64,000 nt of DNA, taken from the NCBI GenBank assembly GCA_947598155.1, contig CANQFC010000005.1, forward strand, positions 145,115 to 209,114. Reading direction: 5' to 3'. Position 1 is the first letter of the stretch, and each line of letters begins with the position of its first letter. Positions 1 through 64,000 of this stretch are shown here, one piece after another. The notes beneath the pieces were generated by a model, which was not told the origin of the DNA, did not search any database, and saw nothing but the letters and a program-made list of their open reading frames with translations. The DNA is from an uncultured Clostridia bacterium (GTDB taxonomy: Bacteria; Bacillota; Clostridia; Oscillospirales; Acutalibacteraceae). A program made the translations under genes and the position numbers.

Positions 1-1
1 T

Positions 2-295
2 TGGGTATCAATGGGAGAGAGCGACAGTGTTTGGGAGGAACGTATCCGAGATTTAACGCCGTACAGAGTAACGGCCGAGCTTATGAAAAACGCCGGCGAA
101 AACTGCCGCTTTATGCACTGCCTGCCCGCGTTTCACGACCTCAACACGGAAATCGGCAGAAAGGTTTATGAAAAATTCGGGCTTACTTGTATGGAGGTTA
201 CCGATGATGTCATCGGCGGCGAACGCTCAATAGTGTTTGACGAGGCCGAGAACCGTATGCACACAATCAAAGCCGTTATGGCCGCAACTTTATAA
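2..295 (+). CDS. argF: Ornithine carbamoyltransferase, C-terminal part (gene starts before the window)
   Basis: The reading frame is open from base 2 and ends at TAA 293-295, giving about the last 97 residues of a protein that is normally 310-335 long. It contains the HCLPAF motif of ornithine carbamoyltransferases, which carries the catalytic Cys, plus the W/MGE segment before it and the typical [19 protein letters not shown] ending. The enzyme joins carbamoyl phosphate and ornithine to make citrulline in arginine synthesis. The catabolic paralogue ArcB shares these motifs, so anabolic ArgF is assigned only as the more usual form. A bidirectional terminator hairpin follows about 90 bases downstream, after a fragment of the dispersed repeat. 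Confidence 0.88.
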
Positions 296-297
296 TG

Positions 298-322
298 ACG
301 GCGCAAGCCCATTATTGAATAT
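298..322 (+). repeat. Fragment of dispersed CAAGCCC..TTATTGAATT repeat
   Basis: Immediately after the argF stop, the sequence reads GGCGCAAGCCCATTATTGAA. This resembles the 3' tail of the long repeats at 32.4-33.9 kb (GGGGCAAGCCCCTTATTGAA). Only the tail is present here. Confidence 0.45.
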
Positions 323-383
323 AGAAAAAATCCGCCGATTTGAAAGAAAAATTTTTTCATATATCGGCGGTAATTTTATCGGC

Positions 384-413
384 AAAAAAAGCGCTCAATC
401 CGAGCGCTTTTTT
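384..413. terminator. Bidirectional rho-independent terminator
   Basis: A-tract, then GCGCTC, loop AATCC, GAGCGC and a T7 run. The T-run on each strand lets it serve both argF (+) and the convergent tspO (-). Confidence 0.85.
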
Positions 414-422
414 AATGATATA

Positions 423-905
423 TCAGTTTAAAACGCTTATGCCCAAAGTTAAATAACCCGCATACGTTACCCATATCAAATAAGGAATTTGCAGGTACGC
501 CGACAGTTTGTTGACTTTGTAAAATTGCGCAATCATCGCCAAAATTACAGACCACAAAATAAGGAGCCACGCAAACGCAAACGAGTACGCCCTCATATTA
601 AAGAAAATTATGCTCCAAAAGAAATTTAAAATTAGGTTGATACCGTATAAAATAAGCCCTGTTTCAGCCTCGCGTTTTTTGAATCTGCGGTGCTCAAATA
701 TAACGGCGCTTGAAAATCCCATAAGAATGTAAAGAATCGTCCAGACAACGGGAAAAAGGAAAGCGGGCGGAGTGAACAAAGGCTTGTTCACTTCTGAAAA
801 AAGCCGCATATTTTCCCTTGTAAGAAGTGCCGATAATCCCCCGACAGCCAGCGCAATGGCTATTGAAATAATAAATCCCCTGTATTTCTTCCACATTGTT
901 TTCAC
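423..905 (-). CDS. tspO: TspO/MBR family membrane protein
   Basis: 160 residues, the usual TspO size, with five predicted membrane segments. The Trp- and Pro-rich family motifs are visible: KPLFTPPAFLFPVVWTILYILMG near residues 40-63, a LILNFFWSIIFF segment, and WVTYAGYLTLGI near the end. TspO proteins bind porphyrins and other hydrophobic ligands in the membrane and are linked to tetrapyrrole and stress responses; the role in anaerobic Firmicutes is not settled. The gene is monocistronic, converges on argF and is divergent from the amidohydrolase gene. A second ATG three codons in is an alternative start. Confidence 0.9.
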   Translation of the reverse strand: MKTMWKKYRGFIISIAIALAVGGLSALLTRENMRLFSEVNKPLFTPPAFLFPVVWTILYILMGFSSAVIFEHRRFKKREAETGLILYGINLILNFFWSIIFFNMRAYSFAFAWLLILWSVILAMIAQFYKVNKLSAYLQIPYLIWVTYAGYLTLGISVLN

Positions 906-947
906 CTCAGAATAATATATGCGTTTTAACTTCTTTTATTACTTATC

Positions 948-975
948 TTGAATTTAACGGTATTTAGTGTATAAT
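948..975 (+). promoter_or_regulatory. Sigma-A-type promoter for the amidohydrolase gene
   Basis: TTGAAT and TATAAT separated by 16 bases, 35 bases before the ATG at 1011. Confidence 0.65.
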
Positions 976-1010
976 TAAATTAGATTTTGTGCTTTTAAGG
1001 AGATTTGAGT

Positions 1011-2294
1011 ATGAAAACGGTTTACAGAAACTTTATTATGCTTGACGGAACGGAAAATATGACCCCTGTTAATAATAAAGTTTTGGTCGTTGACGAGGGT
1101 AAAATATGCAGTATCGCCGACAAATTTATCGTTGGCGGAGAAACAAGGGTCATAGACCTCGGCGGGCGGTATTTAATGCCCGGCCTTATCAACCTTCACG
1201 TTCATCTGCCGGCAGGGGGAAAGCCTTCGGCAACGAGCGGGAACACGAAAGCGCTTGTAAAGCTCGTTACATCAAGCGCCGTTACAAGAAAAATCGGCAT
1301 TGAAATGTGTAAAGGATACGCAATGCAGGAATTGCTTTCGGGAGTCACCACCGTCAGAACTGTGGGCGGAGTAGCGGATTTTGACACGCGCCTGCGTGAT
1401 ATGATAAATTCCGGCAAAACCGACGGACCGAGAATCCTTGCCTCAAACAATGCCATAGGGCCAAAGGACGGGCATATGGTAGGCTCCGTTGCGGTTGAGG
1501 CCAATACCGAGGAAGAATGCCGTGAAGAGGTCAGGCGTCTTTCCGAGCAAAGCGTGGATTTAATTAAAATTATGATAACAGGCGGCGTGCTTGACGCAAC
1601 CGTGATGGGCGAACCAGGCGTGCTGAAAATGGCTCCGGAGCTTGTAAAAGCGTGTTGCGATGAGGCGCATAAATTAGGATTTAAGGTAGCCGCTCACGTT
1701 GAGAGCGCAGAGGGTGTGCGCGTCGCCGCGGAAAACGGCGTTGATACGGTTGAACACGGAGCGCCAATGGATGAGCATACCGCCGAATGCCTCAAACAAC
1801 ACGGTTCGGCTTACATTTGCACTATTTCTCCCGCTCTTCCGCTTGCAAAATTCAGCCGTGACGCAACGCGCGTCTCCGAAATGGTTCAATACAATTCAAA
1901 CGTTGTATTTGAGGGGATAATTGAGGGCACGAAAAACGCCATTGAACACGGTATCCCGGTGGGTCTCGGCACGGATACAGGCTGTCCGTTTGTAACTCAT
2001 TACAATATGTGGCGCGAGCTTGTATATTTTCAGAAATATGTCGGTGTAAGCCCTGAATTTGCGCTTTATACCGCCACTCTCGGCAATGCAAAAATTGCCG
2101 GTATCGACGAGGTCACCGGCAGTATCAAAGAGGGTAAATCGGCGGACATATTGGTTACGGACAAAAATCCTCTTGAAGATTTTGAAACGATAAGAAACCC
2201 TTATTGCGTAATAATGAAAGGCAAAATGTTTAATAAGCCCAAAATTAAGAAAAATAAGCTCGGCGAGGATTTACTTGACAGCGCTATGCCGTAA
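1011..2294 (+). CDS. Metal-dependent amidohydrolase family protein
   Basis: 427 residues of the amidohydrolase superfamily (imidazolonepropionase/prolidase-like branch). The HxH metal motif is in INLHVHLP near residue 64. It is followed by a Lys in IKIMITGG (a possible carbamylated or structural metal-site residue), His in AAHVES, His in TVEHG, and the catalytic Asp in GTDTGCP. The C-terminal GSIKEGKSADILV segment is the standard end of the beta-sandwich domain. The substrate cannot be read from sequence; cyclic amides or X-Pro dipeptides are typical for this branch. An upstream in-frame TTG at 1005 was rejected because AAGGAG (997-1002) lies 8 bases before the ATG at 1011. An S51 peptidase gene follows 15 bases after the stop, suggesting linked peptide breakdown. 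Confidence 0.85.
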   Translation: MKTVYRNFIMLDGTENMTPVNNKVLVVDEGKICSIADKFIVGGETRVIDLGGRYLMPGLINLHVHLPAGGKPSATSGNTKALVKLVTSSAVTRKIGIEMCKGYAMQELLSGVTTVRTVGGVADFDTRLRDMINSGKTDGPRILASNNAIGPKDGHMVGSVAVEANTEEECREEVRRLSEQSVDLIKIMITGGVLDATVMGEPGVLKMAPELVKACCDEAHKLGFKVAAHVESAEGVRVAAENGVDTVEHGAPMDEHTAECLKQHGSAYICTISPALPLAKFSRDATRVSEMVQYNSNVVFEGIIEGTKNAIEHGIPVGLGTDTGCPFVTHYNMWRELVYFQKYVGVSPEFALYTATLGNAKIAGIDEVTGSIKEGKSADILVTDKNPLEDFETIRNPYCVIMKGKMFNKPKIKKNKLGEDLLDSAMP

Positions 2295-2309
2295 AAACGA
2301 GGAAAGCAG

Positions 2310-2900
2310 ATGAAACTGATTTTATCTTCCTGTGATTTCCGCAATGAAAAGTCAAAGCAGGTAATACTTGAAAATTTAGGAAAGCCGATTAAAGACTGCA
2401 AGGTGCTTTTTATACCAAATGAAAAGGCGAATATTCGGCGTATTAAGAATAAAAAATATCTTCCGAGGCTTCTTGAAGCGGGCTTTTCGGAAGAAAATAT
2501 TGCGGTTTTTAACTATTACGACTGCGAAAAGTTTTTCGGTTTAAGCTTTGACGCTGTTTATGTGGGCGGAGGAAATACGTTCGGCACTTTTGAACGGTTA
2601 AAGCTGTGCAATTTTACCGATGAAATAGTAAGGCTGGTAAAAAACGGGGCGGTGTATATCGGCGGAAGCGCAGGGGCGCACATTGCCTGCCCTGATTTTT
2701 CCCACGTGGCGAAATATGACGAAAACAATACCTCGCTGACCGATTTTAAAGGGTTAAATCTTTTCGACGGGTATTTAATCTGCCATTTCACAGAGGACAG
2801 ACGCGAATACTTTGAAGAGCTGAAAAAGCGGTATAAAAAAGTCCTCGCCCTGACAGACGAAGACGCAATTATTTATGAGAAAAATCAATATGAATATTGA
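2310..2900 (+). CDS. Peptidase S51 family (dipeptidase E-like)
   Basis: 196 residues with the type 1 glutamine-amidotransferase-like fold of family S51. The nucleophile elbow IGGSAGAHIA holds the catalytic Ser at about residue 118, and DAVYVGGGNTFGTFERL is the conserved glycine-rich segment before it. Characterised relatives are aspartyl dipeptidase PepE and cyanophycinase; overall similarity to PepE looks loose, so the substrate is open. A GAGGAAAG ribosome site lies before the ATG. It is co-directional with the amidohydrolase gene and probably co-transcribed. A strong terminator hairpin follows. Confidence 0.82.
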   Translation: MKLILSSCDFRNEKSKQVILENLGKPIKDCKVLFIPNEKANIRRIKNKKYLPRLLEAGFSEENIAVFNYYDCEKFFGLSFDAVYVGGGNTFGTFERLKLCNFTDEIVRLVKNGAVYIGGSAGAHIACPDFSHVAKYDENNTSLTDFKGLNLFDGYLICHFTEDRREYFEELKKRYKKVLALTDEDAIIYEKNQYEY

Positions 2901-2918
2901 AATCAAAAACTGTCTGTT

Positions 2919-2946
2919 GCCCCGCCTTTACAGGCGGGGCAATTTT
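2919..2946. terminator. Terminator hairpin after the peptidase gene
   Basis: GCCCCGCC, loop TTTACA, GGCGGGGC, then AATTTT. It lies between two convergent genes. Confidence 0.7.
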
Positions 2947-2962
2947 GCCTAAGTTAAAAATT

Positions 2963-3322
2963 TTACTCCATTTCGTTTTTGAACTGCGTTATTGTTTCAA
3001 GCGTAATGTCATAAGATTCTTTAACGGCGGGGTAAAATTCTTTCGCCTCTGTGAGCTTTTCCGCTCTGAGCAATTCGGTAATTTCCGAGGATAACGCGCT
3101 AAGACGTGAAAGCGACAAATTGGCGCTTACGCCCTTTAGAGTGTGAGCGGCGCGGAATGCTGTCTGCACATCGCATTTTTCCAAAGCCTCGGTTAGCTCG
3201 CCAAAACTCGGGTCATTTAAAAACATAGGCAAAAAGCGTTTAACGAGCGCGTCGCTTTTAAAGCGGCTTAAAGCGTTATCGTAATCTCCGCCTATTTTGT
3301 CATAACATTCCTTTGTCGTCAT
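2963..3322 (-). CDS. Hpt domain phosphotransfer protein
   Basis: 119 residues, essentially a single four-helix Hpt domain. The phospho-accepting His is about residue 60 in the motif AAHTLKGVSANL, followed by the helix with SALSSEITEL. Hpt proteins relay phosphate between hybrid kinases and receiver domains. The gene starts 17 bases after the stop of the receiver-EAL gene, so the two are almost certainly one operon, and that receiver is the natural partner. No sensor kinase is encoded nearby. A GAGGTG ribosome site precedes the ATG. Confidence 0.88.
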   Translation of the reverse strand: MTTKECYDKIGGDYDNALSRFKSDALVKRFLPMFLNDPSFGELTEALEKCDVQTAFRAAHTLKGVSANLSLSRLSALSSEITELLRAEKLTEAKEFYPAVKESYDITLETITQFKNEME

Positions 3323-3339
3323 ATTTGTGCACCTCTGTT

Positions 3340-5004
3340 TTATTTATTAAGATATTCTTCAAACTGCGCTTTTGTAAGCGGTTTTGAATAATAGTAGCCC
3401 TGTATGTATGTACAACCCATATCGCGGAAATCGTCGGACTGCTCTTTTGTCTCAACACCCTCCGCTACAATTTCAATGTTTAAGTTTTTGGCAATAGAGA
3501 AAATATGCTCTAAAATCAAACGCTGTTTCGGGGAATTCATATTGCGCGCGAAGTACATATCGAGCTTTAAAATATCAATATCCAATTCTCCTAAAACCGT
3601 GAGCGACGAGTAACCCGCGCCAAAGTCGTCAAGCTCAATGCAAAAGCCCGCGTTATGAAGCTTTTGAACGGTGTTAAGAAAAACCTGCATATTATTGGTG
3701 TACGCCGATTCTGTAACCTCAATGTGAAGAAGCTCATGCGGAATGGAGTATTTGTCAGCAATTCCGACAATGGTTTCGGCGAGTTTCGGGTGACTGAAAT
3801 CCACACGGGAAAGGTTGCAGGAAACGGGAACCGTAGGTTTGCCCGAATCGAGCCATTCCCGAAGGTCGCGGCAGGTTTTTTCCGCAACATAAAAGTCAAG
3901 CTCCGTAATAAATCCGCTGTTCTCAAAAAGCGGAATAAATTCTCCCGGGCTTATGAAACCGAGCTTAGGGTGAGTCCAACGGATAAGCGCCTCCGCGCCG
4001 CCCGCTTTTTCCTTGCCGAGGGCGTATTTCGGCTGATAGTAAACCTCAAACTGATTTTCCTTGAGGGCGGATTCCATATATCCAAGGATGGCCTGATGGC
4101 GAAAATATTTATCCTTAAATTCGCTGTTGTATTCGGCAAACTGTTTGCCGAATTGGTATTTTACATCTTCAACAGCCGCAGTCGCCTTGTTGCAAAGGGA
4201 AATTACGGGAACTTTGCCGTCAACCGACGGATAAGCGGAAAAATGCAAAACCGCGTCGGGAATAGAAAGCGTTTTTACGGCGTTGCGCAGATTTTCCGAA
4301 ATGTTTTCATAATTTTCTCTCGCTTTATGAGGGGTCAGTACAAAAAAAGTACTGTCGCTGAGCCGTCCGAAAACAGAATCGGAACCGAAATTTTCTTCCA
4401 TAGCTTTTACGATGCCGATAAGCAATTTTTCAACCTTTGCTTGGCTGTGCCTGCTCTGAAGCATTTTAAGATACATAATTTTACAGCAAAAAATGTCATA
4501 TTCGGTTTCGGAGTTTTTTAGGAGCTTTTCCGCGAAAATAAAGAAAAAGTCCCTGCTGTAAACACTTGTAACAGTATCTCGCTCAACTCTGTCAATTACC
4601 GAAGAAGCCTCACGAAGCCGTATCATACTGCCTACCCGTCTTAAAATAACATCAGGATTATACGGCTTTGTAACAAAATCCGAGGCGCCGTTTTCAAGGC
4701 ATTTAATTTCATCGTCGGTGGCGTTGCTTGAGGTTGTAATTATTATAGGTATTGTTCTTAACGACGGCGTTTGGCCGATAGTTTTAAGAAACTCGTATCC
4801 GTTCATAACAGGCATTTGAATGTCAAGTAAAATCAGGGAAATTTCTTTTTTCCACGATTCAAGAATTTCAATGCCTACTTTGCCGTTTTCGGCTTGAAGG
4901 ACATCGTAAGCGTCAGATAGTATTGAGGACAGTATTTCTCTGTTTATAAGGTCGTCTTCAACTACAAGAACAGTTCGCTTTTTGCTGAGTGACATATCTT
5001 TCAT
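3340..5004 (-). CDS. Response regulator with degenerate GGDEF and active-looking EAL domain (c-di-GMP phosphodiesterase)
   Basis: 554 residues. An N-terminal receiver domain spans about 11-130, with acidic pair EDD, phospho-acceptor D61 in ILLDIQMP and Lys113 in TKPYNP. The middle section (about 155-290) has the size and position of a GGDEF domain, but GRLSD replaces the signature, so it is unlikely to make c-di-GMP. The C-terminal EAL domain (about 305-550) keeps the metal and catalytic residues: EALIRW, the Asn in SCNLSR, EVTES, LDDFGAGYSS, ILKLDM, VAEGVET and QGYYYSKP. It should therefore hydrolyse c-di-GMP to pGpG, controlled by phosphorylation through the downstream Hpt protein. The promoter carries a perfect 7-bp inverted repeat. 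Confidence 0.92.
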   Translation of the reverse strand: MKDMSLSKKRTVLVVEDDLINREILSSILSDAYDVLQAENGKVGIEILESWKKEISLILLDIQMPVMNGYEFLKTIGQTPSLRTIPIIITTSSNATDDEIKCLENGASDFVTKPYNPDVILRRVGSMIRLREASSVIDRVERDTVTSVYSRDFFFIFAEKLLKNSETEYDIFCCKIMYLKMLQSRHSQAKVEKLLIGIVKAMEENFGSDSVFGRLSDSTFFVLTPHKARENYENISENLRNAVKTLSIPDAVLHFSAYPSVDGKVPVISLCNKATAAVEDVKYQFGKQFAEYNSEFKDKYFRHQAILGYMESALKENQFEVYYQPKYALGKEKAGGAEALIRWTHPKLGFISPGEFIPLFENSGFITELDFYVAEKTCRDLREWLDSGKPTVPVSCNLSRVDFSHPKLAETIVGIADKYSIPHELLHIEVTESAYTNNMQVFLNTVQKLHNAGFCIELDDFGAGYSSLTVLGELDIDILKLDMYFARNMNSPKQRLILEHIFSIAKNLNIEIVAEGVETKEQSDDFRDMGCTYIQGYYYSKPLTKAQFEEYLNK

Positions 5005-5055
5005 TGCATTTGCTCCGAATTTGTAATCATATTGTTTTTCAGTAAATTATGCTAT

Positions 5056-5084
5056 ATTATAACAGGTTTTTTCTGTTATGTAAA
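5056..5084 (-). promoter_or_regulatory. Promoter with operator-like palindrome for the receiver-EAL/Hpt operon
   Basis: Read on the minus strand: TTTACA, 17 bases, TATAAT. The spacer holds the inverted repeat ATAACAG-N7-CTGTTAT (5059-5079), which runs into the -10 box, so a bound dimeric repressor would block RNA polymerase. Confidence 0.7.
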
Positions 5085-5089
5085 GTTAT

Positions 5090-5971
5090 TTAAACCCCGA
5101 ATTTTTCCGTAAGCGCGTTAAATCGCTCGTCTGAAATTTTTATGATATTGCCGTGCCGCGGTGAAAAATCCATCGAATAGCAGTCTTTCGGCAACGCGGT
5201 AAAATCTCTCATATTTTTCGTCTCCTGAGCAAAATAACGGTGAGCGCCGTATTCGTCCATAATCATAATATAGCGGTCTGTGCCGTCAAGATGATAAATG
5301 TTGCTGCCCTCGACGCCCGTCGGCGCAAGCGAAACTACCGACGGCGCGCCCGAATACGGCCCGCAAAGATTTTTTGCGGTTACATACGCAATTTTCTGCG
5401 ATTCCTCAAATTTAAAATACATATAGTAAAGCCCGTCCAGCGGAGAACGGATAATATCCGCGTCAATCGTTTGCACTCCGGGGCGCTCAAACAGAATTTT
5501 AGGGTATGTAAGCGTTTTAAAATCATCTGTGTAAGCGTAATAAATTGCCGTACAGTCGTTTTGAATTGTGGAATTTGACCAATACACAAAATATTTACGC
5601 TCGTTTTCATCCCATAACGCTTCGGGCGCCCACGCTCTTGTGGTGTCGGCAAATTCATTTCCGAAATCTCTTATATCAATAACGGTTTCGTCGGTCCAAT
5701 TTATGAGGTCCTTTGATTTCCAACTGATGAGAGCGTGATTTGAGAGCCACCCCTCTTCGCTTTTCATATTTGTGCCGATAATATAATAAAAGCCGTCCCT
5801 TTCCGGAACAATAAACGGGTCGCGCACGCACTTTTTGCCGAGGGTAGGCGTAATTATTTCACGGTTGTTGTTAATAGGCGTAAAATGTAACCCGTCGCCG
5901 CTTATCGCGAAATGGATTCTTTCTTCCCAAGGCTCATTGCCGATAAAATAACAGAATAAATATTTACTCAT
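5090..5971 (-). CDS. Glycoside hydrolase family 43-like protein
   Basis: 293 residues with a five-bladed propeller pattern typical of clan GH-F/GH-J enzymes. Acidic residues in family positions are the Asp in CVRDPFIV, the WAPEALWDE motif, Asp/Asp in TIDADIIRS and the Glu in GVEGSNIY. Family members cleave arabinose-, xylose- or galactose-containing glycans. There is no signal peptide, so it should act inside the cell on imported oligosaccharides. No transporter or other sugar gene lies next to it, so the substrate cannot be inferred. It reads toward the receiver-EAL gene (85-base gap) but that gene has its own promoter. Confidence 0.78.
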   Translation of the reverse strand: MSKYLFCYFIGNEPWEERIHFAISGDGLHFTPINNNREIITPTLGKKCVRDPFIVPERDGFYYIIGTNMKSEEGWLSNHALISWKSKDLINWTDETVIDIRDFGNEFADTTRAWAPEALWDENERKYFVYWSNSTIQNDCTAIYYAYTDDFKTLTYPKILFERPGVQTIDADIIRSPLDGLYYMYFKFEESQKIAYVTAKNLCGPYSGAPSVVSLAPTGVEGSNIYHLDGTDRYIMIMDEYGAHRYFAQETKNMRDFTALPKDCYSMDFSPRHGNIIKISDERFNALTEKFGV

Positions 5972-6059
5972 ATATAGCTCCTTTTGTTTAATATTGGGAT
6001 TTTATCATAAAAAACATAGCAATACAAGACGGAAAAGTTAAATTATTTTAAATCGCCTC

Positions 6060-6088
6060 TTGACAGATATGACTTTTTTTGTTATTAT
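6060..6088 (+). promoter_or_regulatory. Sigma-A-type promoter for rplU-prp-rpmA
   Basis: TTGACA, 17 bases, TATTAT, directly before the L21 leader. Confidence 0.8.
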
Positions 6089-6104
6089 TTTTAAGCCGCA
6101 TATT

Positions 6105-6176
6105 AGGGGGCAGTCTGTCTTTCAGGCTGTAAGTGGTTTTCCCGCCCTCAATAGCGAGTCTATATTAAGGTAGGTA
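6105..6176 (+). ncRNA. L21 ribosomal protein leader
   Basis: The segment GGGGGCAGTCTG..CAGGCTGTAAGTGG..TTTTCCCGCCC..AATAGCGAG matches the conserved blocks of the Firmicutes L21 leader. It lies between a strong promoter and rplU. The leader is thought to let L21 control its own operon by binding the mRNA. Confidence 0.8.
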
Positions 6177-6181
6177 AAAAA

Positions 6182-6493
6182 ATGTACGCAATTATTGTTA
6201 CCGGCGGCAAGCAGTATAAAGTTACGGACGGCGACGTTGTTTTCATTGAAAAGCTTGACGCGGAAGAAAACGCAGAGGTAACCTTTGACAAGGTACTTGC
6301 GGTAGGTTCAGATGACGGCATTAAGGCAGGCACTCCTTATGTTGAGGGCGCAACTGTTGCGGCCAAGGTTATCAAAAACGGCAAATCCAAAAAAATCACC
6401 GTTTTCACTTACAAGCCCAAGAAAAACGAAAAACGCAAAATGGGTCACCGTCAGCCTTACACCAAGGTTGAGATTACGGCGATTAACGCATAA
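6182..6493 (+). CDS. rplU: 50S ribosomal protein bL21
   Basis: 103 residues, the standard bL21 length. It begins [14 protein letters not shown] and ends in the basic [15 protein letters not shown] segment that contacts 23S rRNA. First gene of the rplU-prp-rpmA operon, behind its own leader RNA. Its TAA overlaps the next ATG by one base (TAATG), implying coupled translation with prp. Confidence 0.98.
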
Positions 6494-6810
6494 TGATAAC
6501 AGTAAAATTCTTTCGGTCCGGCGGCTTGATTGAAGGCTTTGAAATCAGCGGCCATTCGGGCGCGGGGGAAAACGGACGGGATATTGTTTGCAGCGCGGTT
6601 TCATCCGCAGCGTATTTAGTCGCAAATACTGTCCTTGAAGTCCTGAAAATCAAGGCGGACGCGGTTGTCCGCGACGGATATATGAAGTTTGTGATTCCTA
6701 AAGCAAATTTATCCGAAACGAAGGTTCTGACGGAGGGTTTGGCGCTGCATTTGACCGAACTGCAAAATCAGTATCCGCAACACATAAAAATTGAAAGAGG
6801 TGCTTTATAA
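6493..6810 (+). CDS. prp: Ribosomal-processing cysteine protease Prp
   Basis: 105 residues, family size. The catalytic pair is visible as His21 in the GHSG motif and Cys33 in DIVCSAVS. Prp removes the N-terminal extension of bL27 before ribosome assembly, an essential step in Firmicutes that carry the extension. Its position between rplU and rpmA is the conserved arrangement, and the L27 gene here indeed encodes a cleavable extension ending in a Prp-type site. TAATG overlaps join it to both neighbours. Confidence 0.95.
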
Positions 6811-7094
6811 TGCTTAAAATTAACATTCAGTTATTTGCTCATAAAAAAGGTATGGGCTCTACCAAAAACGGCAGAGATTCAGAGTCAAAAAGGCTTGGCG
6901 TAAAGAGAGCGGACGGTCAGTTCGTTCTTGCGGGCAATATTCTTGTTAAGCAGCGCGGTACTCATATTCACCCCGGAAACAATGTCGGCCGCGGCTCTGA
7001 CGACACGCTTTTTGCCCTTGTTGACGGTAAAGTTAAATTTGAGAAAATGAGCAAAGACAGAAAAAAGGTCAGCGTTTATCCTGTTGAGCAGTAA
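6810..7094 (+). CDS. rpmA: 50S ribosomal protein bL27 with Prp-cleavable N-terminus
   Basis: 94 residues. The N-terminal extension MLKINIQLF precedes [15 protein letters not shown]; cleavage is expected after Phe9, which would expose the Ala-His-Lys end that reaches the peptidyl-transferase centre. The rest is canonical bL27 ([14 protein letters not shown]). Last gene of the operon, followed at once by a strong terminator. Confidence 0.98.
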
Positions 7095-7110
7095 TTTAAT
7101 TTGCTAAACG

Positions 7111-7141
7111 AACTCCCCGATTTTTTCGGGGAGTTTTTTTG
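7111..7141 (+). terminator. Terminator of the rplU-prp-rpmA operon
   Basis: AACTCCCCGA, T5 loop, TCGGGGAGTT followed by a T-run. Confidence 0.92.
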
Positions 7142-7241
7142 TTGAGAGGGGCGGGAGTGCCGCGTTCTGCCCTTTCTATTTTATTTTAATATATGCGTGG
7201 CTTTTAAGAAACGAGAGTTTTGTCCGCCGTTATGCGGGCAA

Positions 7242-8231
7242 TTAAGACTGCACCTCGGTTGAGATAACGGCGTTTTTGTAATAGTGCAAAAGAATTTCAT
7301 CATATGTATTGCCTTTTTTCGCCATTTCGTTTGCGCCGTATTGGCTCATACCCACGCCGTGGCCGTAGCCGGAAACGGTAAAAATAAATTGACCGCCCTC
7401 GTATTTTACCGTAAAGGTAGCGCTTTTTAACGAAAAAATACTGCGTATATCCGTTCCGCTGAATTCTTTTCCGCCAATCAAAATGCTCTTAACGGTTCCT
7501 GTGGAATTTAATTCACATTCTCCAACCCATTCCTCCGCTTTTTCGCCGAAAGAGGCGCCCTTTTCAGTGAGTTTCTTTTTAAATTCTTCCTCCGGTACGG
7601 AAAGGGTGGAGGTAAAATTCGGCGACAGCTTATCGTCGGGACTGTCAACGGAGGTAAGGTATGGAAGAGCCTTGCCCCAAACGTTTTCCGAATTTTCCGT
7701 CTTACCGTTGCTTACGGCGAAAAATGCCGCCAAAATAGGCTTGCCGTCAAAGCAAAGTATTTTGTTTTCCACCTCTGCGACGCATTTTTCGGTCTTTTCA
7801 CGGAAAGAAGCGTAATTATCTCCCCATTTTTCCTGCTGTTCAGCCTCCGTCAGCAGTTTTTGCGTTGTATCAGAAATATCCGCGTCGCCTAAATTTGAAT
7901 CCTTGTTTGCTTTTTTATAGAGTAAAAGCGTATGGCAGGCAATTACCTGCGCTTTCAAAGCCTCTTCCTCGGCGGAGCCTCCGATTTCAGCGGCGACTGA
8001 ATCTATAAGGTATTCCCTGAGCGGCATTTGGGTCACTTGTCCGCTGGCGGCCGACATAACTTTAACGTTTGTTTCCGCTGTTTGTTCCTCGGTATCGTAT
8101 GCGGCGTCTTCGTCGACGCTTTCTCCGGAAACATTTGCCGAAAAAGTGTCTTTTGCCTTAGGCACGGATACAAGCGGAAAAAGTATAAGCGCAACGGCAA
8201 GGAAAAAACAGACCGCGGTGTAGCTTTTCAA
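7242..8231 (-). CDS. SpoIID/LytB-like protein (stage II sporulation protein D family)
   Basis: 329 residues. One N-terminal membrane segment (about 5-22) is followed by a low-complexity stretch and a SpoIID domain. Landmarks are MPLREYLIDSVAAEIG, EEEALKAQVIACHTLLL and the C-terminal GYGHGVGMSQYGANEMAKKG with ILLHYYKNA. SpoIID is the lytic transglycosylase of the SpoIIDMP machine that drives engulfment in endospore formers. Sequences of this family also occur in non-sporulating Clostridia, and no other spore gene lies nearby, so a role in sporulation is only likely. Single gene, divergent from citrate synthase. Confidence 0.87.
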   Translation of the reverse strand: MKSYTAVCFFLAVALILFPLVSVPKAKDTFSANVSGESVDEDAAYDTEEQTAETNVKVMSAASGQVTQMPLREYLIDSVAAEIGGSAEEEALKAQVIACHTLLLYKKANKDSNLGDADISDTTQKLLTEAEQQEKWGDNYASFREKTEKCVAEVENKILCFDGKPILAAFFAVSNGKTENSENVWGKALPYLTSVDSPDDKLSPNFTSTLSVPEEEFKKKLTEKGASFGEKAEEWVGECELNSTGTVKSILIGGKEFSGTDIRSIFSLKSATFTVKYEGGQFIFTVSGYGHGVGMSQYGANEMAKKGNTYDEILLHYYKNAVISTEVQS

Positions 8232-8251
8232 ATTTTATCACTCCCTTTTTG

Positions 8252-8278
8252 TTGACTTTATTTGAGGTTTGTTATAAA
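8252..8278 (+). promoter_or_regulatory. Possible promoter of the citrate synthase gene
   Basis: TTGACT and TATAAA with a short 15-base spacer. Another TATAAT lies at 8280-8285 without a well-placed -35 box. Confidence 0.4.
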
Positions 8279-8317
8279 ATATAATAGATTATATATAATT
8301 TATAAGGAGGTAGGCTG

Positions 8318-9730
8318 ATGCCAGAGGTGTTTGACACAATATCAAAAGAGGCTCTTAATAATTTATTCGAAGAGCAGCGTAAAAATAACTATATTAACCC
8401 GGAATATTACAGAAGATTTGACGTTAAACGCGGTCTTCGCAACGCTGACTCTACCGGTGTATTGGCAGGCCTTACAAAAATTTGTTCTGTTGAAGGGTAT
8501 TATATTGAAGACGGTGAGCGTGTTCCGAAGGACGGCAAGCTGACTTACCGTGGAATCAATATTGAAGATATAGTCAAAAACTGTGAAAAGGAAAACCGTT
8601 TTGGCTATGAGGAAGTAATTTATCTTCTGCTTTTCGGAATTCTTCCGACGGAAAAACAGCTTAACGGGTTTAAACAGATTCTCGCGAATCTTCGTGAATT
8701 GCCCGAGGATTTTGTTGAGGATATGATTATGAAGGTGCCGTCAAAGGACATTATGAACAAGGTCGCGCGCTGTGTTCTTGCCCTGTATTCTTATGACGAC
8801 GACGCCGATAATACAGACCCTGCGAACGTACTTCGCCAAAGCATTCGTTTAATAGCGCAGATTCCCGTAATTATGGCCGGTTCTTATCAGGTTAAACGCA
8901 GAGTATATGACAAAAAGAGTATGTTTTTTCACCAGAATAATCCTAGGCTCGGATTCGCTGAGTCAATTCTGCGTTCAATAAGATTTGACAAGCAGTTTAC
9001 GGATAAGGAGGCAAAGCTACTCGATATTTGCCTTATTCTCCACGCGGACCACGGCGGAGGGAACAATTCAACTTTTACAACAAGGTGCATAACCTCAAGC
9101 GGAACAGATACTTATTCTGCGATAGCGGCAGGCATAGGCTCGCTTAAAGGGCCTAAACACGGCGGGGCAAACTTGCGCGTCGTTAAAATGGTGGACGATA
9201 TTAAAGAAAATCTTCCCGATTATACCAATGAGGCAAAGCTTAGGGATTACCTCAACAAGATTCTCAATAAGCAGGCGGGCGACCGTTCCGGTCTTATTTA
9301 CGGAATGGGGCACGCGGTATATACGCTTTCAGACCCAAGGGCAAAAATTCTAAAAGGATATGCCGAAAAATTTGCCAAAGAAAACGGCAGGGAGGATGAC
9401 TTTGAACTTCTCTCCCTTATAGAAAAATTAACGCCGTCACTGCTTGCCCAGCACAGAGGAATCAATAAAAAAGTTTGCGCGAATGTTGATTTATATTCGG
9501 GATTTATTTACGAAATGCTCGGAATACCGAGGGATTTGTTTACACCGCTGTTTATGAGCGCGCGCGTTGCGGGCTGGTCGGCACACCGAATTGAAGAGAT
9601 AACCTCCAACGGCAGAATTGTACGCCCGGCTTATAAAAACGTTAATGTTCCCAGGCCCTATGTTCCGATTGCGGACCGTGAAGAAAATTTCGGAATGCCT
9701 AATGAATACATATCCATTGAGGAAAGGTAA
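8318..9730 (+). CDS. gltA: Citrate synthase
   Basis: 470 residues, the longer clostridial form. Active-site blocks are clear: LHADHGGGNNSTFT (catalytic His), GSLKGPKHGGANLRVV, and GMGHAVYTLSDPRA (second His). The catalytic Asp is probably in the segment after LYSGFIYEMLG. It condenses acetyl-CoA and oxaloacetate to citrate, usually in anaerobes to feed glutamate synthesis. Clostridial citrate synthases can have re- or si-stereospecificity; this fold is the si-type. A consensus AAGGAGG site lies 7 bases before the ATG. The next gene starts 8 bases after the stop. Confidence 0.95.
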   Translation: MPEVFDTISKEALNNLFEEQRKNNYINPEYYRRFDVKRGLRNADSTGVLAGLTKICSVEGYYIEDGERVPKDGKLTYRGINIEDIVKNCEKENRFGYEEVIYLLLFGILPTEKQLNGFKQILANLRELPEDFVEDMIMKVPSKDIMNKVARCVLALYSYDDDADNTDPANVLRQSIRLIAQIPVIMAGSYQVKRRVYDKKSMFFHQNNPRLGFAESILRSIRFDKQFTDKEAKLLDICLILHADHGGGNNSTFTTRCITSSGTDTYSAIAAGIGSLKGPKHGGANLRVVKMVDDIKENLPDYTNEAKLRDYLNKILNKQAGDRSGLIYGMGHAVYTLSDPRAKILKGYAEKFAKENGREDDFELLSLIEKLTPSLLAQHRGINKKVCANVDLYSGFIYEMLGIPRDLFTPLFMSARVAGWSAHRIEEITSNGRIVRPAYKNVNVPRPYVPIADREENFGMPNEYISIEER

Positions 9731-9738
9731 GAAATACG

Positions 9739-10692
9739 ATGAAAATTACAGGCAAAAGCGAAAAAATGAATCCTCTTTTAGGGCTTTACATTGCGGCAGG
9801 TATGCTTATAGCCGCAATTCCCGTAAGGCTTTATCAGCTTCTCAATATTATTGAACAGGGCACCGGCTTTTACAAGGCTGTCGACCGCTCGGTTTACGTT
9901 ATGTATATTTTAGCGGCGCTTGCAATTTTGGCGTCATATTTGGTGGCAATTTTTGCGAAAAATATACCGGCGTCAAAGTCGCCCTACCGAAAAAACAAAT
10001 TTCTTGCTGTAACGTCGATAGCTTTCGGAGTGGGAATTGTGCTCGATGTTGTCTCATCTGCGTCCGATTTTCTTATAAATGCGAAGAATTTTACGGACGT
10101 AGGGATTTCGCTTTTCGGAACGGGGGATAAGAGTCAAATTCCTCTTTTGTTTGAAACGGTGTTCGGCGTGTGCGCCGCAATTTACATTTTAGTGTTCGGT
10201 ATTTCGTATATTGACGGCAGAACAACATATTCGCAGTACAAATTTCTTGCGATAACTCCGTTTTTCTGGGCAATGTCAAGAACCGTGATGAGGCTTCTCA
10301 GCAAGATAGCTTATGTTAACGTTTCCGACTTAATGCTCGAAATATTCGGAATAGCGTTTATGATGATTTTCTTTATGTCATTCGCAAGAATTTGCGCCGG
10401 CTTATCCAACAAAAAAGCGATGCGCAGTATATTTGCCTCGGGCTCGTCCGCTTTATTCTTGCTCGGCTCCGCAAATATTCCAAGGTTATTGACGCTTATC
10501 AGCGGAAACGGAGCGAAAATACCGACCGGTTACGGGCTCTCGGTCTGCGACCTTGTATTTGTATTCTTCGCGGCGGCATACATTATAAACGCTTACAAGT
10601 GCGCCGAGGAAAATGACGGCAAGGAGTTTGCTAAAGAACCGCAGGATATTAAAACGGATATGGAAACCGATGATAATTTCCTGAGCGAATAG
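9739..10692 (+). CDS. Polytopic membrane protein of unknown function
   Basis: 317 residues with about eight hydrophobic segments, for example near 10-35, 50-75, 90-112, 133-153, 165-185, 196-218, 230-250 and 265-285. A charged cytoplasmic tail of about 30 residues is rich in Asp and Glu. No motif of a known transporter or enzyme was recognised. It sits in a tight plus-strand run after citrate synthase (8-base gap) and before the AEC transporter (11-base gap), so it is probably co-transcribed, but this neighbourhood mixes unrelated functions. Confidence 0.72.
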   Translation: MKITGKSEKMNPLLGLYIAAGMLIAAIPVRLYQLLNIIEQGTGFYKAVDRSVYVMYILAALAILASYLVAIFAKNIPASKSPYRKNKFLAVTSIAFGVGIVLDVVSSASDFLINAKNFTDVGISLFGTGDKSQIPLLFETVFGVCAAIYILVFGISYIDGRTTYSQYKFLAITPFFWAMSRTVMRLLSKIAYVNVSDLMLEIFGIAFMMIFFMSFARICAGLSNKKAMRSIFASGSSALFLLGSANIPRLLTLISGNGAKIPTGYGLSVCDLVFVFFAAAYIINAYKCAEENDGKEFAKEPQDIKTDMETDDNFLSE

Positions 10693-10703
10693 GGCGGTAA
10701 TAT

Positions 10704-11639
10704 ATGTTTTTTTCTAATATGATAACAGCGCTGAATCAAGTAATTGTGCTGTATATCATCGTAGCGGTCGGCTTTTTCTGCCATAAATCGGGTATTTACA
10801 CCGAAAAAGCGTCAAGGATGACGACAGATTTGCTTTTTTATATTGTAACTCCCGCTATGATTGTGCGTTCGTTTGTCACTATCAAATTCAGCAGAGAAAC
10901 GTTAAAGGGTCTGTTGCTGGCGTTTTTGGCGGCGATAATTTTCCACGGAATAGGAATTTTGCTGTCGGAGCTGGTATTCCGCAAAACGGAACGGGAAAAA
11001 TCTTCAATTTACAAAGTCGCCTCCGTTTACGGCAACGTCGGTTATATGGTACTGCCCCTTGCGCAGGGTCTTTTGGGCAGTGAAGGGGTATTCTATTGTT
11101 CGGCGATAGTGATTTTGTTCAATATTCTTTCGTTTACGCACGGCGTTATGGTTATGACAAAGGGCGGCATCGGCGGCGGGTTTTCTGTCAAGTCGCTGTT
11201 CTTAAACCCCGGCGTTATAGGCGTGGTTTTGGGGCTCCCGCTGTTCCTTTTTAAGGTTAATTTACCGCAGATTCTTTATATGCCGCTCTCTTATGTGGCG
11301 GATTTACAGACTCCGCTCGCGATGCTGATGTTCGGTACATATTTGGCCTCGGCAGACATTAAAAAAGTGTTTTCCGATTACCGTGTGTTTGTATGTATGG
11401 CTGTAAAGCTGTTTGCCATGCCTCTTTTAACCGTACTTTCCTTAAAGCTGTTAGGCTTTACGGGCACGCTTCTTTCCGCCTGTGTTCTTTCTGCTTCCGC
11501 GCCGACAGCGAATAACACAGTTATGTTTGCGGCAAAGTTTAATAAGGATACTGCATTGGCTTCTGCCGTTACGGCGTTTATCAGCATAATTTCAATTATT
11601 ACTATGCCGCTTATGGTTGCGCTTGCGCAGAGCGTTTGA
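10704..11639 (+). CDS. AEC family transporter (auxin efflux carrier-type permease)
   Basis: 311 residues with about ten membrane helices in two similar halves. The family signature SRMTTDLLFYIVTPAMIVRSF lies near residues 30-55, and the second half carries SASAPTANNTVMFA, matching the conserved ASAPPA.N segment. Bacterial AEC members include malate and malonate transporters, so an organic-acid substrate is plausible next to citrate synthase but not proven. The start is the ATG at 10704. holB follows after 9 bases. Confidence 0.87.
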   Translation: MFFSNMITALNQVIVLYIIVAVGFFCHKSGIYTEKASRMTTDLLFYIVTPAMIVRSFVTIKFSRETLKGLLLAFLAAIIFHGIGILLSELVFRKTEREKSSIYKVASVYGNVGYMVLPLAQGLLGSEGVFYCSAIVILFNILSFTHGVMVMTKGGIGGGFSVKSLFLNPGVIGVVLGLPLFLFKVNLPQILYMPLSYVADLQTPLAMLMFGTYLASADIKKVFSDYRVFVCMAVKLFAMPLLTVLSLKLLGFTGTLLSACVLSASAPTANNTVMFAAKFNKDTALASAVTAFISIISIITMPLMVALAQSV

Positions 11640-11648
11640 GGTGAGAAA

Positions 11649-12515
11649 ATGTCAGATTCCGACAAAAATTTTGAAAATCTTTGCGAAACTGTCCTTAAAA
11701 CAGTCAACGACGGCAATCTTCCTCACGGCACGCTTTTTGAGTGTGAAGATGAGGCGCTGTCGCTGAATCTGGCGCGCTTAATCGCAAATGCGCTCGTCTG
11801 TTCCGGCGAAAGTAAGCCTTGCGGAGTGTGTTCCGCATGCCGAAAAGCCTCGGCAAACAACCATCCGGATATTATAGAAACGGACGGAAAAGCAAAAAAG
11901 TCCGACGCATTTACCGTTGACAGCGTGCGTGAAATCCGCTCAAATGCGTTTATTGCACCTAATGAGGCGGATGTGAAGGTTTATATTCTTAAAAATGGGC
12001 AAAATATGAACGAACAGGCGCAGAACGCAATCCTTAAAATACTTGAAGAACCGCCGTCGTACGTATATTTTATTATTTTGACAACTCAGAAAAGCAAGAC
12101 GCTTGAAACCGTGCTTTCAAGGGTCAGCGTGTATTCGCTTGCGGTGTCAAATCAAACCGTTACAGATGAAGAGAGGAAATGCGTGAAAGAGCTTGTAGAG
12201 GCTGTGCTCAACCCAAATGAATTGAAACTTATGGAGCACACCTCAAAATATATAAAAAACAACCGTTTGGCAGGCAGAGTTTTAGAGATTATGTCCGCAG
12301 TGTGCCGGGACGCGTTGGCGAGAAAAAGCGGATTTTCGGGCGATTTTGATTTCCCCGATGAAGTTTTGGCTCTCTGCGGTTCGCTTACCGCAAAATCGCT
12401 GATGAATCTTGCGAATGTTTGCGGGGAGCTTTGTAAGTCGGTTAAACGGAATATAAATAATAACCTGCTTACCGTGCGTATGTGCTATGAGCTTAAACGC
12501 GCAATAGGCAGATAG
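11649..12515 (+). CDS. holB: DNA polymerase III subunit delta'
   Basis: 288 residues, AAA+ clamp-loader type. The zinc-binding Cys cluster PCGVCSACRKA is at about residues 58-68, followed by NNHPDIIE. The sensor region NMNEQAQNAILKILEEPPSYVYFI is highly typical of the delta'/DnaX family. A normal Walker A is not visible, as expected for delta', which does not hydrolyse ATP. The holB-ricT order is the same as in Bacillus subtilis, where yaaT follows holB. Confidence 0.88.
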   Translation: MSDSDKNFENLCETVLKTVNDGNLPHGTLFECEDEALSLNLARLIANALVCSGESKPCGVCSACRKASANNHPDIIETDGKAKKSDAFTVDSVREIRSNAFIAPNEADVKVYILKNGQNMNEQAQNAILKILEEPPSYVYFIILTTQKSKTLETVLSRVSVYSLAVSNQTVTDEERKCVKELVEAVLNPNELKLMEHTSKYIKNNRLAGRVLEIMSAVCRDALARKSGFSGDFDFPDEVLALCGSLTAKSLMNLANVCGELCKSVKRNINNNLLTVRMCYELKRAIGR

Positions 12516-12524
12516 GAGAATAAT

Positions 12525-13388
12525 ATGACAGAAACCGTTGGTATCAGATTTAAAACAGGCGGCAAGGTTTATGACTTTGACGCAAACGGAAATAAATTTA
12601 ATAAGGGCGATTACGCCGTCGTTGAAACCGTTAGAGGGATTGAATGCGGACTCGTAGCAAAGAAAAACCATCCTATAAATGAGGACGACATCGTAAAGCC
12701 CCTTAAAAAGGTAATTCGTCCGGCAAGCGCCGAGGACGTTAAAAAATTAGAGGAAAATAAGGCTAAAGAAAAAGACGCGTTTAAAATATGCGAAGAAAAA
12801 ATTGCGGCGCACGGTCTTGAAATGAACCTTGTCGATGTTGAATATACGTTTGACGGCAGTAAAATTCTGTTCTATTTTACAGCGGACGGCAGAGTAGATT
12901 TCAGAGAGCTTGTAAAGGATTTGGCGTTTGCGTTCCACACAAGAATAGAGCTCCGCCAAATAGGCGTTCGTGACGAATCAAGAATGGTCGGCGGTTTCGG
13001 TATATGCGGCAGGCCGTTTTGCTGCAACACATTTTTAAACGATTTTCAGCCCGTTTCAATAAAAATGGCAAAAGAGCAGGGACTGTCGCTTAACCCGGTT
13101 AAAATCAGCGGAACCTGCGGCCGGCTTATGTGTTGCTTAAAGTATGAGCAGGATACTTATGAGCATTTGCTGCGCCACACTCCGAAGGTCGGCGCTATTG
13201 TTGAAACGCAGAAGGGCAGAGGCAAGGTTATTGAAAACAACCTTTTTTCGGGTATGCTCAAAGTATCTCTTGACAGAAATCCCGACGCCGCTCCTATAAG
13301 CGTTCACAGGCATGATGTAAAGCTGATTAAAGACGCGCAAATCAAGATTGAAAAAGAAGAACTTGAGGCTTTAAAGGGTATAGAATAA
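12525..13388 (+). CDS. ricT: PSP1 domain protein RicT (YaaT-like)
   Basis: 287 residues with a PSP1 domain (about 55-150) and the conserved Cys motifs GICGRPFCC and GTCGRLMCCL. In B. subtilis, RicT with RicA and RicF binds two 4Fe-4S clusters and partners RNase Y in mRNA maturation; it also affects sporulation and competence. The gene begins 9 bases after holB and should be co-transcribed with it. The protein ends with a charged, Lys/Glu-rich helix. Confidence 0.92.
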   Translation: MTETVGIRFKTGGKVYDFDANGNKFNKGDYAVVETVRGIECGLVAKKNHPINEDDIVKPLKKVIRPASAEDVKKLEENKAKEKDAFKICEEKIAAHGLEMNLVDVEYTFDGSKILFYFTADGRVDFRELVKDLAFAFHTRIELRQIGVRDESRMVGGFGICGRPFCCNTFLNDFQPVSIKMAKEQGLSLNPVKISGTCGRLMCCLKYEQDTYEHLLRHTPKVGAIVETQKGRGKVIENNLFSGMLKVSLDRNPDAAPISVHRHDVKLIKDAQIKIEKEELEALKGIE

Positions 13389-13396
13389 AATTCCTC

Positions 13397-13424
13397 TTGA
13401 TTTTTTTGTATTATGTGTTACAAT
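13397..13424 (+). promoter_or_regulatory. Sigma-A-type promoter for the ferredoxin gene
   Basis: TTGATT, 16 bases, TACAAT, ending 35 bases before the ATG. Confidence 0.65.
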
Positions 13425-13459
13425 GAGTTTGTAAACTTGTGAAAGGGAGGTACATACCA

Positions 13460-13630
13460 ATGGCATACAAAATTAACGACGATTGCATTATGTGCGGCGC
13501 TTGCGCGGAAGGCTGTCCTGTTGAAGCTATTTCAGAGGGCGACGGCAAGTATAATATTGATGCAGATACTTGCATTGATTGCGGCGCTTGCGCTGATACT
13601 TGCCCTGTTGCGGCACCTCAAGCTGAGTAA
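13460..13630 (+). CDS. 2[4Fe-4S] ferredoxin
   Basis: 56 residues, the classical clostridial ferredoxin size. It has two CxxCxxCxxxCP motifs: CIMCGACAEGCP and CIDCGACADTCP. It carries low-potential electrons for pyruvate:ferredoxin oxidoreductase, hydrogenase and similar enzymes. The start was set at the ATG at 13460 because GGGAGG (13445-13450) lies 9 bases upstream; an in-frame GTG at 13439 precedes that ribosome site. It has its own promoter and terminator, so it is monocistronic. Confidence 0.97.
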   Translation: MAYKINDDCIMCGACAEGCPVEAISEGDGKYNIDADTCIDCGACADTCPVAAPQAE

Positions 13631-13644
13631 TTGTTATCACAATG

Positions 13645-13676
13645 AAAAATCCCGCCGTTTTTCGGTGGGATTTTTT
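13645..13676. terminator. Bidirectional terminator between ferredoxin and hslO
   Basis: AAAAATCCCGCCG, T5 loop, CGGTGGGATTTTTT, located between convergent genes. Confidence 0.9.
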
Positions 13677-13710
13677 GTTTGCAAATTTTTTAAATTTAAT
13701 ACCGCTAAGT

Positions 13711-14589
13711 TTAAATGCACTCTTTAATCAGCGCCAAAATCTGTTCTCTCGTAAAAACATACCTTTTATTGCAGAAATGACAGACGGCCTCTGTTTGAGG
13801 GTCCTCGGCCATTTCAAGCAGTCCGTCTTTGCCCGCCGCTATGAGCGCGTTTGTTACCTTTTCGGTGCTACAGTCGCATTTGTACTCAACATTTGTCCTG
13901 TCAAGAAGCTCCAAATTAAATTCAGGCAGAATTTTTTTACAGATTTCTTCCGGAGTAAGCCCGTCAGAGAGAAATGACGTCACGGATTTAACTCCTTTAA
14001 GTCCGTTTTCAACCTTGGTTATAGTGTCGTCGTCTGCGGTGGGCAGAAGCTGAATTAAAAAACCGCCTGCAAGCAGTACTTGCTCATCTTCAGGGTTAAC
14101 AAGCACGCCCAGCCCGCACACTGTCGGCGTTTGTTCGCTTATATAGTAATATGCGGTAATGTCCTCCGCGACTTCTCCCGAAACAAACGGTATTTGCGCG
14201 GCGTAAGGCTCTTTAAGCCCCAAATCTTTAATTACCGTTAAATTTCCCTCTTTGCCGACGGCGCCCGAAACATCGAGCTTGCCAAAAGAGTTGAGCGGTA
14301 TGTTTACATGGGCGTCGCCCACATATCCTTTTACAAATCCGTCGGAGTTTGCCACGGCGACGATAGGCGACGCAGGGCCGTTGCCGCTCATTTTAAGAGT
14401 GAGCGTGTCATCTTTTCCCTTTAGCAAAACGCCCATCATAGAAGCTCCGGTAATCAGCCTGCCAAGAGCGGCTGAGCAGACCTTAGAAAGCGAATGGATA
14501 TTCTGCGCGTCTTTTACCATTTCCGTTGAGTTTACGCAAAGCGCGTAAAGCGTTCCGTCATCGGAAATCATTCTTACAAGTTCGTTCAT
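13711..14589 (-). CDS. hslO: Hsp33 redox-regulated chaperone
   Basis: 292 residues, standard Hsp33 length. The C-terminal zinc/redox switch has CxC in YKCDCSTEKV and CxxC in CHFCNKRYVF. The N-terminal half has the conserved LGRLITGASMMG and KMSGNGPASPIVAVA segments. Oxidation of the four Cys releases zinc and turns on holdase activity. Its start overlaps the stop of the upstream methyltransferase gene by four bases (ATGA), so the pair is translationally coupled. Confidence 0.95.
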   Translation of the reverse strand: MNELVRMISDDGTLYALCVNSTEMVKDAQNIHSLSKVCSAALGRLITGASMMGVLLKGKDDTLTLKMSGNGPASPIVAVANSDGFVKGYVGDAHVNIPLNSFGKLDVSGAVGKEGNLTVIKDLGLKEPYAAQIPFVSGEVAEDITAYYYISEQTPTVCGLGVLVNPEDEQVLLAGGFLIQLLPTADDDTITKVENGLKGVKSVTSFLSDGLTPEEICKKILPEFNLELLDRTNVEYKCDCSTEKVTNALIAAGKDGLLEMAEDPQTEAVCHFCNKRYVFTREQILALIKECI

Positions 14590-15353
14590 TTTATTTCACC
14601 TTCGGTAATTAAATCGGTTTTTTGCGCGAGCAAAAGCAAGCGCTCGGTCTTATCGTTTGGAGCCTTTTCGCCGTATCCGTCAAATTGCTTTAAAACGGTA
14701 AATCCGTTTTGCTCAAGGATTTCAATTATGCTTTCAGCACTGTATTCGTATTCGGAAAAGCTTTCGCTCTCTCTGAAATAAGTTTCACCGTCTTTAATGA
14801 AAAAATCAAGGTCAATATCTGTTCTTCGCGCGTTTTTGTCGTAGGAATTTTGCCAAACGCAGTAAACTGAATCCGCGTCGTAAACAAAGGTGTTGTCCGC
14901 CAAAATCTCAGAGTGCTTGTACGGCGTGTTAATATCCAGTAAAAACAGACCGTTCATTTCAAGAAAAAGGGAAACGCGTCTAAAAAACTCACATATTTTA
15001 GAGGCGCTCTCAATATGATTTACCGTGTCCAAAACGCAGACCGCAGAGGCCGCCGTACCGAACAGGTCAAGCTCGGTCAAATCCTGACATAAAAAAAGTA
15101 CGTCGGAACCGATTTCTGATTTTTTTTCAAAGGCTTTTGAGAGCATATCTTCGCTTTTGTCAATGCCTATAACGTCAAACCCCTTTTTTTCAAGCAGAAA
15201 AGAGAGCGTGCCGGTGCCGCATCCCAGGTCAAGTAAACAGCCCTTTTCTTTAATTTCTCTCCCGAAAAGGACGTCTATTCTGTCCGCTGTTTTTTCATAG
15301 TCGACATTTTCTGTCAGAATATCGTAAACACTTGCGAAAAATTCGTAACTCAT
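14586..15353 (-). CDS. Class I SAM-dependent methyltransferase
   Basis: 255 residues with a Rossmann methyltransferase fold. Motif I is LLDLGCGTGTLS, followed by the acidic GIDKSEDML loop and the post-motif CVLDTVNHI. The substrate cannot be deduced; similar clostridial genes are annotated only as class I methyltransferases. It is the first gene of a two-gene operon with hslO and is divergent from the exporter gene at 15466. Confidence 0.85.
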   Translation of the reverse strand: MSYEFFASVYDILTENVDYEKTADRIDVLFGREIKEKGCLLDLGCGTGTLSFLLEKKGFDVIGIDKSEDMLSKAFEKKSEIGSDVLFLCQDLTELDLFGTAASAVCVLDTVNHIESASKICEFFRRVSLFLEMNGLFLLDINTPYKHSEILADNTFVYDADSVYCVWQNSYDKNARRTDIDLDFFIKDGETYFRESESFSEYEYSAESIIEILEQNGFTVLKQFDGYGEKAPNDKTERLLLLAQKTDLITEGEIK

Positions 15354-15407
15354 ACAAATTCACCGCAGATATTTTATCATAAATGATATTTTCTGTAAAT
15401 ATAATAT

Positions 15408-15436
15408 TTGACTAAATTCTTTATTAGTTATATAAT
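15408..15436 (+). promoter_or_regulatory. Consensus promoter for the exporter gene
   Basis: TTGACT, 17 bases, TATAAT, 30 bases before the GTG start. No riboswitch-sized leader lies between promoter and gene. Confidence 0.8.
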
Positions 15437-15465
15437 CATTTCATATTTTTAAGGGAGGTGCTTTT

Positions 15466-16320
15466 GTGACGTTTGAGCTTTTCGGCGGCGTTGTTCTCGA
15501 TTCTCTTTCGGACAGCGTTAAGCTTTTGCCCTTCCTTTTTCTTGCCTTTTTATTTATGGAGGCGCTTGAGCACAGCGCAGGCGGTAAAATCAACAAAGCT
15601 TTGGCGTCTTCAGGCAAAGCGGGGCCAGTTATTGGGGCGCTTTTGGGCTGTGTTCCGCAATGCGGATTTTCCGTATTCAGCGCCAACCTTTATTCGGGCG
15701 GAGTCATAGGAGCAGGTACGCTTATCGCCGTTTTTTTGAGCACATCGGATGAAGCTGTTATAATTATGCTCTCAAATCCCGATAAAAAGCAGGAAATATT
15801 AAAGCTTATTGCGGTTAAAGTGATTATTGCCGTAATTTTCGGGTACATAATTACATTGCTTGAAAGAATAAAACCCGCTCCGAAAAAGCAGGTAGAAGAT
15901 TTATGTAAAGAATGCGGCTGTGACGAGGATGACGGTATTTTTATGCCTGCACTGCGCCACACGGTCAAAATTTTAGCTTTTTTAACGGTAATTATTTTCT
16001 TTATAAATCTTTTTGTTGAAATGCTCGGTACACAGCGCCTCTCATCAATACTTTTAAGCGATTCCGTATTCCAGCCGTTTATAGCCGCCCTTATCGGCCT
16101 TGTTCCGAGCTGCGCCTCGTCAATAATTTTGACGCAGCTTTATTTGCAGGGGGCTATTAGCTTTGCCTCGGTAATCGCGGGGCTTTGCACGGGAGCGGGC
16201 GCGGGGCTTATTGTCCTTTTCCGTGAAAACAGAAACCTTAAAGAGAATCTTTTTATTACATTTGCGCTTTATGCGGCGGCAGTGCTTTCGGGCACTGTAA
16301 TTCAAATACTGCAAATATGA
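15466..16320 (+). CDS. Heavy-metal/manganese exporter family membrane protein (ArsP_2-like)
   Basis: 284 residues with about eight to ten hydrophobic segments. It contains two related halves: LLGCVPQCGFSVFSANLYSGG and ALIGLVPSCASSIILTQLYLQG, with Cys-Pro-type pairs in each, plus a Cys-rich loop (DLCKECGCDEDDG) between them. This matches the family described as putative 10-TM heavy-metal exporters, also named putative manganese transporters. The transported ion is not proven; the repeated Cys and the Cys-rich loop suggest a soft metal or metalloid. GTG start with GGGAGGTG 6-8 bases upstream. Confidence 0.75.
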   Translation: MTFELFGGVVLDSLSDSVKLLPFLFLAFLFMEALEHSAGGKINKALASSGKAGPVIGALLGCVPQCGFSVFSANLYSGGVIGAGTLIAVFLSTSDEAVIIMLSNPDKKQEILKLIAVKVIIAVIFGYIITLLERIKPAPKKQVEDLCKECGCDEDDGIFMPALRHTVKILAFLTVIIFFINLFVEMLGTQRLSSILLSDSVFQPFIAALIGLVPSCASSIILTQLYLQGAISFASVIAGLCTGAGAGLIVLFRENRNLKENLFITFALYAAAVLSGTVIQILQI

Positions 16321-16330
16321 CTTTATACAA

Positions 16331-16358
16331 GGCGTCCCCGCCGCAAACGGGGCAAGAA
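16331..16358 (+). repeat. Collapsed copy of the dispersed repeat
   Basis: GGCGTCCCCGCC joined directly to AACGGGGCAAGAATTATT. It resembles the 5' stem and the 3' tail of the long repeat with the middle missing. Confidence 0.4.
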
Positions 16359-16363
16359 TTATT

Positions 16364-16404
16364 AAAAAAGCCGCGGTGCGTTTTACACCATTGCGGCTTT
16401 TTTT
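16364..16404. terminator. Bidirectional terminator
   Basis: AAAAAAGCCGC, inner GGTG/CACC pairing, GCGGCTTTTTTT. It lies between the exporter gene and the convergent GH89 gene. Confidence 0.85.
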
Positions 16405-16442
16405 ATATGCTTGGGGTTATTTGACGCCGTATAATTTTCGCG

Positions 16443-18932
16443 TCATTCAATAATCTGCTTGCAAAGAGCCTTGAGCGAATCCTCACGGAGCTTTTTGGAG
16501 TATTTTGTATCGCTTATTACCCAATCCCATTCAAACCTGAACCAGTCAATCGGCTTTGGCTTTTTGCCGTCCATTTCGTCTTTCACGAAATCTATGAATT
16601 TCTCCCAGCGCGCCTTGTAAAATCCGCCGACAAGGTCGCCCCATTGGCGGTTGGAATAATCGTGGAGTCCGCCGTCGTTCGCGGCAGGGCGCGAATACCA
16701 AGTTGTGATAAGCGCTTTGGCGTTTATAAGGTACAGCTCTTTTGTAAAATCGTCAAGCTTGTTGGCGTAATTTTCGGCTTTGCTTAAATATTCGCCCAAA
16801 GTAAAATCTTTGTGATTAAGCAAAACCTTATCAAGCATATCCGCAAGCGATAAAAGCTTTTTGCCGTTTTCAAGGAACGCAAAATAATCCTTTGATTTAT
16901 ATTCGCTCTCCATTTTGAGAACAACGCCGTAAATTTTGTTTGAAAGAACTTGCCGCAAAAGGTTTACCGCGTCGTAAACATAGCAGTCGTTGCCCTTGAA
17001 TTTGTCGTAATCGGCGAGGAACAGCTTTGCCGCCTCTTCAAATTCCTTGACGTTATAGCCGAATTTGGTGTTGCCCCAGCTTGAAACCTTGTCGTATCTT
17101 CCCTCAGGTCTACCGCAAAGAAGATTTTCGGGAGCGCCCTCGCCCAGATTATAGTACTTGTCCGAAAGCGCAGTTTTGAGCTGAATTTCAAGTGATTTTT
17201 CTATATTTTCATTTTTGGCGCCGTAACGCCTTTTTGCGAAATCGTTTATAAAGGCTTTTACGTCTTTAATATCCTCCCATACGGTTGAAAAGAACAGGTC
17301 AATAACAATGGGATCGGAGGTGTTGCTTTCGGCGGTGAGAGCAATTCCCTTGAAATTTGAATTTTTTGAGGATTCGCGGATTTTTTGAGCGAGAACATCA
17401 ATGTTTCCGTGAATGCCCATTCTCCCTCCGAAGGAGTTGAGCATACCGTAAAGATAATTGAACTTTGAAAGCGGAGCGTTTCTGCCCTCGCTCTTAGGTC
17501 TTGATTCGGCAAAAAGGTCGAGCATTAAAATGTGTTCGTCACGGAACGGCTTTGAATATTTGATGAAAGATTTTGTCGGATTTTCGCCCCAGCCCTGCAT
17601 AATGACAACCGCGTCGCTCTTGAATTTTGTAAGCGTTCCGACAAAGTTCATATAAACGTCTTTTTCATTTGAGCCGCTCAGCGTGCCGCCCTCGTGGCAG
17701 ATGTCGCCGGCAAAATATTTTGTAATATCGCCGAACACCTCTTTTTGGCATTCGTAAAAGAGCGAGGCGTACTTAACGTAGCTTACGGACGACGGGTCTA
17801 TCATCAGAGGACGGGGAAGACCGTTCCAAAGCCCTTGCTCAATAGTGGGAATATCGCCCGCTTTTTTTGTAATGTCCCGCGGAACCATTCCGTTGTACGC
17901 CTGAAGAACAACATTCATTCCGAGGATTTGCATTCTGCGGTGGTTTTTGCGCGCCAGCTCGCACGATTCATAAAAGAAATTGTCGTGGAGCGGCCCGCCG
18001 ACGCCCGAAATATTCGCCATATAGCACCAAGCAAAATATGACGGACCGGTAAGGAAATTTTTTATCTCGCGAAGACGGTATCCTATTTTAGTTAAAAATC
18101 TTCTGTAAACCTCTTCCATACCTGTAATGTCGAGCACCATATTGACGCCGTTCATTGCAAGGAAGTCGAGTTCTTTCTGCCAATCGTCCTCGTTCCAGAA
18201 TGACATTGAATATGAGTGAGCGCAGTAGTTGTAGGCATAACGGTGGGTAAACGATGTATGGCGTTCAATTTTCCCGTTGACCTGCGGCAGCTTTTGCGGC
18301 AGTTCAATTCTTTTACCGTATCTTGATATATGGCAGCCGCACACCTCTTTAAGATAGCAGTTAAACGCGCTCGCAAGCCCGACTCCCGAATTTGAAATAA
18401 GGCGGACGGTACCTCTGAGGGATTCAACGATGTAGTAATCCGTTTTAAGCCGCCTGTCAAGGCGAAGTTCAAATCCGTCAACGTAATTTTCGCCTATCGC
18501 ACGCGCGATAATGCCTTTAACATCGCCGATTATATCGTCATCGGTAACCGGCTTGTCGTAAACACTGCCCTCAAAAGCCTCGGGCTCTTTAAACTCAGCT
18601 TTTTTCGGCGGAAAAGCACAGCTTTCGCCCAAAACCTCAATGTTGTTTATCGTTACGTTCTTTCCTGACGAATATTTAATAAAAATTCTGATATACCTCG
18701 CAATACGGCCTCCGTCACTAAACTTATAAAAGTTTACTCCGTCAAGACTTCCGAATATTTCAAAAACGGTTTCCTCGCCGTTCGGAAAAACGGGAATAAC
18801 GTCCTGAACGCTTTTCGGAGCATTAAAAGAAAGGTCGATAAACGCCGGGTAAGTGACGGCGGAAAACATCGGATTTGCGCTTTTATTCGCTTTACCGCTT
18901 GCGTTGAGAATTTCATAACTTAACAGTTCCAT
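16443..18932 (-). CDS. Alpha-N-acetylglucosaminidase (GH89) with N-terminal F5/8C-like domain
   Basis: 829 residues from the chosen start. Residues about 1-100 look like a discoidin (F5/8 type C) module. The NAGLU core follows, with GVNMVLDITGMEEVYRRF, the FAWCYMANISGVGGPL segment that corresponds to FLAW.RMGNIHGWGGPL in the family, and MQILGMNVVLQAYNGMVP. GH89 enzymes remove terminal alpha-linked GlcNAc from glycans such as mucin O-glycans. No signal peptide is visible, so it is probably cytoplasmic. The start is the ATG at 18932, preceded by CAGGTG; a GTG at 18986 in the same frame has no ribosome site. Confidence 0.88.
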   Translation of the reverse strand: MELLSYEILNASGKANKSANPMFSAVTYPAFIDLSFNAPKSVQDVIPVFPNGEETVFEIFGSLDGVNFYKFSDGGRIARYIRIFIKYSSGKNVTINNIEVLGESCAFPPKKAEFKEPEAFEGSVYDKPVTDDDIIGDVKGIIARAIGENYVDGFELRLDRRLKTDYYIVESLRGTVRLISNSGVGLASAFNCYLKEVCGCHISRYGKRIELPQKLPQVNGKIERHTSFTHRYAYNYCAHSYSMSFWNEDDWQKELDFLAMNGVNMVLDITGMEEVYRRFLTKIGYRLREIKNFLTGPSYFAWCYMANISGVGGPLHDNFFYESCELARKNHRRMQILGMNVVLQAYNGMVPRDITKKAGDIPTIEQGLWNGLPRPLMIDPSSVSYVKYASLFYECQKEVFGDITKYFAGDICHEGGTLSGSNEKDVYMNFVGTLTKFKSDAVVIMQGWGENPTKSFIKYSKPFRDEHILMLDLFAESRPKSEGRNAPLSKFNYLYGMLNSFGGRMGIHGNIDVLAQKIRESSKNSNFKGIALTAESNTSDPIVIDLFFSTVWEDIKDVKAFINDFAKRRYGAKNENIEKSLEIQLKTALSDKYYNLGEGAPENLLCGRPEGRYDKVSSWGNTKFGYNVKEFEEAAKLFLADYDKFKGNDCYVYDAVNLLRQVLSNKIYGVVLKMESEYKSKDYFAFLENGKKLLSLADMLDKVLLNHKDFTLGEYLSKAENYANKLDDFTKELYLINAKALITTWYSRPAANDGGLHDYSNRQWGDLVGGFYKARWEKFIDFVKDEMDGKKPKPIDWFRFEWDWVISDTKYSKKLREDSLKALCKQIIE

Positions 18933-19066
18933 AGTAAACACCTGCGAAAATCTATTTGTTTTAAAAAATATATCATAATTTTTCACAAAAGTCTATGAAA
19001 GAATGTATGTTTTTTCAAATTTTCAGACAATTATGTAATATTTGGCGGCAAAGTGCAAAAAATCTA

Positions 19067-19095
19067 TTGAAATAATTAGAAAATTTTGTTATAAT
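19067..19095 (+). promoter_or_regulatory. Consensus promoter for ppdK
   Basis: TTGAAA, 17 bases, TATAAT. A leader of about 70 bases then runs to a GGAGG ribosome site. Confidence 0.75.
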
Positions 19096-19168
19096 TCAAA
19101 AGGTTAACTATGTCAGTTAATTTTTGGCATAACCAAAAAACTGCAAAAAATATTTGGAGGTATAAAAA

Positions 19169-21808
19169 ATGGCAAACAAATGGGTCTATATGTTTAGCGA
19201 AGGCGACATGACCATGCGTAACCTTCTCGGCGGTAAGGGCGCTAACCTTGCTGAGATGACTGCTATCGGTCTTCCCGTGCCGCAGGGTTTCACAATCACT
19301 ACGGAAGCCTGCACACAGTATTATGAGGACGGCAGGCAGATTAACGACGAAATTATGGCTCAGGCTATGGAAGGCGTTAAGAAGATGGAGGAGATCAACG
19401 GCAAAAAGTTCGGCGATCTTAAAAACCCGCTTCTTGTATCCGTTCGTTCAGGCGCCCGCGCTTCAATGCCCGGTATGATGGACACAATTCTTAACCTCGG
19501 CCTTAACGATGAGGTTGTTGCGGCTATGATAGCAGGCAACCCCGATCCTAAATTTGAGAGATTCGTTTATGACTCTTACAGAAGATTTATCCAGATGTTC
19601 TCCGACGTTGTTATGGAAGTCGGCAAGAAGTATTTTGAACAGCTTATCGACGAGATGAAGGAGAAAAAGGGCGTTAAGTATGATATAGAGCTTACCGCCG
19701 CTGACCTTAAAGAGCTTGCAGAGCAGTTCAAGGCCGAGTATAAGAACCAGCTTGGCGAGGACTTCCCGTCGGATCCCGTTGTTCAGTTAAAGCTTGCTAT
19801 TGAGGCTGTTTTCCGCTCATGGGACAATCCGCGTGCAAATGTTTATCGCCGCGACAACGACATTCCTTATTCATGGGGCACAGCCGTAAATGTAATGCCC
19901 ATGGTATTCGGCAACCTTAATGACGAATCGGGCACAGGCGTTGCCTTTACACGTGATCCCGCTACCGGCGAAAACAAGCTTATGGGCGAGTTCCTTATCA
20001 ACGCGCAGGGCGAAGACGTTGTTGCAGGCGTTCGCACTCCCATGCCCATAGCTCAGATGGAAAAAGAATTCCCCGAGGCATACGCAGAATTTATTAAAGT
20101 ATGCGACATACTTGAAAACCACTATCACGATATGCAGGATATGGAGTTTACCGTTGAAAACAGAAAGCTTTATATGCTTCAGTGCCGTAACGGTAAGAGA
20201 ACAGCTCAGGCCGCTCTTAAAATCGCCTGCGACCTTGTTGACGAAGGCCACAAGACAGAGGCTGAGGCTGTTGCGATGATTGACCCCAGAAACCTTGACA
20301 CACTTCTTCACCCGCAGTTTGACGCAAAAGCTCTGAAGGCCGCCACTCCTATGGGCAAGGGCCTCGGCGCTTCTCCCGGAGCCGCCTGCGGCAAGATAGT
20401 ATTTACTGCCGACGATGCAGAAGCTTGGCACGCTAAGGGTGAAAAGGTAGTTCTTGTACGTCTTGAAACATCTCCTGAAGATATTACAGGTATGAAAGTA
20501 TCTCAGGGTATCCTCACGGTTCGCGGCGGTATGACGTCGCACGCGGCGGTTGTTGCCCGCGGTATGGGCACTTGCTGTGTATCGGGCTGCGGTGATATTA
20601 TTATGGACGAAGAAAACAAGAAGTTCACACTTGCAGGTAAAGTATTTAAAGAGGGCGACTACATCTCAATCGACGGTTCAACAGGTAACATTTATGACGG
20701 CATTATTCCGACTGTTGACGCTCAGATAGCAGGCGAATTCGGCAGAATTATGGCTTGGGCAGACAAATACAGAAAGCTCAAGGTTCGCACAAATGCGGAC
20801 ACTCCCGCGGACGCTAAGAAGGCAAGAGAGCTCGGCGCAGAGGGCATCGGCCTTTGCCGTACAGAGCATATGTTCTTTGAGGCCGACAGAATTGCGGCTT
20901 TCCGTGAAATGATTTGCTCCGATACAGTTGAGGAGAGAGAAGCCGCTCTTGATAAGATTCTTCCTTATCAGCAGTCAGACTTTGAAAAACTCTATGAAGC
21001 TCTTGAGGGTTGCCCCGTTACTATCAGATTCCTTGACCCGCCTCTTCACGAATTTGTTCCCACAGAGGAGGCAGACATCAAGAAACTTGCCGACGCGCAG
21101 GGCAAATCCGTTGAGGATATAAAGGCTATCATCGCTTCTCTTCACGAGTTTAACCCGATGATGGGCCACCGCGGACTCCGTCTTGCGGTAACTTATCCCG
21201 AAATCGCAAAGATGCAGACAAAGGCTGTTATCCGTGCGGCTATCAATGTTCAGAAGGCGCATCCCGATTGGACAGTTTGCCCTGAAATTATGATTCCGCT
21301 CTCATGCGATACAAAAGAATTGAAATATGTTAAGGATATAGTTGTTGCAACAGCCGACGCGGAAATTGCGGCGGCAGGCTCTTCAATGAAGTACGAAGTA
21401 GGTACAATGATTGAAATCCCGAGAGCGGCTCTTACAGCGGGCGACATAGCAACACAGGCAGAGTTCTTCTGTTTCGGTACTAACGACCTTACCCAGATGA
21501 CATTCGGCTTCAGCCGTGATGACGCAGGTAAGTTCCTTAACGCTTACTATGACAAGAAGATATTTGAAAACGACCCGTTTGCTAAGCTCGACCAGACAGG
21601 CGTCGGCCAGCTTATGGAAATGGCTGTCAAGAACGGCAAGGCAACTCGTCCCACACTCCACTGCGGCATCTGCGGCGAGCACGGCGGCGACCCCTCATCG
21701 GTTGAGTTCTGCCATAAGATTGGCCTTGATTATGTTTCATGCTCACCGTTCCGTGTTCCGATTGCACGCCTTGCAGCGGCGCAGGCAGCTATCGCCGAGA
21801 TGAAATAA
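19169..21808 (+). CDS. ppdK: Pyruvate, phosphate dikinase
   Basis: 879 residues, standard length. The N-terminal nucleotide-binding domain begins with LLGGKGANLAEM and VRSGARASMPGMMDTILNLG. The swivelling phosphohistidine domain has GGMTSHAAVVARGMG at about residues 450-465. The C-terminal PEP/pyruvate barrel ends with CGICGEHGGDP and the VSCSPFRVPIARLAAAQ helix. The enzyme interconverts PEP + AMP + PPi and pyruvate + ATP + Pi, central to PPi-linked glycolysis in Clostridia. Codon use is strongly biased compared with neighbours, as in highly expressed genes. It has its own promoter and terminator. Confidence 0.98.
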   Translation: MANKWVYMFSEGDMTMRNLLGGKGANLAEMTAIGLPVPQGFTITTEACTQYYEDGRQINDEIMAQAMEGVKKMEEINGKKFGDLKNPLLVSVRSGARASMPGMMDTILNLGLNDEVVAAMIAGNPDPKFERFVYDSYRRFIQMFSDVVMEVGKKYFEQLIDEMKEKKGVKYDIELTAADLKELAEQFKAEYKNQLGEDFPSDPVVQLKLAIEAVFRSWDNPRANVYRRDNDIPYSWGTAVNVMPMVFGNLNDESGTGVAFTRDPATGENKLMGEFLINAQGEDVVAGVRTPMPIAQMEKEFPEAYAEFIKVCDILENHYHDMQDMEFTVENRKLYMLQCRNGKRTAQAALKIACDLVDEGHKTEAEAVAMIDPRNLDTLLHPQFDAKALKAATPMGKGLGASPGAACGKIVFTADDAEAWHAKGEKVVLVRLETSPEDITGMKVSQGILTVRGGMTSHAAVVARGMGTCCVSGCGDIIMDEENKKFTLAGKVFKEGDYISIDGSTGNIYDGIIPTVDAQIAGEFGRIMAWADKYRKLKVRTNADTPADAKKARELGAEGIGLCRTEHMFFEADRIAAFREMICSDTVEEREAALDKILPYQQSDFEKLYEALEGCPVTIRFLDPPLHEFVPTEEADIKKLADAQGKSVEDIKAIIASLHEFNPMMGHRGLRLAVTYPEIAKMQTKAVIRAAINVQKAHPDWTVCPEIMIPLSCDTKELKYVKDIVVATADAEIAAAGSSMKYEVGTMIEIPRAALTAGDIATQAEFFCFGTNDLTQMTFGFSRDDAGKFLNAYYDKKIFENDPFAKLDQTGVGQLMEMAVKNGKATRPTLHCGICGEHGGDPSSVEFCHKIGLDYVSCSPFRVPIARLAAAQAAIAEMK

Positions 21809-21865
21809 GCATACGGCTTTTGTTAATGGAGTCGGTTTTTAAACAATAGGCAACACAAAAAAATA

Positions 21866-21903
21866 AAGACCTTGCAGATGAATTTCTGCAAGGTCTTTTT
21901 TTC
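21866..21903 (+). terminator. Terminator after ppdK
   Basis: AAAGACCTTGCAGA, loop, TTCTGCAAGGTCTTTTTTT. Confidence 0.92.
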
Positions 21904-21972
21904 GCCTAAAATCTTGTAAATACAGGCAAAATTACAATCAAACTGTATTTTACTGTCATCTCCACTGTACGA

Positions 21973-22044
21973 AATTCAATAAGGGCTTGCCCCGAATGTA
22001 TGAATGACGTTTGCCGCGGAACAGCTTTTGATTTTGGGCAAAGC
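21973..22044 (-). repeat. Partial copy of the dispersed repeat, minus orientation
   Basis: On the minus strand the tail reads GGGGCAAGCCCTTATTGAATT (21973-21993). Upstream of it is GCTGTTCCGCGGC, which resembles the third stem of the 33.5-kb copy. It sits after the radical SAM gene's hairpin. Confidence 0.6.
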
Positions 22045-22080
22045 AAAGGGAGAGAACTTCCTTGAGAAGTCTCTCCCTTG
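22045..22080 (-). terminator. Long hairpin after the radical SAM gene
   Basis: AAGGGAGAGAACTTC, loop CTTGA, GAAGTCTCTCCCTT, a nearly perfect 15-bp stem. The T-run on the minus side is weak, so termination is likely but not certain. Confidence 0.6.
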
Positions 22081-22095
22081 CAGAGCGGTTTTTAT

Positions 22096-23550
22096 TTATT
22101 GCTTGTGAACGGCGTTTTCGGAGCGGGCGACGCGTGCAAATTCTTCTTTACCCTCGGGAGTGTCGCGGTAATACTGAGTGTGCGTATCCCTGTGAGTTGT
22201 TGAGTTCCAAATCTCTTCGGCTTTGGGCGCCCAGGCCGCCGCATATCGGTCGCACTTTGAGCAAAGCTCGTCGGCAGATTCGGAAATTATTAAATCAGTG
22301 GATTTTGCGCCCGACTGCGAAACCATTTTTCGGAGTAAATCGGGGTTTTCAAGCATTGGGCAGGGGCGCAGGTGATTGTCATTAAACGGTTGATTTTTAT
22401 AGTATGCTTTAAACAGCGGAGAGCGCAGAGCCTCCAAAAGAGTGTGCGTGCGGATGTTTGCGTCGGAGTAGTGGATGAAAACGCACGGCTCAATATCACC
22501 TGCTGAATTGATGTGAAAGTAGTTGCGCCCGCCTGCAATACAGCCTCCGACATATTCGGCGTCGTTCTGGAAATCCATTACAAAAATAGGATTACCCGTT
22601 TTGCTGTTTCGCGTTTCACGGAGCCATTTATACATTCTCTCACGCTGGTCGGGAGTGGGAATAAGAAGAGGGTCGGCGCCGTGGCCTACGGGCATATAGT
22701 TAAAATACAGAGCATACTTGGCGCCCTCGTCAATGAGCATTTTCATAAACGCCCCGTCGGTAACAGCTTCAATATTTTTGCTCGTATAGCATATTGATAC
22801 GCCGAAAAGGCACTTATTTTCTTTAAGCAGTTTCATAGCGTTCATAGTTGTTTTATAAGCTCCGTCGCCTCTGCGCCAGTCATTTGTCTCCTCACTGCCT
22901 TCAATGCTAAGCGCTAAAGAGATGTTGCCGGCTTCTTTCATATCGTCACAGAATTTTTGGTCGATAAGAGTGGCGTTCGTGTAGATAACAAATACACAGT
23001 CCTTATTGTTTTTGGCAAGCTCAACAACGTCTTTTTTTCGTACAAGCGGCTCGCCGCCTGTAAGCATATAAAAATGAGTGCCCAATTCTTTGCCCTGCGA
23101 GACGATTGACTGCATTTCCTCATTTGTGAGGTTGTGCTTATGGCCGTATTCTGCCGCCCAGCACCCTTTGCATTTAAGGTTGCAGGCGCTTGTCGGGTCA
23201 AAAAGGATAATAAAGGGTATATTGCACTTGTATTTTTCCCGATTTGAGCGGACTGCCTTTGTGCCGTAAAGGCCGGCGTCAACGCCGAAGGATATGAGCA
23301 TCTGTTTGAAAACGCCTCTGTCAATATCCTTTATTAAGCTCAAGGCATACTGCGTCCAAATATTTTCGGAGTCTTTAGCCGCTTCCTGAAATTTCTTAAA
23401 ATTTTCGGGTGGGAAAATTTTGTTGAAGATAGGCTCAATTTTATACGACAGCTTAACAAGGTTGCCCTGCGGATCCTTATCAATGTATTTGAGCATTTTG
23501 TCAAGTAAAAGTTCAATGCTCTTTTTCTGAATGTTGTAAGTAATTTTCAT
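22096..23550 (-). CDS. Radical SAM protein with C-terminal SPASM-like Cys cluster
   Basis: 484 residues. The radical SAM cluster motif CNLKCKGCW begins near residue 123, followed by MLTGGEPLVRKKD. The C-terminal part has several spaced Cys (GGCIAGGRNYFHINSAGDIEPC, LRPCPML, ADELCSKC), consistent with auxiliary iron-sulphur clusters. An N-terminal helical region of about 110 residues precedes the barrel. Such proteins modify peptides or enzymes, but no precursor peptide or partner gene is adjacent and the substrate is unknown. Single gene on the minus strand. Confidence 0.88.
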   Translation of the reverse strand: MKITYNIQKKSIELLLDKMLKYIDKDPQGNLVKLSYKIEPIFNKIFPPENFKKFQEAAKDSENIWTQYALSLIKDIDRGVFKQMLISFGVDAGLYGTKAVRSNREKYKCNIPFIILFDPTSACNLKCKGCWAAEYGHKHNLTNEEMQSIVSQGKELGTHFYMLTGGEPLVRKKDVVELAKNNKDCVFVIYTNATLIDQKFCDDMKEAGNISLALSIEGSEETNDWRRGDGAYKTTMNAMKLLKENKCLFGVSICYTSKNIEAVTDGAFMKMLIDEGAKYALYFNYMPVGHGADPLLIPTPDQRERMYKWLRETRNSKTGNPIFVMDFQNDAEYVGGCIAGGRNYFHINSAGDIEPCVFIHYSDANIRTHTLLEALRSPLFKAYYKNQPFNDNHLRPCPMLENPDLLRKMVSQSGAKSTDLIISESADELCSKCDRYAAAWAPKAEEIWNSTTHRDTHTQYYRDTPEGKEEFARVARSENAVHKQ

Positions 23551-23567
23551 ATTCTCACCTATATAAT

Positions 23568-23590
23568 AACGGGGTAAGCCCTTATTAAAA
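23568..23590 (+). repeat. Tail fragment of the dispersed repeat
   Basis: ACGGGGTAAGCCCTTATTAA lies just upstream of the radical SAM gene and matches the repeat tail with two or three changes. Confidence 0.4.
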
Positions 23591-23808
23591 ATGCTATCTA
23601 ATTATTTTAGAAGAAATTGCCGTTAAAGTCAACAATATTTTAGACCTTTTAATGAATTTTAATACATAATTTTGATTATTTTCATATACACAGGAAAAAA
23701 TAATATCTGAAAAAGTCAAAAATACAGTAGAAAAATATGACAGCATATGGTAAAATAATTCCAAATAATTATTTTAAAGGCAATTTATTTTTCTCAAGGT
23801 GAAAAAGG

Positions 23809-25089
23809 ATGAGTAATATAAAATACGAAAAAACAGCGGACGGTGTAAGACTTCTCTGCGTAAATACGGGCAAATTCAAGACAAATTTTATAAATATTGA
23901 CCTGTTTGTCCCTCTCGGCGAATACTTGCCCGCGCAGTATGTTTTAAGCACTCTTTTAGCGCATACGTCACGTGATTATCCGACGTTTAAAAGCTTTAAT
24001 TCAAAGCTTGAAAGCCTTTACGGCGCCTCATTTGAATCAGCCATAGAAAATTACGGCGACAATGTGCGTTTGTCATTTTCCTTGGAGCTTCCCGATGACA
24101 GATTTGCGCTTTACGGCGAAACGTTTTCGGAGCAGGCGGTGGATTTTCTTACGGATATTCTCCTGCGCCCGCTTTGCGATGGCGAAAAATTTGACGAAAA
24201 CGTCTCAAAACGCGAAATCCGTTTCACTTTAGAGGATTTGGAAGCCAAGAAAAACGATAAAAGAGCGTATGCGCTCTCGCGGCTTAAACAGCTTATGTGC
24301 AGCGGCGAAAAATACGGAATTGACAGCGAGCGGCTCGAAAACGAGGTCAAGGCTCTTACCCCCGAAAAGCTTTTCGAGGCATATAAAAATCTTTTGAGCA
24401 CCGCGCAAATCGCGGTTACGGCGTGCGGAACACTGAGCGAAAAAATGCTTCGTGAAAAAATGACGGCGTTTGCGGAAAAAATTGAAAACAGGAACGCTTT
24501 GGAATTAACATCGCAGTTCGTTACAAAAGCGGATGAAATCCGATATTTCGACGAAACTATGAAAATGATGAATCAGGCAAAACTCGTAATAGGGTTCCGA
24601 AGCGGAATGAAAAACAATACGGACAATTATTACGCTTACAGAATAATGACCGATATTTTCGGCGGAGGGCCATATTCGCGCCTATTTACCAATGTTCGTG
24701 AAAAAATGAGCCTGTGCTATTATTGCAGTGCAAGGCTTGTAAGGCAAAAGGGTATAATATTTGTTCAAAGCGGTATTGAAAAGGAAAATTATAAAAAGGC
24801 TGTTGACGAAATTTTCAATCAGCTTAATATTATAAAAAACGGCGACTTTACGGACGAGGAGCTTGAGGCGTCAAAAAGAGCGCTTGCGGACGCTTACCGC
24901 GGAGTGGAGGACAGCCCTATGGGCGTTTGCTCATATTTTGCGTCGCAGTGCTTTGCCGAAAACGCGGTCAGCGGAGAGGAAGAGGCGCAAGCATTTTTGC
25001 GTGTTACAAGAGATGATGTTATAAATTGCGCGCGGAAGGTTACGGCAGACAGCGTTTATCTTCTCAGCGGGGAGGAAAACGATGAATAA
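23809..25089 (+). CDS. ymfF: M16-type peptidase homologue, YmfF-like (catalytically inactive)
   Basis: 426 residues with the two-domain M16 fold, but no HxxEH zinc motif where one is expected near residue 45, so it should not be proteolytic alone. The C-terminal half keeps the GGGPYSRLFTNVREKMSLCYYC segment. In Bacillus this gene pairs with ymfH, and both are linked to EF-P modification. M16 heterodimers typically join one active and one inactive subunit, and here the next gene supplies the active motif. Its stop overlaps the next start (ATGA-type, 8 bases). Confidence 0.87.
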   Translation: MSNIKYEKTADGVRLLCVNTGKFKTNFINIDLFVPLGEYLPAQYVLSTLLAHTSRDYPTFKSFNSKLESLYGASFESAIENYGDNVRLSFSLELPDDRFALYGETFSEQAVDFLTDILLRPLCDGEKFDENVSKREIRFTLEDLEAKKNDKRAYALSRLKQLMCSGEKYGIDSERLENEVKALTPEKLFEAYKNLLSTAQIAVTACGTLSEKMLREKMTAFAEKIENRNALELTSQFVTKADEIRYFDETMKMMNQAKLVIGFRSGMKNNTDNYYAYRIMTDIFGGGPYSRLFTNVREKMSLCYYCSARLVRQKGIIFVQSGIEKENYKKAVDEIFNQLNIIKNGDFTDEELEASKRALADAYRGVEDSPMGVCSYFASQCFAENAVSGEEEAQAFLRVTRDDVINCARKVTADSVYLLSGEENDE

Positions 25090-26365
25090 TAATACAGTTA
25101 AAGAGATAAAAAACGAGCTGTTGAACGACAGCTATTATGAGATAGACCATAAATCGGGGCTTAAAATATTTGTATATCCCAAGGAAAATTATTCGTCCGC
25201 TTACGCAATTTTCGGCACGAAATACGGTTCAACGGATAACTGCTTTAAGGTAGGGGAAAATGGGAAATACATTTCCGTTCCCGAGGGCATAGCGCATTTT
25301 TTGGAGCATAAGCTGTTTGAAAGCGAAGAAAGAGGCGCGTTTGAAAGGTACGCCGAAACAGGCGCCTCGGCAAACGCCTACACCTCATTTGACAAAACGT
25401 GTTATCTGTTCTCCTGTACGGGCAATTTTTCGGCGTCGCTTGAAGTTCTGCTTGACTTTGTGACAAGCCCATATTTCACGGTTGAAACCGTTAAAAAAGA
25501 GCAGGGCATTATAGGTCAGGAAATAAAGATGACGAATGATGAGCCCGGGTGGGCGTCGCTGTTTACCCTTTTAAAGGCGATGTACAAAAACCACCCCGTA
25601 AGCATTGATATTGCCGGTACGGTTGACTCTATCGGCGAAATCTCCGCGGAGCTTTTGTATGATTGCTACAACGCTTTTTACAATCTTAACAATATGGCGC
25701 TGGTAGCCGCGGGAAACGTAAATGTTGATGAGGTTTTGGCGGTTGCGGATAAAATCTTAAAATCTGCCGAGGAAAAGAAAATCGAACGGAAATTTGAGGA
25801 AGAACCTTTAGAAGTTGTAAGCAGATACGCCGAAAAGCACCTTGACGTTGCAAGGCCGTTATTCGCGATAGGTTATAAAGAGGACGTCTCCGGCGGCCGC
25901 AGAACATTAAAGCAGTCTACCGAAAGCGAGATAATGCTTGATATTATCGCTGGCAAAACGTCGGCTCTCTACGAAAAAATGTTGGACGCCGGCCTTATCA
26001 ACACGTTGTTCAACGCAGAATATTTTGAGGGCTTAGGGTACGGAGCGCACATTTTCTCCGGAGAGAGTGAAAATCCCGAAGAGGTCAGGCGGTATATAGA
26101 CGAAGAGATTTTGCGATTGCAGACGAACGGAATAGACAAAGATGAATTTGAGCGTATAAAGAAAAAGCATTACGGCAAATTTGTTATGGGCTTTGATGAT
26201 GTAGACGCGGTTGCGAATTACCTTATAAACGATTATTTTAACGGCGACGGGCTTTTTGACGGGCTTAAAGTGCTTGAAAGCATTACTGCGGATGATATAA
26301 ACAGAAGGCTTAGAGAGTCCGTGAATGTAGATAATTCTTCAATGTCCGTAATTAAGGCGGAATGA
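25082..26365 (+). CDS. ymfH: M16-type zinc peptidase, YmfH-like
   Basis: 427 residues. The zinc-binding motif HFLEH is in EGIAHFLEHKLFE near residue 70, and the third ligand Glu is in KKEQGIIGQEIKM about 75 residues later. It should form the active partner of the upstream YmfF-like subunit. Named clostridial and Bacillus relatives are described as EF-P 5-aminopentanol modification-associated proteins; the exact reaction is not known. lgt follows after 12 bases in the same operon. Confidence 0.88.
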   Translation: MNNNTVKEIKNELLNDSYYEIDHKSGLKIFVYPKENYSSAYAIFGTKYGSTDNCFKVGENGKYISVPEGIAHFLEHKLFESEERGAFERYAETGASANAYTSFDKTCYLFSCTGNFSASLEVLLDFVTSPYFTVETVKKEQGIIGQEIKMTNDEPGWASLFTLLKAMYKNHPVSIDIAGTVDSIGEISAELLYDCYNAFYNLNNMALVAAGNVNVDEVLAVADKILKSAEEKKIERKFEEEPLEVVSRYAEKHLDVARPLFAIGYKEDVSGGRRTLKQSTESEIMLDIIAGKTSALYEKMLDAGLINTLFNAEYFEGLGYGAHIFSGESENPEEVRRYIDEEILRLQTNGIDKDEFERIKKKHYGKFVMGFDDVDAVANYLINDYFNGDGLFDGLKVLESITADDINRRLRESVNVDNSSMSVIKAE

Positions 26366-26377
26366 AAGGAGCGAAAA

Positions 26378-27313
26378 ATGAGGTTTTTAACTGATTATAC
26401 TTTGGTTGAATTTCCAAAGCTTGGTTGGAAATTTGATATTTACGCAAATCTTGTGGAATTTACAATTCCCGGGTGGGATATTGACGTTACAATCAGATTT
26501 TACGGAGTAATTATAGCGTTTGGCTTTATTCTTGCCGTGCTTTTCGGCGGGAGAATGGCTTATAAGTGGAAGATGGACTTAAATAAAATGCTGGACGTTC
26601 TTCTTTTCGGCACCGTCGCGGGTATAATAGGCGCGCGGCTTTATTACGTCGCTTTCGAGTGGGACAGTTATAAGAACGACTTGCTCTCAATTTTTAAAAT
26701 TTGGGAGGGCGGCCTCGCGATTTACGGCGGAATTATCGGCGGAATTTTGGCGGCGTATTTTGTGTGCAAAAAGAACGGACTCAATTTCTTGAAATTGCTC
26801 GATTTATTCGGAATGAGCGTTTTGATAGGCCAGGGAATAGGCAGATGGGGCAATTTTACAAATCAAGAGGCTTTCGGCGTAAACACGGAATTGCCGTGGG
26901 GAATGTGGAGCGAAAAGGTTTCAAACTATATAAATTTACATTATTCGGAGCTTTATTCAAACGGAATTGTAATGGATTCTTCAAAACCGGTTCACCCGAC
27001 TTTTCTTTATGAGTCTGTCTGGTGTTTGTTCGGCTTTTTGATTCTTTACATAGTATGTAAGAGATTCAGAAAGTTTGACGGACAGCTTATTCTCGGCTAC
27101 GGCGTAATTTACGGACTTGAAAGGGCCGTAGTTGAGGGGCTCAGAACGGACAGCCTTTATATTGCACACACAAATATCCGTGTTTCGCAGGTGCTTTCGC
27201 TTTTGATTGCGGTTTTGTGCCTTACAATTACAATCATTAAATTTATTCAGATTAACAGAAGAAATATATATAAAGTTAATGAATATAAGGAGAAGAAAAA
27301 TGCAGATAATTGA
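26378..27313 (+). CDS. lgt: Prolipoprotein diacylglyceryl transferase
   Basis: 311 residues with seven membrane helices. The Lgt signature GRWGNFTNQEAFG is near residue 150, with GARLYYV, the GGLAIYGGIIGG loop and the C-terminal HPTFLYES. It moves diacylglycerol from phosphatidylglycerol to the lipobox Cys of prelipoproteins. The last 14 bases overlap the start of folD, so the two are translationally linked. Confidence 0.95.
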   Translation: MRFLTDYTLVEFPKLGWKFDIYANLVEFTIPGWDIDVTIRFYGVIIAFGFILAVLFGGRMAYKWKMDLNKMLDVLLFGTVAGIIGARLYYVAFEWDSYKNDLLSIFKIWEGGLAIYGGIIGGILAAYFVCKKNGLNFLKLLDLFGMSVLIGQGIGRWGNFTNQEAFGVNTELPWGMWSEKVSNYINLHYSELYSNGIVMDSSKPVHPTFLYESVWCLFGFLILYIVCKRFRKFDGQLILGYGVIYGLERAVVEGLRTDSLYIAHTNIRVSQVLSLLIAVLCLTITIIKFIQINRRNIYKVNEYKEKKNADN

Positions 27314-28148
27314 CGGAAAAGCGGTTTCGGCGTCCGTGCGCGAACGTATAAAAAATGAGGTTGAGGCTCTTAAAAATATGGGTAAGGAAACCGGTCTTGC
27401 CGTTATAATAGTGGGCAATGACCCTGCCTCAAAGGTTTATGTAAACAATAAGAAAAAAGGCTGCGAGCAGGTTGGAATAAATTCATATGAATACGCTTTG
27501 CCCGAAGAGACGACCACTCAAGAGCTTTTACAGCTTATAAACAGGCTTAATTCGGATACAAAGGTTGACGGAATACTGTGCCAGCTTCCGCTTCCCGCTC
27601 ACATTGATGAGAAAACAGTTATCAATTCAATAGCGCCCGAAAAGGATGTTGACGCTTTTCACCCTGTAAATACGGGGCATATAATGATAGGCGACTATTC
27701 GTTTTTGCCTTGTACGCCTGCCGGGATTATTGAAATGCTGAAGTTTTACGGTATTGAGATAAGCGGTAAAGAATGCGTTGTAATCGGCAGAAGTAACATC
27801 GTAGGCAAGCCTATGGCAATGCTCCTTTTGCAGAACAACGGCACTGTTACTGTATGCCATTCAAAAACAGAAAATCTTGCCGAGGTTACGCGCCGCGCGG
27901 ACATTTTAGTTGCCGCCGTCGGCAAGGCGAATTTCGTTACGCCCGATATGGTTAAAGACGGCGCTGTCGTAATTGACGTTGGTATGAACCGAAATGCGCA
28001 AGGCAAGCTTTGCGGCGACGCGGATTTTGAGAATGTCAAGGATAAATGCTCCTACATAACTCCCGTCCCGGGGGGAGTAGGCCCTATGACGATAACTATG
28101 CTCCTTAACAATACCCTTACCGCGTCAAAAAACAATACTAAACAGTAA
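27300..28148 (+). CDS. folD: Bifunctional methylenetetrahydrofolate dehydrogenase/cyclohydrolase
   Basis: 282 residues, standard FolD length. Signatures are SKVYVNNKKKGCEQVGI with the catalytic Lys, GILCQLPLPAH, PEKDVDAFH, the NADP loop VVIGRSNIVGKPMAMLL, and VPGGVGPMTITMLL near the end. It makes 10-formyl-THF from methylene-THF in one-carbon metabolism. The start is the ATG at 27300 with AAGGAG 7 bases upstream inside lgt; a longer frame from 27207 overlaps lgt too far. Confidence 0.97.
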   Translation: MQIIDGKAVSASVRERIKNEVEALKNMGKETGLAVIIVGNDPASKVYVNNKKKGCEQVGINSYEYALPEETTTQELLQLINRLNSDTKVDGILCQLPLPAHIDEKTVINSIAPEKDVDAFHPVNTGHIMIGDYSFLPCTPAGIIEMLKFYGIEISGKECVVIGRSNIVGKPMAMLLLQNNGTVTVCHSKTENLAEVTRRADILVAAVGKANFVTPDMVKDGAVVIDVGMNRNAQGKLCGDADFENVKDKCSYITPVPGGVGPMTITMLLNNTLTASKNNTKQ

Positions 28149-28149
28149 A

Positions 28150-28182
28150 AAAAGGGGACTGCCTCTTCGCAGTCCCCTTATT
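28150..28182. terminator. Terminator between folD and the PHP gene
   Basis: AAGGGGACTGC, loop, GCAGTCCCCTT. The T-run is strong on the minus strand (after the PHP gene) and weak on the plus strand. Confidence 0.8.
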
Positions 28183-28247
28183 GAAAATTACGGAAGTTTG
28201 CTATTTGTTTTTGCTGAATCCGTTTTTACGTTTCGCGCGTTTTTCAA

Positions 28248-29282
28248 TTAAAGCTCTTTTGGGAAAAACGCGTTTGAATACGCCTTGTATCCGAACAAAT
28301 CGGTAATTACAATTCTGAAATATTTTTCACGTTTCTTTATTTTAAATACCGCTTCGTTTATTGTCTCGCCGTGACGAGCGTTTACGATTTTGCAGTCGCG
28401 TGAATACGGAATGTAGGCGATTGAGCGTACATCGCCCGTCTTAATGCGCAATTCGTCTTTTTCAAGCGTTATTTCGCGAAATTCGGGCCCCGTGTGCATA
28501 TAAGTCCCCGTTGAAGAATAAAACATTCCGTTTTTAAGGGCGGACGTTATATCTTCGTATTTTAGCGACGGCGAGGCTATCATAATGTATCCGCCGTAGG
28601 AGTCGCAGTCCGGCGAGGAGTCGGGGAAAATATTGTGATTGTCGTCGGTCGAAATACAGAAAAGCTTTTCGCCGTTTCTGAGCATATCGTCGTAAGCGTG
28701 GCCGTTGTCATCGTCATAACCGCACACAGCACAGCCGTAATTCGTAATTTCCATGGCGTCCGCATTCTTGTATCTTATGTATTGAGGGTAGCTTTCAAGG
28801 CTCCATGTCGGGTGGTTATACGTCACAAAAAATCCGTATTTTTTGCCCGTTTTTATGAGCTTGTTAATTCCGCGCCCGGTGTATTTTCTTATAAGCATTT
28901 TTTCTTTTTTATTGATATTTAATTTTTCAATATAAGATTTTGAGTTGCCGTGTATTCGCTCCTTGCAAAAGCAGACTTCGCTTGTATTGTCAGGGGCAAG
29001 GGCCACGAAACACAGGTGGCATGTCTTGCCGCCGACTCCGCTCGCCTCAATTTCATAGCCGTTCAGCATAAGAAAATTACTGTCGGTTAAATCGTTGTGC
29101 GGAATAAAAACCTCGTGGTCGGTAATCGCGAGAACGCTGTATCCGTTCGCCTTGTAATCCTTTTTGAGCTGTTCGGGTGTTTTTTTGCCGTCTGAAATTA
29201 CGGAATGGCAGTGCAGATTTGCTTTGTAGTATTTTAAATTTTCATTTTCTTCGGGGAGTAAAATTTTTTTCATCTTCATCAC
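28248..29282 (-). CDS. PHP domain phosphoesterase-like protein
   Basis: 344 residues. The PHP metal-binding motifs are NLHCHSVISDGKKTPEQL near residue 22, AITDHEVF, the internal YNHPTWS and a distal DDNH. PHP proteins hydrolyse phosphoesters using two or three metal ions; the substrate here is unknown. Several ATGs open the frame; the one at 29273 (MKKILLP) has GGTG upstream and may be the real start. A CCCAAAA sequence just before the stop would give an 18-residue basic extension after a -1 shift. It is divergent from the PLC-like gene. Confidence 0.8.
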   Translation of the reverse strand: MMKMKKILLPEENENLKYYKANLHCHSVISDGKKTPEQLKKDYKANGYSVLAITDHEVFIPHNDLTDSNFLMLNGYEIEASGVGGKTCHLCFVALAPDNTSEVCFCKERIHGNSKSYIEKLNINKKEKMLIRKYTGRGINKLIKTGKKYGFFVTYNHPTWSLESYPQYIRYKNADAMEITNYGCAVCGYDDDNGHAYDDMLRNGEKLFCISTDDNHNIFPDSSPDCDSYGGYIMIASPSLKYEDITSALKNGMFYSSTGTYMHTGPEFREITLEKDELRIKTGDVRSIAYIPYSRDCKIVNARHGETINEAVFKIKKREKYFRIVITDLFGYKAYSNAFFPKEL

Positions 29283-29347
29283 CGTATTTATTTTATCAAA
29301 ATTTTATTTTACGGTCAACATACAATATGTTTTTAAGGAGAAGAATT

Positions 29348-30247
29348 ATGATTTACGAAAATTGGATGAGCTACATAAAGGACGAAACTAAAATTACGCA
29401 AACTGTAATACCCGGCGCGCACAATGCCGGCAGTTACACTATGAAAAAGATGGCGGAATGCCAAAAGGACGGCTTGCTCACTCAGTTTAAATACGGAGTA
29501 AGGCAGTTTTGCCTGCGTTTAAGTGAAAATAAAAACGGTGAAATTTTGCTTGCACACGGGGTAACAAAAGGCGATTTTTTTGAAAACGCCCTAAAAGACA
29601 TCAAAGAAATCATTGACAATTACCCAAGCGAGATTTTACTTCTTGACATAAGAGAGTATCAGCCTCAAAAATTCGGGCCGATAACGTTAAAATATAAGGC
29701 AAGCCCCGAAAAGGTGGACGCTTTGCTTAAACAATATATAGACCCCGAAAAAAATGCGTTTTACGATTTTGACAGGATAGGAGGCGTTACGTTAGGCGAA
29801 ATAAGAAAAAACGGCAAACGGTTTATCCTCATAAACGAGGCGCAGAGCTACCGATTCAGCAAGCCGTGCGAGCAAATTATTCCGTGGGACATTAAGGTAA
29901 ACGGAATGAAAGCGGAAAATTTCCGTATTCACTCCACCGACTTTTTTGATACCTGCCACACGGAAGGTTTTTATTGGTTCCAGACTCAGCAAACGCCGAA
30001 TCCGTTTACTCAGGTGGGAATTACTCCGCCTGCAAGGCTTGACGAGAGCCTTCGCCCGTATTTTCCCGAAATTATCGGCAAAATTGCGAAAACCGAAAGC
30101 TATCTTTCGCAGGCGAATATCATAGCGGGGGATTTTATGACGAGAGATTATATGAAAAGCGAGTTGATTTTAAGGCTCAACCTTTTAAAAAATAATGTTA
30201 AGGAGAATTTGAGAAAAGAATACGCGGAGGGACTTAAATGGAACTGA
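29348..30247 (+). CDS. PI-specific phospholipase C-like (PLC-X domain) protein
   Basis: 299 residues. The two catalytic His of bacterial PI-PLC are in IPGAHNAGSY (about residue 25) and LLAHGVTKG (about 75), with FLLDIRE-type strand ILLLDIREYQ after them. Secreted bacterial PI-PLCs start with a signal peptide; this one does not, so it should be cytoplasmic, which is unusual. AAGGAG lies 7 bases before the ATG. It is the first gene of a compact run with an MBL hydrolase (10-base overlap), a PfkB kinase and a YfcE-like phosphodiesterase. Confidence 0.8.
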   Translation: MIYENWMSYIKDETKITQTVIPGAHNAGSYTMKKMAECQKDGLLTQFKYGVRQFCLRLSENKNGEILLAHGVTKGDFFENALKDIKEIIDNYPSEILLLDIREYQPQKFGPITLKYKASPEKVDALLKQYIDPEKNAFYDFDRIGGVTLGEIRKNGKRFILINEAQSYRFSKPCEQIIPWDIKVNGMKAENFRIHSTDFFDTCHTEGFYWFQTQQTPNPFTQVGITPPARLDESLRPYFPEIIGKIAKTESYLSQANIIAGDFMTRDYMKSELILRLNLLKNNVKENLRKEYAEGLKWN

Positions 30248-30927
30248 CCGTTCTCGGTAAATACGGCCCTTACGGAAAGGCGGCAACGGGCGCCGCAAGC
30301 GGTTATCTTGTTAAAAATCAAGACGATTACCTCGTTATGGATATGGGCAGCGGAACGCTGTCGCGCCTTATCGGCGCTGTCGATATAACAAAAATCAGGC
30401 ACATATTCGTTTCACATCTGCATTTTGACCACACAAGCGATTTACTGCCGTTGCAGTATTTGCTGGAGGAAAAAAATCATACTGTCAATATTTATACACA
30501 CAAAGAGGAAACGCCGTGGTACAAAATTTTATTTGGTCACCCGAATTTTAATATTATAAATATTGATGAAAATTCACGGGTAAGCATCGGCAATATGGCT
30601 CTGTCATTCGTGCCGATGAAACATACTGCAACGGACTATGCGGTTATAATAAAGGGCGAAAAAACTCTCTGCTATACGGGCGACACGGTTTTTAACGGCA
30701 ATTTGCCGAAATGCTTTGAAACGAGCGACTGCGTACTTGCGGACTGCTCAAAGCCAAGGAATTTTAAAGGTCCGCATATGAATGTCTCAGATGCGATTTC
30801 TTTGTCGCAAAAATACCCCGCAAGGATAATCGCAACGCATCTGTCGGCAGATTTTGACCCTACTCGGGAATTTGAGAAATATAAAAATATAACTGTCGCG
30901 GAAGAACTTGAAACATATATTCTCTAA
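30238..30927 (+). CDS. MBL-fold metallohydrolase (RNase Z-like branch)
   Basis: 229 residues. Metal ligands are in SHLHFDHTSDL (HxHxDH), His in MKHTATDYA, Asp in CYTGDTVFN and His in IATHLSADF. The size and motif pattern resemble single-domain RNase Z-like or phosphodiesterase MBL proteins, but no tRNA-binding exosite is evident. The start overlaps the PLC-like gene, indicating co-translation. The role is likely hydrolysis of a phosphoester or similar small molecule. Confidence 0.85.
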   Translation: MELTVLGKYGPYGKAATGAASGYLVKNQDDYLVMDMGSGTLSRLIGAVDITKIRHIFVSHLHFDHTSDLLPLQYLLEEKNHTVNIYTHKEETPWYKILFGHPNFNIINIDENSRVSIGNMALSFVPMKHTATDYAVIIKGEKTLCYTGDTVFNGNLPKCFETSDCVLADCSKPRNFKGPHMNVSDAISLSQKYPARIIATHLSADFDPTREFEKYKNITVAEELETYIL

Positions 30928-30942
30928 AAAGGGGCGCAGAAA

Positions 30943-31839
30943 ATGAAACGTTACGAAAGTATTATAATAGGCCATATTTCAATGGACAATAACATAGACC
31001 ATTTGGGAAACAGTGAATTTGTCTGCGGAGGAGCCGTGCTCTATTCATCGGCGTCGGCGCATTCTCTCGGCCACAGCGTCGCCGCGGTAACACGTTTAGC
31101 GGAAAAGGACAGTGAAAGGCTTTTTAACTTTACTATCCCAAAAGATGATGTATATGCCGTTATGTGCGAAAATTCCACCACGATGAAAAACGTGTATTTA
31201 ACCGCTGATAAAGAGCGAAGAAACTCATCTTGCCTGTCGGTCGGCACACCTTTTGAAAATTCTGATATTCCGGATAATATATCCGCCGACATTTACCATT
31301 TCGCAGGGCTTGTACACGGCGATTTCCCTAACGATATGATTATAGAATGCTCGAAAAAGGGTAAAATTGCGCTCGATGTTCAAACCTGTTTAAGGCGCGT
31401 AAATGCCGACACGGGCGAAATGTACTTTGAGGATTGGGAATGTAAAAAGGAGATGCTCCCGTTTGTTGATTTTTTAAAGACTGACGCCGCTGAAGCGGAG
31501 ATTATGACGGGAACCGCAGACAGAGCCGAAGCGGCAAAAATACTATATAACTGGGGCGCTAAAGAGGTTTTAATTACCCACAATACGCAGGCCGTCGCTT
31601 ATGACGGCAAAAAAATATATTCCTGCCCACTGAGAGCGAGAAATTTGAGCGGCAGAACGGGCAGGGGAGACACTGCCTTTGCGGCGTACATAAACGAACG
31701 CCTTACAAAAAGTGTGGAGCAGTCGCTTTTGTATGCCTGCGCCGCAGTTTCGCTTAAAATGGAAACGCCCGGTCCGCTAAAGGCCGAAAGAGCTGATATA
31801 GAAAGATATATCAGGGAAATTTATCACGATTTTCTATAA
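30943..31839 (+). CDS. PfkB family carbohydrate kinase
   Basis: 298 residues with the ribokinase fold. The N-terminal region has the GGAVLYSSASAHSLG loop that binds the sugar. The C-terminal signature NLSGRTGRGDTAFAAYI carries the catalytic Asp of the GxGD motif. The substrate is undetermined; the family includes ribose, fructose and nucleoside kinases. It lies 15 bases after the MBL gene in the same run. Confidence 0.87.
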   Translation: MKRYESIIIGHISMDNNIDHLGNSEFVCGGAVLYSSASAHSLGHSVAAVTRLAEKDSERLFNFTIPKDDVYAVMCENSTTMKNVYLTADKERRNSSCLSVGTPFENSDIPDNISADIYHFAGLVHGDFPNDMIIECSKKGKIALDVQTCLRRVNADTGEMYFEDWECKKEMLPFVDFLKTDAAEAEIMTGTADRAEAAKILYNWGAKEVLITHNTQAVAYDGKKIYSCPLRARNLSGRTGRGDTAFAAYINERLTKSVEQSLLYACAAVSLKMETPGPLKAERADIERYIREIYHDFL

Positions 31840-31841
31840 TT

Positions 31842-31890
31842 ACGGGTCAAACTCCTTATTGAATTACGGAGCAGAACTCTTATCGAATAA
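31842..31890 (+). repeat. Two tandem tail units of the dispersed repeat
   Basis: ACGGGTCAAACTCCTTATTG followed by AATT, then a second, diverged unit ACGGAGCAGAACTCTTATCG. The first unit is identical to 32573-32590. Confidence 0.6.
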
Positions 31891-31901
31891 AGAGGTTTAG
31901 T

Positions 31902-32450
31902 ATGAAATATTTTATAGCGTCCGACATTCACGGTTCGGCTTATTATTGCGAAAAAATGTTTACGGCATTTCAAATTGAAAATGCCGATAAGCTTATTTTG
32001 CTCGGCGATATTTTATATCACGGGCCGCGCAACTATTTGCCGAAAGATTATATGCCCACGGAGGTAGTAAAAATTCTGAGCGGGTTAGCCGATAAAATTC
32101 TCTGCGTCAGGGGCAACTGCGACAGCGAGGTCGACGGAATGGTTCTGCCTTTTCCTATAATGGCGGATTACGGCATAATGTGCGAAAACAACAGGCTCAT
32201 ATATTTTACTCACGGGCACAATCATAATGTAAATACGCCTCTGCCGTTTTCAAAGGGCGACATTCTTCTTCACGGGCACACGCACGTTCCCGCTTGGGAA
32301 AATTTCGGAAATGACAATCTTTATCTTAATCCCGGTTCGGTGTCTATCCCGAAAAATAACTCGCCGCACAGCTATATGACGCTCGAAAACGGAACTTTTA
32401 TATGGAAAGATTTAGATGGCAGTCCATATCATAAATTGGAAATATTATAA
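31902..32450 (+). CDS. yfcE: YfcE-type metallophosphodiesterase
   Basis: 182 residues, YfcE/MJ0936 size. Metallophosphoesterase motifs are SDIHG at the N-terminus, LLGDILYHGP, VRGNCDSE, THGHNHN and HGHTHVP, with the usual NPGSVSIP ending. The enzyme has general phosphodiesterase activity with Mn2+. It follows the PfkB gene across a 62-base gap holding tandem repeat tails and is followed by a full copy of the repeat. Confidence 0.92.
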   Translation: MKYFIASDIHGSAYYCEKMFTAFQIENADKLILLGDILYHGPRNYLPKDYMPTEVVKILSGLADKILCVRGNCDSEVDGMVLPFPIMADYGIMCENNRLIYFTHGHNHNVNTPLPFSKGDILLHGHTHVPAWENFGNDNLYLNPGSVSIPKNNSPHSYMTLENGTFIWKDLDGSPYHKLEIL

Positions 32451-32454
32451 TGTT

Positions 32455-32606
32455 GGCAAGATGCCCCGCCTATGTAGTCGGCGGGTTCCATTTCGGAATC
32501 AGGAGAAAATTTTGTCCCTTCTGATTCTACCAATCGACTGTTGCAAAACTTGCACGCCGTTAACGGGTCAAACTCCTTATTGAATTACGGGGCAAGCCCT
32601 TTGTTA
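32455..32606 (+). repeat. Structured dispersed repeat, copy A
   Basis: About 150 bases. Stems: outer GCAAG/CTTGC (32456/32549), CCCGCC/GGCGGG (32465-32470/32480-32485) and GAATCAG/CTGATTC (32496-32502/32521-32527). It ends with two tail units of the CTTATTGAATT type. It is aligned with copies B and C by the same order of stems. Confidence 0.75.
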
Positions 32607-32650
32607 ATATTTCAAGAAAAAATCAGCCGCCAATTTAACGGCGGCTGATG

Positions 32651-33496
32651 TTATTTCGTGTATATTTTAATTTTATCGGGCTCGCAAAATTCCTTTTCTA
32701 AAATAATTTCTCCGATTTCTTCCGCCGTAATAACAGAATCGGGAGCAGGGTTTTTAATACTCTCGATTTTGCCCTTTATACTTGCCTTTACTTCACTTCG
32801 CTCAAACGAAAGGTCGCATTTGTCGGTTTCGCAATCCTCTAAAACAAGACCCTTGCAGTAGCAAAGTGGCTGAGTACCTGTAATTTTACAGCGAATTAAA
32901 TGCAGGTTTTCCGAGTACCAGCCGAGGTATTCCCCATTAAGCTCACAGTCTTTAACGGTCACGTTTTTGCTGTGCCAAAAGGCGTCCTTTGTATTTAGAA
33001 CAGAATTTTCAATAATCGCGTTTTCAACGTATTGAAATGAATATTTAGCCGTCATTTTAAGATTTTCGGCGGAAATATCGCCGCATTCAAAAAACGGGTA
33101 TTCCGACGTTATTTCAGTATTTTTGACGCTGATATTTTTACACCGCCAAAGATATTCCGGCGAATTTGCCGTTACGCCGACAAGTGAAATACCTTTACAC
33201 TCTCTTAACGCTTTTATACCGTTCATTTTGCAGTTTTCGGCAAAAACGGATTCGCAGTACCAGAGCGCCGCGCGGCAGTTGACCGTCAGCTCACAGTTTT
33301 TGACGACAATATTCTTGTTGTGCCAAAACGGGTAGCGCAAATTAAAATATGAGTTTTTAACGGTTATATCACGGCACTCCTTTAATGCCGATTCGCCGTC
33401 GGCGGGGCCGTCAAAAACGCAGGAGTCAACCTCCGCGTTTCTAAGAGCATAAAGTGCCCTTTCTTCATCAAAAGTTAAATCTGTTATTTTCTGCAT
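32651..33496 (-). CDS. DUF3737-like right-handed beta-helix protein
   Basis: 281 residues made of repeated short strands in the pattern C..I.VKNC..N and W.SKNVTVKDCEL, typical of a parallel beta-helix. Repeats such as YPFWHNKNIVVKNCEL, ALWYCESVFAENC and AFWHSKNVTVKDC recur about every 20-22 residues. It matches the DUF3737 type of clostridial and lactic-acid bacterial proteins, whose function is not known. No signal peptide. The gene stands alone, boxed between copies of the structured repeat. Confidence 0.82.
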   Translation of the reverse strand: MQKITDLTFDEERALYALRNAEVDSCVFDGPADGESALKECRDITVKNSYFNLRYPFWHNKNIVVKNCELTVNCRAALWYCESVFAENCKMNGIKALRECKGISLVGVTANSPEYLWRCKNISVKNTEITSEYPFFECGDISAENLKMTAKYSFQYVENAIIENSVLNTKDAFWHSKNVTVKDCELNGEYLGWYSENLHLIRCKITGTQPLCYCKGLVLEDCETDKCDLSFERSEVKASIKGKIESIKNPAPDSVITAEEIGEIILEKEFCEPDKIKIYTK

Positions 33497-33535
33497 ACAT
33501 ATATCAACCTAATCAATTTTTACTGCTGTAACGCA

Positions 33536-33667
33536 GGTAAGATGTCTCAAGCCTTCATAGGCGGCAGGTTCCGTTTTGAAATCAGGATTGTACACACTCT
33601 GATTCTCACAATCGGCTGTTGCCGCGCCTTGCCGTGTTTAATGGCAGGGCAATCCCCTTATTGAATT
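33536..33667 (+). repeat. Structured dispersed repeat, copy B
   Basis: About 130 bases. Stems: outer GGTAAG/CTTGCC (G-U allowed), GCC/GGC (33551-33553/33560-33562), AATCAG/CTGATT (33580-33585/33599-33604) and CGGC/GCCG. The tail is GGGCAATCCCCTTATTGAATT without its last base quoted. Confidence 0.75.
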
Positions 33668-33734
33668 ATATTCAAAAAGTGCTTTTGTGTCAACAAAATA
33701 GTTGTATTATTTTAGGTTTTATTATATAATTTTA

Positions 33735-33877
33735 GGCAAGAGATGTCCCCGCCACTATATGCGGCGGGTTCCATTTTCGGACTCAGTGAGGTATTTGGTC
33801 TCCACTGAGCCCTAAGCGCGGTTTGCACCGCGCCTCTTGCCACACCACTTGACGGGGGCAAGCCCCCTTATTGAATT
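33735..33877 (+). repeat. Structured dispersed repeat, copy C
   Basis: About 143 bases and the best-formed copy. Stems: outer GGCAAGAG/CTCTTGCC (33735-33742/33834-33841), CCCGCC/GGCGGG (33748-33753/33763-33768), CTCAGTG/CACTGAG (33782-33788/33803-33809), GCGCGG/CCGCGC and a terminal GGGGGCAAGCCCCC. Confidence 0.8.
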
Positions 33878-33895
33878 GTAAATAACTTATTAAAG

Positions 33896-34414
33896 ATGGG
33901 CGGGGATTATACGGTAAGGATAATGTTTGTCTGCCACGGCAATATTTGCCGAAGTCCTATGGCGGAATTTATATTTAAAGATATTGCGGACAAGGCGGGC
34001 GTTTTGTCCGAGTTTTGCGTGGCGTCTTCAGCAACGAGCGCGGAGGAGATATGGGGAGGAGTAGGAAATCCCGTTTATCCGCCTGCAAGGGAGGAACTTT
34101 TACGGCACGGAATATCCTCCGAGGGCAAGCGCGCGGTTCAGCTCAAAAAATCGGATTATGATAAATATGACTTATTCATAGCTATGGACGGCGGCAACAT
34201 ACTCAATATTATGAAAATTTTTGGGTCGGATCCCGACGGAAAGGTACATAAACTGCTTGAATACACAAACGAAATGCGTGACGTAGCGGACCCTTGGTAT
34301 TCACGTCGGTTCGACGTAGCGTACAGCGATATTTTAAACGGCTGTACGGCGTTGCTGTCAGAGCTTTTAACGCGGTTAAACGAGGGCAGGCAAAAATCAT
34401 CGGACGCAAATTAG
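33896..34414 (+). CDS. Low-molecular-weight protein-tyrosine phosphatase
   Basis: 172 residues from the first ATG. The P-loop CHGNICRSPMAEF (CX5R-S) is near the N-terminus, and the general-acid DPW motif is in VADPWYSRRFD. These enzymes dephosphorylate protein tyrosines, in bacteria often in exopolysaccharide control, or arginine phosphate. The start is uncertain: the ATG at 33896 lacks a clear ribosome site, and the ATG at 33923 (MFVCHGN) sits close to AAGGAT. The gene follows copy C of the structured repeat by about 20 bases. Confidence 0.88.
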   Translation: MGGDYTVRIMFVCHGNICRSPMAEFIFKDIADKAGVLSEFCVASSATSAEEIWGGVGNPVYPPAREELLRHGISSEGKRAVQLKKSDYDKYDLFIAMDGGNILNIMKIFGSDPDGKVHKLLEYTNEMRDVADPWYSRRFDVAYSDILNGCTALLSELLTRLNEGRQKSSDAN

Positions 34415-34472
34415 CCATTGCTTTTATTATGTATTTTTTCGTACTTTATCGACAGTTTGATAATTATTTTAC

Positions 34473-34501
34473 TTGATTTATTGTTATAAGTGTGATAGAC
34501 T
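34473..34501 (+). promoter_or_regulatory. Possible promoter of the antiporter gene
   Basis: TTGATT, 17 bases, TAGACT, about 40 bases before the ATG. Confidence 0.5.
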
Positions 34502-34542
34502 TTAACAATCTGATTTTTATATTAAAGGAATGGTGAATTTAT

Positions 34543-35568
34543 ATGGAAATCTCAGCAAGAGCAGCCGATTTGCTCTCAATTCCGAGTGACAATATAATTT
34601 TTGCTGTTATTCTGTTTATTATCGGAATTTTCTTTATAGTTAAGGGCGGAGACGTTTTTGTCGATGCGGCCACTTGGATTGCCGAGGCAACGGGAATCCC
34701 GAAATTTGTTATCGGCGCAACTATTGTTAGCTTTGCGACAACTCTTCCGGAGCTGCTGGTTTCCGCTATCGCGGCAATGCAGGGCAAAAATGATATGGCA
34801 ATAGGCAACGCAATCGGCTCGGTAACGGCAAACGTAGGGCTTATAATGAGTATTTCCATTCTTTGTATGCCCGCTTTGGTTAAGCGAAAAGAGGTTGCGT
34901 TTAAAGGTATCTTAATGATATGCGCTGTCGCGGCTCTTTTTGTATTTACCCAAAATTTGAGCCTCTCGCTTTGGCAGAGCTTTGTTTTAATCGCTATCTT
35001 CGCCGTATTTATGGTTGAAAATATCATTACGGGCAAATCGTCCATAATTGATGAGGACGGCGACGGCAAGCCGGATGTAGAGGGCAAGGTGCTTTTAAAA
35101 AACATTGCTAAGTTTGTAATCGGAGCGGCGGGAATCGTAGTCGGCGCGGATTTACTTGTTGACAACGGCACTGTTATAGCAAAGAGCGTCGGCGTCTCCG
35201 AGGCGATTATCGGCGTAACGATTATAGCGGTCGGCACGTCTCTTCCCGAGCTTGTTACAACCGTCACTGCGATTGTAAAAAAGCAGTCAGAGCTTTCCAT
35301 AGGCAATATTATCGGGGCAAATATAATAGACCTTACAATGATTCTTCCGATTTGCGGATTTATAACGGGCGGCTCGTTGCCTGTCGGTAAGCAGTCCGCG
35401 TATTTTGACATCGCAATTTGTATGCTTGTAATTGTAATAGCGATTATCCCAACAATTATTTTCAAAAAGCTAAGCCGATGGCAGGGCGCTTTAATGATTT
35501 GTATTTACATAGCTTATATTGCGGTGCTTGTCACGAACTCCTCAATGGGGTATCTTCCGTTTGGTTAA
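34543..35568 (+). CDS. Calcium/sodium antiporter (CaCA family, YrbG-like)
   Basis: 341 residues with about ten membrane helices in two inverted halves. Each half has an alpha-repeat: GATIVSFATTLPELL near residue 62 and GVTIIAVGTSLPELVT near 225, with GNAIGSVTANVG and GNIIGANIIDLT following. It exchanges cytosolic Ca2+ for external Na+ or H+. The loop between the halves contains DEDGDGKPD, which looks like a small acidic cation-binding loop. Single gene with its own terminator. Confidence 0.92.
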   Translation: MEISARAADLLSIPSDNIIFAVILFIIGIFFIVKGGDVFVDAATWIAEATGIPKFVIGATIVSFATTLPELLVSAIAAMQGKNDMAIGNAIGSVTANVGLIMSISILCMPALVKRKEVAFKGILMICAVAALFVFTQNLSLSLWQSFVLIAIFAVFMVENIITGKSSIIDEDGDGKPDVEGKVLLKNIAKFVIGAAGIVVGADLLVDNGTVIAKSVGVSEAIIGVTIIAVGTSLPELVTTVTAIVKKQSELSIGNIIGANIIDLTMILPICGFITGGSLPVGKQSAYFDIAICMLVIVIAIIPTIIFKKLSRWQGALMICIYIAYIAVLVTNSSMGYLPFG

Positions 35569-35591
35569 GTTATTTGATTTGAAATGACAGT

Positions 35592-35631
35592 AAAAAACCG
35601 TCGAAGTCAGAACTCTTCGACGGCTTTTTTT
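35592..35631 (+). terminator. Terminator after the antiporter gene
   Basis: CCGTCGAAG, loop, CTTCGACGG followed by CTTTTTTT. Confidence 0.9.
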
Positions 35632-35667
35632 ACGCTTTTTTGCGGCGGTTCAAGCATACATTTTTAA

Positions 35668-35955
35668 TTATTTAAGCGTTTCATTGACAGAATTTGTATG
35701 ATCGTCAGCGATTTTTTCTTCAATTTCCTTTATGCGTTTTTCCAACATCTCAGCGGTTCTTTCAAACCTTACGGTCGCCGCGCAGAATGGGACAACAAAT
35801 ACGGATATAATAAAGGCGGCACCTATCTCAATAAGTATTGGGTCGTTGCTTTCAAAAAGACGCCATCCTCCAAAAAATACGAACAGATATATTATCAAAA
35901 ACGAAGCAATAAAAACCACAGCCCAGAGCAAAAAAAATTTAAGCTTATTTTTCAT
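35668..35955 (-). CDS. Small two-helix membrane protein
   Basis: 95 residues: two hydrophobic segments (about 6-30 and 42-62) and a charged C-terminal helix (RTAEMLEKRIKEIEEKIADD) with coiled-coil heptad spacing. No family recognised. An AGGAGAAT ribosome site precedes the ATG. It is downstream of the acetyltransferase pair by 38 bases on the same strand and may be co-transcribed. Confidence 0.65.
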   Translation of the reverse strand: MKNKLKFFLLWAVVFIASFLIIYLFVFFGGWRLFESNDPILIEIGAAFIISVFVVPFCAATVRFERTAEMLEKRIKEIEEKIADDHTNSVNETLK

Positions 35956-35993
35956 TTGTCATTCTCCTTTTCAATGAATTGTCGAGGTTTTGC

Positions 35994-36614
35994 TTAACAT
36001 TGCAGGTTATCCCAATCAATTTTTCTGTCTTTAAAGTAATATTCTCTGTCACGCTCGCCTATTTCACGCAGTATTTTGCAGGGATTTCCGACCGCTACAA
36101 CATTTGACCGCAAATTTTTCGTCACAACACTGCCTGCGCCTACAACTACGTTGTCGCCTATTGTAATGCCGGGTAAAATTATAGCTCCGGCTCCAATCCA
36201 ACAGTTTTTGCCGATATGTACGGGCGCGTTGTACTGATAAGCTTGCTCGCGCAGCTGCGGCAAAATGGGGTGTCCCGCAGTGGCAATCGTCACATTCGGG
36301 CCAATCATAGTGAAATCGCCCACATAAATATGCGTATCGTCCACGCAGGTCAGATTAAAATTTGCATAAACATTTTTTCCGAAATGGACGTGAGCGCCGC
36401 CGAAATTCGAGTGAAACGGCGGTTCAATATAGCAGTTTTCGCCGATTTCTGCAAACATCTCTTTGAGCAGAGCCTGCCGCTTTTCCGTTTCGGTTGGACG
36501 AGTCATATTGAATTCATAAAGACGGTCAAGGCATTGGGTCTGATGTTCCATAATTTCACTGTCGCCCGGAAGATATAATTCACCGGTGTGCATTCTTTCT
36601 TTCATAGTGCTCAT
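35994..36614 (-). CDS. Sugar O-acetyltransferase (LbH/maltose acetyltransferase type), second of a pair
   Basis: 206 residues of left-handed beta-helix hexapeptide repeats. Typical segments are NCYIEPPFHSNFG, FGKNVYANFN, IGKNCWIGAGAIILPGITIGDN and VVGAGSVVTKN. The N-terminal helical domain starts MKERMHTGELYLPGD, characteristic of the Maa/LacA group, which acetylates sugars with acetyl-CoA. AAGGAGG lies before the ATG. Its start overlaps the upstream paralogue's stop (ATGA). The pair probably arose by duplication. Confidence 0.9.
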   Translation of the reverse strand: MSTMKERMHTGELYLPGDSEIMEHQTQCLDRLYEFNMTRPTETEKRQALLKEMFAEIGENCYIEPPFHSNFGGAHVHFGKNVYANFNLTCVDDTHIYVGDFTMIGPNVTIATAGHPILPQLREQAYQYNAPVHIGKNCWIGAGAIILPGITIGDNVVVGAGSVVTKNLRSNVVAVGNPCKILREIGERDREYYFKDRKIDWDNLQC

Positions 36615-37210
36615 TTGACGCCCTCCTTTAACGGGTAGCTATATTTATCGTTTTCCGTAATGTTTCTCAGTACTCTGCACGGAACGCCGACGGCTACAAC
36701 ATTTGCGGGTATAGATTTTTTAACAACGCTTCCTGCGCCTATAACCGAGTTGTCCCCAATTTCCACTCCCGCCAAAACAGTTGAACCTGCGCCGATCCAC
36801 ACATTGTTGCCTATGCGAATGGGCTTTGCTATTTCAATGCCTGATTTTCGCATTTCGGGGTCGATAGCGTGTTCCGCTGTGGTAAAGCAACAATTCGGCG
36901 CGACAAAGACGTTATTACCGAAAGTTACTTTTGCGCCGTCCGTAATTATCATATTGTGATTGGAATAAAAATTGTCGCCTAATGTGATATTGTAGCCGTA
37001 ATCGCACCAAAAGGGCGGTGTAATAACGGCGTTTTTGCCGATTTTGCCGATAAGCTTTTTCAAAATTTCCGCTTGGGCTTCATAGTCGTTGGGGCACAGT
37101 TGATTATAGCGGTGACACATTTCTTTGGCTTTTCTTATTTCAGCCTCATAGGCCGGATTATAGCAGCCTTGAAAAAAACAGTTGATAGGTATTTCCGGTT
37201 TACTGTTCAT
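36611..37210 (-). CDS. Sugar O-acetyltransferase (LbH/maltose acetyltransferase type), first of a pair
   Basis: 199 residues with the same architecture as the following gene: a short N-terminal helical part (QGCYNPAYEAEIRKAKEMCHRYN), then hexapeptide repeats with CDYGYNITLGDNFYSNHN, IGNNVWIGAGSTVLAGVEIGDN and VIGAGSVVKKS. The likely catalytic His is in FTTAEHAIDPEMR. Sequence similarity to its neighbour is moderate, so they may act on different sugars. This is the last gene before the composition change at about 37.5 kb. Confidence 0.9.
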   Translation of the reverse strand: MNSKPEIPINCFFQGCYNPAYEAEIRKAKEMCHRYNQLCPNDYEAQAEILKKLIGKIGKNAVITPPFWCDYGYNITLGDNFYSNHNMIITDGAKVTFGNNVFVAPNCCFTTAEHAIDPEMRKSGIEIAKPIRIGNNVWIGAGSTVLAGVEIGDNSVIGAGSVVKKSIPANVVAVGVPCRVLRNITENDKYSYPLKEGVK

Positions 37211-37311
37211 AAAAATCCCCCCAAAAAATTTTGTAACTTTATTCTATCAAAAAAAACGCTGAATTACAATAATTTTTCCCGTTAAAAGCGTCAGATACGT
37301 TTTAACCTGTT

Positions 37312-37390
37312 ACGCATTGCACCTCTTGCGGTACCCGAAAAAGCCGTCGGGCGCTCCCGCGCTGTTCCTTGGCTTTTTCGACCGATGCGT
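37312..37390 (+). ncRNA. Candidate structured RNA element
   Basis: A nested inverted repeat: ACGCAT (37312-37317) with ATGCGT (37385-37390), GGT with ACC, and a perfect ten-base CGAAAAAGCC (37336-37345) with GGCTTTTTCG (37371-37380). The loop is GC-rich. A palindrome GCCGCCGGCGGC lies at 37412-37423. No ORF covers it and no family was recognised. Confidence 0.4.
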
Positions 37391-37453
37391 CAACCCCTGC
37401 TCCCTTAATCCGCCGCCGGCGGCAGAAATAGGCGTTGCCAAACGAACTGCGCC

Positions 37454-37470
37454 CGTCGGGCTCATAACCC
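37454..37470 (+). other. tRNA-fMet anticodon-arm remnant or attachment-site-like sequence
   Basis: CGTCGGGCTCATAACCC equals the anticodon arm of initiator tRNA-Met as known in E. coli (and expected in Clostridia). The acceptor, D and T arms are absent. It lies right at the change to AT-rich sequence. The rest of 37211-37745 shows no gene beyond the RNA candidate and the hairpin. Confidence 0.4.
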
Positions 37471-37510
37471 TATGATATTTTGTTTTCGCATTTTTCTTGT
37501 ATCAAAAAAT

Positions 37511-37535
37511 AGCGGCAGTCCATTGGACTGCCGCC
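37511..37535 (-). terminator. Terminator-like hairpin
   Basis: CGGCAGTCC, loop ATT, GGACTGCCG. The T-run (ATTTTTTG) is on the minus strand, so it faces the conserved side. Confidence 0.55.
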
Positions 37536-37745
37536 GTTTGTGTAAAGATGATATAAAATAGATGCTTTTTAAGAAATGTAATGAGGACTTGAACCAATGA
37601 AAATAATCCTATTGAGTCCCGTAAAACAAATTGGTTTTTCAAACAATGTAGTTATTCATAAAAACCCAATAAAGATATTTTAATTTGATTCTAAAAATAG
37701 TATAATTATAGTTGTTAATATTTTAATAAAAGGGAAGATTAAATA

Positions 37746-37898
37746 ATGAATGAGAGTATTTCACATTATTTTATAGACTATATTAAAGACTATATTATAA
37801 TTATTGCATTGACAGCATGTATGTGTTCCATATTTAACTACGCAGTAAGGAAAATATATTTCAAATTGCAAAATTTATATATAAAAAAAATCCGATAA
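37746..37898 (+). CDS. N-terminal part of a membrane protein, separated by a frameshift
   Basis: 50 codons, starting at an ATG with AGGGAAG about 9 bases upstream. One membrane segment is visible (about residues 15-32, DYIIIIALTACMCSIF). The frame stops just after an eight-A tract (37883-37890). With one A fewer the frame would run without a stop into the 346-residue ORF that follows, producing about 405 residues. It is therefore probably the front of the next gene rather than a separate peptide. Confidence 0.5.
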   Translation: MNESISHYFIDYIKDYIIIIALTACMCSIFNYAVRKIYFKLQNLYIKKIR

Positions 37899-37926
37899 TA
37901 AATATAGATTATATGAAAAGCTATTA

Positions 37927-38967
37927 GTGATTAATTATAAGGTTTACAATTGTTTAGAAACATTTTTTTATTTTATTAATCCGATTAAAAGCTATGATGA
38001 ATATTCTAAGAAATATTTCGATATTAAAATATTTTCATATAGTTTTAGAGATACCGTAAAAGCAATAAGTATTTACGGTATAATACTATTTGTAATAAAA
38101 ATTATAACAAAGAATTATAACGGTATATTAAATTTCCTGCATAAACAACATAATATTAACTATATAGAAATTATTCAAACAATATTTATAGAAAACAAAT
38201 GGTACATTTTAGCCTGTTTAAGTGCAGTTTCAATTATTTATGGTATTTATAAAAACAAATTTACTAACAAAATAGTTGAAGAACTTCAAGATAATGAATT
38301 AAAAGAAATAATAGAATTATATAAAAATATCAGTTTAGGATTAATCAATCTTGAAATGTTACTATTAGAAAATATTAAAACGATACTTATATCATATAAA
38401 AAAGATGGAACTTTTGTTTTTTTATATAATTTGATTGAAAACAGAACAAATTTTTGTAAATATGATTATTCAAAAAATATCCTAATTGTTAAAGAAAATC
38501 ATTTTAGATACACAGGACTAGGCGTTGTAAATATTAATTTAAACGATATTAATCAACCGTTAGATAATATTAAAACTGCTTTTGATAACTACTATAAAAA
38601 AAGGCATTTTTATTCTCCGCGTGCTATAAATAAGTATTTTAAAGGTTTAAATCATTTTAATATAGAATTTTTTGCAAAATTCCCACCGCTTTTGATTGAT
38701 GAAAAATATATAAACGAGATGATAAATAGCATTATTAAAGATTGTAATTTCATGATAGAAGACGAAGATATTCCAAGAGAATACATTGTTGATAAATTAA
38801 ATGAAAAAGTTAAAGATAAGAATATTATACTATATAGCACTATTAGAGAATCTATTGAAAAAGTAATACAACTCGATAAATTTAATAAACAATTAAGGAA
38901 GTCTATGTCTTTAAAAAAACATCGCGATAAATTTTCTATTGATAGTCTCATATCAAACATAAAATAA
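37927..38967 (+). CDS. AT-rich membrane protein of unknown function (body of frameshifted gene)
   Basis: 346 codons counted from a GTG that has no ribosome site. The same frame is open from 37885 and encodes SDNKYRLYEKLLV before the GTG, so the true start is likely the ATG at 37746 across the A8 tract. Two membrane segments (about 48-65 and 90-110) are followed by a long soluble region rich in Lys, Asn and Ile. No known domain is recognised. Codon use is strongly AT-biased compared with the genes before 37 kb, marking the start of the accessory region. Confidence 0.6.
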   Translation: MINYKVYNCLETFFYFINPIKSYDEYSKKYFDIKIFSYSFRDTVKAISIYGIILFVIKIITKNYNGILNFLHKQHNINYIEIIQTIFIENKWYILACLSAVSIIYGIYKNKFTNKIVEELQDNELKEIIELYKNISLGLINLEMLLLENIKTILISYKKDGTFVFLYNLIENRTNFCKYDYSKNILIVKENHFRYTGLGVVNINLNDINQPLDNIKTAFDNYYKKRHFYSPRAINKYFKGLNHFNIEFFAKFPPLLIDEKYINEMINSIIKDCNFMIEDEDIPREYIVDKLNEKVKDKNIILYSTIRESIEKVIQLDKFNKQLRKSMSLKKHRDKFSIDSLISNIK

Positions 38968-39063
38968 CAAATTTAATTTCCTACCTTTTGTTCTGTACTA
39001 AAGCTGAGTGATTCTGTTGTTTATATTATTAAAGAATTTAAGGAGCAGAGAACCAATAATAAA

Positions 39064-39108
39064 GCACAAGGGTAGGTTTTTTCTCTCTGCCCTTGTGTTA
39101 ATTTTTTT
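39064..39108 (+). terminator. Terminator after the AT-rich membrane protein gene
   Basis: CACAAGGG (39065-39072), long loop, CCCTTGTG (39090-39097), then a T-run. Confidence 0.6.
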
Positions 39109-39135
39109 CTTTGATAACCACGGTTCCTATATGGT

Positions 39136-39270
39136 TTAAAAATGTACAATGACTTCCAAGCGGTTATTAAAGCGGATAGGAATAATACTGTTACCTAACC
39201 CTCGGCTAACAACCATAGTACCGCTATTTGTAAACAGCCCTGTGTCATACTTGTTGATATTTGGAAACAA
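39136..39270 (-). pseudogene. C-terminal remnant of a calcineurin-like metallophosphoesterase gene
   Basis: The last 44 codons before the stop encode LFPNINKYDTGLFTNSGTMV and then VSRGLGNSIIPIRFNNRLEV. This is the conserved end of YkuE/YaeI-type metallophosphoesterases (GLY..GTTMVVSRGLGNSI.PIRFNNRPE). The catalytic N-terminal domain is missing, and the sequence upstream (39271-39535) keeps an open frame but no recognisable family motif. It is probably a gene whose front was lost or replaced when the island was assembled. Confidence 0.65.
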
Positions 39271-39535
39271 AGTAGATGTTTCATTTATATAAAAAATATT
39301 GAGACTATCCATTCCAATCCTATCGACTCGCAAAATAGCCGTTTGATTCACCGTAAAATGCAACAGTAAAAATTTCTCAAAAAGCAGCAAATCTTGATAT
39401 ACAAGGATTTTTAAAATTATGTATCTTTTGGGGATGGAAACACAATTCTCTATCCAATTTTGATAATCGATAAGTCCATCGTAAAAAGTTAAGAGAAAAA
39501 ATGTGCCAAGGGAACTCACTGCATAACCAATCCTA

Positions 39536-40681
39536 TCAGTCTGTTCTTTCGTTGTGCAAAAAAGATAGTACTTCCATATAGTTATCCAAGTAAGCATCAA
39601 TATTAGTTATTTTATTTACCGAGTAATATAATCGCTTACTATCGGTAAACATAACCATAATATATTTACCAAAATCAAAGAAATCAATGCTTTGACTAGT
39701 CCTTACTTTTTCAACATCTATAGTCGTATTTGTTATTCTTTTAATTTTTTCCAATTCATCATTTGTTTTATTACACAAATCATATAATGCCGCTTTTCTG
39801 CAAACTTCATTGTCATATAATTTTACAGTTAGTACCATCAATGCAGATATTTCACGATAAGCTATAGTTCCTTCTATTCCTGTTCCTTTATCTCTAAAAG
39901 GTTGATATAGAACAGAAAAAGGGAGCGTCATTGCAGTTATAATTACATTCAGTGCCATAAGTTCAATTTCTTCTGTACTAAACTCACTCAAATCTTCCTT
40001 ATGGTTCATAAGTTCCTTTAGTACAAGAGGAAATTCCTGCGCTAATTTCTCAGATGCAAATTTGTCAGCTTCAAATTCAAAGTCACTGTTAATATCATCG
40101 TTTGCTTTCAACAAAGCAAATCTTTTATAATTATCTGAAATATTAGCAATGTGGCCTTTCGTATGATGCCCTATTTCATGAAGAACCAAAAAGCGGAGAG
40201 CCGCCTCAGTTATCATGTAACTTATTATTCTTTCATCCTTATATCCTAAAAGGCTATCGTCATTTCTCACCACCAAAACACCTTCATTGTTTATAAAAAT
40301 CTTTTTAGGTTTAAACTTTTCCATTGGGAAATCACTTTCAAATAATGAGCCGATCATTAAATTAACATTGTGCTCTATTTCTGTAACGCTCCCCATATAT
40401 AGCCCTATTATCGGTATACTCTTTATTGAAGTAGAAATCGCATTTGTACTACTGTCATTTATAAGGATAAATTCTGAATCAGGCAAATATTTTTTGTCGT
40501 TTTCATTTATTCCGAAGGGCAAACTAACATTCGACTCATTTTCATTATACTCATACCCGCGTGCATTCATCTCCGGCATATAAATGTATGGTTCACTTGC
40601 CGTTTGTAATTCTCCGTGTTTTTTAATATAAGCACCTATATCATAAGCTGACAAAGTAATGTTTTCATAAGACAAGTTCAT
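39536..40681 (-). CDS. HExxH zinc metalloprotease, possible defence effector
   Basis: 381 residues. The zinc motif HEIGHHTKGH is at about residues 183-192, and a third ligand is likely in FEFEADKFASEKLA about 35 residues later, as in gluzincin M48-like and Lit-like peptidases. No membrane anchor is clear; a weak hydrophobic patch follows near 245-262. The start is the ATG at 40681 with AAGGTAAC upstream. It overlaps the upstream gene by 17 bases, so the two form one unit under a palindromic promoter. The target is unknown; Lit, a comparable protease, cuts EF-Tu during phage infection. Confidence 0.7.
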   Translation of the reverse strand: MNLSYENITLSAYDIGAYIKKHGELQTASEPYIYMPEMNARGYEYNENESNVSLPFGINENDKKYLPDSEFILINDSSTNAISTSIKSIPIIGLYMGSVTEIEHNVNLMIGSLFESDFPMEKFKPKKIFINNEGVLVVRNDDSLLGYKDERIISYMITEAALRFLVLHEIGHHTKGHIANISDNYKRFALLKANDDINSDFEFEADKFASEKLAQEFPLVLKELMNHKEDLSEFSTEEIELMALNVIITAMTLPFSVLYQPFRDKGTGIEGTIAYREISALMVLTVKLYDNEVCRKAALYDLCNKTNDELEKIKRITNTTIDVEKVRTSQSIDFFDFGKYIMVMFTDSKRLYYSVNKITNIDAYLDNYMEVLSFLHNERTD

Positions 40682-41261
40682 ATTTGTTACCTTTTAATTT
40701 AATTACTTTTTTACTGATCAGCGACTCTACGGCCTTATCAATCATCTCACTGTCTGACCATTTATTGCAATTGCCGTCATCGTTTAAATTGCCGCATTTT
40801 GAATTATTATAAGTGAAACTGCATTTACATGAATTTTTCAGTTCAGTTAAACTAAGAGCTCGTGCTTCCTTCAATTTATATGCAATACATTTTTCCATGT
40901 CAGTTAACTTTACTAAAGAATAATCCACACCGAATATCGCCAATAAAAACGAGGCAATGCCTTGTGACATTGTAATATCGAATATTAGACATATTAAAGC
41001 AAGAGTTGTATATTTTATATTTATATGGTATGTTTGATGAAAAAACATAAAACCAAATACACCTGTATCAGAGCTCTTATCTTCTAATGGATATGAAGTC
41101 TTTTTTATAAAGCACTCATCATCTGATAACAATCCTTCATTATTATGTATTATGCTAACCAGCAAGGCTGCATTTGCTTTATTACAAGCAATATTTTCAA
41201 CCATACTATTCTCAATTTCATCTTCTGTTCCCGTCTTTTCAAAATAATCATTTGTTTTCAT
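40665..41261 (-). CDS. Membrane-associated protein with C-terminal winged-helix-like region
   Basis: 198 residues. A hydrophobic stretch lies in the middle (about 80-110, TTLALICLIFDITMSQGIASFLLAIF is the core, quoted only in part by position). A Cys group CKCSFTYNNSKC follows, then a C-terminal segment (SDSEMIDKAVESLISKKVIKL) that looks like a winged helix. The start is the ATG at 41261, behind AAGGAG; the upstream in-frame ATG at 41282 lies inside the operator. It probably regulates, or is regulated with, the overlapping protease gene. No family name is assigned. Confidence 0.55.
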   Translation of the reverse strand: MKTNDYFEKTGTEDEIENSMVENIACNKANAALLVSIIHNNEGLLSDDECFIKKTSYPLEDKSSDTGVFGFMFFHQTYHINIKYTTLALICLIFDITMSQGIASFLLAIFGVDYSLVKLTDMEKCIAYKLKEARALSLTELKNSCKCSFTYNNSKCGNLNDDGNCNKWSDSEMIDKAVESLISKKVIKLKGNKYELVL

Positions 41262-41281
41262 GACAATTCTCCTTGTAAACA

Positions 41282-41330
41282 ATATAATAGTATTTGTTCT
41301 ATTATATCACAAAAATTAGCTTTTTTTCAA
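41282..41330 (-). promoter_or_regulatory. Promoter and palindromic operator of the winged-helix/protease pair
   Basis: On the minus strand: TTGAAA (41325-41330), 18 bases, TATAAT (41301-41306). A perfect 9-bp inverted repeat ATATAATAG-N8-CTATTATAT (41282-41307) covers the -10 box and the likely transcription start. Confidence 0.65.
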
Positions 41331-41381
41331 CTGAGCGTTAGACCATATAAAGCTTGCTACACTTTGAAAATCAAATCAAAA

Positions 41382-42389
41382 TCATATAATATGAGTTAAA
41401 TCAAATTTCCCCAAATGATTTTTGGATATATAGTCCAATAAATTCATCGCCTTTCTGTCTGTATCGTCCGGAATAATTGTGTTTAGCTCTAAATTCATGC
41501 CTGAAAATCGTAGATATTTGCGCTGTTTTATATTCATTTCAGTAAAAAGTTTACCATCCAAGTATCCAATCTTAAAATAGTCTTCTTCGTTTCCGTATAT
41601 CGATCTATAATTTTTATTTGTATGTTTCTCTCCATCAAAAGCTGCTATTGAGTCTACTAACGGTAAAGTAATTTTATATGGTGTAACCTTTATACGCCAA
41701 TCAAAGAAGGACACATTCGGCACGCAGTCCGGCAAAGGACAATTTGCAAAAAGACTATTCCCCTCCAACTCCATGCTGTTATCTTCCGATGAAAAGAAAT
41801 CTTTATCAGAAAAATTATTGTTTTCAAGAATATCTTTTGGTTCAAACGAATAATAAAAATCAGTGTTAATAAAATGCATTAGTTCGTTTTGCTTGGCAAA
41901 ATCCAATTTTGAGAAATATGTTTTAAATGACAATTTTGTGTTATCTTTTAAGCATAAATTGAATGACAATAAATCAAATTTAAAAAAGAAAACATCCAAA
42001 AAGAAGTGTTTCATATTATCGGAAATAATCTTTGAATTTATCATCTCTGCCTGTTCAATTATTACCCCATGATATTTGGCCTTTTGAATGGCACCCGCAG
42101 TAAACGACTTTGTTGTAGTCGCAATAATAAAGTCCAGACCTAAATCTTCACGCTTTTGAATTAGTTGCTCTATCCACATTACATTTTCAGCATGGCTTCT
42201 GTCTCTGCATTCAATTGCAATTTTTCTATTGAATCCTTTAGAATCCAAATATTCAACCAACACATCAACTTCTCTGTTTTCATTTGCCGCTTTATCAAAA
42301 ACATATGCAGGACATGTTACTGTATATTTTTCATCTAACTCATATAGCCATTCATACGCTAATTCAAAATCTCTACCTTTTCGTGCCAT
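41382..42389 (-). CDS. Mrr-like restriction endonuclease family protein
   Basis: 335 residues. The N-terminal 110 residues form a PD-(D/E)xK-like nuclease core: GRDFELAYEWL, then REVDVLVEY (metal Asp), then IAIECRDRSHAENV, where E-C-R takes the place of the usual E/Q-x-K, and a later helix with IQKAKYHGVIIE. The C-terminal two thirds is not recognised and may be the target-recognition part. It sits between the protease pair and HerA with its own palindromic promoter, and is AT-rich like the rest of the island. Nuclease activity is likely but the Lys to Arg change should be tested. Confidence 0.7.
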   Translation of the reverse strand: MARKGRDFELAYEWLYELDEKYTVTCPAYVFDKAANENREVDVLVEYLDSKGFNRKIAIECRDRSHAENVMWIEQLIQKREDLGLDFIIATTTKSFTAGAIQKAKYHGVIIEQAEMINSKIISDNMKHFFLDVFFFKFDLLSFNLCLKDNTKLSFKTYFSKLDFAKQNELMHFINTDFYYSFEPKDILENNNFSDKDFFSSEDNSMELEGNSLFANCPLPDCVPNVSFFDWRIKVTPYKITLPLVDSIAAFDGEKHTNKNYRSIYGNEEDYFKIGYLDGKLFTEMNIKQRKYLRFSGMNLELNTIIPDDTDRKAMNLLDYISKNHLGKFDLTHII

Positions 42390-42400
42390 TTCAAATCCCC

Positions 42401-42417
42401 CTATAATTTAATTATAG
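42401..42417 (-). promoter_or_regulatory. Operator-like palindrome over the -10 box of the nuclease gene
   Basis: CTATAATT-T-AATTATAG, containing TATAAT on the minus strand (42411-42416) before AGGGGG and the ATG at 42389. The rest of 42418-42647 shows no gene. Confidence 0.5.
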
Positions 42418-42647
42418 CATATTTTTGATTCTCTTTCTACCTGTTTTACAACCTCACATAGTTGTGCTATCCTTAAGGCATTACTTTTAGTGAGGCGACT
42501 TATGAGAAATATATATCGAACACAGAAGGTTAGAATAAAAAATAATTTGATAATTCACCTTCGAGGCTTAGAATGTTTTGATTTCACCATAAGAATGTAA
42601 ATAGAAAAAGCTAATGAATGTCATATAAATATTGAGTTTATAGAATA

Positions 42648-42696
42648 AAATCAACCCTCTATCGAAAACTAACGGTTTAGATATGAGGGTTGATTT
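42648..42696 (-). terminator. Terminator after the HerA gene
   Basis: AAATCAACCCTC (42648-42659) pairs exactly with GAGGGTTGATTT (42685-42696), with inner TATC/GATA pairing. It sits 7 bases beyond the HerA stop and separates HerA from the nuclease gene. Confidence 0.7.
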
Positions 42697-42702
42697 AATT
42701 TA

Positions 42703-44400
42703 TTATATCTTTGTTTGTCTTCTTAATGATTCTATTGCAACGTCCAAAGAGTTATCGGTGTTTTCTTTTGACCATTCTGACCAAAATCCTATAGTCGCAC
42801 TATTTGGTTCTGGATTAGGCCTATTGATATTAATTCTACTTGGCAATAAACTCGCATCACCCACTACCAGAGCTTCACCAACATCTAAAATTGGTAAAAG
42901 TTCGCCAAAATTGCCAAGACTGTCTGGTAATAATTTTTTAATAACATTTTGATCATCCGCATTGGTTAATCGCATCGCAATAAAATTACTGCTCTGACTC
43001 AGTACTGTTCTATCAACTTCTGACGGTCTTTGAGTTATTACTACTAAACCTATACCATATTTTCTGCCTTCCTTAGCAATTCTTTCAAAATTAGTTAAGC
43101 TCTGTGTCTCCATACCTTGCTTTGTATTTTGAGGAATATAAAGATGTGCTTCATCGCAAAAAATTGCAATGGGATTGATTTTTTCTCTATCTGTCCATTG
43201 TTGAACACTAAAGATTAATCTTGCTACCAACGATACAACTAACGGTAACACATCAGAAGGAACTTCCGAAAAATCTATTATTTTTACTCCTCCGTTATTT
43301 GATGCCGGCAACATAAGCTTTGAGCATAATTCAAACATATAATCATAATTCAGAAGAGACTCATCACTGGAAAACAAAAAATTCAAACGCTTATCCATAA
43401 CTTTGTTTTCAAGCCTTTGTATGAATCTCGAAAGAGTTCCGTTGAAGTCACCTTTTTTAGGCTTATTATTTGCACCGGGTACCATTTCCTCATTGATATG
43501 ATTTAGTTCTCTTAACAGAGCATTAATATCATATGGTATGGGACTGTCAATAGTAATATCTTCAGCAATATCAGTTTTTTGAATATTATTTAGAAATTCT
43601 CTTTTGCATTCTAAAACAGTTCTACTAAAAATCATTGCTTGGTTAGGTGCATTATTATCTGAACGGTCTATCATCATAGAAGTCATTTCTTCATATGTTA
43701 ACAGCCAATAAGGAAGATATATAAACTCATCTTCCACATTATCTGATGGACCAGCAATTTTATAATGCTTTATATTTTCGCCCGTTATAGGTTCATATTC
43801 TCCATGTATATCAAACACAACTGCATTTGAGGACTGTAATTTTGCAATTTCTTCTATAAGTGTAGCTACTGTACAAGACTTACCAGACCCTGTACTTCCA
43901 ACTATTACAGCGTGTTTTTGAAACAGTTTATTTCCATCTAAATATGCTATGGCTTCCTTATTCAAGGTATAGTTTCCGATTTTTAACGAATTATCCTTGC
44001 CCTCTGCATTTACAGATAAAACGCTCATAAAATTACTTAAATCTTCATTGCTCATTACATAACATTGAGCAGTTATCTCAGGAACTGATTCTAAAGTTCT
44101 TTTAAAAACATTTTCTTTTGTTCCAAATTTGTCTAAAAGAGTTCCGATTAATGTTATTTTAACAATATCATCCTTCTCAATCTCATCACTGTCATCAACC
44201 ATTTCGCCAAATTTTCTGATAATTTTATTAACCATTCCAATCAAAGTTTGCCTTTGCTTAGAGGCTTTTATAACGACAAGATTATTTACCTGTATTTCTG
44301 ATAAGACATCATCATTTTCAACCTTTACAACAATGCTTGCCGTATCAACTGCAATAACATTACCTATTAAAAAGTCATTTTTAAATTCAAATAAACTCAT
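42703..44400 (-). CDS. herA: HerA-type ATPase, partner of SIR2
   Basis: 565 residues. An N-terminal HAS-barrel-like region precedes the RecA-like motor. Walker A is IVGSTGSGKS at about residue 168, followed by VVFDIHGEYEP. Walker B is IAIFCDEAHLYIP near 416, then the arginine-finger/sensor region ITQRPSEVDRTVLSQ and MRLTNADDQ. HerA hexamers move DNA. Fused in operon to SIR2 they form the SIR2-HerA (Nezha-like) anti-phage complex, in which the assembly depletes NAD+ and can act on DNA. The start is 9 bases after the SIR2 stop with a consensus AGGAGG. Confidence 0.87.
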   Translation of the reverse strand: MSLFEFKNDFLIGNVIAVDTASIVVKVENDDVLSEIQVNNLVVIKASKQRQTLIGMVNKIIRKFGEMVDDSDEIEKDDIVKITLIGTLLDKFGTKENVFKRTLESVPEITAQCYVMSNEDLSNFMSVLSVNAEGKDNSLKIGNYTLNKEAIAYLDGNKLFQKHAVIVGSTGSGKSCTVATLIEEIAKLQSSNAVVFDIHGEYEPITGENIKHYKIAGPSDNVEDEFIYLPYWLLTYEEMTSMMIDRSDNNAPNQAMIFSRTVLECKREFLNNIQKTDIAEDITIDSPIPYDINALLRELNHINEEMVPGANNKPKKGDFNGTLSRFIQRLENKVMDKRLNFLFSSDESLLNYDYMFELCSKLMLPASNNGGVKIIDFSEVPSDVLPLVVSLVARLIFSVQQWTDREKINPIAIFCDEAHLYIPQNTKQGMETQSLTNFERIAKEGRKYGIGLVVITQRPSEVDRTVLSQSSNFIAMRLTNADDQNVIKKLLPDSLGNFGELLPILDVGEALVVGDASLLPSRININRPNPEPNSATIGFWSEWSKENTDNSLDVAIESLRRQTKI

Positions 44401-44409
44401 ATTTTCCTC

Positions 44410-45408
44410 CTATATTATTTCCAAGAAATTTTCAAGTTTCCAATATTCTCCGTCAATTTCATACTCTTGTTTATCGATGATTACACGAGTTTTATTTTGC
44501 GGTGCCTCTATAAGTACGATATATCGCTGAGCTTTATTATTAATCAACGATAATGCCGCATCACTTAGTTTTTTAGTTACAACTACTATAGGCTTCCCCA
44601 TAGCAATATTTCTTAAAATATTCTGCTGAATTTGGCTATCGTTAAATCCATAGCCTATACACAAATAGCATTTGGCGTTATTAATAATCTCATTTGATTT
44701 AGTGAAAATATTTACATATGTATCAGTAGTTAATATAGTTTGATATTTGTTAGAACCCGGCGTTACGATTTCCGGAATAAATCCATTTGGTATTTTATAT
44801 TGCAATGGAATGCAAATATTTTCTTTAGTTTCAATACTGTGAAAAGTGTCTAAAGAGCCATGAACCTTTAGAAGATTCACCACATCTTTCTTTTTTAATT
44901 CATCGTTATTGAGAGTTTTTAGATATAGTCCATCAAATCTATTATCAATTTTAACTCCACAAATATCACAGCAATATTCAATATATCTATCATAATTTGT
45001 CGTGATTATATTCACATTGTTATAACAAGTTGACATTAGCTTTGTCAGTAACTCGCACAATGGTTGCCGTTCTCTTAATAAAACTTTTTTATTAAAAAAA
45101 TTCAAATCATATTCAGTTACGAGTTCCCAAGTCAATTTAACTATATCAGTCAATATATCTCCCTTGACATCAATCCCGGTTAAAGCGGACTCCAAATCAA
45201 TGCCTTCATCCAGTCTGTCGGATATTTTGCGCCAATTAGGATTATTTGCATATTTATCTTTCAAATTGGTTTGTAAATATTTTGACAATTCATTCATACC
45301 AGGTATCCCAGCAGGAATTGAGATGCCTGTTCCTGCTAAAACAACAGGAGTATCTGTAATATATGCTTGTACCGTTTTAAATACTACGTCCTTATTTTTA
45401 TCTTCCAT
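44410..45408 (-). CDS. SIR2-like NADase, partner of HerA
   Basis: 332 residues with a SIR2 domain. The NAD-binding motif LAGTGISIPAGIPG is near residue 22. The conserved ITTNYDRYIEYCC carries the catalytic Asn/Asp region, and LLKVHGSLD carries the His. YLCIGYGFNDSQIQQ is the second nucleotide-binding part. In defence systems such SIR2 proteins cleave NAD+ on infection and kill or arrest the cell. The gene is first in the pair with HerA, preceded by AGGAGAG and a promoter region shared with the divergent GNAT-like gene. Confidence 0.85.
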   Translation of the reverse strand: MEDKNKDVVFKTVQAYITDTPVVLAGTGISIPAGIPGMNELSKYLQTNLKDKYANNPNWRKISDRLDEGIDLESALTGIDVKGDILTDIVKLTWELVTEYDLNFFNKKVLLRERQPLCELLTKLMSTCYNNVNIITTNYDRYIEYCCDICGVKIDNRFDGLYLKTLNNDELKKKDVVNLLKVHGSLDTFHSIETKENICIPLQYKIPNGFIPEIVTPGSNKYQTILTTDTYVNIFTKSNEIINNAKCYLCIGYGFNDSQIQQNILRNIAMGKPIVVVTKKLSDAALSLINNKAQRYIVLIEAPQNKTRVIIDKQEYEIDGEYWKLENFLEII

Positions 45409-45475
45409 ATTCTCTCCTATAATATTTATTTATTATTAAAAATGATTCTCAATAATTATATAATTGCTAATCTCC

Positions 45476-45509
45476 AATGCAGGATAACTGTTTGTTATCG
45501 AAGGTGGAT
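45476..45509 (+). repeat. 34-bp inverted repeat, left copy (leader of the GNAT-like gene)
   Basis: Exact inverted copy of 47214-47247. It contains the palindrome GATAAC-TGTTT-GTTATC and the ribosome site AAGGTGG, and ends 4 bases before the ATG at 45514. Confidence 0.9.
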
Positions 45510-45513
45510 TCAT

Positions 45514-46512
45514 ATGATAGATAAACTTGATTATACATTTTCTATAAAGAGAATAAAAAAAACTACTGATACAGATTATATAAATGCTATTAAAATATAT
45601 AACGATAAAATCCCTTATGAAATAAGAACTCCATCAAACGAAATAACAATGTGGTTAAATAATGAATCCAAAAACAATCCATTTGAGTTATTTTGCTTTG
45701 TTCTATATTTCAATAATGAAGTTGTTGGATTTGCTATGGAAACCTATATCAAAAGAAGCAAAATTATGTTGGGTGAATATTTATCATTGAAGAATGAGTT
45801 CGAATTTGAAACTATAATTTTTGCATATATTGATTTAATTAGGAATTATTATAAAGCTCGCAATATCGATATATCTTTTTTTGTTGACGAAATCAGCTAT
45901 AAAGATTCAGGTAAAAACATAGATAAAGAAAGTAAACTTTTCAAAAAAATGTTATGCGTTCAAGGTTATGGAGAGGTTGAAGCATTACATACAACGCTAC
46001 CATTAGGCCTTAATAATTTTGAAAGTTCTTTTACTGCAAAGATTTATATAAAAGCTAATGATGATATTAACGAAATCTCAAAAGACACCTATTTACAAAT
46101 AATTGAATCAATATATTATGATTATTATGTATCATGGTATAAAGATTTTTTCACTGAAATACAATTTGATAAATACAAGAAAAAAGTCGATACATTTTAT
46201 AATAATATTTGCAATGAACTAATTAAAAAAAATAAATTACATGTGACTTATGCGGATTGCCCAATTTTAAGAGAACGACAACACTCATTTGAATCAATAA
46301 CTATACCGACAAAAGCATCTAACAAAATTTTATCTTGGATAATAATTATATTATTAGTTTTGATTTTGCCCCCACTTATAACTTATTTTTACACATTGAT
46401 ATTAGAAACAACAAAAATTGAAATGAATAGTGTAAATTCTGTTTTAGGTGAAAGCATAAGTGGAATACTAACATTTATTTCTGCTTATGTAGTATATAAG
46501 AAGAGATTATAA
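45514..46512 (+). CDS. GNAT-like protein with two C-terminal membrane helices
   Basis: 332 residues. The front half looks like an N-acetyltransferase fold (FVLYFNNEVVGFAMETY then RSKIMLGEYLSLKN and a long helix IIFAYIDLIRNYYKA), although the acetyl-CoA loop is not clear-cut. Two hydrophobic segments at about 275-300 and 308-328 should anchor it to the membrane. The start is the ATG at 45514, with the ribosome site inside the inverted repeat; the longer frame from 45367 has no ribosome site. It converges on the methyltransferase gene with a 6-base overlap. Function unknown. Confidence 0.65.
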   Translation: MIDKLDYTFSIKRIKKTTDTDYINAIKIYNDKIPYEIRTPSNEITMWLNNESKNNPFELFCFVLYFNNEVVGFAMETYIKRSKIMLGEYLSLKNEFEFETIIFAYIDLIRNYYKARNIDISFFVDEISYKDSGKNIDKESKLFKKMLCVQGYGEVEALHTTLPLGLNNFESSFTAKIYIKANDDINEISKDTYLQIIESIYYDYYVSWYKDFFTEIQFDKYKKKVDTFYNNICNELIKKNKLHVTYADCPILRERQHSFESITIPTKASNKILSWIIIILLVLILPPLITYFYTLILETTKIEMNSVNSVLGESISGILTFISAYVVYKKRL

Positions 46513-47208
46513 CTTCTTTAAAGTAACTATAATATTTCCTGAAAGTTTTTTGGTTACAATGTGCCTATTTAAAACTTTATCAAATTTATTAAACTTTTCT
46601 GCAATAAATTCATGCTTTGCAAATAAAGAATCGATTATATGAAATCCTGTAACATCTAAAATCTTAATGCTATTATAACTCTCTATAATATTCATAATAT
46701 AGTTATATGAATATATCCATTGTTTTTGATCTTTCCCAAGATAATCAGTACTTATAATTGATGCATCTTTTTTGTGTTCTTTAGTAAACAAATATTCCAA
46801 ACTATTACTATTTTCAAATTCAAGTATTATAATACCGTCAGTATTCACAACACGTATTAATTCAGAAATGGAAGCTATGGCATCAGTATAGTTTATGACA
46901 CTTCCCACACATATTGCTCCATCAAAGTAATTCTCATCGAATGGAATAGATTCGATGCTTCCTATTGTATATTCCGTACAATTATTAACTTTATTCTCAG
47001 CAATGTCCATATGATGCATTTTACAGTTAAGGTCATAACTGTTACCCGCAGAACCTGCATTTAAAATATAATTACATTTAGTAATCGGACTTTTATGCAA
47101 ATAATTCCAAATGAAATTATATGAGTAATTGTACCAATAAGAATTAGACCATACATTTTCTGCTGTTTCATAAAATTGTTTTGTTTCAGTTAAATTTAAT
47201 TTTTCCAT
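46507..47208 (-). CDS. SAM-dependent methyltransferase, convergent partner of the GNAT-like gene
   Basis: 233 residues. The class I fold is supported by motif I ILNAGSAGNSYDL, the acidic MDIAENKV, IESIPFDENYFDGAICVG and the post-III region VVNTDGIIILEFE. The substrate is unknown. Its leader, including the AAGGTGG ribosome site, is identical to that of the convergent GNAT-like gene, so both should respond to one regulator. Codon use is AT-rich as in the island. Confidence 0.75.
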   Translation of the reverse strand: MEKLNLTETKQFYETAENVWSNSYWYNYSYNFIWNYLHKSPITKCNYILNAGSAGNSYDLNCKMHHMDIAENKVNNCTEYTIGSIESIPFDENYFDGAICVGSVINYTDAIASISELIRVVNTDGIIILEFENSNSLEYLFTKEHKKDASIISTDYLGKDQKQWIYSYNYIMNIIESYNSIKILDVTGFHIIDSLFAKHEFIAEKFNKFDKVLNRHIVTKKLSGNIIVTLKKL

Positions 47209-47213
47209 ATATT

Positions 47214-47247
47214 ATCCACCTTCGATAACAAACAGTTATCCTGCATT
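47214..47247 (-). repeat. 34-bp inverted repeat, right copy (leader of the methyltransferase gene)
   Basis: Exact reverse complement of 45476-45509; ends 5 bases before the ATG at 47208 on the minus strand. No matching target-site duplication is seen outside the pair. Most of the rest of 47248-47827 is AT-rich and without a gene. Confidence 0.9.
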
Positions 47248-47480
47248 TGTTTGATATATTGCCAAAAATTTTATATCATTGTTTCCTTATAACAATAACA
47301 TCTTGGTTCTTTTATACCACATTTTTATTGTTTTTCAAATATAGATTGCATAAATATCAATAAAAATGACATAAATGATGAATTATCATTAATTCTTGCA
47401 CTTGACATCTCGACATCCTTCTTTCACATCATAACAAAGTTTATATGCTACGAATATGACTGACATCTGTATTTTTCATA

Positions 47481-47560
47481 TTTTTTAAAGTTCTATTGAT
47501 CGATTCGCTCTCAATTTGAGATAGCCCATAGAACAAAGCAATCAACAACTTACTTTAAAT
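47481..47560 (-). pseudogene. Serine recombinase gene remnant
   Basis: On the minus strand one frame reads SKLLIALFYGLSQIESESIN. It matches the segment SELLITLFSGLSQAESESIS of the recombinase at 48551-50179 and is followed by an unrelated frame. It is about 27 codons long and has no start or stop of its own. Confidence 0.65.
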
Positions 47561-47827
47561 TTTTATTCTCCATATATATACAACAGTTAAAAACGCCAAA
47601 ATGTGACAAGAAATTTAAAATTTATTTAAATTTTAAGAAAATGAAAAAATACTGTTTATATTTTTTGCCCTTGATAAAAAGAACAAGTGTGACAACCAAT
47701 TAGAATGGTATATTCTATTAGTTCATCCAAATGTTTTCATTTCAATATAAGTATATTTGTGACGCTCGGACAATTCAGCACAGTTAGCAAAAACTTAGTA
47801 AAAAAATTTGAACTATAGTCCGAAGAT

Positions 47828-48391
47828 TTATTTCTGCCTTATTTCACTCGGCTTTTCCTTTTGGTATTTAGGATAATCCATAAGTGGCTCTGATGTAACA
47901 AACCGATATCCAACTACCCATTCTTCTGGCCAATCAAAGGGTAATAATATTTGGTCTGCACCACCTTTAAGGATCGTACCGGACAATAATTTTACAGGTG
48001 CAACAATGCCAACATTTATAACTACATCTTTTGGAACGATAATTTTTTCTTCAATATACAGAGCATTCTTCCATTGAGGATTTAATGCAAGTCTCATTTT
48101 AACATCAATACGGGATTCGGCAAACTCCGTAGTTGCAAATGCTCCTAACTGTTTTGCCCCTGCTTTACCCGAAGGGGTTAAACCGTAAGTTCTATACAGC
48201 ACTATCTCATTGATAGTTATATATGTTTTGTATTTACCATCCTTAAAACTATTTGTTATTTCTTCATTTAAAAGCTGTTTTTCAATTTCCTTGATATTAC
48301 TTTCGTTAAGAATGGTTTTGAATTTTTGATTCGTACTTCCTGAAACAAATCCAAGTCCCAATTCTTTTAGTTCTTCAAAAGTCCAACGCAT
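47828..48391 (-). CDS. Possible toxin-type protein (ADP-ribosyltransferase-like pattern)
   Basis: 187 residues, no signal peptide. The C-terminal part has the order IVLYRTYG, GAKQLGAFATTEF, RLALNPQWKNALYIEEKIIVPKDV and GGADQILLPF. This layout (an early Y-R, a middle G.F.T segment, a strand pair and a late Q-x-x-L/V-P) resembles ADP-ribosyltransferase-like toxin domains of polymorphic toxins. The likeness is by eye and not strong. GGAG lies about 8 bases before the ATG. No immunity or antitoxin gene is obvious beside it, and it borders the recombinase cluster, so it may be cargo of that element. Confidence 0.4.
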   Translation of the reverse strand: MRWTFEELKELGLGFVSGSTNQKFKTILNESNIKEIEKQLLNEEITNSFKDGKYKTYITINEIVLYRTYGLTPSGKAGAKQLGAFATTEFAESRIDVKMRLALNPQWKNALYIEEKIIVPKDVVINVGIVAPVKLLSGTILKGGADQILLPFDWPEEWVVGYRFVTSEPLMDYPKYQKEKPSEIRQK

Positions 48392-48550
48392 GTATTAACT
48401 CCAATAATATTTGCAATAAAATTAGTACTTATATGCCGAAAATTGTTCATTACACAATCAATATACTTAGCAATTATTTTATACCATATTTTCCCGGCTT
48501 TTTCAATAACACTGCCAAATCGATATTTTATTATTAAACAATATCGCTGA

Positions 48551-50179
48551 TTACATCTTTGCCTCTATCTTTATCCCATCCTTGAAATAAATGTGCAATT
48601 TATCTTTTGATATTACTTTAATGCACTCTATTAGCTGTCTAACTACAAGGTCGTTATATTCCACAGGATGATTTTTAAGTCCTTGCATAATTACAGTCAT
48701 TTCTTCTATGGAATCGGCGGTGGTTTCGATTTTTGACTTGCTTTTTTCAATTTCATCTAGTTCATCCTTGATCGCGTACATCTCTGCGTATAGGCTTTCA
48801 AATTGCGTGTCAAAATCGCCGTTTTGAGCCGCTTCGCTATCCATATCAGTAAGCTTGTTGATACGCTCCTGAATCGTCTTTAAACGCTCTTGCTTGTGAA
48901 AAATACTGCTTGTATCCTGATTGTGTTGATACATTTCTATATGCCTGCAGATACGGTCAACATCAGCATTTTCCATATGTGCTTTTTGTGTAATTGCTTC
49001 TGCAACTGCATTGTGCAATATTGATTCTTCAATTGAAGGTGAATCTTTACAGTATTTTTTACCGTAATCAAGTCGGCTAATGCACCGCCATACAATTTTT
49101 TTCTTTCCGTTTTTTGACCATGTGCATCGGCGGTACGGTGTTCCACAGTGGCCGCAGTATAGGATTTCGGATAAGGCATACTTACTTGAATATTTACCAA
49201 GTTCTGTTTTAGTGCCGACCTGCTTAACTTTTTTCTTACTGTTTCTGCGTGAGATTTCTTCCTGTACTCTGTCAAATACGGCTCTTTCAATTATGGCAGG
49301 ATGATTATTTTCAACATAGTACATAGGCAGTTCGCCATTGTTCTTTTTTGATTTTTTGCTTATGCAGTCAACGACATATGTCTTTTGCAGTAAGGCATCG
49401 CCCTTGTATTTTTCGTTTGTCAGTATCGACTGAACTCTTGCAGATGACCAATTTGTTTTGCCTCTTGCTGTCGGAATTTCGTCCGCCGTTAGTCCTTTCG
49501 CGATATCAAGTAAGCTTTTTCCCGCAAGGTATTCAGAAAATATTCTGCGGATTATAACTGCCTGTTCTTCATCAATTTCGGGCTTGCCGTCTGCTCCTTT
49601 GCGATAACCGAGGAATGATTTATAGCTGAACGGCACATTTCCGTTTTTTAGGCTCTGCCGTTTTCCGATTTTAACATTCATACTGATGGATTCGCTCTCG
49701 GCTTGGGACAACCCGCTAAATAAAGTGATTAGCAGTTCGCTTGAAACTTGAAGCGTGTTGATACCCTCTTTTTCAAAGATAATCGGTATTCCCATCTCTT
49801 TCAGTTCTCGGACATAAAGTAGGCAGTCAAGATTATTTCGTGAAAACCGTGATACCGATTTTGTAATGATTAAATCAATTTTACCTTTTCGGCAATCTTC
49901 AATCATACGCATGAAATCGGGGCGTTTCTTAGCAATTGTACCTGTAATGCCCTCATCAGCGTATATACCTGCCATTTGCCAGTTTGGTTTCATCATAATC
50001 ATTTCCGTATACATTTCTTTTTGTGTCTCGAAGCTATGTTCCTGCTGTTCTTTATCTGTCGAAACTCGGCAGTAGGCGGCAACGCGCTTGGGACGTATAT
50101 CAATTCGGTTTTCGCCTGAAAATTCAGGTTTCGGCGGTATGATTCTGACCAATTTCGGTGCAGATCGTGTTTGCATCAT
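48551..50179 (-). CDS. Large serine recombinase (third of the cluster)
   Basis: 542 residues. The resolvase domain starts VAAYCRVSTDKEQQ with catalytic Ser at about residue 40, then YADEGITGT, LIITKSVSRFSRN and LFSGLSQAESESIS. The recombinase domain, a zinc-ribbon (LYCGHCGTPYRRC) and a coiled-coil region complete the typical large-serine-integrase plan. It catalyses integration and excision of the element. It overlaps the preceding recombinase-like gene by about 50 bases, with AAAGGAG upstream of its ATG. Confidence 0.92.
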   Translation of the reverse strand: MMQTRSAPKLVRIIPPKPEFSGENRIDIRPKRVAAYCRVSTDKEQQEHSFETQKEMYTEMIMMKPNWQMAGIYADEGITGTIAKKRPDFMRMIEDCRKGKIDLIITKSVSRFSRNNLDCLLYVRELKEMGIPIIFEKEGINTLQVSSELLITLFSGLSQAESESISMNVKIGKRQSLKNGNVPFSYKSFLGYRKGADGKPEIDEEQAVIIRRIFSEYLAGKSLLDIAKGLTADEIPTARGKTNWSSARVQSILTNEKYKGDALLQKTYVVDCISKKSKKNNGELPMYYVENNHPAIIERAVFDRVQEEISRRNSKKKVKQVGTKTELGKYSSKYALSEILYCGHCGTPYRRCTWSKNGKKKIVWRCISRLDYGKKYCKDSPSIEESILHNAVAEAITQKAHMENADVDRICRHIEMYQHNQDTSSIFHKQERLKTIQERINKLTDMDSEAAQNGDFDTQFESLYAEMYAIKDELDEIEKSKSKIETTADSIEEMTVIMQGLKNHPVEYNDLVVRQLIECIKVISKDKLHIYFKDGIKIEAKM

Positions 50180-51044
50180 TTAAAGGCAGCTCCTTTCGTA
50201 TGATTTTATTGTTTTTCAGTTTTAAACAGACTTTTTTGTCTTTATCAATTGTAATAGCTGATACCGTTCTATCGAATAATCTCGTATTAAATGCTGAAAG
50301 CGGACTTGATTGCTCAAAGTCCGCTTTCAATCTATCTGTAATGTGTCGAACACCTTTATACGCATCATACTTTTTCGTTGCACATTGCAGTATCATATTT
50401 TGTATTTCATTTTTATCGAAGTCAATAGATTCAAGCTGCCGTTCAATCTCATTTTCCATTCTGATGATTTCAAGAGACGGTTCAGCCTGAATATCTGTTT
50501 CTTCATATTCCGTAATTTTGGGGGTTGATATTAGTAAATTCAGTATTTCCGTAATTTCATGTTCAAGTTCGGCAACAGTCATATACACACTAAACTTACA
50601 GCCTTCATTTTTACAAAACCACTTTTCACTATTTTTAAGTCTGCTGTCCGTATTGTGGAATAATCTCCTTTCACAGTTTGAACAGATTACTTTATTTGTA
50701 AGCAATTTCTTTTCTGCTGTTATTACAGGGTTTATGTTTCTTATTCGGTTATTCTTTTCGACATTGGCTCTTTGGAAAGTGTCCTTGTCAATTATTGCAG
50801 GATAATTGTCACCACCGATATACCGCTTATCTTCAATCATACGCTTAATACGGCTTTTGTTCCAATTATATTCGCCGGGCAAAAATTCAATCTGATTTTC
50901 TGTAAGCCTTTCGGCAATATTCTTTAAATTTTCCCCGTTCAGATATTGACTGAATATTTGTTTAACTGTATCGACTTCTTTTAAGCATATTACAATCAAG
51001 CCGTTTTGCATTTCATATCCGTACGGAAACCGCCTGTTTTTCAT
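50124..51044 (-). CDS. Recombinase-like protein lacking the catalytic resolvase domain
   Basis: 306 residues. It begins directly with the recombinase (DNA-binding) domain: FPYGYEMQNGLIV, EVDTVKQIFSQYLNGENLKNIAERL and WNKSRIKRMIEDKRYIGG. A zinc ribbon follows (ICSNCERRLF.. KNEGC) and then a helical region. There is no Ser-containing resolvase core, so it cannot cut DNA alone and may act as a targeting or accessory subunit. Its ATG overlaps the TAA of the upstream recombinase gene (TAATG), with GGAGG eight to ten bases before it. Confidence 0.85.
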   Translation of the reverse strand: MKNRRFPYGYEMQNGLIVICLKEVDTVKQIFSQYLNGENLKNIAERLTENQIEFLPGEYNWNKSRIKRMIEDKRYIGGDNYPAIIDKDTFQRANVEKNNRIRNINPVITAEKKLLTNKVICSNCERRLFHNTDSRLKNSEKWFCKNEGCKFSVYMTVAELEHEITEILNLLISTPKITEYEETDIQAEPSLEIIRMENEIERQLESIDFDKNEIQNMILQCATKKYDAYKGVRHITDRLKADFEQSSPLSAFNTRLFDRTVSAITIDKDKKVCLKLKNNKIIRKELPLNDANTICTEIGQNHTAET

Positions 51045-52606
51045 TAGTGTTTGCACCTCCTGCGGTCGGGAATAGCTTCTGTAATCATTAAATTACCGAT
51101 CAACTTAAAGCATACATCTGTTTCAGTCGGAAATGTGATTTCTTCAACCATACTTTCAAATATTTTTTCATCAAATTCGGTTATAGGACTTTCTATATCT
51201 GATAATAAATCATTTAATGTGCGAAGTCCTGATAGGATGCTGTTTTCGTCTTGTTCTTTTAACAACTGTCTTCGTTTGCTTCTCAGATTATTTACACATC
51301 CGTTTATACTACCGCTTTGTTCGGCATATTCAGAAGGTCGTATAATACCTTTCGTATTCAGTCTTGCAAGCACAAAGCTTTTGTTGTTAAATTCAGCGAT
51401 TTGTCTATCAATTTCTTTGATTTTAGCAGCTAATCCGCCTGCTTTCATTTGCAGGCGTTCAGTTTGTATGATAGCCGCAGGTAAAATATCCGCTCGGCAA
51501 ATTCTTAATTTGTTTATCATTGTAACAAACGCCTCATAAATATCTTTTTCGGGTATTCGGCGTGAATCACATTTGCTTCTGCCTAAATTGTGTTTAGTAC
51601 ACTCCCAATATTTTTTACTGTTTACGGTAAGCGGTTTGAATGTTGAACCGCATTTACAGCGTATTTTCTGTGTTAACGGATAAGTTACCGCCTTTTTACG
51701 CTGATTTTCAAGGCTGTTGTTTTTTATAAGTTTCTGTACCATTTCAAAATCCGCCCTTGATATAATAGGCGTATTTGTATTTTCTACATAATATCTTGTC
51801 TTTTCTCCTCTGTTGGTCTTTTGAATAAACGGTACTGTTTCGGTTTTAAAGGTCTTTTGAAATAACGCATCACCGATATACCTTTCGTTAGTAAGGATAT
51901 ACTCTATTGTTGCAATTCTCCATGATGTTACATCTTTGCGTTTCGGAGCGTTCATTTCATTCAGCATATCGGCAATTGCTTTTTTGCCCATACCTGAGAG
52001 GAAACTTTCGAAAATCAGTTTGACAATTTCTGCTTCTTTTTTCTCAATAACATATTCACCGTTAACAAGCTTATATCCGTAAGCTGTATGGCTTGCTATA
52101 AATGTGCCGGCTTTCATTCGATTTTCAATGCTCCATCTCATATTTTTAGATATTGAAATAGATTCTTCCTGTGCCTGAGCACCTGACAGAGCAAGCAACA
52201 ATTCGCTTGACATATATGCTGTATCAATATTTTCCTTTTCAAACAGTATGCTGACACCGTATTCTTTCAGAAGCCGTGCATACATAAGAGAATCGGCTGT
52301 GTTTCTTGCAAAACGGCTGACCGATTTTGTTAGTACGCGGTCAATTTTACCCTTTTTGCAATCCGCAATCAGCCGATTGAAATCGTCACGCTTAGAAGTT
52401 TTTGTACCTGTTATTCCTTCATCCGCATATATATCGGCAAGCTCCATTCTCTCGTTATCACTGATGAATTTTGTGTAATACCGTACCTGTGCAGCAAAGG
52501 AATGAAGTTGGTCGCTTGAATCGCTTGATACACGGCAGTAAGCTGCTACACGGAATATTGTTCTCGGCTGTACGCTCGGTGCTATTGTAACTAATGTGTT
52601 TTTCAT
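51044..52606 (-). CDS. Large serine recombinase (first of the cluster)
   Basis: 520 residues from the ATG at 52606, chosen because AAAGGAG lies just upstream; a longer frame to 52645 lacks a ribosome site. Catalytic Ser is at about residue 27 in AAYCRVSSDS, followed by YADEGITGTKTSKRDDF and VLTKSVSRFARN. The recombinase domain, the zinc ribbon (IRCKCGSTF..CTKHNLGRSKC) and a coiled coil follow. It forms an operon with the two following recombinase genes, a layout seen in clostridial integrative elements. Confidence 0.92.
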   Translation of the reverse strand: MKNTLVTIAPSVQPRTIFRVAAYCRVSSDSSDQLHSFAAQVRYYTKFISDNERMELADIYADEGITGTKTSKRDDFNRLIADCKKGKIDRVLTKSVSRFARNTADSLMYARLLKEYGVSILFEKENIDTAYMSSELLLALSGAQAQEESISISKNMRWSIENRMKAGTFIASHTAYGYKLVNGEYVIEKKEAEIVKLIFESFLSGMGKKAIADMLNEMNAPKRKDVTSWRIATIEYILTNERYIGDALFQKTFKTETVPFIQKTNRGEKTRYYVENTNTPIISRADFEMVQKLIKNNSLENQRKKAVTYPLTQKIRCKCGSTFKPLTVNSKKYWECTKHNLGRSKCDSRRIPEKDIYEAFVTMINKLRICRADILPAAIIQTERLQMKAGGLAAKIKEIDRQIAEFNNKSFVLARLNTKGIIRPSEYAEQSGSINGCVNNLRSKRRQLLKEQDENSILSGLRTLNDLLSDIESPITEFDEKIFESMVEEITFPTETDVCFKLIGNLMITEAIPDRRRCKH

Positions 52607-52712
52607 TGTGTTCTCCTTTCTGCAGTTTTCATCTGCCGTTGTCACTGTTTTTCAGTGCAACACTACAATACTACGATAGTTCGAATATATCCAGCTATTT
52701 TTGTTAGATTTA

Positions 52713-52892
52713 TCAATTCAGACATAATAAATTTTTGTCCAAAACGAGAGAGGCTCCATAATCGTCCGACGCTATTTTAATAATACCGTTCAGATCCTTT
52801 TCATTTAAATATCCCATATCGGATAATATCTTTAGCATACAAACTTCGTAATAAAAAGCACTGTTTGATTTTGTTTTTTCAGAAATATTCAT
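52713..52892 (-). CDS. Small protein downstream of the MazF-like toxin gene
   Basis: 59 residues from the ATG at 52892, which has GGAGGG about 8 bases upstream; the longer frame to 52922 was not used. The sequence is a mainly helical, acidic protein (MLKILSDMGYLNEKDLNGII) ending in a short strand. It overlaps the end of the MazF gene by 14 bases, so the two are co-translated. It is not recognised as a known antitoxin family, but its size, charge and position fit an atypical antitoxin or an accessory protein of the element. Confidence 0.55.
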   Translation of the reverse strand: MNISEKTKSNSAFYYEVCMLKILSDMGYLNEKDLNGIIKIASDDYGASLVLDKNLLCLN

Positions 52893-53250
52893 TTTTAAAG
52901 CCCTCCAAGTACTCAATTCCAAAACTGATTAAGATTGCTTTATCAATCCGTTTCATTGTTTTGTTATCCATTGTACCAACGAACTTTCCGAGGCGTGATT
53001 TATCTATTGTTCTGATTTGCTCGAGCAAAACCATTGATTTCTTTTTCATGCCGTTTGCCGTGAAGATAACATGAGTAGGCAGATACGTTTTATGTATCTC
53101 GCTTGTGATTGCCGCCACTATTGTTGTACCGCTGTGTAAATTTCCTTTATTGTTTTGCAGGATAACCACAGGACGGATACCGCCTTGCTCCGAGCCCAAA
53201 ATCGGGCATAAATTGGCGTAATAGATTTCGCCTCGTTTTATTTGTTCCAT
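52879..53250 (-). CDS. PemK/MazF family toxin (endoribonuclease)
   Basis: 123 residues from the ATG at 53250, behind GGAGGCGAAG; the frame to 53286 was rejected. Family motifs: KRGEIYYANLCPILGSEQGG, IRPVVILQNN with the catalytic Arg, the TTIVAAITS strand with Thr/Ser, and VLLEQIRTIDKSRLG. MazF toxins cut mRNA at short sequences. No MazE-type antitoxin precedes it; the overlapping small gene downstream is the only candidate partner. Confidence 0.9.
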   Translation of the reverse strand: MEQIKRGEIYYANLCPILGSEQGGIRPVVILQNNKGNLHSGTTIVAAITSEIHKTYLPTHVIFTANGMKKKSMVLLEQIRTIDKSRLGKFVGTMDNKTMKRIDKAILISFGIEYLEGFKNEYF

Positions 53251-53277
53251 TTTCTTCGCCTCCGTTAATAAGTAAAA

Positions 53278-53640
53278 GGCGGCCACTTATCTAAAAAAGG
53301 TAAACGACCGCCTGTAATTTTGTATCAATCGTTTTCAGCCGATATTTGAACCACGCCAACCCCTCGACTAACGGGAACGCATTTTCCGGCCATGCATTTG
53401 GCCTCATTGGAATCTCACCACTCCGAGGATCTCTCCGAGCCGCTCTCCTTTGTTGCGACGGTCTTATCACGCTCGACTTTAGGACTAAACAGAAGTATCA
53501 TTATTGCCTCTGCCTGTCATCGCCTTCGTGCAGATTGCCTGCATCGTCTGAGTCCTGAAGGCACTGAAAATCAATGCGTTCGCTCATGTAGCTTGTCGGT
53601 TTTAGCCGACAGCAGAGGGAATGTAAAAAATGCGCTGTAC
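53278..53640 (-). other. Gene-free GC-rich leader region, possibly structured RNA
   Basis: About 360 bases between the boxA-like site and the MazF gene with no supported ORF. It holds hairpins such as GGCGG..CCGCC (about 53278-53310) and TGTCGG-TTTTA-GCCGACA (about 53590-53610). The base composition is well above the AT-rich neighbours. A short 28-codon frame on the minus strand lacks a ribosome site. A leader RNA of the mobile element is the simplest reading. Confidence 0.35.
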
Positions 53641-53647
53641 TGTTCAG

Positions 53648-53660
53648 TTTTCAAAGAACA
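53648..53660 (-). promoter_or_regulatory. boxA-like antitermination sequence
   Basis: On the minus strand TGTTCTTTGAAAA, matching the rRNA boxA consensus TGYTCTTTGAAAA. It lies just downstream of the sigma-factor terminator. Confidence 0.5.
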
Positions 53661-53678
53661 ACGGAAGACTTTAGAAAA

Positions 53679-53714
53679 GTCCCCTCACTTTCTATGCCGA
53701 AAAGTAAGGGGACT
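53679..53714 (-). terminator. Terminator after the sigma-factor gene
   Basis: AGTCCCCTTACTTTTC pairs with GAAAGTGAGGGGACT, loop GGCATA, with a short T-run following on the minus strand. Confidence 0.75.
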
Positions 53715-53729
53715 GATAACCAAGAATTT

Positions 53730-54251
53730 TTAATTTTCTATAAGTTTTTTGAGTTTGTTTAAAATTTTGACCTTGCGCTTATGTATCGCAACCTGCGAAA
53801 CGCCGTATTTTTCCGCAAGTGTGCGTTCGGATAATTCTTCAAAAAAGATTTCACGGATAAGTTCTTGCTCATTCTCGGAAAGAATAAACATAGCGCACCT
53901 GAGCTTGTCCACCATTATTTTTCGAACAACCTGCTCATCAAGAGGTTCACTGTCATCCACAATGATATCTTCGCCGTTAAAATCATCTGTTGTGAGCATA
54001 TCGTAAGAAAAATCTCCGTTTTTTCTCGACCTCTCAACTATGTACTTTTGACGGCGTTTAGCTCTGTAGAAATCCCTATAAGCTTCTTCTGTCACTTCCA
54101 TAAGCATTCCGTGCAGAAAGATAAATAACTTGTCCGCATAAGAAACATCCGTTTGCTTACGGTGGCAGAGTTCTTCATAGGTTATCTCTGTGTAACTACC
54201 ATTTTCTAAAACAAATACTTTCTTTGGTGATTTCACCGTAGTTACCTCCAA
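53730..54251 (-). CDS. Sigma-70-type factor with region-4 helix-turn-helix (mobile-element type)
   Basis: 173 residues. The C-terminal end is a clear sigma region 4: LSENEQELIREIFFEELSERTLAEKYGVSQVAIHKRKVKILNKLKKLI (quoted by position only, about residues 122-172). The N-terminal part is acidic and lacks normal sigma region 2. Such short proteins are common in Firmicutes conjugative elements, where they regulate element genes. The start is the ATG at 54251, near GGAGGTAAC. It is upstream of the recombinase operon, beyond a terminator and the boxA-like site. Confidence 0.8.
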   Translation of the reverse strand: MEVTTVKSPKKVFVLENGSYTEITYEELCHRKQTDVSYADKLFIFLHGMLMEVTEEAYRDFYRAKRRQKYIVERSRKNGDFSYDMLTTDDFNGEDIIVDDSEPLDEQVVRKIMVDKLRCAMFILSENEQELIREIFFEELSERTLAEKYGVSQVAIHKRKVKILNKLKKLIEN

Positions 54252-55021
54252 TCAACTTAAGTTTTTTTGACTCAAATTGATTTGGAGGACTGCGGCAGCC
54301 GACAAAAAAGCAGTGCTTAAAAATATTGACGCAATAAAAAAAGCCAAATTCGCCCTGTATTAAACAAGAACTGAATTTGACAATTCGTCGAATATTCTGC
54401 TTTATTAAGTGATATGTTCTTTTATTTACGGATGATATATACTTTCCGTAAAAGCTTTTATCTTTAAATTTTTTTATACAAAAAGCTATATATCGTACCG
54501 ATTGCATATGTATTACCCAACTACATGACAGCACAGTTTCTTATTCTATGCCGTTTTGCATTGTGGACTCATGCTGTCAAACCGAAACTTGTATATTGGG
54601 GGGAATAAATTGCTGTAGTATTTTTTCTATTAAAGTCATTTTTATCCCCCAATAATCTATTATTCGAATAATTTGAAAGAAATTCGGTATTTATATCATA
54701 AGCAATCGAATATGATTATTTTGTCGATTTTAGTTTGCTGTTAATATATTTTATAGATATTTAAAGTAGACAAAAACATTTAATTTGTACCACAATCATT
54801 AAAGCAATAAAAAAGCCAAGACGCACTTTTTCAGTGTTCTCAGCTTCTTTTTGTTCTACGGCAGAGTTTGTATATTTTATAACATTTAGTTTAGTATTCG
54901 ATATATTTTGACACTGATTATTGCTAAATCAAAAAATAAAGTGTAAAATAAATTTTATAAAAATTTTTGTAACATAAAACAGTTTTTAAAATGTTATATT
55001 AAGTGAGGGATATAAAAAAAT
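54252..55021. other. Gene-free AT-rich spacer
   Basis: No supported ORF or RNA gene. Near 54800-54850 is an imperfect hairpin with GCACT/AGTG and a T-run, a possible terminator. Near 54967 a TGTAAC box lies 55 bases before the ECF sigma gene and looks like an ECF-type -35 box. Confidence 0.45.
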
Positions 55022-55567
55022 ATGTTGGCATTCTATATGTCGCTCATCGACAACGATGACGACAGAGCAAAATTTGAAATTCTATATAGTGAGTATAGAA
55101 AAAGAATGGTGTACATAGCTTATTCCGTTTTAAGAAACAGCGAGGATGCCGAAGACGCTGTGCATGATACATTTATAAAAATTGCACGCAATATGAATTC
55201 TATTGGCGATCCCAAATCAAACGAAACATTATCGTATGTGCTAAAAGCGACAAAAAACACCGCAATCAATCTTTCCAAAAAGAATGTAAAAAGAAATAAG
55301 CATATTCATTTTGAAGATGTTGAGCATATACCGGATGAACAGTTTTTGGAGAAACTGCGCATACAAGAAAATTATGGAGAAGTTGTTGAAGCCATTAGAA
55401 GTCTTAACGATACATACAGAGATGTGCTGTTCTATCATTTTGTTAAGGGTATGAAAATCAAGGATATTGCAGACCTGTTGGATAGAAACAAATCCACTGT
55501 ACAGCAACAAATTATTCGCGGTAAGAAAAAATTGCTTGAAATATTGAAAAACGATTTGAGGGATTAA
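55022..55567 (+). CDS. ECF-type RNA polymerase sigma factor
   Basis: 181 residues. Region 2 has LYSEYRKRMVYIAYSVLRNSEDAEDAVHDTFIKI, the standard ECF core (described by its position, about residues 20-53). Region 4 is near 130-175, with IRSLNDTYRDVLFYHFV and IKDIADLLDRNKSTVQQQI. GAGGGA lies about 10 bases before the ATG. The next gene starts 1 base after the stop and encodes a single-pass membrane protein fitting an anti-sigma factor. A TGTAAC box upstream suggests autoregulation. Targets probably include the secreted proteins downstream. Confidence 0.88.
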   Translation: MLAFYMSLIDNDDDRAKFEILYSEYRKRMVYIAYSVLRNSEDAEDAVHDTFIKIARNMNSIGDPKSNETLSYVLKATKNTAINLSKKNVKRNKHIHFEDVEHIPDEQFLEKLRIQENYGEVVEAIRSLNDTYRDVLFYHFVKGMKIKDIADLLDRNKSTVQQQIIRGKKKLLEILKNDLRD

Positions 55568-55568
55568 C

Positions 55569-56240
55569 TTGGAAAACGCAAAAAAGCTGTTTATCAAAGC
55601 GTTTACAGAAGCCGAGAGGCTTGATAACGCCTCCCTTCCGAGCGAAGATGAAATAGGATGGGATTTCTCGGAGAAATTCGAAAAATCAATGGATAAACTC
55701 ATCAAAAAGAATAACCGCATTCAACTGTCAACAAGAAGAACGGTTACAAAGAGTCTGCTTGCGGCAATCATTGCAATTATCGTTACCTTTGTCGGACTGA
55801 TGAGCGTTTCTGCTATCAGAGAGCCGATTATTGAATTTGTCAAAAAAGTTTTTCCGCAGTATAACGAAATTACTTTGAGCAAGGATTCAGCTCCGCCTGT
55901 TGATACGATAGAAACGGAATACACACTTGCCTATTTGCCTGATGGCTTTAAGCTGGATACATATCAAAAAGATGATTACAGCGTATTTTCGATTTGGAAG
56001 AATGAGACGGGAGAAGAAATTGTATTTTTACAAGAGTTATTGGACTCCAATTTCGCGATAGATAACGAACATGGATATCGTGAAATTGAAATTAATGGAC
56101 TAAAAGCATATTTAATGGAAGATGAATACGGTGGTGCGCTTCGATGGAGCGATGGCTATTATTGTTTCACATTAAATGTTCCTGCAAACTATAAAGATGA
56201 GATAATTGCTATATCCGAAAATATTTTAGAAAAAAATTGA
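55569..56240 (+). CDS. DUF4367-domain single-pass membrane protein, probable anti-sigma factor
   Basis: 223 residues with a TTG start one base after the sigma gene's TAA. A cytoplasmic N-terminus of about 55 residues is followed by a membrane segment (about 63-83) and an outer domain with TLAYLPDGFKLDTYQKDD, then GEEIVFLQE, matching the DUF4367 pattern. ECF sigma factors are often paired with such membrane proteins, which hold the sigma factor until a signal arrives. The signal is unknown. Confidence 0.75.
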   Translation: MENAKKLFIKAFTEAERLDNASLPSEDEIGWDFSEKFEKSMDKLIKKNNRIQLSTRRTVTKSLLAAIIAIIVTFVGLMSVSAIREPIIEFVKKVFPQYNEITLSKDSAPPVDTIETEYTLAYLPDGFKLDTYQKDDYSVFSIWKNETGEEIVFLQELLDSNFAIDNEHGYREIEINGLKAYLMEDEYGGALRWSDGYYCFTLNVPANYKDEIIAISENILEKN

Positions 56241-56319
56241 ATTTATTGTAATATAAACCTCCTTTTAAACTGTTTTATGTATCGAAGGCATATTATAGTT
56301 TGAGAGGAGGTGTTTTTTT

Positions 56320-56730
56320 ATGAAGAGATTTATTGCAATGGTTTTATGCTTTGTTACATTGCTTACCGCAACTTTTCCTGTGTATGCAAGCAGCATAACT
56401 ACGTACACGAATAATGTTAATACTACGAACACATCGTTTTCCATATCAAGCACCGGAAATGCTACCGTATCTAATAGTTATACAGGAAAAACAGGGCTTG
56501 TAACAAAAGGAACAATCGAGACAAAAATTCAGAAAAAGTTTGGCTTAATTTGGATAACAGTTGATAATGGCAGTTGGACAGATACATCAACAGCTACTAA
56601 CTTTTCAAAGAGCCATTCTGTACAGTTATCAAAAACCGGAACCTACCGTGCACATGTTGTTTTTACTATCTCAGGCACCGGCGGCAGTGATGACAAAATC
56701 ACAAAGAACATTGAAAAAACTTACAGTTAG
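56320..56730 (+). CDS. Small secreted protein
   Basis: 136 residues. A signal peptide MKRFIAMVLCFVTLLTATFP with cleavage near VYAS is followed by a Ser/Thr/Asn-rich stretch and a beta-rich tail ending TYRAHVVFTISGTGGSDDK. AGGAGGTG lies before the ATG. No family is assigned. Its position behind the sigma/anti-sigma pair suggests it is a regulated secreted product. Confidence 0.7.
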   Translation: MKRFIAMVLCFVTLLTATFPVYASSITTYTNNVNTTNTSFSISSTGNATVSNSYTGKTGLVTKGTIETKIQKKFGLIWITVDNGSWTDTSTATNFSKSHSVQLSKTGTYRAHVVFTISGTGGSDDKITKNIEKTYS

Positions 56731-56753
56731 ATAATAACGAAGGGAGTCCGTTT

Positions 56754-56795
56754 ATGAAAAATAATCTAAGAAATGTTATAGGAAAACAAGTATAA
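56754..56795 (+). CDS. Possible 13-residue peptide or truncated gene
   Basis: ATG AAA AAT ... to TAA encodes MKNNLRNVIGKQV. It sits behind GAAGGGAG with an 8-base spacing, which is a better ribosome site than chance would suggest. It may be a tiny peptide or the front of a gene lost by deletion; no support beyond the ribosome site. Confidence 0.25.
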   Translation: MKNNLRNVIGKQV

Positions 56796-56926
56796 TATTT
56801 CTGACTTTTGATTAATGATTATTTCTTAATAACATAAAGATGGATACAATGTTATAAATGTATTAAAAAAACAACTATTTCAAAATAACGAAAAAATAAA
56901 AGTATAATTTGAAAAGAGGGATTGTT

Positions 56927-59900
56927 TTGTCAAAAGTAAAACGTATTTTAAATTCAAGTATATCTATTGCATTATGCTTGTTAATGACTTGTAGCATTTT
57001 TGCTGGTTCAATTATTCCAGCGTCAGCCACAAATTTGGCCGAAAACGATTCTAAATTTACAACGGATACAGAAAATTACTCAATATCGTCTGAAGAAATT
57101 TTGGATGCACTTAATAATGCTGAAATAGTTGATACAAGAGAAGACAGTAAATTTATATTAGCAGATTCTTCTGTAGAAATATCCGATTCTTATTTTCCTA
57201 ATAATGCAGAGGTTTCTGAGGCACAGCGTGTGTATGATGAACAAATCACTGATGAAGGTATTGTTTCTGTTTCAGAAAATGAACAAGACTGTATTGGTGA
57301 TCCAATGGTATATTATACGCAGAAATGGCTAAATCAAGAATATGGAAATGTTCCAGGATTTGGCTCCGTACCCGAGAATGGTAAAACTGGATGGACTACT
57401 GTATATGGCCTTTTACGTGCTTTACAACATGAATTAGGCATTACTAATTTGGCTAATAATTTTGGACCAACAACTTGTTCACTTTATGAGCAAAATATTT
57501 TACATAGACAAGATGGAGTAACCGATAGAAAATTTGCAATTTTACAAGGAGCCTTATGGTGTAAAGGATATAATCCCGGTTACAATTACTCCTGCAACAA
57601 TGGAATTGTATCAATAAATGCGGTCTTTGATGAAACTGTTGAAAATGCTGTGAAACAATTACAGGCAGATGCTGGACTTGCTACGCAAGATGGTATTGTT
57701 TCTGTAAATATAATGAAAGCTTTGATGTCAATGGATAGCTTTAAATTATTGCCTGCATCATACGGCAGTGATGCCAATATTAGAGCTTTTCAACAGTGGA
57801 TGAATCGTAACTATGAAGCCTATACGGGACTTAATCCTTGTGACGGGGTTTATGGACGTAATACAAATAAGGCTTTGATATACGCTTTTCAAGCGGAAGA
57901 GGGGCTTCCTGTTAATATTGCTAACGGTAATTTTGGAAATACAACTTTATTGTGTTGTCCTAATATTCCCTATAACAGAAACGATGCCAATACGGCTCGT
58001 TCATACCCAGGAAATAGTACAGGTTCACTTTATTCCTATTCTAATGTAACATCGTTTACTAAACTTGCCCAATTTGCTTTATATGTAAATGGTTTTGGTA
58101 ATGGTAACTTTAACGGCGTATTTGATAATGCAACAAGACAAGCAGTCAGACAGTTTCAGGAACACCATGTCATTAATATAAACGGAGATGTCAATAAAGG
58201 TACTTGGATGTCATTATTTATAAGTTGTGGAGATCGTTCGCGCTCTGCTTTAGCCGCAGATTGTGCGACCATTTTGACACAACCTAAAGCTCAAGCTTTA
58301 TACAATAGCGGATATAAATATATTGGACGCTATTTGACAGGTACTTATAATGGCGGTATTAGTAAAGCACTTACAAGAGAAGAAGCGGAAATTATATTAG
58401 ATGTGGGATTGAATTTCTTTCCTATATTCGAAGAAGGAGGATGGCAAGAAAGTTATTTTACTGCAGAACAAGGAACCATTGATGCAAAAAAAGCAATAAA
58501 AAAAGCAAAAGAAATAGGGATACCTGAAGGTACAATTATTTATTTTGCTGTTGATTTTGATGCAATGGATTATCAAATTACGCAAAAAATTATTCCATAT
58601 TTTCAAAAAGTGCATGAAGAAATGTCTTGCGATATTTATAAAACAGGAATTTATGGAGCGAGAAATGTCTGTTCCAGAGTGTCCGAACAAGGATATGCAT
58701 GTGCGAGCTTTGTTGGAAATATGTCAACTGGGTTTAGCGGAAATTTAGGATATAAAATGCCAAGCAACTGGACATTTGATCAATTTACCGATAAAGACTC
58801 TAATGGACAATATTTAACAATTTTAAGTTCTGATGGTAACTTTAACATTGATAAAGATGCTGCTTCTGGAAAAGATAGTGGCGTTTACCAATTAAATGAC
58901 ATTAATACTAATGAAATAGTTATTAGCGATGATGCCTTTGGAGAAGCATCCGATGATACACTTTATGGCCCAACTGTTAATATTTTAGGATATGAAACGC
59001 CTATTTTCCAATTGGATATGTCTTTAGATATGGGCTTTTTACATACAGACATAGACTATGATAGTGAAAAAAAGACAACAGATATTATTATTGGATTAGA
59101 TATTTATCAGCAAACTAGTGAAACCTTAACTAGGCAAGAAAAGAAAGCTATATTTAAAGATTCATATACCGACGTAAAGACACTACTATCATATATGGGA
59201 AAATCACCAAATCATTTTGCTAATTATTTTGACGAAATGCAAAGAAAAATGTTTCTGAACACTAGAAATCTGAAACAAGCATTTAACTATGATGCATATT
59301 TTATTGGTTATATGAAATTAGATGATCAAGGAAGAATTATTGAGGGTGAATTAGGATTATTGGGAACAACAAAAGCAAGTTATTCTATTCCACTTGCAAT
59401 TCCAAGTGTATTCTGGAAATTTCAGATAGAGGGTTCTTTAGAGTCGAAATTTACATTAAAATTAAATGAAAGCGGAAATTTAAGATTTTGCGGAGACACA
59501 TCTTTTTCAGCACAATTGAGTATGGGGTTCGAGGGCAATATCATTTTAGCACATGCTTATGCTGGTTTAAGTGGAGAAATAGCTTGCAATTTAAAATATC
59601 CTGTGAAATCATTCGCTTCGTCATTTACTGCAGATTTTAATGCGACTGCTTTTTTTGAATGGGATGCATTATTCTGGAGTGGAAGAAATGACTGGACTTT
59701 TTATCATACACCGATATATCCTCAAACAAATAACAACCTGACTGTATCTCAAAGTAATATGAATTTTATAGAACCTATTGATTCATCGATGATGATGTTT
59801 ACAACTAGTAACTCTAATGTTATAAAACCTAACATACAACCATATGCATATCCCAAAATCATCAATATTGGTAACGGAAAAATGTTCATGACATTTATAG

Positions 59901-62203
59901 ATGATTCATCAAATCGTTCATCCGCAAATCGCTCTATGTTAATGTATAGCATTTATGATGATAATAATGGTTGGAGTGCACCATTGCCTATTCTTGATGA
60001 TGGAACTGCAGATTTTGAACCAATAATAATATCCGATAACAATGGTGGTGTTCACATATTATGGAAAAATTCAAAAGTTTTATTTAATGATAATATTACA
60101 CTAGAAGATATGTCAGAGAATATGGAACTGCACTATATCCATTGGAATGGTTCAAATTTTGAGAATTTAGCTACAATCACAAATAATGATAGTTATGAAA
60201 TATCTGCACAGCTAGCATTCAATGGGAATAATCTATCAATTGTGTGGCAGGAAAATTCTAATAATGATATATTTGGTATCAACGGAAATAATTCCATTTA
60301 TAGAAAACAATATATTAATGGTAATTGGCAAGATATAGAAACAATAGCTTCCAATCTATCTATGATTAGCAGTATAAACACCTCTTATATAAATAGTGTA
60401 AATGTTGTTGTTTACTCAACTAAAACAAATCCAAATTTGTCAACTGTCAATGATTTAGAATTGTTTTATTTTAATGGTACATTAACAAATCGGCTTACGG
60501 AAAACGATGTTCCTGATTATGCAGTTGAAGTTGTAAATAATGAAATATATTGGATAAGTGGCAATTCTATTGTTTGCATTACTGACTGTGACATCAACAC
60601 CCAAAAAAAATGTACAGATTTATTTGCTGATGTTTCAAATATGAAGGTATTAGCTGATTCAAATGGTAACAAATTGATAGTAGTTTGTGAAGAGATTGGG
60701 CAAGGAGCAAATTTCAGTGCATCAAAATATAGTATTTTAACTGATAGTTTTGGAAATTTTTATCCTATTTCGAAAGATGATGGTGTAATAAGAGGTTGGG
60801 ATGCCTGTATCGGACTTAATGGCGAAGTTGAATTAGTATACTGTTATGCAGATTATGTGAATGAAGGAACACGCAACTTACCATATGGAGATTTATGCTT
60901 AATTCAGAAATCCGAAGAAAATATATGTGATATAGCTGTCAATTCAGTTGTTACTTACAATGGGAACATAGCATCTGAAGAAGATATTCTTATAAAAGCA
61001 GAAATTTCAAATAACGGTTCTTCAGCAATTGACCAATATCGCATAACAGTATTTGATGAGAATAAAAGTATTACCAATAGCATTGTTGTCAATCAAACTA
61101 TTGAAAATGGCGAAATCAGAAATGCAGATATTTCCGTTACGTTACCTTCTGAAATCACCAAAACAGAATATTCTATATTGGTTGAGCCAATTGGATTAAC
61201 AGACGTAAACAGTTCTGATAATATTGCTTCATTTACAATTGGATACGCAGACATATGTATTGATTCCATTGAAGAATTTCGAATTGATAACACACGGCAA
61301 ATGAAAATAAAAATAAAAAATACTGGTTTTGATACAGTTGATGCTGCAAATATAACTTTATATGATAATAGCTTTTATGGAATAGTGCTTGATATATCAT
61401 CCATTGGAGTCTTAGCACCAGGTGCAGAATATATTTACACTCATGTATTAGACAGTAGTTATTCAACCCCAAATTCTAATAATAAAGCTAATTTAATATG
61501 TATAAATATTGACACAGAAACGGAAGAAAGTAATTATGAAAATAACAAATATTGTTATTATGTTTATCCAGATTACTCAATTAATGTTTTTGCAAGTACA
61601 CCAGGTGGAACGGTTTCTGGAAACGGTATATATCAAAAAGACTCTGAAGTAGAAGTTTTGGCAATGCCTTCTTCAGGATTTGTATTTCAGGGCTGGTATG
61701 AGAATAATATCCGTATACCTGGTGCAGGATCATTATATTCTTTTGACGCAGTTTGTAGTCGAAATTTAGAAGCTCGTTTTGTTGAGCTAGAATCCTGTAG
61801 CATAGAAACTATCGAAGGTACCATAGCTGTTGTTGATAATCAAAACAAGTATTTAAGAGGTCTTACTCCCTTTTCTAATTTTGAAGATTATTTTATCATT
61901 ACAAACGGTGGCTCAGTTTGTAAAATATACAACAATAACTATAGTACATATAATGCAACAGGTGTCATTGTTCAGTTGTTATCCTCTAATGGAACAGTAG
62001 TTGATACATACTATATTGTTATTACTGGCGATATAAATGGAGATGGCGCAATTGATGCATTTGATGTAATTATGCTTGATTTATATTTGCATGATGCAAT
62101 AGAGATAGACAATGTCTTTTTGGCTGCATGTGATATGAATCAAGACGGTGAAGTTGATACAACAGACTATACGCTGTTACGAAATTATGTGACGTGTGTT
62201 TAG
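56927..62203 (+). CDS. Very large secreted cell-wall protein: peptidoglycan-binding repeats, DUF1906 glycoside-hydrolase-like domain, propeller, CARDB-like repeats and dockerin
   Basis: 1,758 residues. The TTG start at 56927 is chosen because AGAGGG lies 6 bases upstream. Order: signal peptide (1-35, ASA cleavage); four peptidoglycan-binding-type units (about 125-190, 200-270, 283-345, 375-432); a DUF1906 (Rv2525c-like) domain (about 436-645) with YKYIGRYLTG and IIYFAVDFDAMDY; an unrecognised 280-residue part; a propeller-like region (about 968-1325); two CARDB-like repeats (about 1330-1548); an InlB-repeat-like unit (about 1551-1619); and a type I dockerin (about 1700-1758) with GDINGDGAIDAFDV and CDMNQDGEVDTTDY calcium loops. 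It should bind peptidoglycan and dock onto a cohesin. AT-rich, downstream of the sigma unit. Confidence 0.85.
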   Translation: MSKVKRILNSSISIALCLLMTCSIFAGSIIPASATNLAENDSKFTTDTENYSISSEEILDALNNAEIVDTREDSKFILADSSVEISDSYFPNNAEVSEAQRVYDEQITDEGIVSVSENEQDCIGDPMVYYTQKWLNQEYGNVPGFGSVPENGKTGWTTVYGLLRALQHELGITNLANNFGPTTCSLYEQNILHRQDGVTDRKFAILQGALWCKGYNPGYNYSCNNGIVSINAVFDETVENAVKQLQADAGLATQDGIVSVNIMKALMSMDSFKLLPASYGSDANIRAFQQWMNRNYEAYTGLNPCDGVYGRNTNKALIYAFQAEEGLPVNIANGNFGNTTLLCCPNIPYNRNDANTARSYPGNSTGSLYSYSNVTSFTKLAQFALYVNGFGNGNFNGVFDNATRQAVRQFQEHHVININGDVNKGTWMSLFISCGDRSRSALAADCATILTQPKAQALYNSGYKYIGRYLTGTYNGGISKALTREEAEIILDVGLNFFPIFEEGGWQESYFTAEQGTIDAKKAIKKAKEIGIPEGTIIYFAVDFDAMDYQITQKIIPYFQKVHEEMSCDIYKTGIYGARNVCSRVSEQGYACASFVGNMSTGFSGNLGYKMPSNWTFDQFTDKDSNGQYLTILSSDGNFNIDKDAASGKDSGVYQLNDINTNEIVISDDAFGEASDDTLYGPTVNILGYETPIFQLDMSLDMGFLHTDIDYDSEKKTTDIIIGLDIYQQTSETLTRQEKKAIFKDSYTDVKTLLSYMGKSPNHFANYFDEMQRKMFLNTRNLKQAFNYDAYFIGYMKLDDQGRIIEGELGLLGTTKASYSIPLAIPSVFWKFQIEGSLESKFTLKLNESGNLRFCGDTSFSAQLSMGFEGNIILAHAYAGLSGEIACNLKYPVKSFASSFTADFNATAFFEWDALFWSGRNDWTFYHTPIYPQTNNNLTVSQSNMNFIEPIDSSMMMFTTSNSNVIKPNIQPYAYPKIINIGNGKMFMTFIDDSSNRSSANRSMLMYSIYDDNNGWSAPLPILDDGTADFEPIIISDNNGGVHILWKNSKVLFNDNITLEDMSENMELHYIHWNGSNFENLATITNNDSYEISAQLAFNGNNLSIVWQENSNNDIFGINGNNSIYRKQYINGNWQDIETIASNLSMISSINTSYINSVNVVVYSTKTNPNLSTVNDLELFYFNGTLTNRLTENDVPDYAVEVVNNEIYWISGNSIVCITDCDINTQKKCTDLFADVSNMKVLADSNGNKLIVVCEEIGQGANFSASKYSILTDSFGNFYPISKDDGVIRGWDACIGLNGEVELVYCYADYVNEGTRNLPYGDLCLIQKSEENICDIAVNSVVTYNGNIASEEDILIKAEISNNGSSAIDQYRITVFDENKSITNSIVVNQTIENGEIRNADISVTLPSEITKTEYSILVEPIGLTDVNSSDNIASFTIGYADICIDSIEEFRIDNTRQMKIKIKNTGFDTVDAANITLYDNSFYGIVLDISSIGVLAPGAEYIYTHVLDSSYSTPNSNNKANLICINIDTETEESNYENNKYCYYVYPDYSINVFASTPGGTVSGNGIYQKDSEVEVLAMPSSGFVFQGWYENNIRIPGAGSLYSFDAVCSRNLEARFVELESCSIETIEGTIAVVDNQNKYLRGLTPFSNFEDYFIITNGGSVCKIYNNNYSTYNATGVIVQLLSSNGTVVDTYYIVITGDINGDGAIDAFDVIMLDLYLHDAIEIDNVFLAACDMNQDGEVDTTDYTLLRNYVTCV

Positions 62204-62350
62204 TGCAAAAGGTATGCTGTTGTGATATAGCATACCTTGACATTTTCATAAATGTTTGTTAATATTCTGTATTGATTATATGATGCCTGCTAAGACAATA
62301 GATAAATTAGGTCTTCAAATTGTAATGTTATTATTTGAAAGTGTGTGATT

Positions 62351-62914
62351 ATGAGAATTTCAGGTAAGGGGCAGAAACCTGCCTTAAAAGATTATATTAA
62401 AACGACAGCTATTATTATGGCTTTTATTGTATTCTGTATAGCAGTTTTTATGTTACTTTCTGGTAAACAGAAAGAGTCAAAAACTATCGATCAAATGTCT
62501 GATGTTTTAAGCGGATACGGTTTTAAAGCTGTAGATTTAACTCAGGATGCCCAGGAAAAATTTACAGGTCTTACGGTAAATGAAGTTGTATATTATGTGA
62601 AAGACGATGTAACTTTTGAATATTATATTTTCGGCGGTGCAAATGATGCTATTTCATTATACGGCACAATAAACTCCAACATATCGAAAATAGAAAGAGA
62701 TAATATGATAAACGAAAAATATGCGCTAAGGATAGAAGGCGGTAAGAGGGCAAACATAACATGTACTTCTCTAACCACCGATGAGTTGTTTTACTACATT
62801 TGCAGAATAGGCAATTCTGTTTTATATGTTAAATGCAATCCAGACAGTAAAAATGACACTTATAAAATTATAAACGAGCTTGGCTATAATATGGACAGAA
62901 AAGAGAGCGAATAA
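62351..62914 (+). CDS. Single-pass membrane protein of unknown function
   Basis: 187 residues. One hydrophobic segment (about 20-40, TTAIIMAFIVFCIAVFMLL in core) is followed by an exposed domain with repeated YY motifs (VYYVKDDVTFEYYIFGG, LFYYICRIGNSVLYVKC). The start is taken as the ATG at 62351; a GTG at 62345 is also in frame and neither has a strong ribosome site. It leads a three-gene run of small membrane proteins. No family is recognised. Confidence 0.6.
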   Translation: MRISGKGQKPALKDYIKTTAIIMAFIVFCIAVFMLLSGKQKESKTIDQMSDVLSGYGFKAVDLTQDAQEKFTGLTVNEVVYYVKDDVTFEYYIFGGANDAISLYGTINSNISKIERDNMINEKYALRIEGGKRANITCTSLTTDELFYYICRIGNSVLYVKCNPDSKNDTYKIINELGYNMDRKESE

Positions 62915-62916
62915 CT

Positions 62917-63327
62917 ATGACTGCTAAACAAAAAGCAATATTTACACTTGCTTATTTTATTGTGATGCTGATAATTACAATTTTAAGCAAGAGAAATCTT
63001 TGGAAAGCGGTATGTAAGGCTTCCGGAAGAACAATACAGGAAATTCGTGAAAAGAAAAAAGAATTTTACAGTTCGTCAACTACAGGCAGAACACTGCAAA
63101 TGAATTTTGAAAGTTGGATGAGCGGTAATGCCACTGACAAGGAGAGATTTAACAAGCTTTATAACTTATACAGAATATCAATAATTCCCAATGTGATTTT
63201 TTTAGTATTATCTTTCATAGGGCTTACAACGCATACATTTGACAAAGTTCTTTTTGTAGGTTATTTTATTGTTCCTGTGTTTGCAGTTGCAACATTTGCT
63301 TTTGGTATGATTGAGAAAAATAAGTAA
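62917..63327 (+). CDS. Small membrane protein, paralogue of the next gene
   Basis: 136 residues with three hydrophobic segments (about 7-24, 86-104, 110-128). The middle is charged (RTIQEIREKKKEFY). The segment ISIIPNVIFLVLSFIGLTTHTFDKVL is paralleled in the next gene. Two bases separate it from the preceding stop, so it is co-transcribed. Function unknown. Confidence 0.6.
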   Translation: MTAKQKAIFTLAYFIVMLIITILSKRNLWKAVCKASGRTIQEIREKKKEFYSSSTTGRTLQMNFESWMSGNATDKERFNKLYNLYRISIIPNVIFLVLSFIGLTTHTFDKVLFVGYFIVPVFAVATFAFGMIEKNK

Positions 63328-63339
63328 GGAATATTAGCT

Positions 63340-63735
63340 ATGAACGAAAAAGCACTTGGATACTTAGTGATGTTTTCTGTATTTGCGATTTTCGGTAAAA
63401 TGGCTTATAGATGGTATTTAGATGAAGTATATGCATCTGCCGGTAAGGACAACGGAAAAGTTATAATTTATAAGCAAGAAAGACTGAAATTCAAAACACC
63501 GTTCAAATTGGTTTTTCAGTGGCTTATTGAAGAATCACCAAATCCGGAATTAACTAAGAAAAAAATAATAATTTATGAATTATTCAGAGTACCATTGGTA
63601 TTGTTGGCGATCTTTGCATTTATCGGGTTATTCACGCACGAATTAGATGATTTTCTTGATGTGTGTCCAGCTATTATGACTTTATATTTGCTGGGAACTG
63701 CTTTTATGTGCCTTACTCGCGGTAAAAAAAGTTAA
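63340..63735 (+). CDS. Small membrane protein, paralogue of the preceding gene
   Basis: 131 residues with three hydrophobic segments (about 5-22, 80-100, 108-126). The ELFRVPLVLLAIFAFIGLFTHELDDFL segment aligns with the preceding protein, indicating a duplication. A 12-base gap separates them. No known domain; the pair and the preceding gene look like one unit. Confidence 0.6.
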   Translation: MNEKALGYLVMFSVFAIFGKMAYRWYLDEVYASAGKDNGKVIIYKQERLKFKTPFKLVFQWLIEESPNPELTKKKIIIYELFRVPLVLLAIFAFIGLFTHELDDFLDVCPAIMTLYLLGTAFMCLTRGKKS

Positions 63736-63758
63736 AATCAATAAAAAGGAGAATTTTT

Positions 63759-64000
63759 ATGTCAGTAGAAAATGCTAGATATGCGGCGGTAAATTTATCA
63801 TCAATGTATATTCCCGTTTATTCGTCTTTGGTTTACAGTGGAATTCATGTCGGCGGGAAAACTGCAGGCGGAACACAAATTGGAAAAATATATCCTAATG
63901 AATGTTATACTGTAATACCGAATGACTCGTTTTATGTAACATCATATAAAATCTATTTTCGCAATTCCAATGGTCAAGGAGCTTATGGATATATAGAAAC
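63759..64000 (+). CDS. Partial gene cut by the window end
   Basis: 80 codons from the ATG at 63759, with AAAAAGGAG 8 bases upstream, open to the window end. The sequence is beta-rich with no signal peptide (MSVENARYAAVNLSSMYIPV, then HVGGKTAGGTQIGKIYPNE). The VGGKTAGGTQIGKIYPNECY part resembles SH3-like small beta modules but no family is assigned. Confidence 0.6.
   Translation, partial: MSVENARYAAVNLSSMYIPVYSSLVYSGIHVGGKTAGGTQIGKIYPNECYTVIPNDSFYVTSYKIYFRNSNGQGAYGYIE

Follow-up and report, generated by a model that had tools for sequence, protein, structure and literature searches.

The Locus and Its Question

Why should two unrelated bacterial genes that run toward each other begin with the same leader? 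The question is raised by a 1.7-kb block in the window (the whole 64,000-nt stretch of DNA that was analyzed), which is bounded by two 34-nt sequences in inverted orientation (45476–45509 and 47214–47247) that are 100% complementary, exactly as an earlier note made from the letters of the sequence had described. By a rough estimate, the chance of finding an exact 34-nt inverted pair within 5 kb is far below 1e-9 and is negligible. The note offered two explanations for this arrangement: joint control of both genes through a shared operator, or inversion of the block between the repeats. Our answer, to which we give a probability of about 0.82, is that the block is in origin an invertible cassette, the two repeats being core sites, in inverted orientation, for a tyrosine recombinase of the XerC/D-like type.

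Both copies of the repeat contain the palindrome GATAAC-TGTTT-GTTATC and the ribosome site AAGGTGG, and the left copy stops 4 nt and the right copy 5 nt short of an ATG, so that the common leader is confirmed; the core at 45482–45499 reads GGATAA-CTGTTTG-TTATC and leaves 6 nt of the repeat outside it. The two open reading frames (45514–46512, plus strand; 46507–47208, minus strand) converge with the 6-nt tail-to-tail overlap that had been noted (Table 1). Within the genome from which the window comes (2,135,579 bases in 33 contigs), the pattern GATAACN5GTTATCGAAGG occurs with zero mismatches at these two places only; three more places carry it, each with 3 mismatches.

Table 1. Features of the window and gene pairs (payloads A–J) carried between sites of this kind.
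Feature	Position or location	Strand	Basis or remark
Left inverted repeat, proposed recombination site	45476..45509	+	Exact 34-nt match; core conserved in relatives
Right inverted repeat, inverted copy of the left site	47214..47247	−	Exact 34-nt match; pattern search of own genome
Promoter-like TTAAAA-17-TATAAT outside left repeat, pointing inward	45436..45464	+	Consensus match only
Promoter-like TTGTTA-16-TAAAAT outside right repeat, pointing inward	47268..47295	−	Consensus match only
Cassette gene 1, GNAT-like protein, 332 aa	45514..46512	+	Homologs adjoin the methyltransferase in 19 other loci
Cassette gene 2, class I SAM methyltransferase, 233 aa, UbiE-like	46507..47208	−	PF08241 Methyltransf_11
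Relic of tyrosine recombinase 3′ flank	47560..47687	+	Similarity to recombinase 3′ flanks elsewhere
Payload A: GNAT-like / methyltransferase	Window and relatives		
Payload B: carbamoyltransferase / nuclease-like STAND protein	Own genome C5:65912–70901; G049		
Payload C: ATP-grasp / AAA protein	Own genome C28		One site; cut by contig end
Payload D: D-Ala-D-Ala-ligase-like / STAND	G040, G041		
Payload E: two ATP-grasp genes / TPR protein	G003		Outermost gene reads outward
Payload F: SHMT-like PLP enzyme / STAND-TPR	NZ_CP018188		
Payload G: polyprenyl synthetase / 330-aa membrane protein	CP020439, NZ_MN480762		
Payload H: ligase-like / AAA protein	A. cryaerophilus		
Payload I: ATP-grasp + tRNA-edit domain / AAA protein	H-bearing A. 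cryaerophilus plasmid, second locus		
Payload J: ligase-like / STAND	Paenibacillus plasmid		

The first cassette protein has a predicted membrane segment near its C terminus (residues 272–290). Its description as GNAT-like is weak: in the family, 4 of 15 members match Acetyltransf_1 (best E 0.0025) and one homolog carries a GNAT annotation in its record, and the window protein itself gave zero matches in a Pfam search. The methyltransferase scores 29.8 bits against PF08241, above the cut-off of 21.2. The earlier note had wondered whether the pair could be an undescribed defense or toxin-antitoxin module; neither protein matches a PADLOC family at E up to 0.1, though defense genes do stand next to the cassette. 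The GNAT-like protein has no match in the phage collection, and when viral contigs were scanned with the methyltransferase alignment, 42 stretches matched a pattern, none of which was confirmed. A match of one viral contig (L008) to the repeat pattern was set aside as chance; this contig is GC-richer and of phage type, and no related genes were seen on it.

Adjoining the cassette on the left are SIR2 (44410–45408) and HerA (42703–44400) defense genes with strong PADLOC matches; the stretch from 39536 to 45408 has the makeup of a SIR2-HerA type defense locus, with an Mrr-like ORF (41382–42389) downstream of SIR2/HerA and an ORF (39536–40681) that matches CapP weakly. On the right, 580 non-coding bases are followed by a 187-aa ORF that matches nothing in Pfam or PADLOC and then by large serine recombinase ORFs, which start 1.3 kb from the cassette. 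These stand three in a row (48551–52645; two examined with Pfam, the third being ORF 50124–51056) and probably make up the integration module of a separate mobile element. A small ORF beyond them (52879–53286) resembles MazF/PemK toxins by eye.

Recurrence of the Gene Pair and Its Sites

Homologs of both genes were found side by side by tblastn on a Streptococcus salivarius plasmid, on an Aliarcobacter faecis plasmid and in a genome of the same genus as the window (G002). When 84,980 species genomes were searched with a methyltransferase alignment, 21 loci were confirmed from 51 candidate stretches; with duplicates counted once, there are 24 methyltransferase loci, and a GNAT-like partner is present in 20 of them, convergent every time. 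The earlier note had proposed looking for the two homologs together with repeats at their flanks, and the pair does co-occur with matched leaders: an inverted repeat of at least 17 nt surrounds a common core in 18 of the 20 loci that hold both homologs, spanning Bacillota, Bacteroidota, Fibrobacterota, Verrucomicrobiota, and Campylobacterota. The exceptions are a locus in which the partner is truncated near a contig end and one site only was seen (L019) and another that is missing the start of the methyltransferase and in which one site was seen, without a repeat pair (L026).

The two sites of a module belong to each other. A site score of at least 17 was reached by the module's own pair in 29 of 30 modules, by 13 of 824 cross-pairs between unrelated modules and by 38 of 46 cross-pairs between related ones, the related and unrelated groups being assigned by the analyst. 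The 7-nt spacer is equal at both ends in the modules in which a repeat was found, 29 of the 30, and spacers mostly differ between unrelated modules; that of the window is CTGTTTG. The bare site pattern is, by itself, a non-specific marker of modules: it is present in 37 of 118 genomes, and in 8 of 16 fetched stretches (L122, L123, L124, L126, L127, L128, L129, L130) a lone site lies remote from any module. One further stretch (L125) holds a recombinase and one site, with no inverted partner seen in the part fetched. The lone site in the same-genus genome G034 (L122:5056–5073) lies behind a FeoB-like gene and has the core of the window, read from the other strand; cassette and recombinase are both absent nearby.

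Repeats extend inward to the ribosome site, in some modules through the start codon, and hardly extend outward (exceptions are L118, with 12 nt, L018, with 11 nt, and L117); promoters should therefore lie outside the sites and translation signals inside. Promoter-like sites show no excess around the window cassette (19, against a shuffle mean of 23.1; not significant) or in L010 (15, against 14.6 in shuffles). Across the outward flanks of 26 modules the excess is slight: the mean promoter score is 7.48 against 7.03 in shuffles, a value reached by 15 of 200 shuffles, and 5 of 52 flanks score at least 10 of 12 where 1.7 are expected.

A separate observation concerns cassette ends at which two site cores stand in tandem (L009:4559–4605 and L119:4429–4476; also L027, L028, and L031). 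The inner spacer of G002 equals that of the payload B module in the window's own genome, and tandem cores could be traces of nested cassette insertion.

A Tyrosine Recombinase beside the Pair

A XerC/D-like tyrosine recombinase of one family adjoins the pair in 16 of the 24 loci; in the other 8 it was not found in the fetched flank, several of these stretches being short or truncated. The protein is nearest to XerA, XerC, and XerD and falls below the curated cut-offs (XerC, 233 bits against 335; XerD, 221 against 330), and the copy in the window's genome has the catalytic domain PF00589 Phage_integrase (E 6.9e-41). Of the 16 loci, 9 have the gene on the methyltransferase side and 7 on the GNAT side, a division that flipping of the cassette would be expected to give, and in the recombinase tree opposite orientations adjoin one another (L017/L027, L023/L031, L018/L022, L010/L014). 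This neighbor is presumably the enzyme that acts at the repeats. The three serine recombinases of the window, which had been proposed as possible partners, are set aside as the inverting enzyme because it is the tyrosine recombinase that recurs beside the pair, the related loci having been scanned for the tyrosine type. Modules are sparse among the genomes searched: a query with the S. salivarius recombinase (E up to 1e-50) matched only the window's own genome among 398 genomes of the phylum, and a query with the recombinase of that genome matched 7 of 118 relatives.

In the window itself, tblastn found neither a recombinase gene nor a fragment of one. What stands in its place is a relic: 47560–47649 is 82% identical over 93 nt to C5:214256–214348, directly behind a recombinase gene, and the relic is 79% identical over 85 nt to C5:63095–63179, behind the other recombinase gene. 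These two stretches are its only copies elsewhere in the genome (E up to 0.01). It also matches G002 (75% over 123 nt), where the similarity runs into the start of a neighboring primase-like gene. Judging by this 3′-flank sequence, the window cassette evidently once had a recombinase gene on its methyltransferase side, which has since been lost. The contig of the window still carries two related recombinase genes, C5:214360–215376 and C5:63202–64224, which lie about 22 kb and about 126 kb from the cassette; in the more distant one the upstream part of the alignment contains a TGA, and there is an open 312-aa ORF.

Both Orientations in Relatives

The window cassette itself was seen in one orientation; two pairs of relatives hold a cassette in both. 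In A. cryaerophilus, the plasmids pACRY43158 and pM830MA are 99.9% identical and in direct orientation on both flanks, and the 3,458 nt between 17-nt repeats are 99.9% identical and inverted, with breakpoints at the repeats; the payload is not the GNAT/methyltransferase pair but a D-Ala-D-Ala-ligase-like enzyme opposite an 823-aa AAA/STAND-like protein. (On pM830MA the gene for this protein is annotated as two overlapping ORFs, L135:1937–4407.) The GNAT/methyltransferase cassette itself is inverted, at 91% identity, between S. salivarius pSaLI10 and S. suis strain 15; the limits of inversion are the outer repeat ends, and the flanks are direct at 86% and 73%. Another S. salivarius plasmid, NZ_CP040803, agrees with pSaLI10 in orientation and is 100% identical to it across the 2.9 kb that were compared. 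Inversion between the repeats, one of the two explanations offered in the earlier note, is thus strongly supported by relatives, through the 18 of 20 loci with repeats, the 9:7 division of recombinase sides and two inversions seen directly.

Several contigs break at these sites. The pattern GATAAYN5RTTATC occurs at 7 places in the window's genome (0 for the reversed control), and at 3 of the 7 a contig ends exactly at the site (C4 and C5 end, C28 begins). Both site-bearing contigs of G009 (2 of 2) end exactly at the site; among four site places in G041, one lies 1 nt and another 31 nt before a contig end. Such breaks suggest mixed orientations, which would have this effect on assembly; mixed strain payloads would have it equally. 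In G003, both ends of the cassette are joined to a nearly identical flank (81 nt, with a small difference beside the site), which suggests either that both orientations are present or that there is a real long repeat. The right ends of C4 and C5 in the window's genome (G000) both finish in GGATAATAGATTGTTATC; one side carries recombinase, primase-like, and TraG-like genes, the other relaxase-like genes, and together they make up a second slot of the same kind, the cassette of which is missing from the contigs.

Apparent Exchange of Payloads between Sites

Ten payload types were seen between sites of this kind, the GNAT/methyltransferase pair (A) and nine more (B–J; Table 1). An enzyme stands opposite a STAND-, AAA- or TPR-type protein in 8 of the 10, some of these assignments being weak (payload H, E up to 0.0087; payload E, TPR only); a strict P-loop is present in B, D, F, and J and absent in C, E, H, and I. 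In payloads A and G the enzyme stands opposite a membrane protein.

Closely related recombinases carry different payloads. The recombinase DNA of the B locus in the window's genome is 98% identical to that of the A locus in G002, the recombinases of H and A in Aliarcobacter are 97.8% identical, and those of A, F, and G in Streptococcus share 95% protein identity; in each case the payloads differ. Alignments of near-identical recombinase loci stop at the sites, where the payload changes. Beside such sites, the Kiwa genes KwaA and KwaB were seen in two genomes (L043:7362–8905 and L119:8154–9682; 66–68% identical to each other), the copy in L043 beginning at the position of the outer site of G002; these genes may be a further cassette.

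Discussion

On the reading that we prefer, the XerC/D-like tyrosine recombinase would use the repeats as its inverted core sites, and the 1.7 kb that they enclose would be an invertible cassette, in which two unrelated genes face head-in and tail to tail. Recombination from site to site would flip the block and place the other gene beside each outside flank; transcription would be supplied from outside the cassette, and the ribosome site, which lies inside the repeat, would therefore travel with either cassette end. The earlier note had also suggested that inversion switches which gene faces which outside promoter; inversion is seen in relatives, and although the promoter scans are weak (15 of 200 shuffles), switching is plausible, and we infer that inversion would switch expression. 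In relatives the recombinase gene lies just outside one site, and in the window it has evidently been deleted while the sequence behind it was kept. With that gene lost, the window copy would be frozen unless one of the two related recombinases on the contig acts on it in trans, by which route it might still flip.

A plain operator accounts for less of this. If one regulator bound the palindrome and controlled both genes jointly, with no inversion, it would be clear why each gene has the palindrome immediately ahead of its ribosome site, and the window's want of a recombinase gene would be no surprise; however, spacers and flanks vary freely between modules and yet the two copies within a module match, no regulator recurs beside the pair where the tyrosine recombinase does so in 16 of 24 loci, and the two-sided placing of that recombinase and the inversions in relatives are left unexplained. 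We consider this reading very improbable. It is also unlikely, if somewhat less far-fetched, that the block arrived as a single unit, a transposon or gene cassette with the repeats as its terminal inverted repeats, and does not regularly invert. Payloads are indeed replaced between sites with otherwise similar flanks (A. faecis against A. cryaerophilus; the Streptococcus plasmids), and two sites stand in tandem at some ends, but the recombinase lies outside the repeats, and near-identical flanks hold one cassette in both orientations.

Whether the window cassette, once invertible, is now a locked remnant left by loss of its recombinase is a matter of even odds. The deletion of the recombinase with its flank relic kept points that way, as does the contig, which is unbroken at the two sites of the window, unlike at other sites in the genome; on the other side, both genes are open, the repeats are still identical across 34 nt, and two related recombinases persist on the contig with sites of the same arms.

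DNA inversion is usually encountered either as a switch that turns a promoter on and off or as a means of selecting among variants of a single surface protein. In the modules described here, entire genes that are unrelated to each other swap places, and in very many cases the two are a small-molecule enzyme and a STAND-type or TPR protein. Recombinases that are related to one another accompany different gene pairs, each set between matched sites, and the plasmids and integrative elements concerned come from several phyla. The modules offer a testable rule, namely the same recombinase and the same arms with a pair-specific spacer. They also provide a natural case of apparent cassette exchange between inverted sites, and they raise the question of why an enzyme and a sensor-like protein must not face one promoter. 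One guess, prompted by the payload pattern alone and in our judgment doubtful, is a mating-type-like two-state switch on plasmids and integrative elements, in which the enzyme orientation would mark a producer and the STAND/TPR or membrane-protein orientation a responder. The producer enzyme (ATP-grasp ligase, carbamoyltransferase, PLP enzyme, polyprenyl synthetase or methyltransferase) would make a small molecule that the STAND/TPR or membrane protein of the responder would sense; tail-to-tail placing in an invertible cassette would keep the two apart, and the recombinase would exchange whole cassettes as well. If this were true, the GNAT-like membrane protein and the methyltransferase would be one of at least 10 such pairings.

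A report on pneumococcal acetylation and methylation, in the part considered here, concerns different genes (PMC12324116). Inversion cassettes with an enzyme/STAND or GNAT/methyltransferase pair were described in none of the matches listed in the published literature, preprints aside.

Known systems share single traits with these cassettes. The dif site of XerC/XerD has ATAA and TTAT arms around a short spacer. The cassettes resemble it in recombinase family and in having such arms and a short spacer; unlike dif, their sites are paired and inverted around genes and have module-specific spacers, and their recombinase falls below the XerC and XerD cut-offs. In the tail-fiber segments of phages Mu and P1 and in the R64 shufflon, convergent genes lie in an invertible segment with the recombinase gene outside; these genes are alternative versions of one adhesin, and Mu and P1 use a serine recombinase. 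The enzyme/STAND pairing of the cassettes is not known from those segments. The systems are among those mentioned in PMC5903667. At the phase-variable pneumococcal hsdS locus, the tyrosine recombinase PsrA inverts DNA between inverted repeats; as the parts considered of these reports describe it, homologous specificity genes are mixed there, whereas the cassettes swap two whole unrelated genes (PMC7096588, PMC4948785). The nearest known kind is found in Ureaplasma, where UU172/UU171 and mba/UU376 undergo phase-variable inversion with alternating expression of neighboring genes and a Xer-type tyrosine recombinase has been proposed (PMC3047005, PMC3599477). UU172/UU171 is, like the cassettes, a two-gene inversion at short inverted repeats (PMC3047005). 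As far as the parts considered of those accounts describe them, the Ureaplasma genes encode surface antigens that share N-terminal parts, whereas the genes of the cassettes are unrelated (PMC3047005, PMC3599477); unlike in Ureaplasma, so described, the cassette repeat precedes the start codon (in some modules it extends into the first codons), most copies have the recombinase close by, and elements exchange their payloads.
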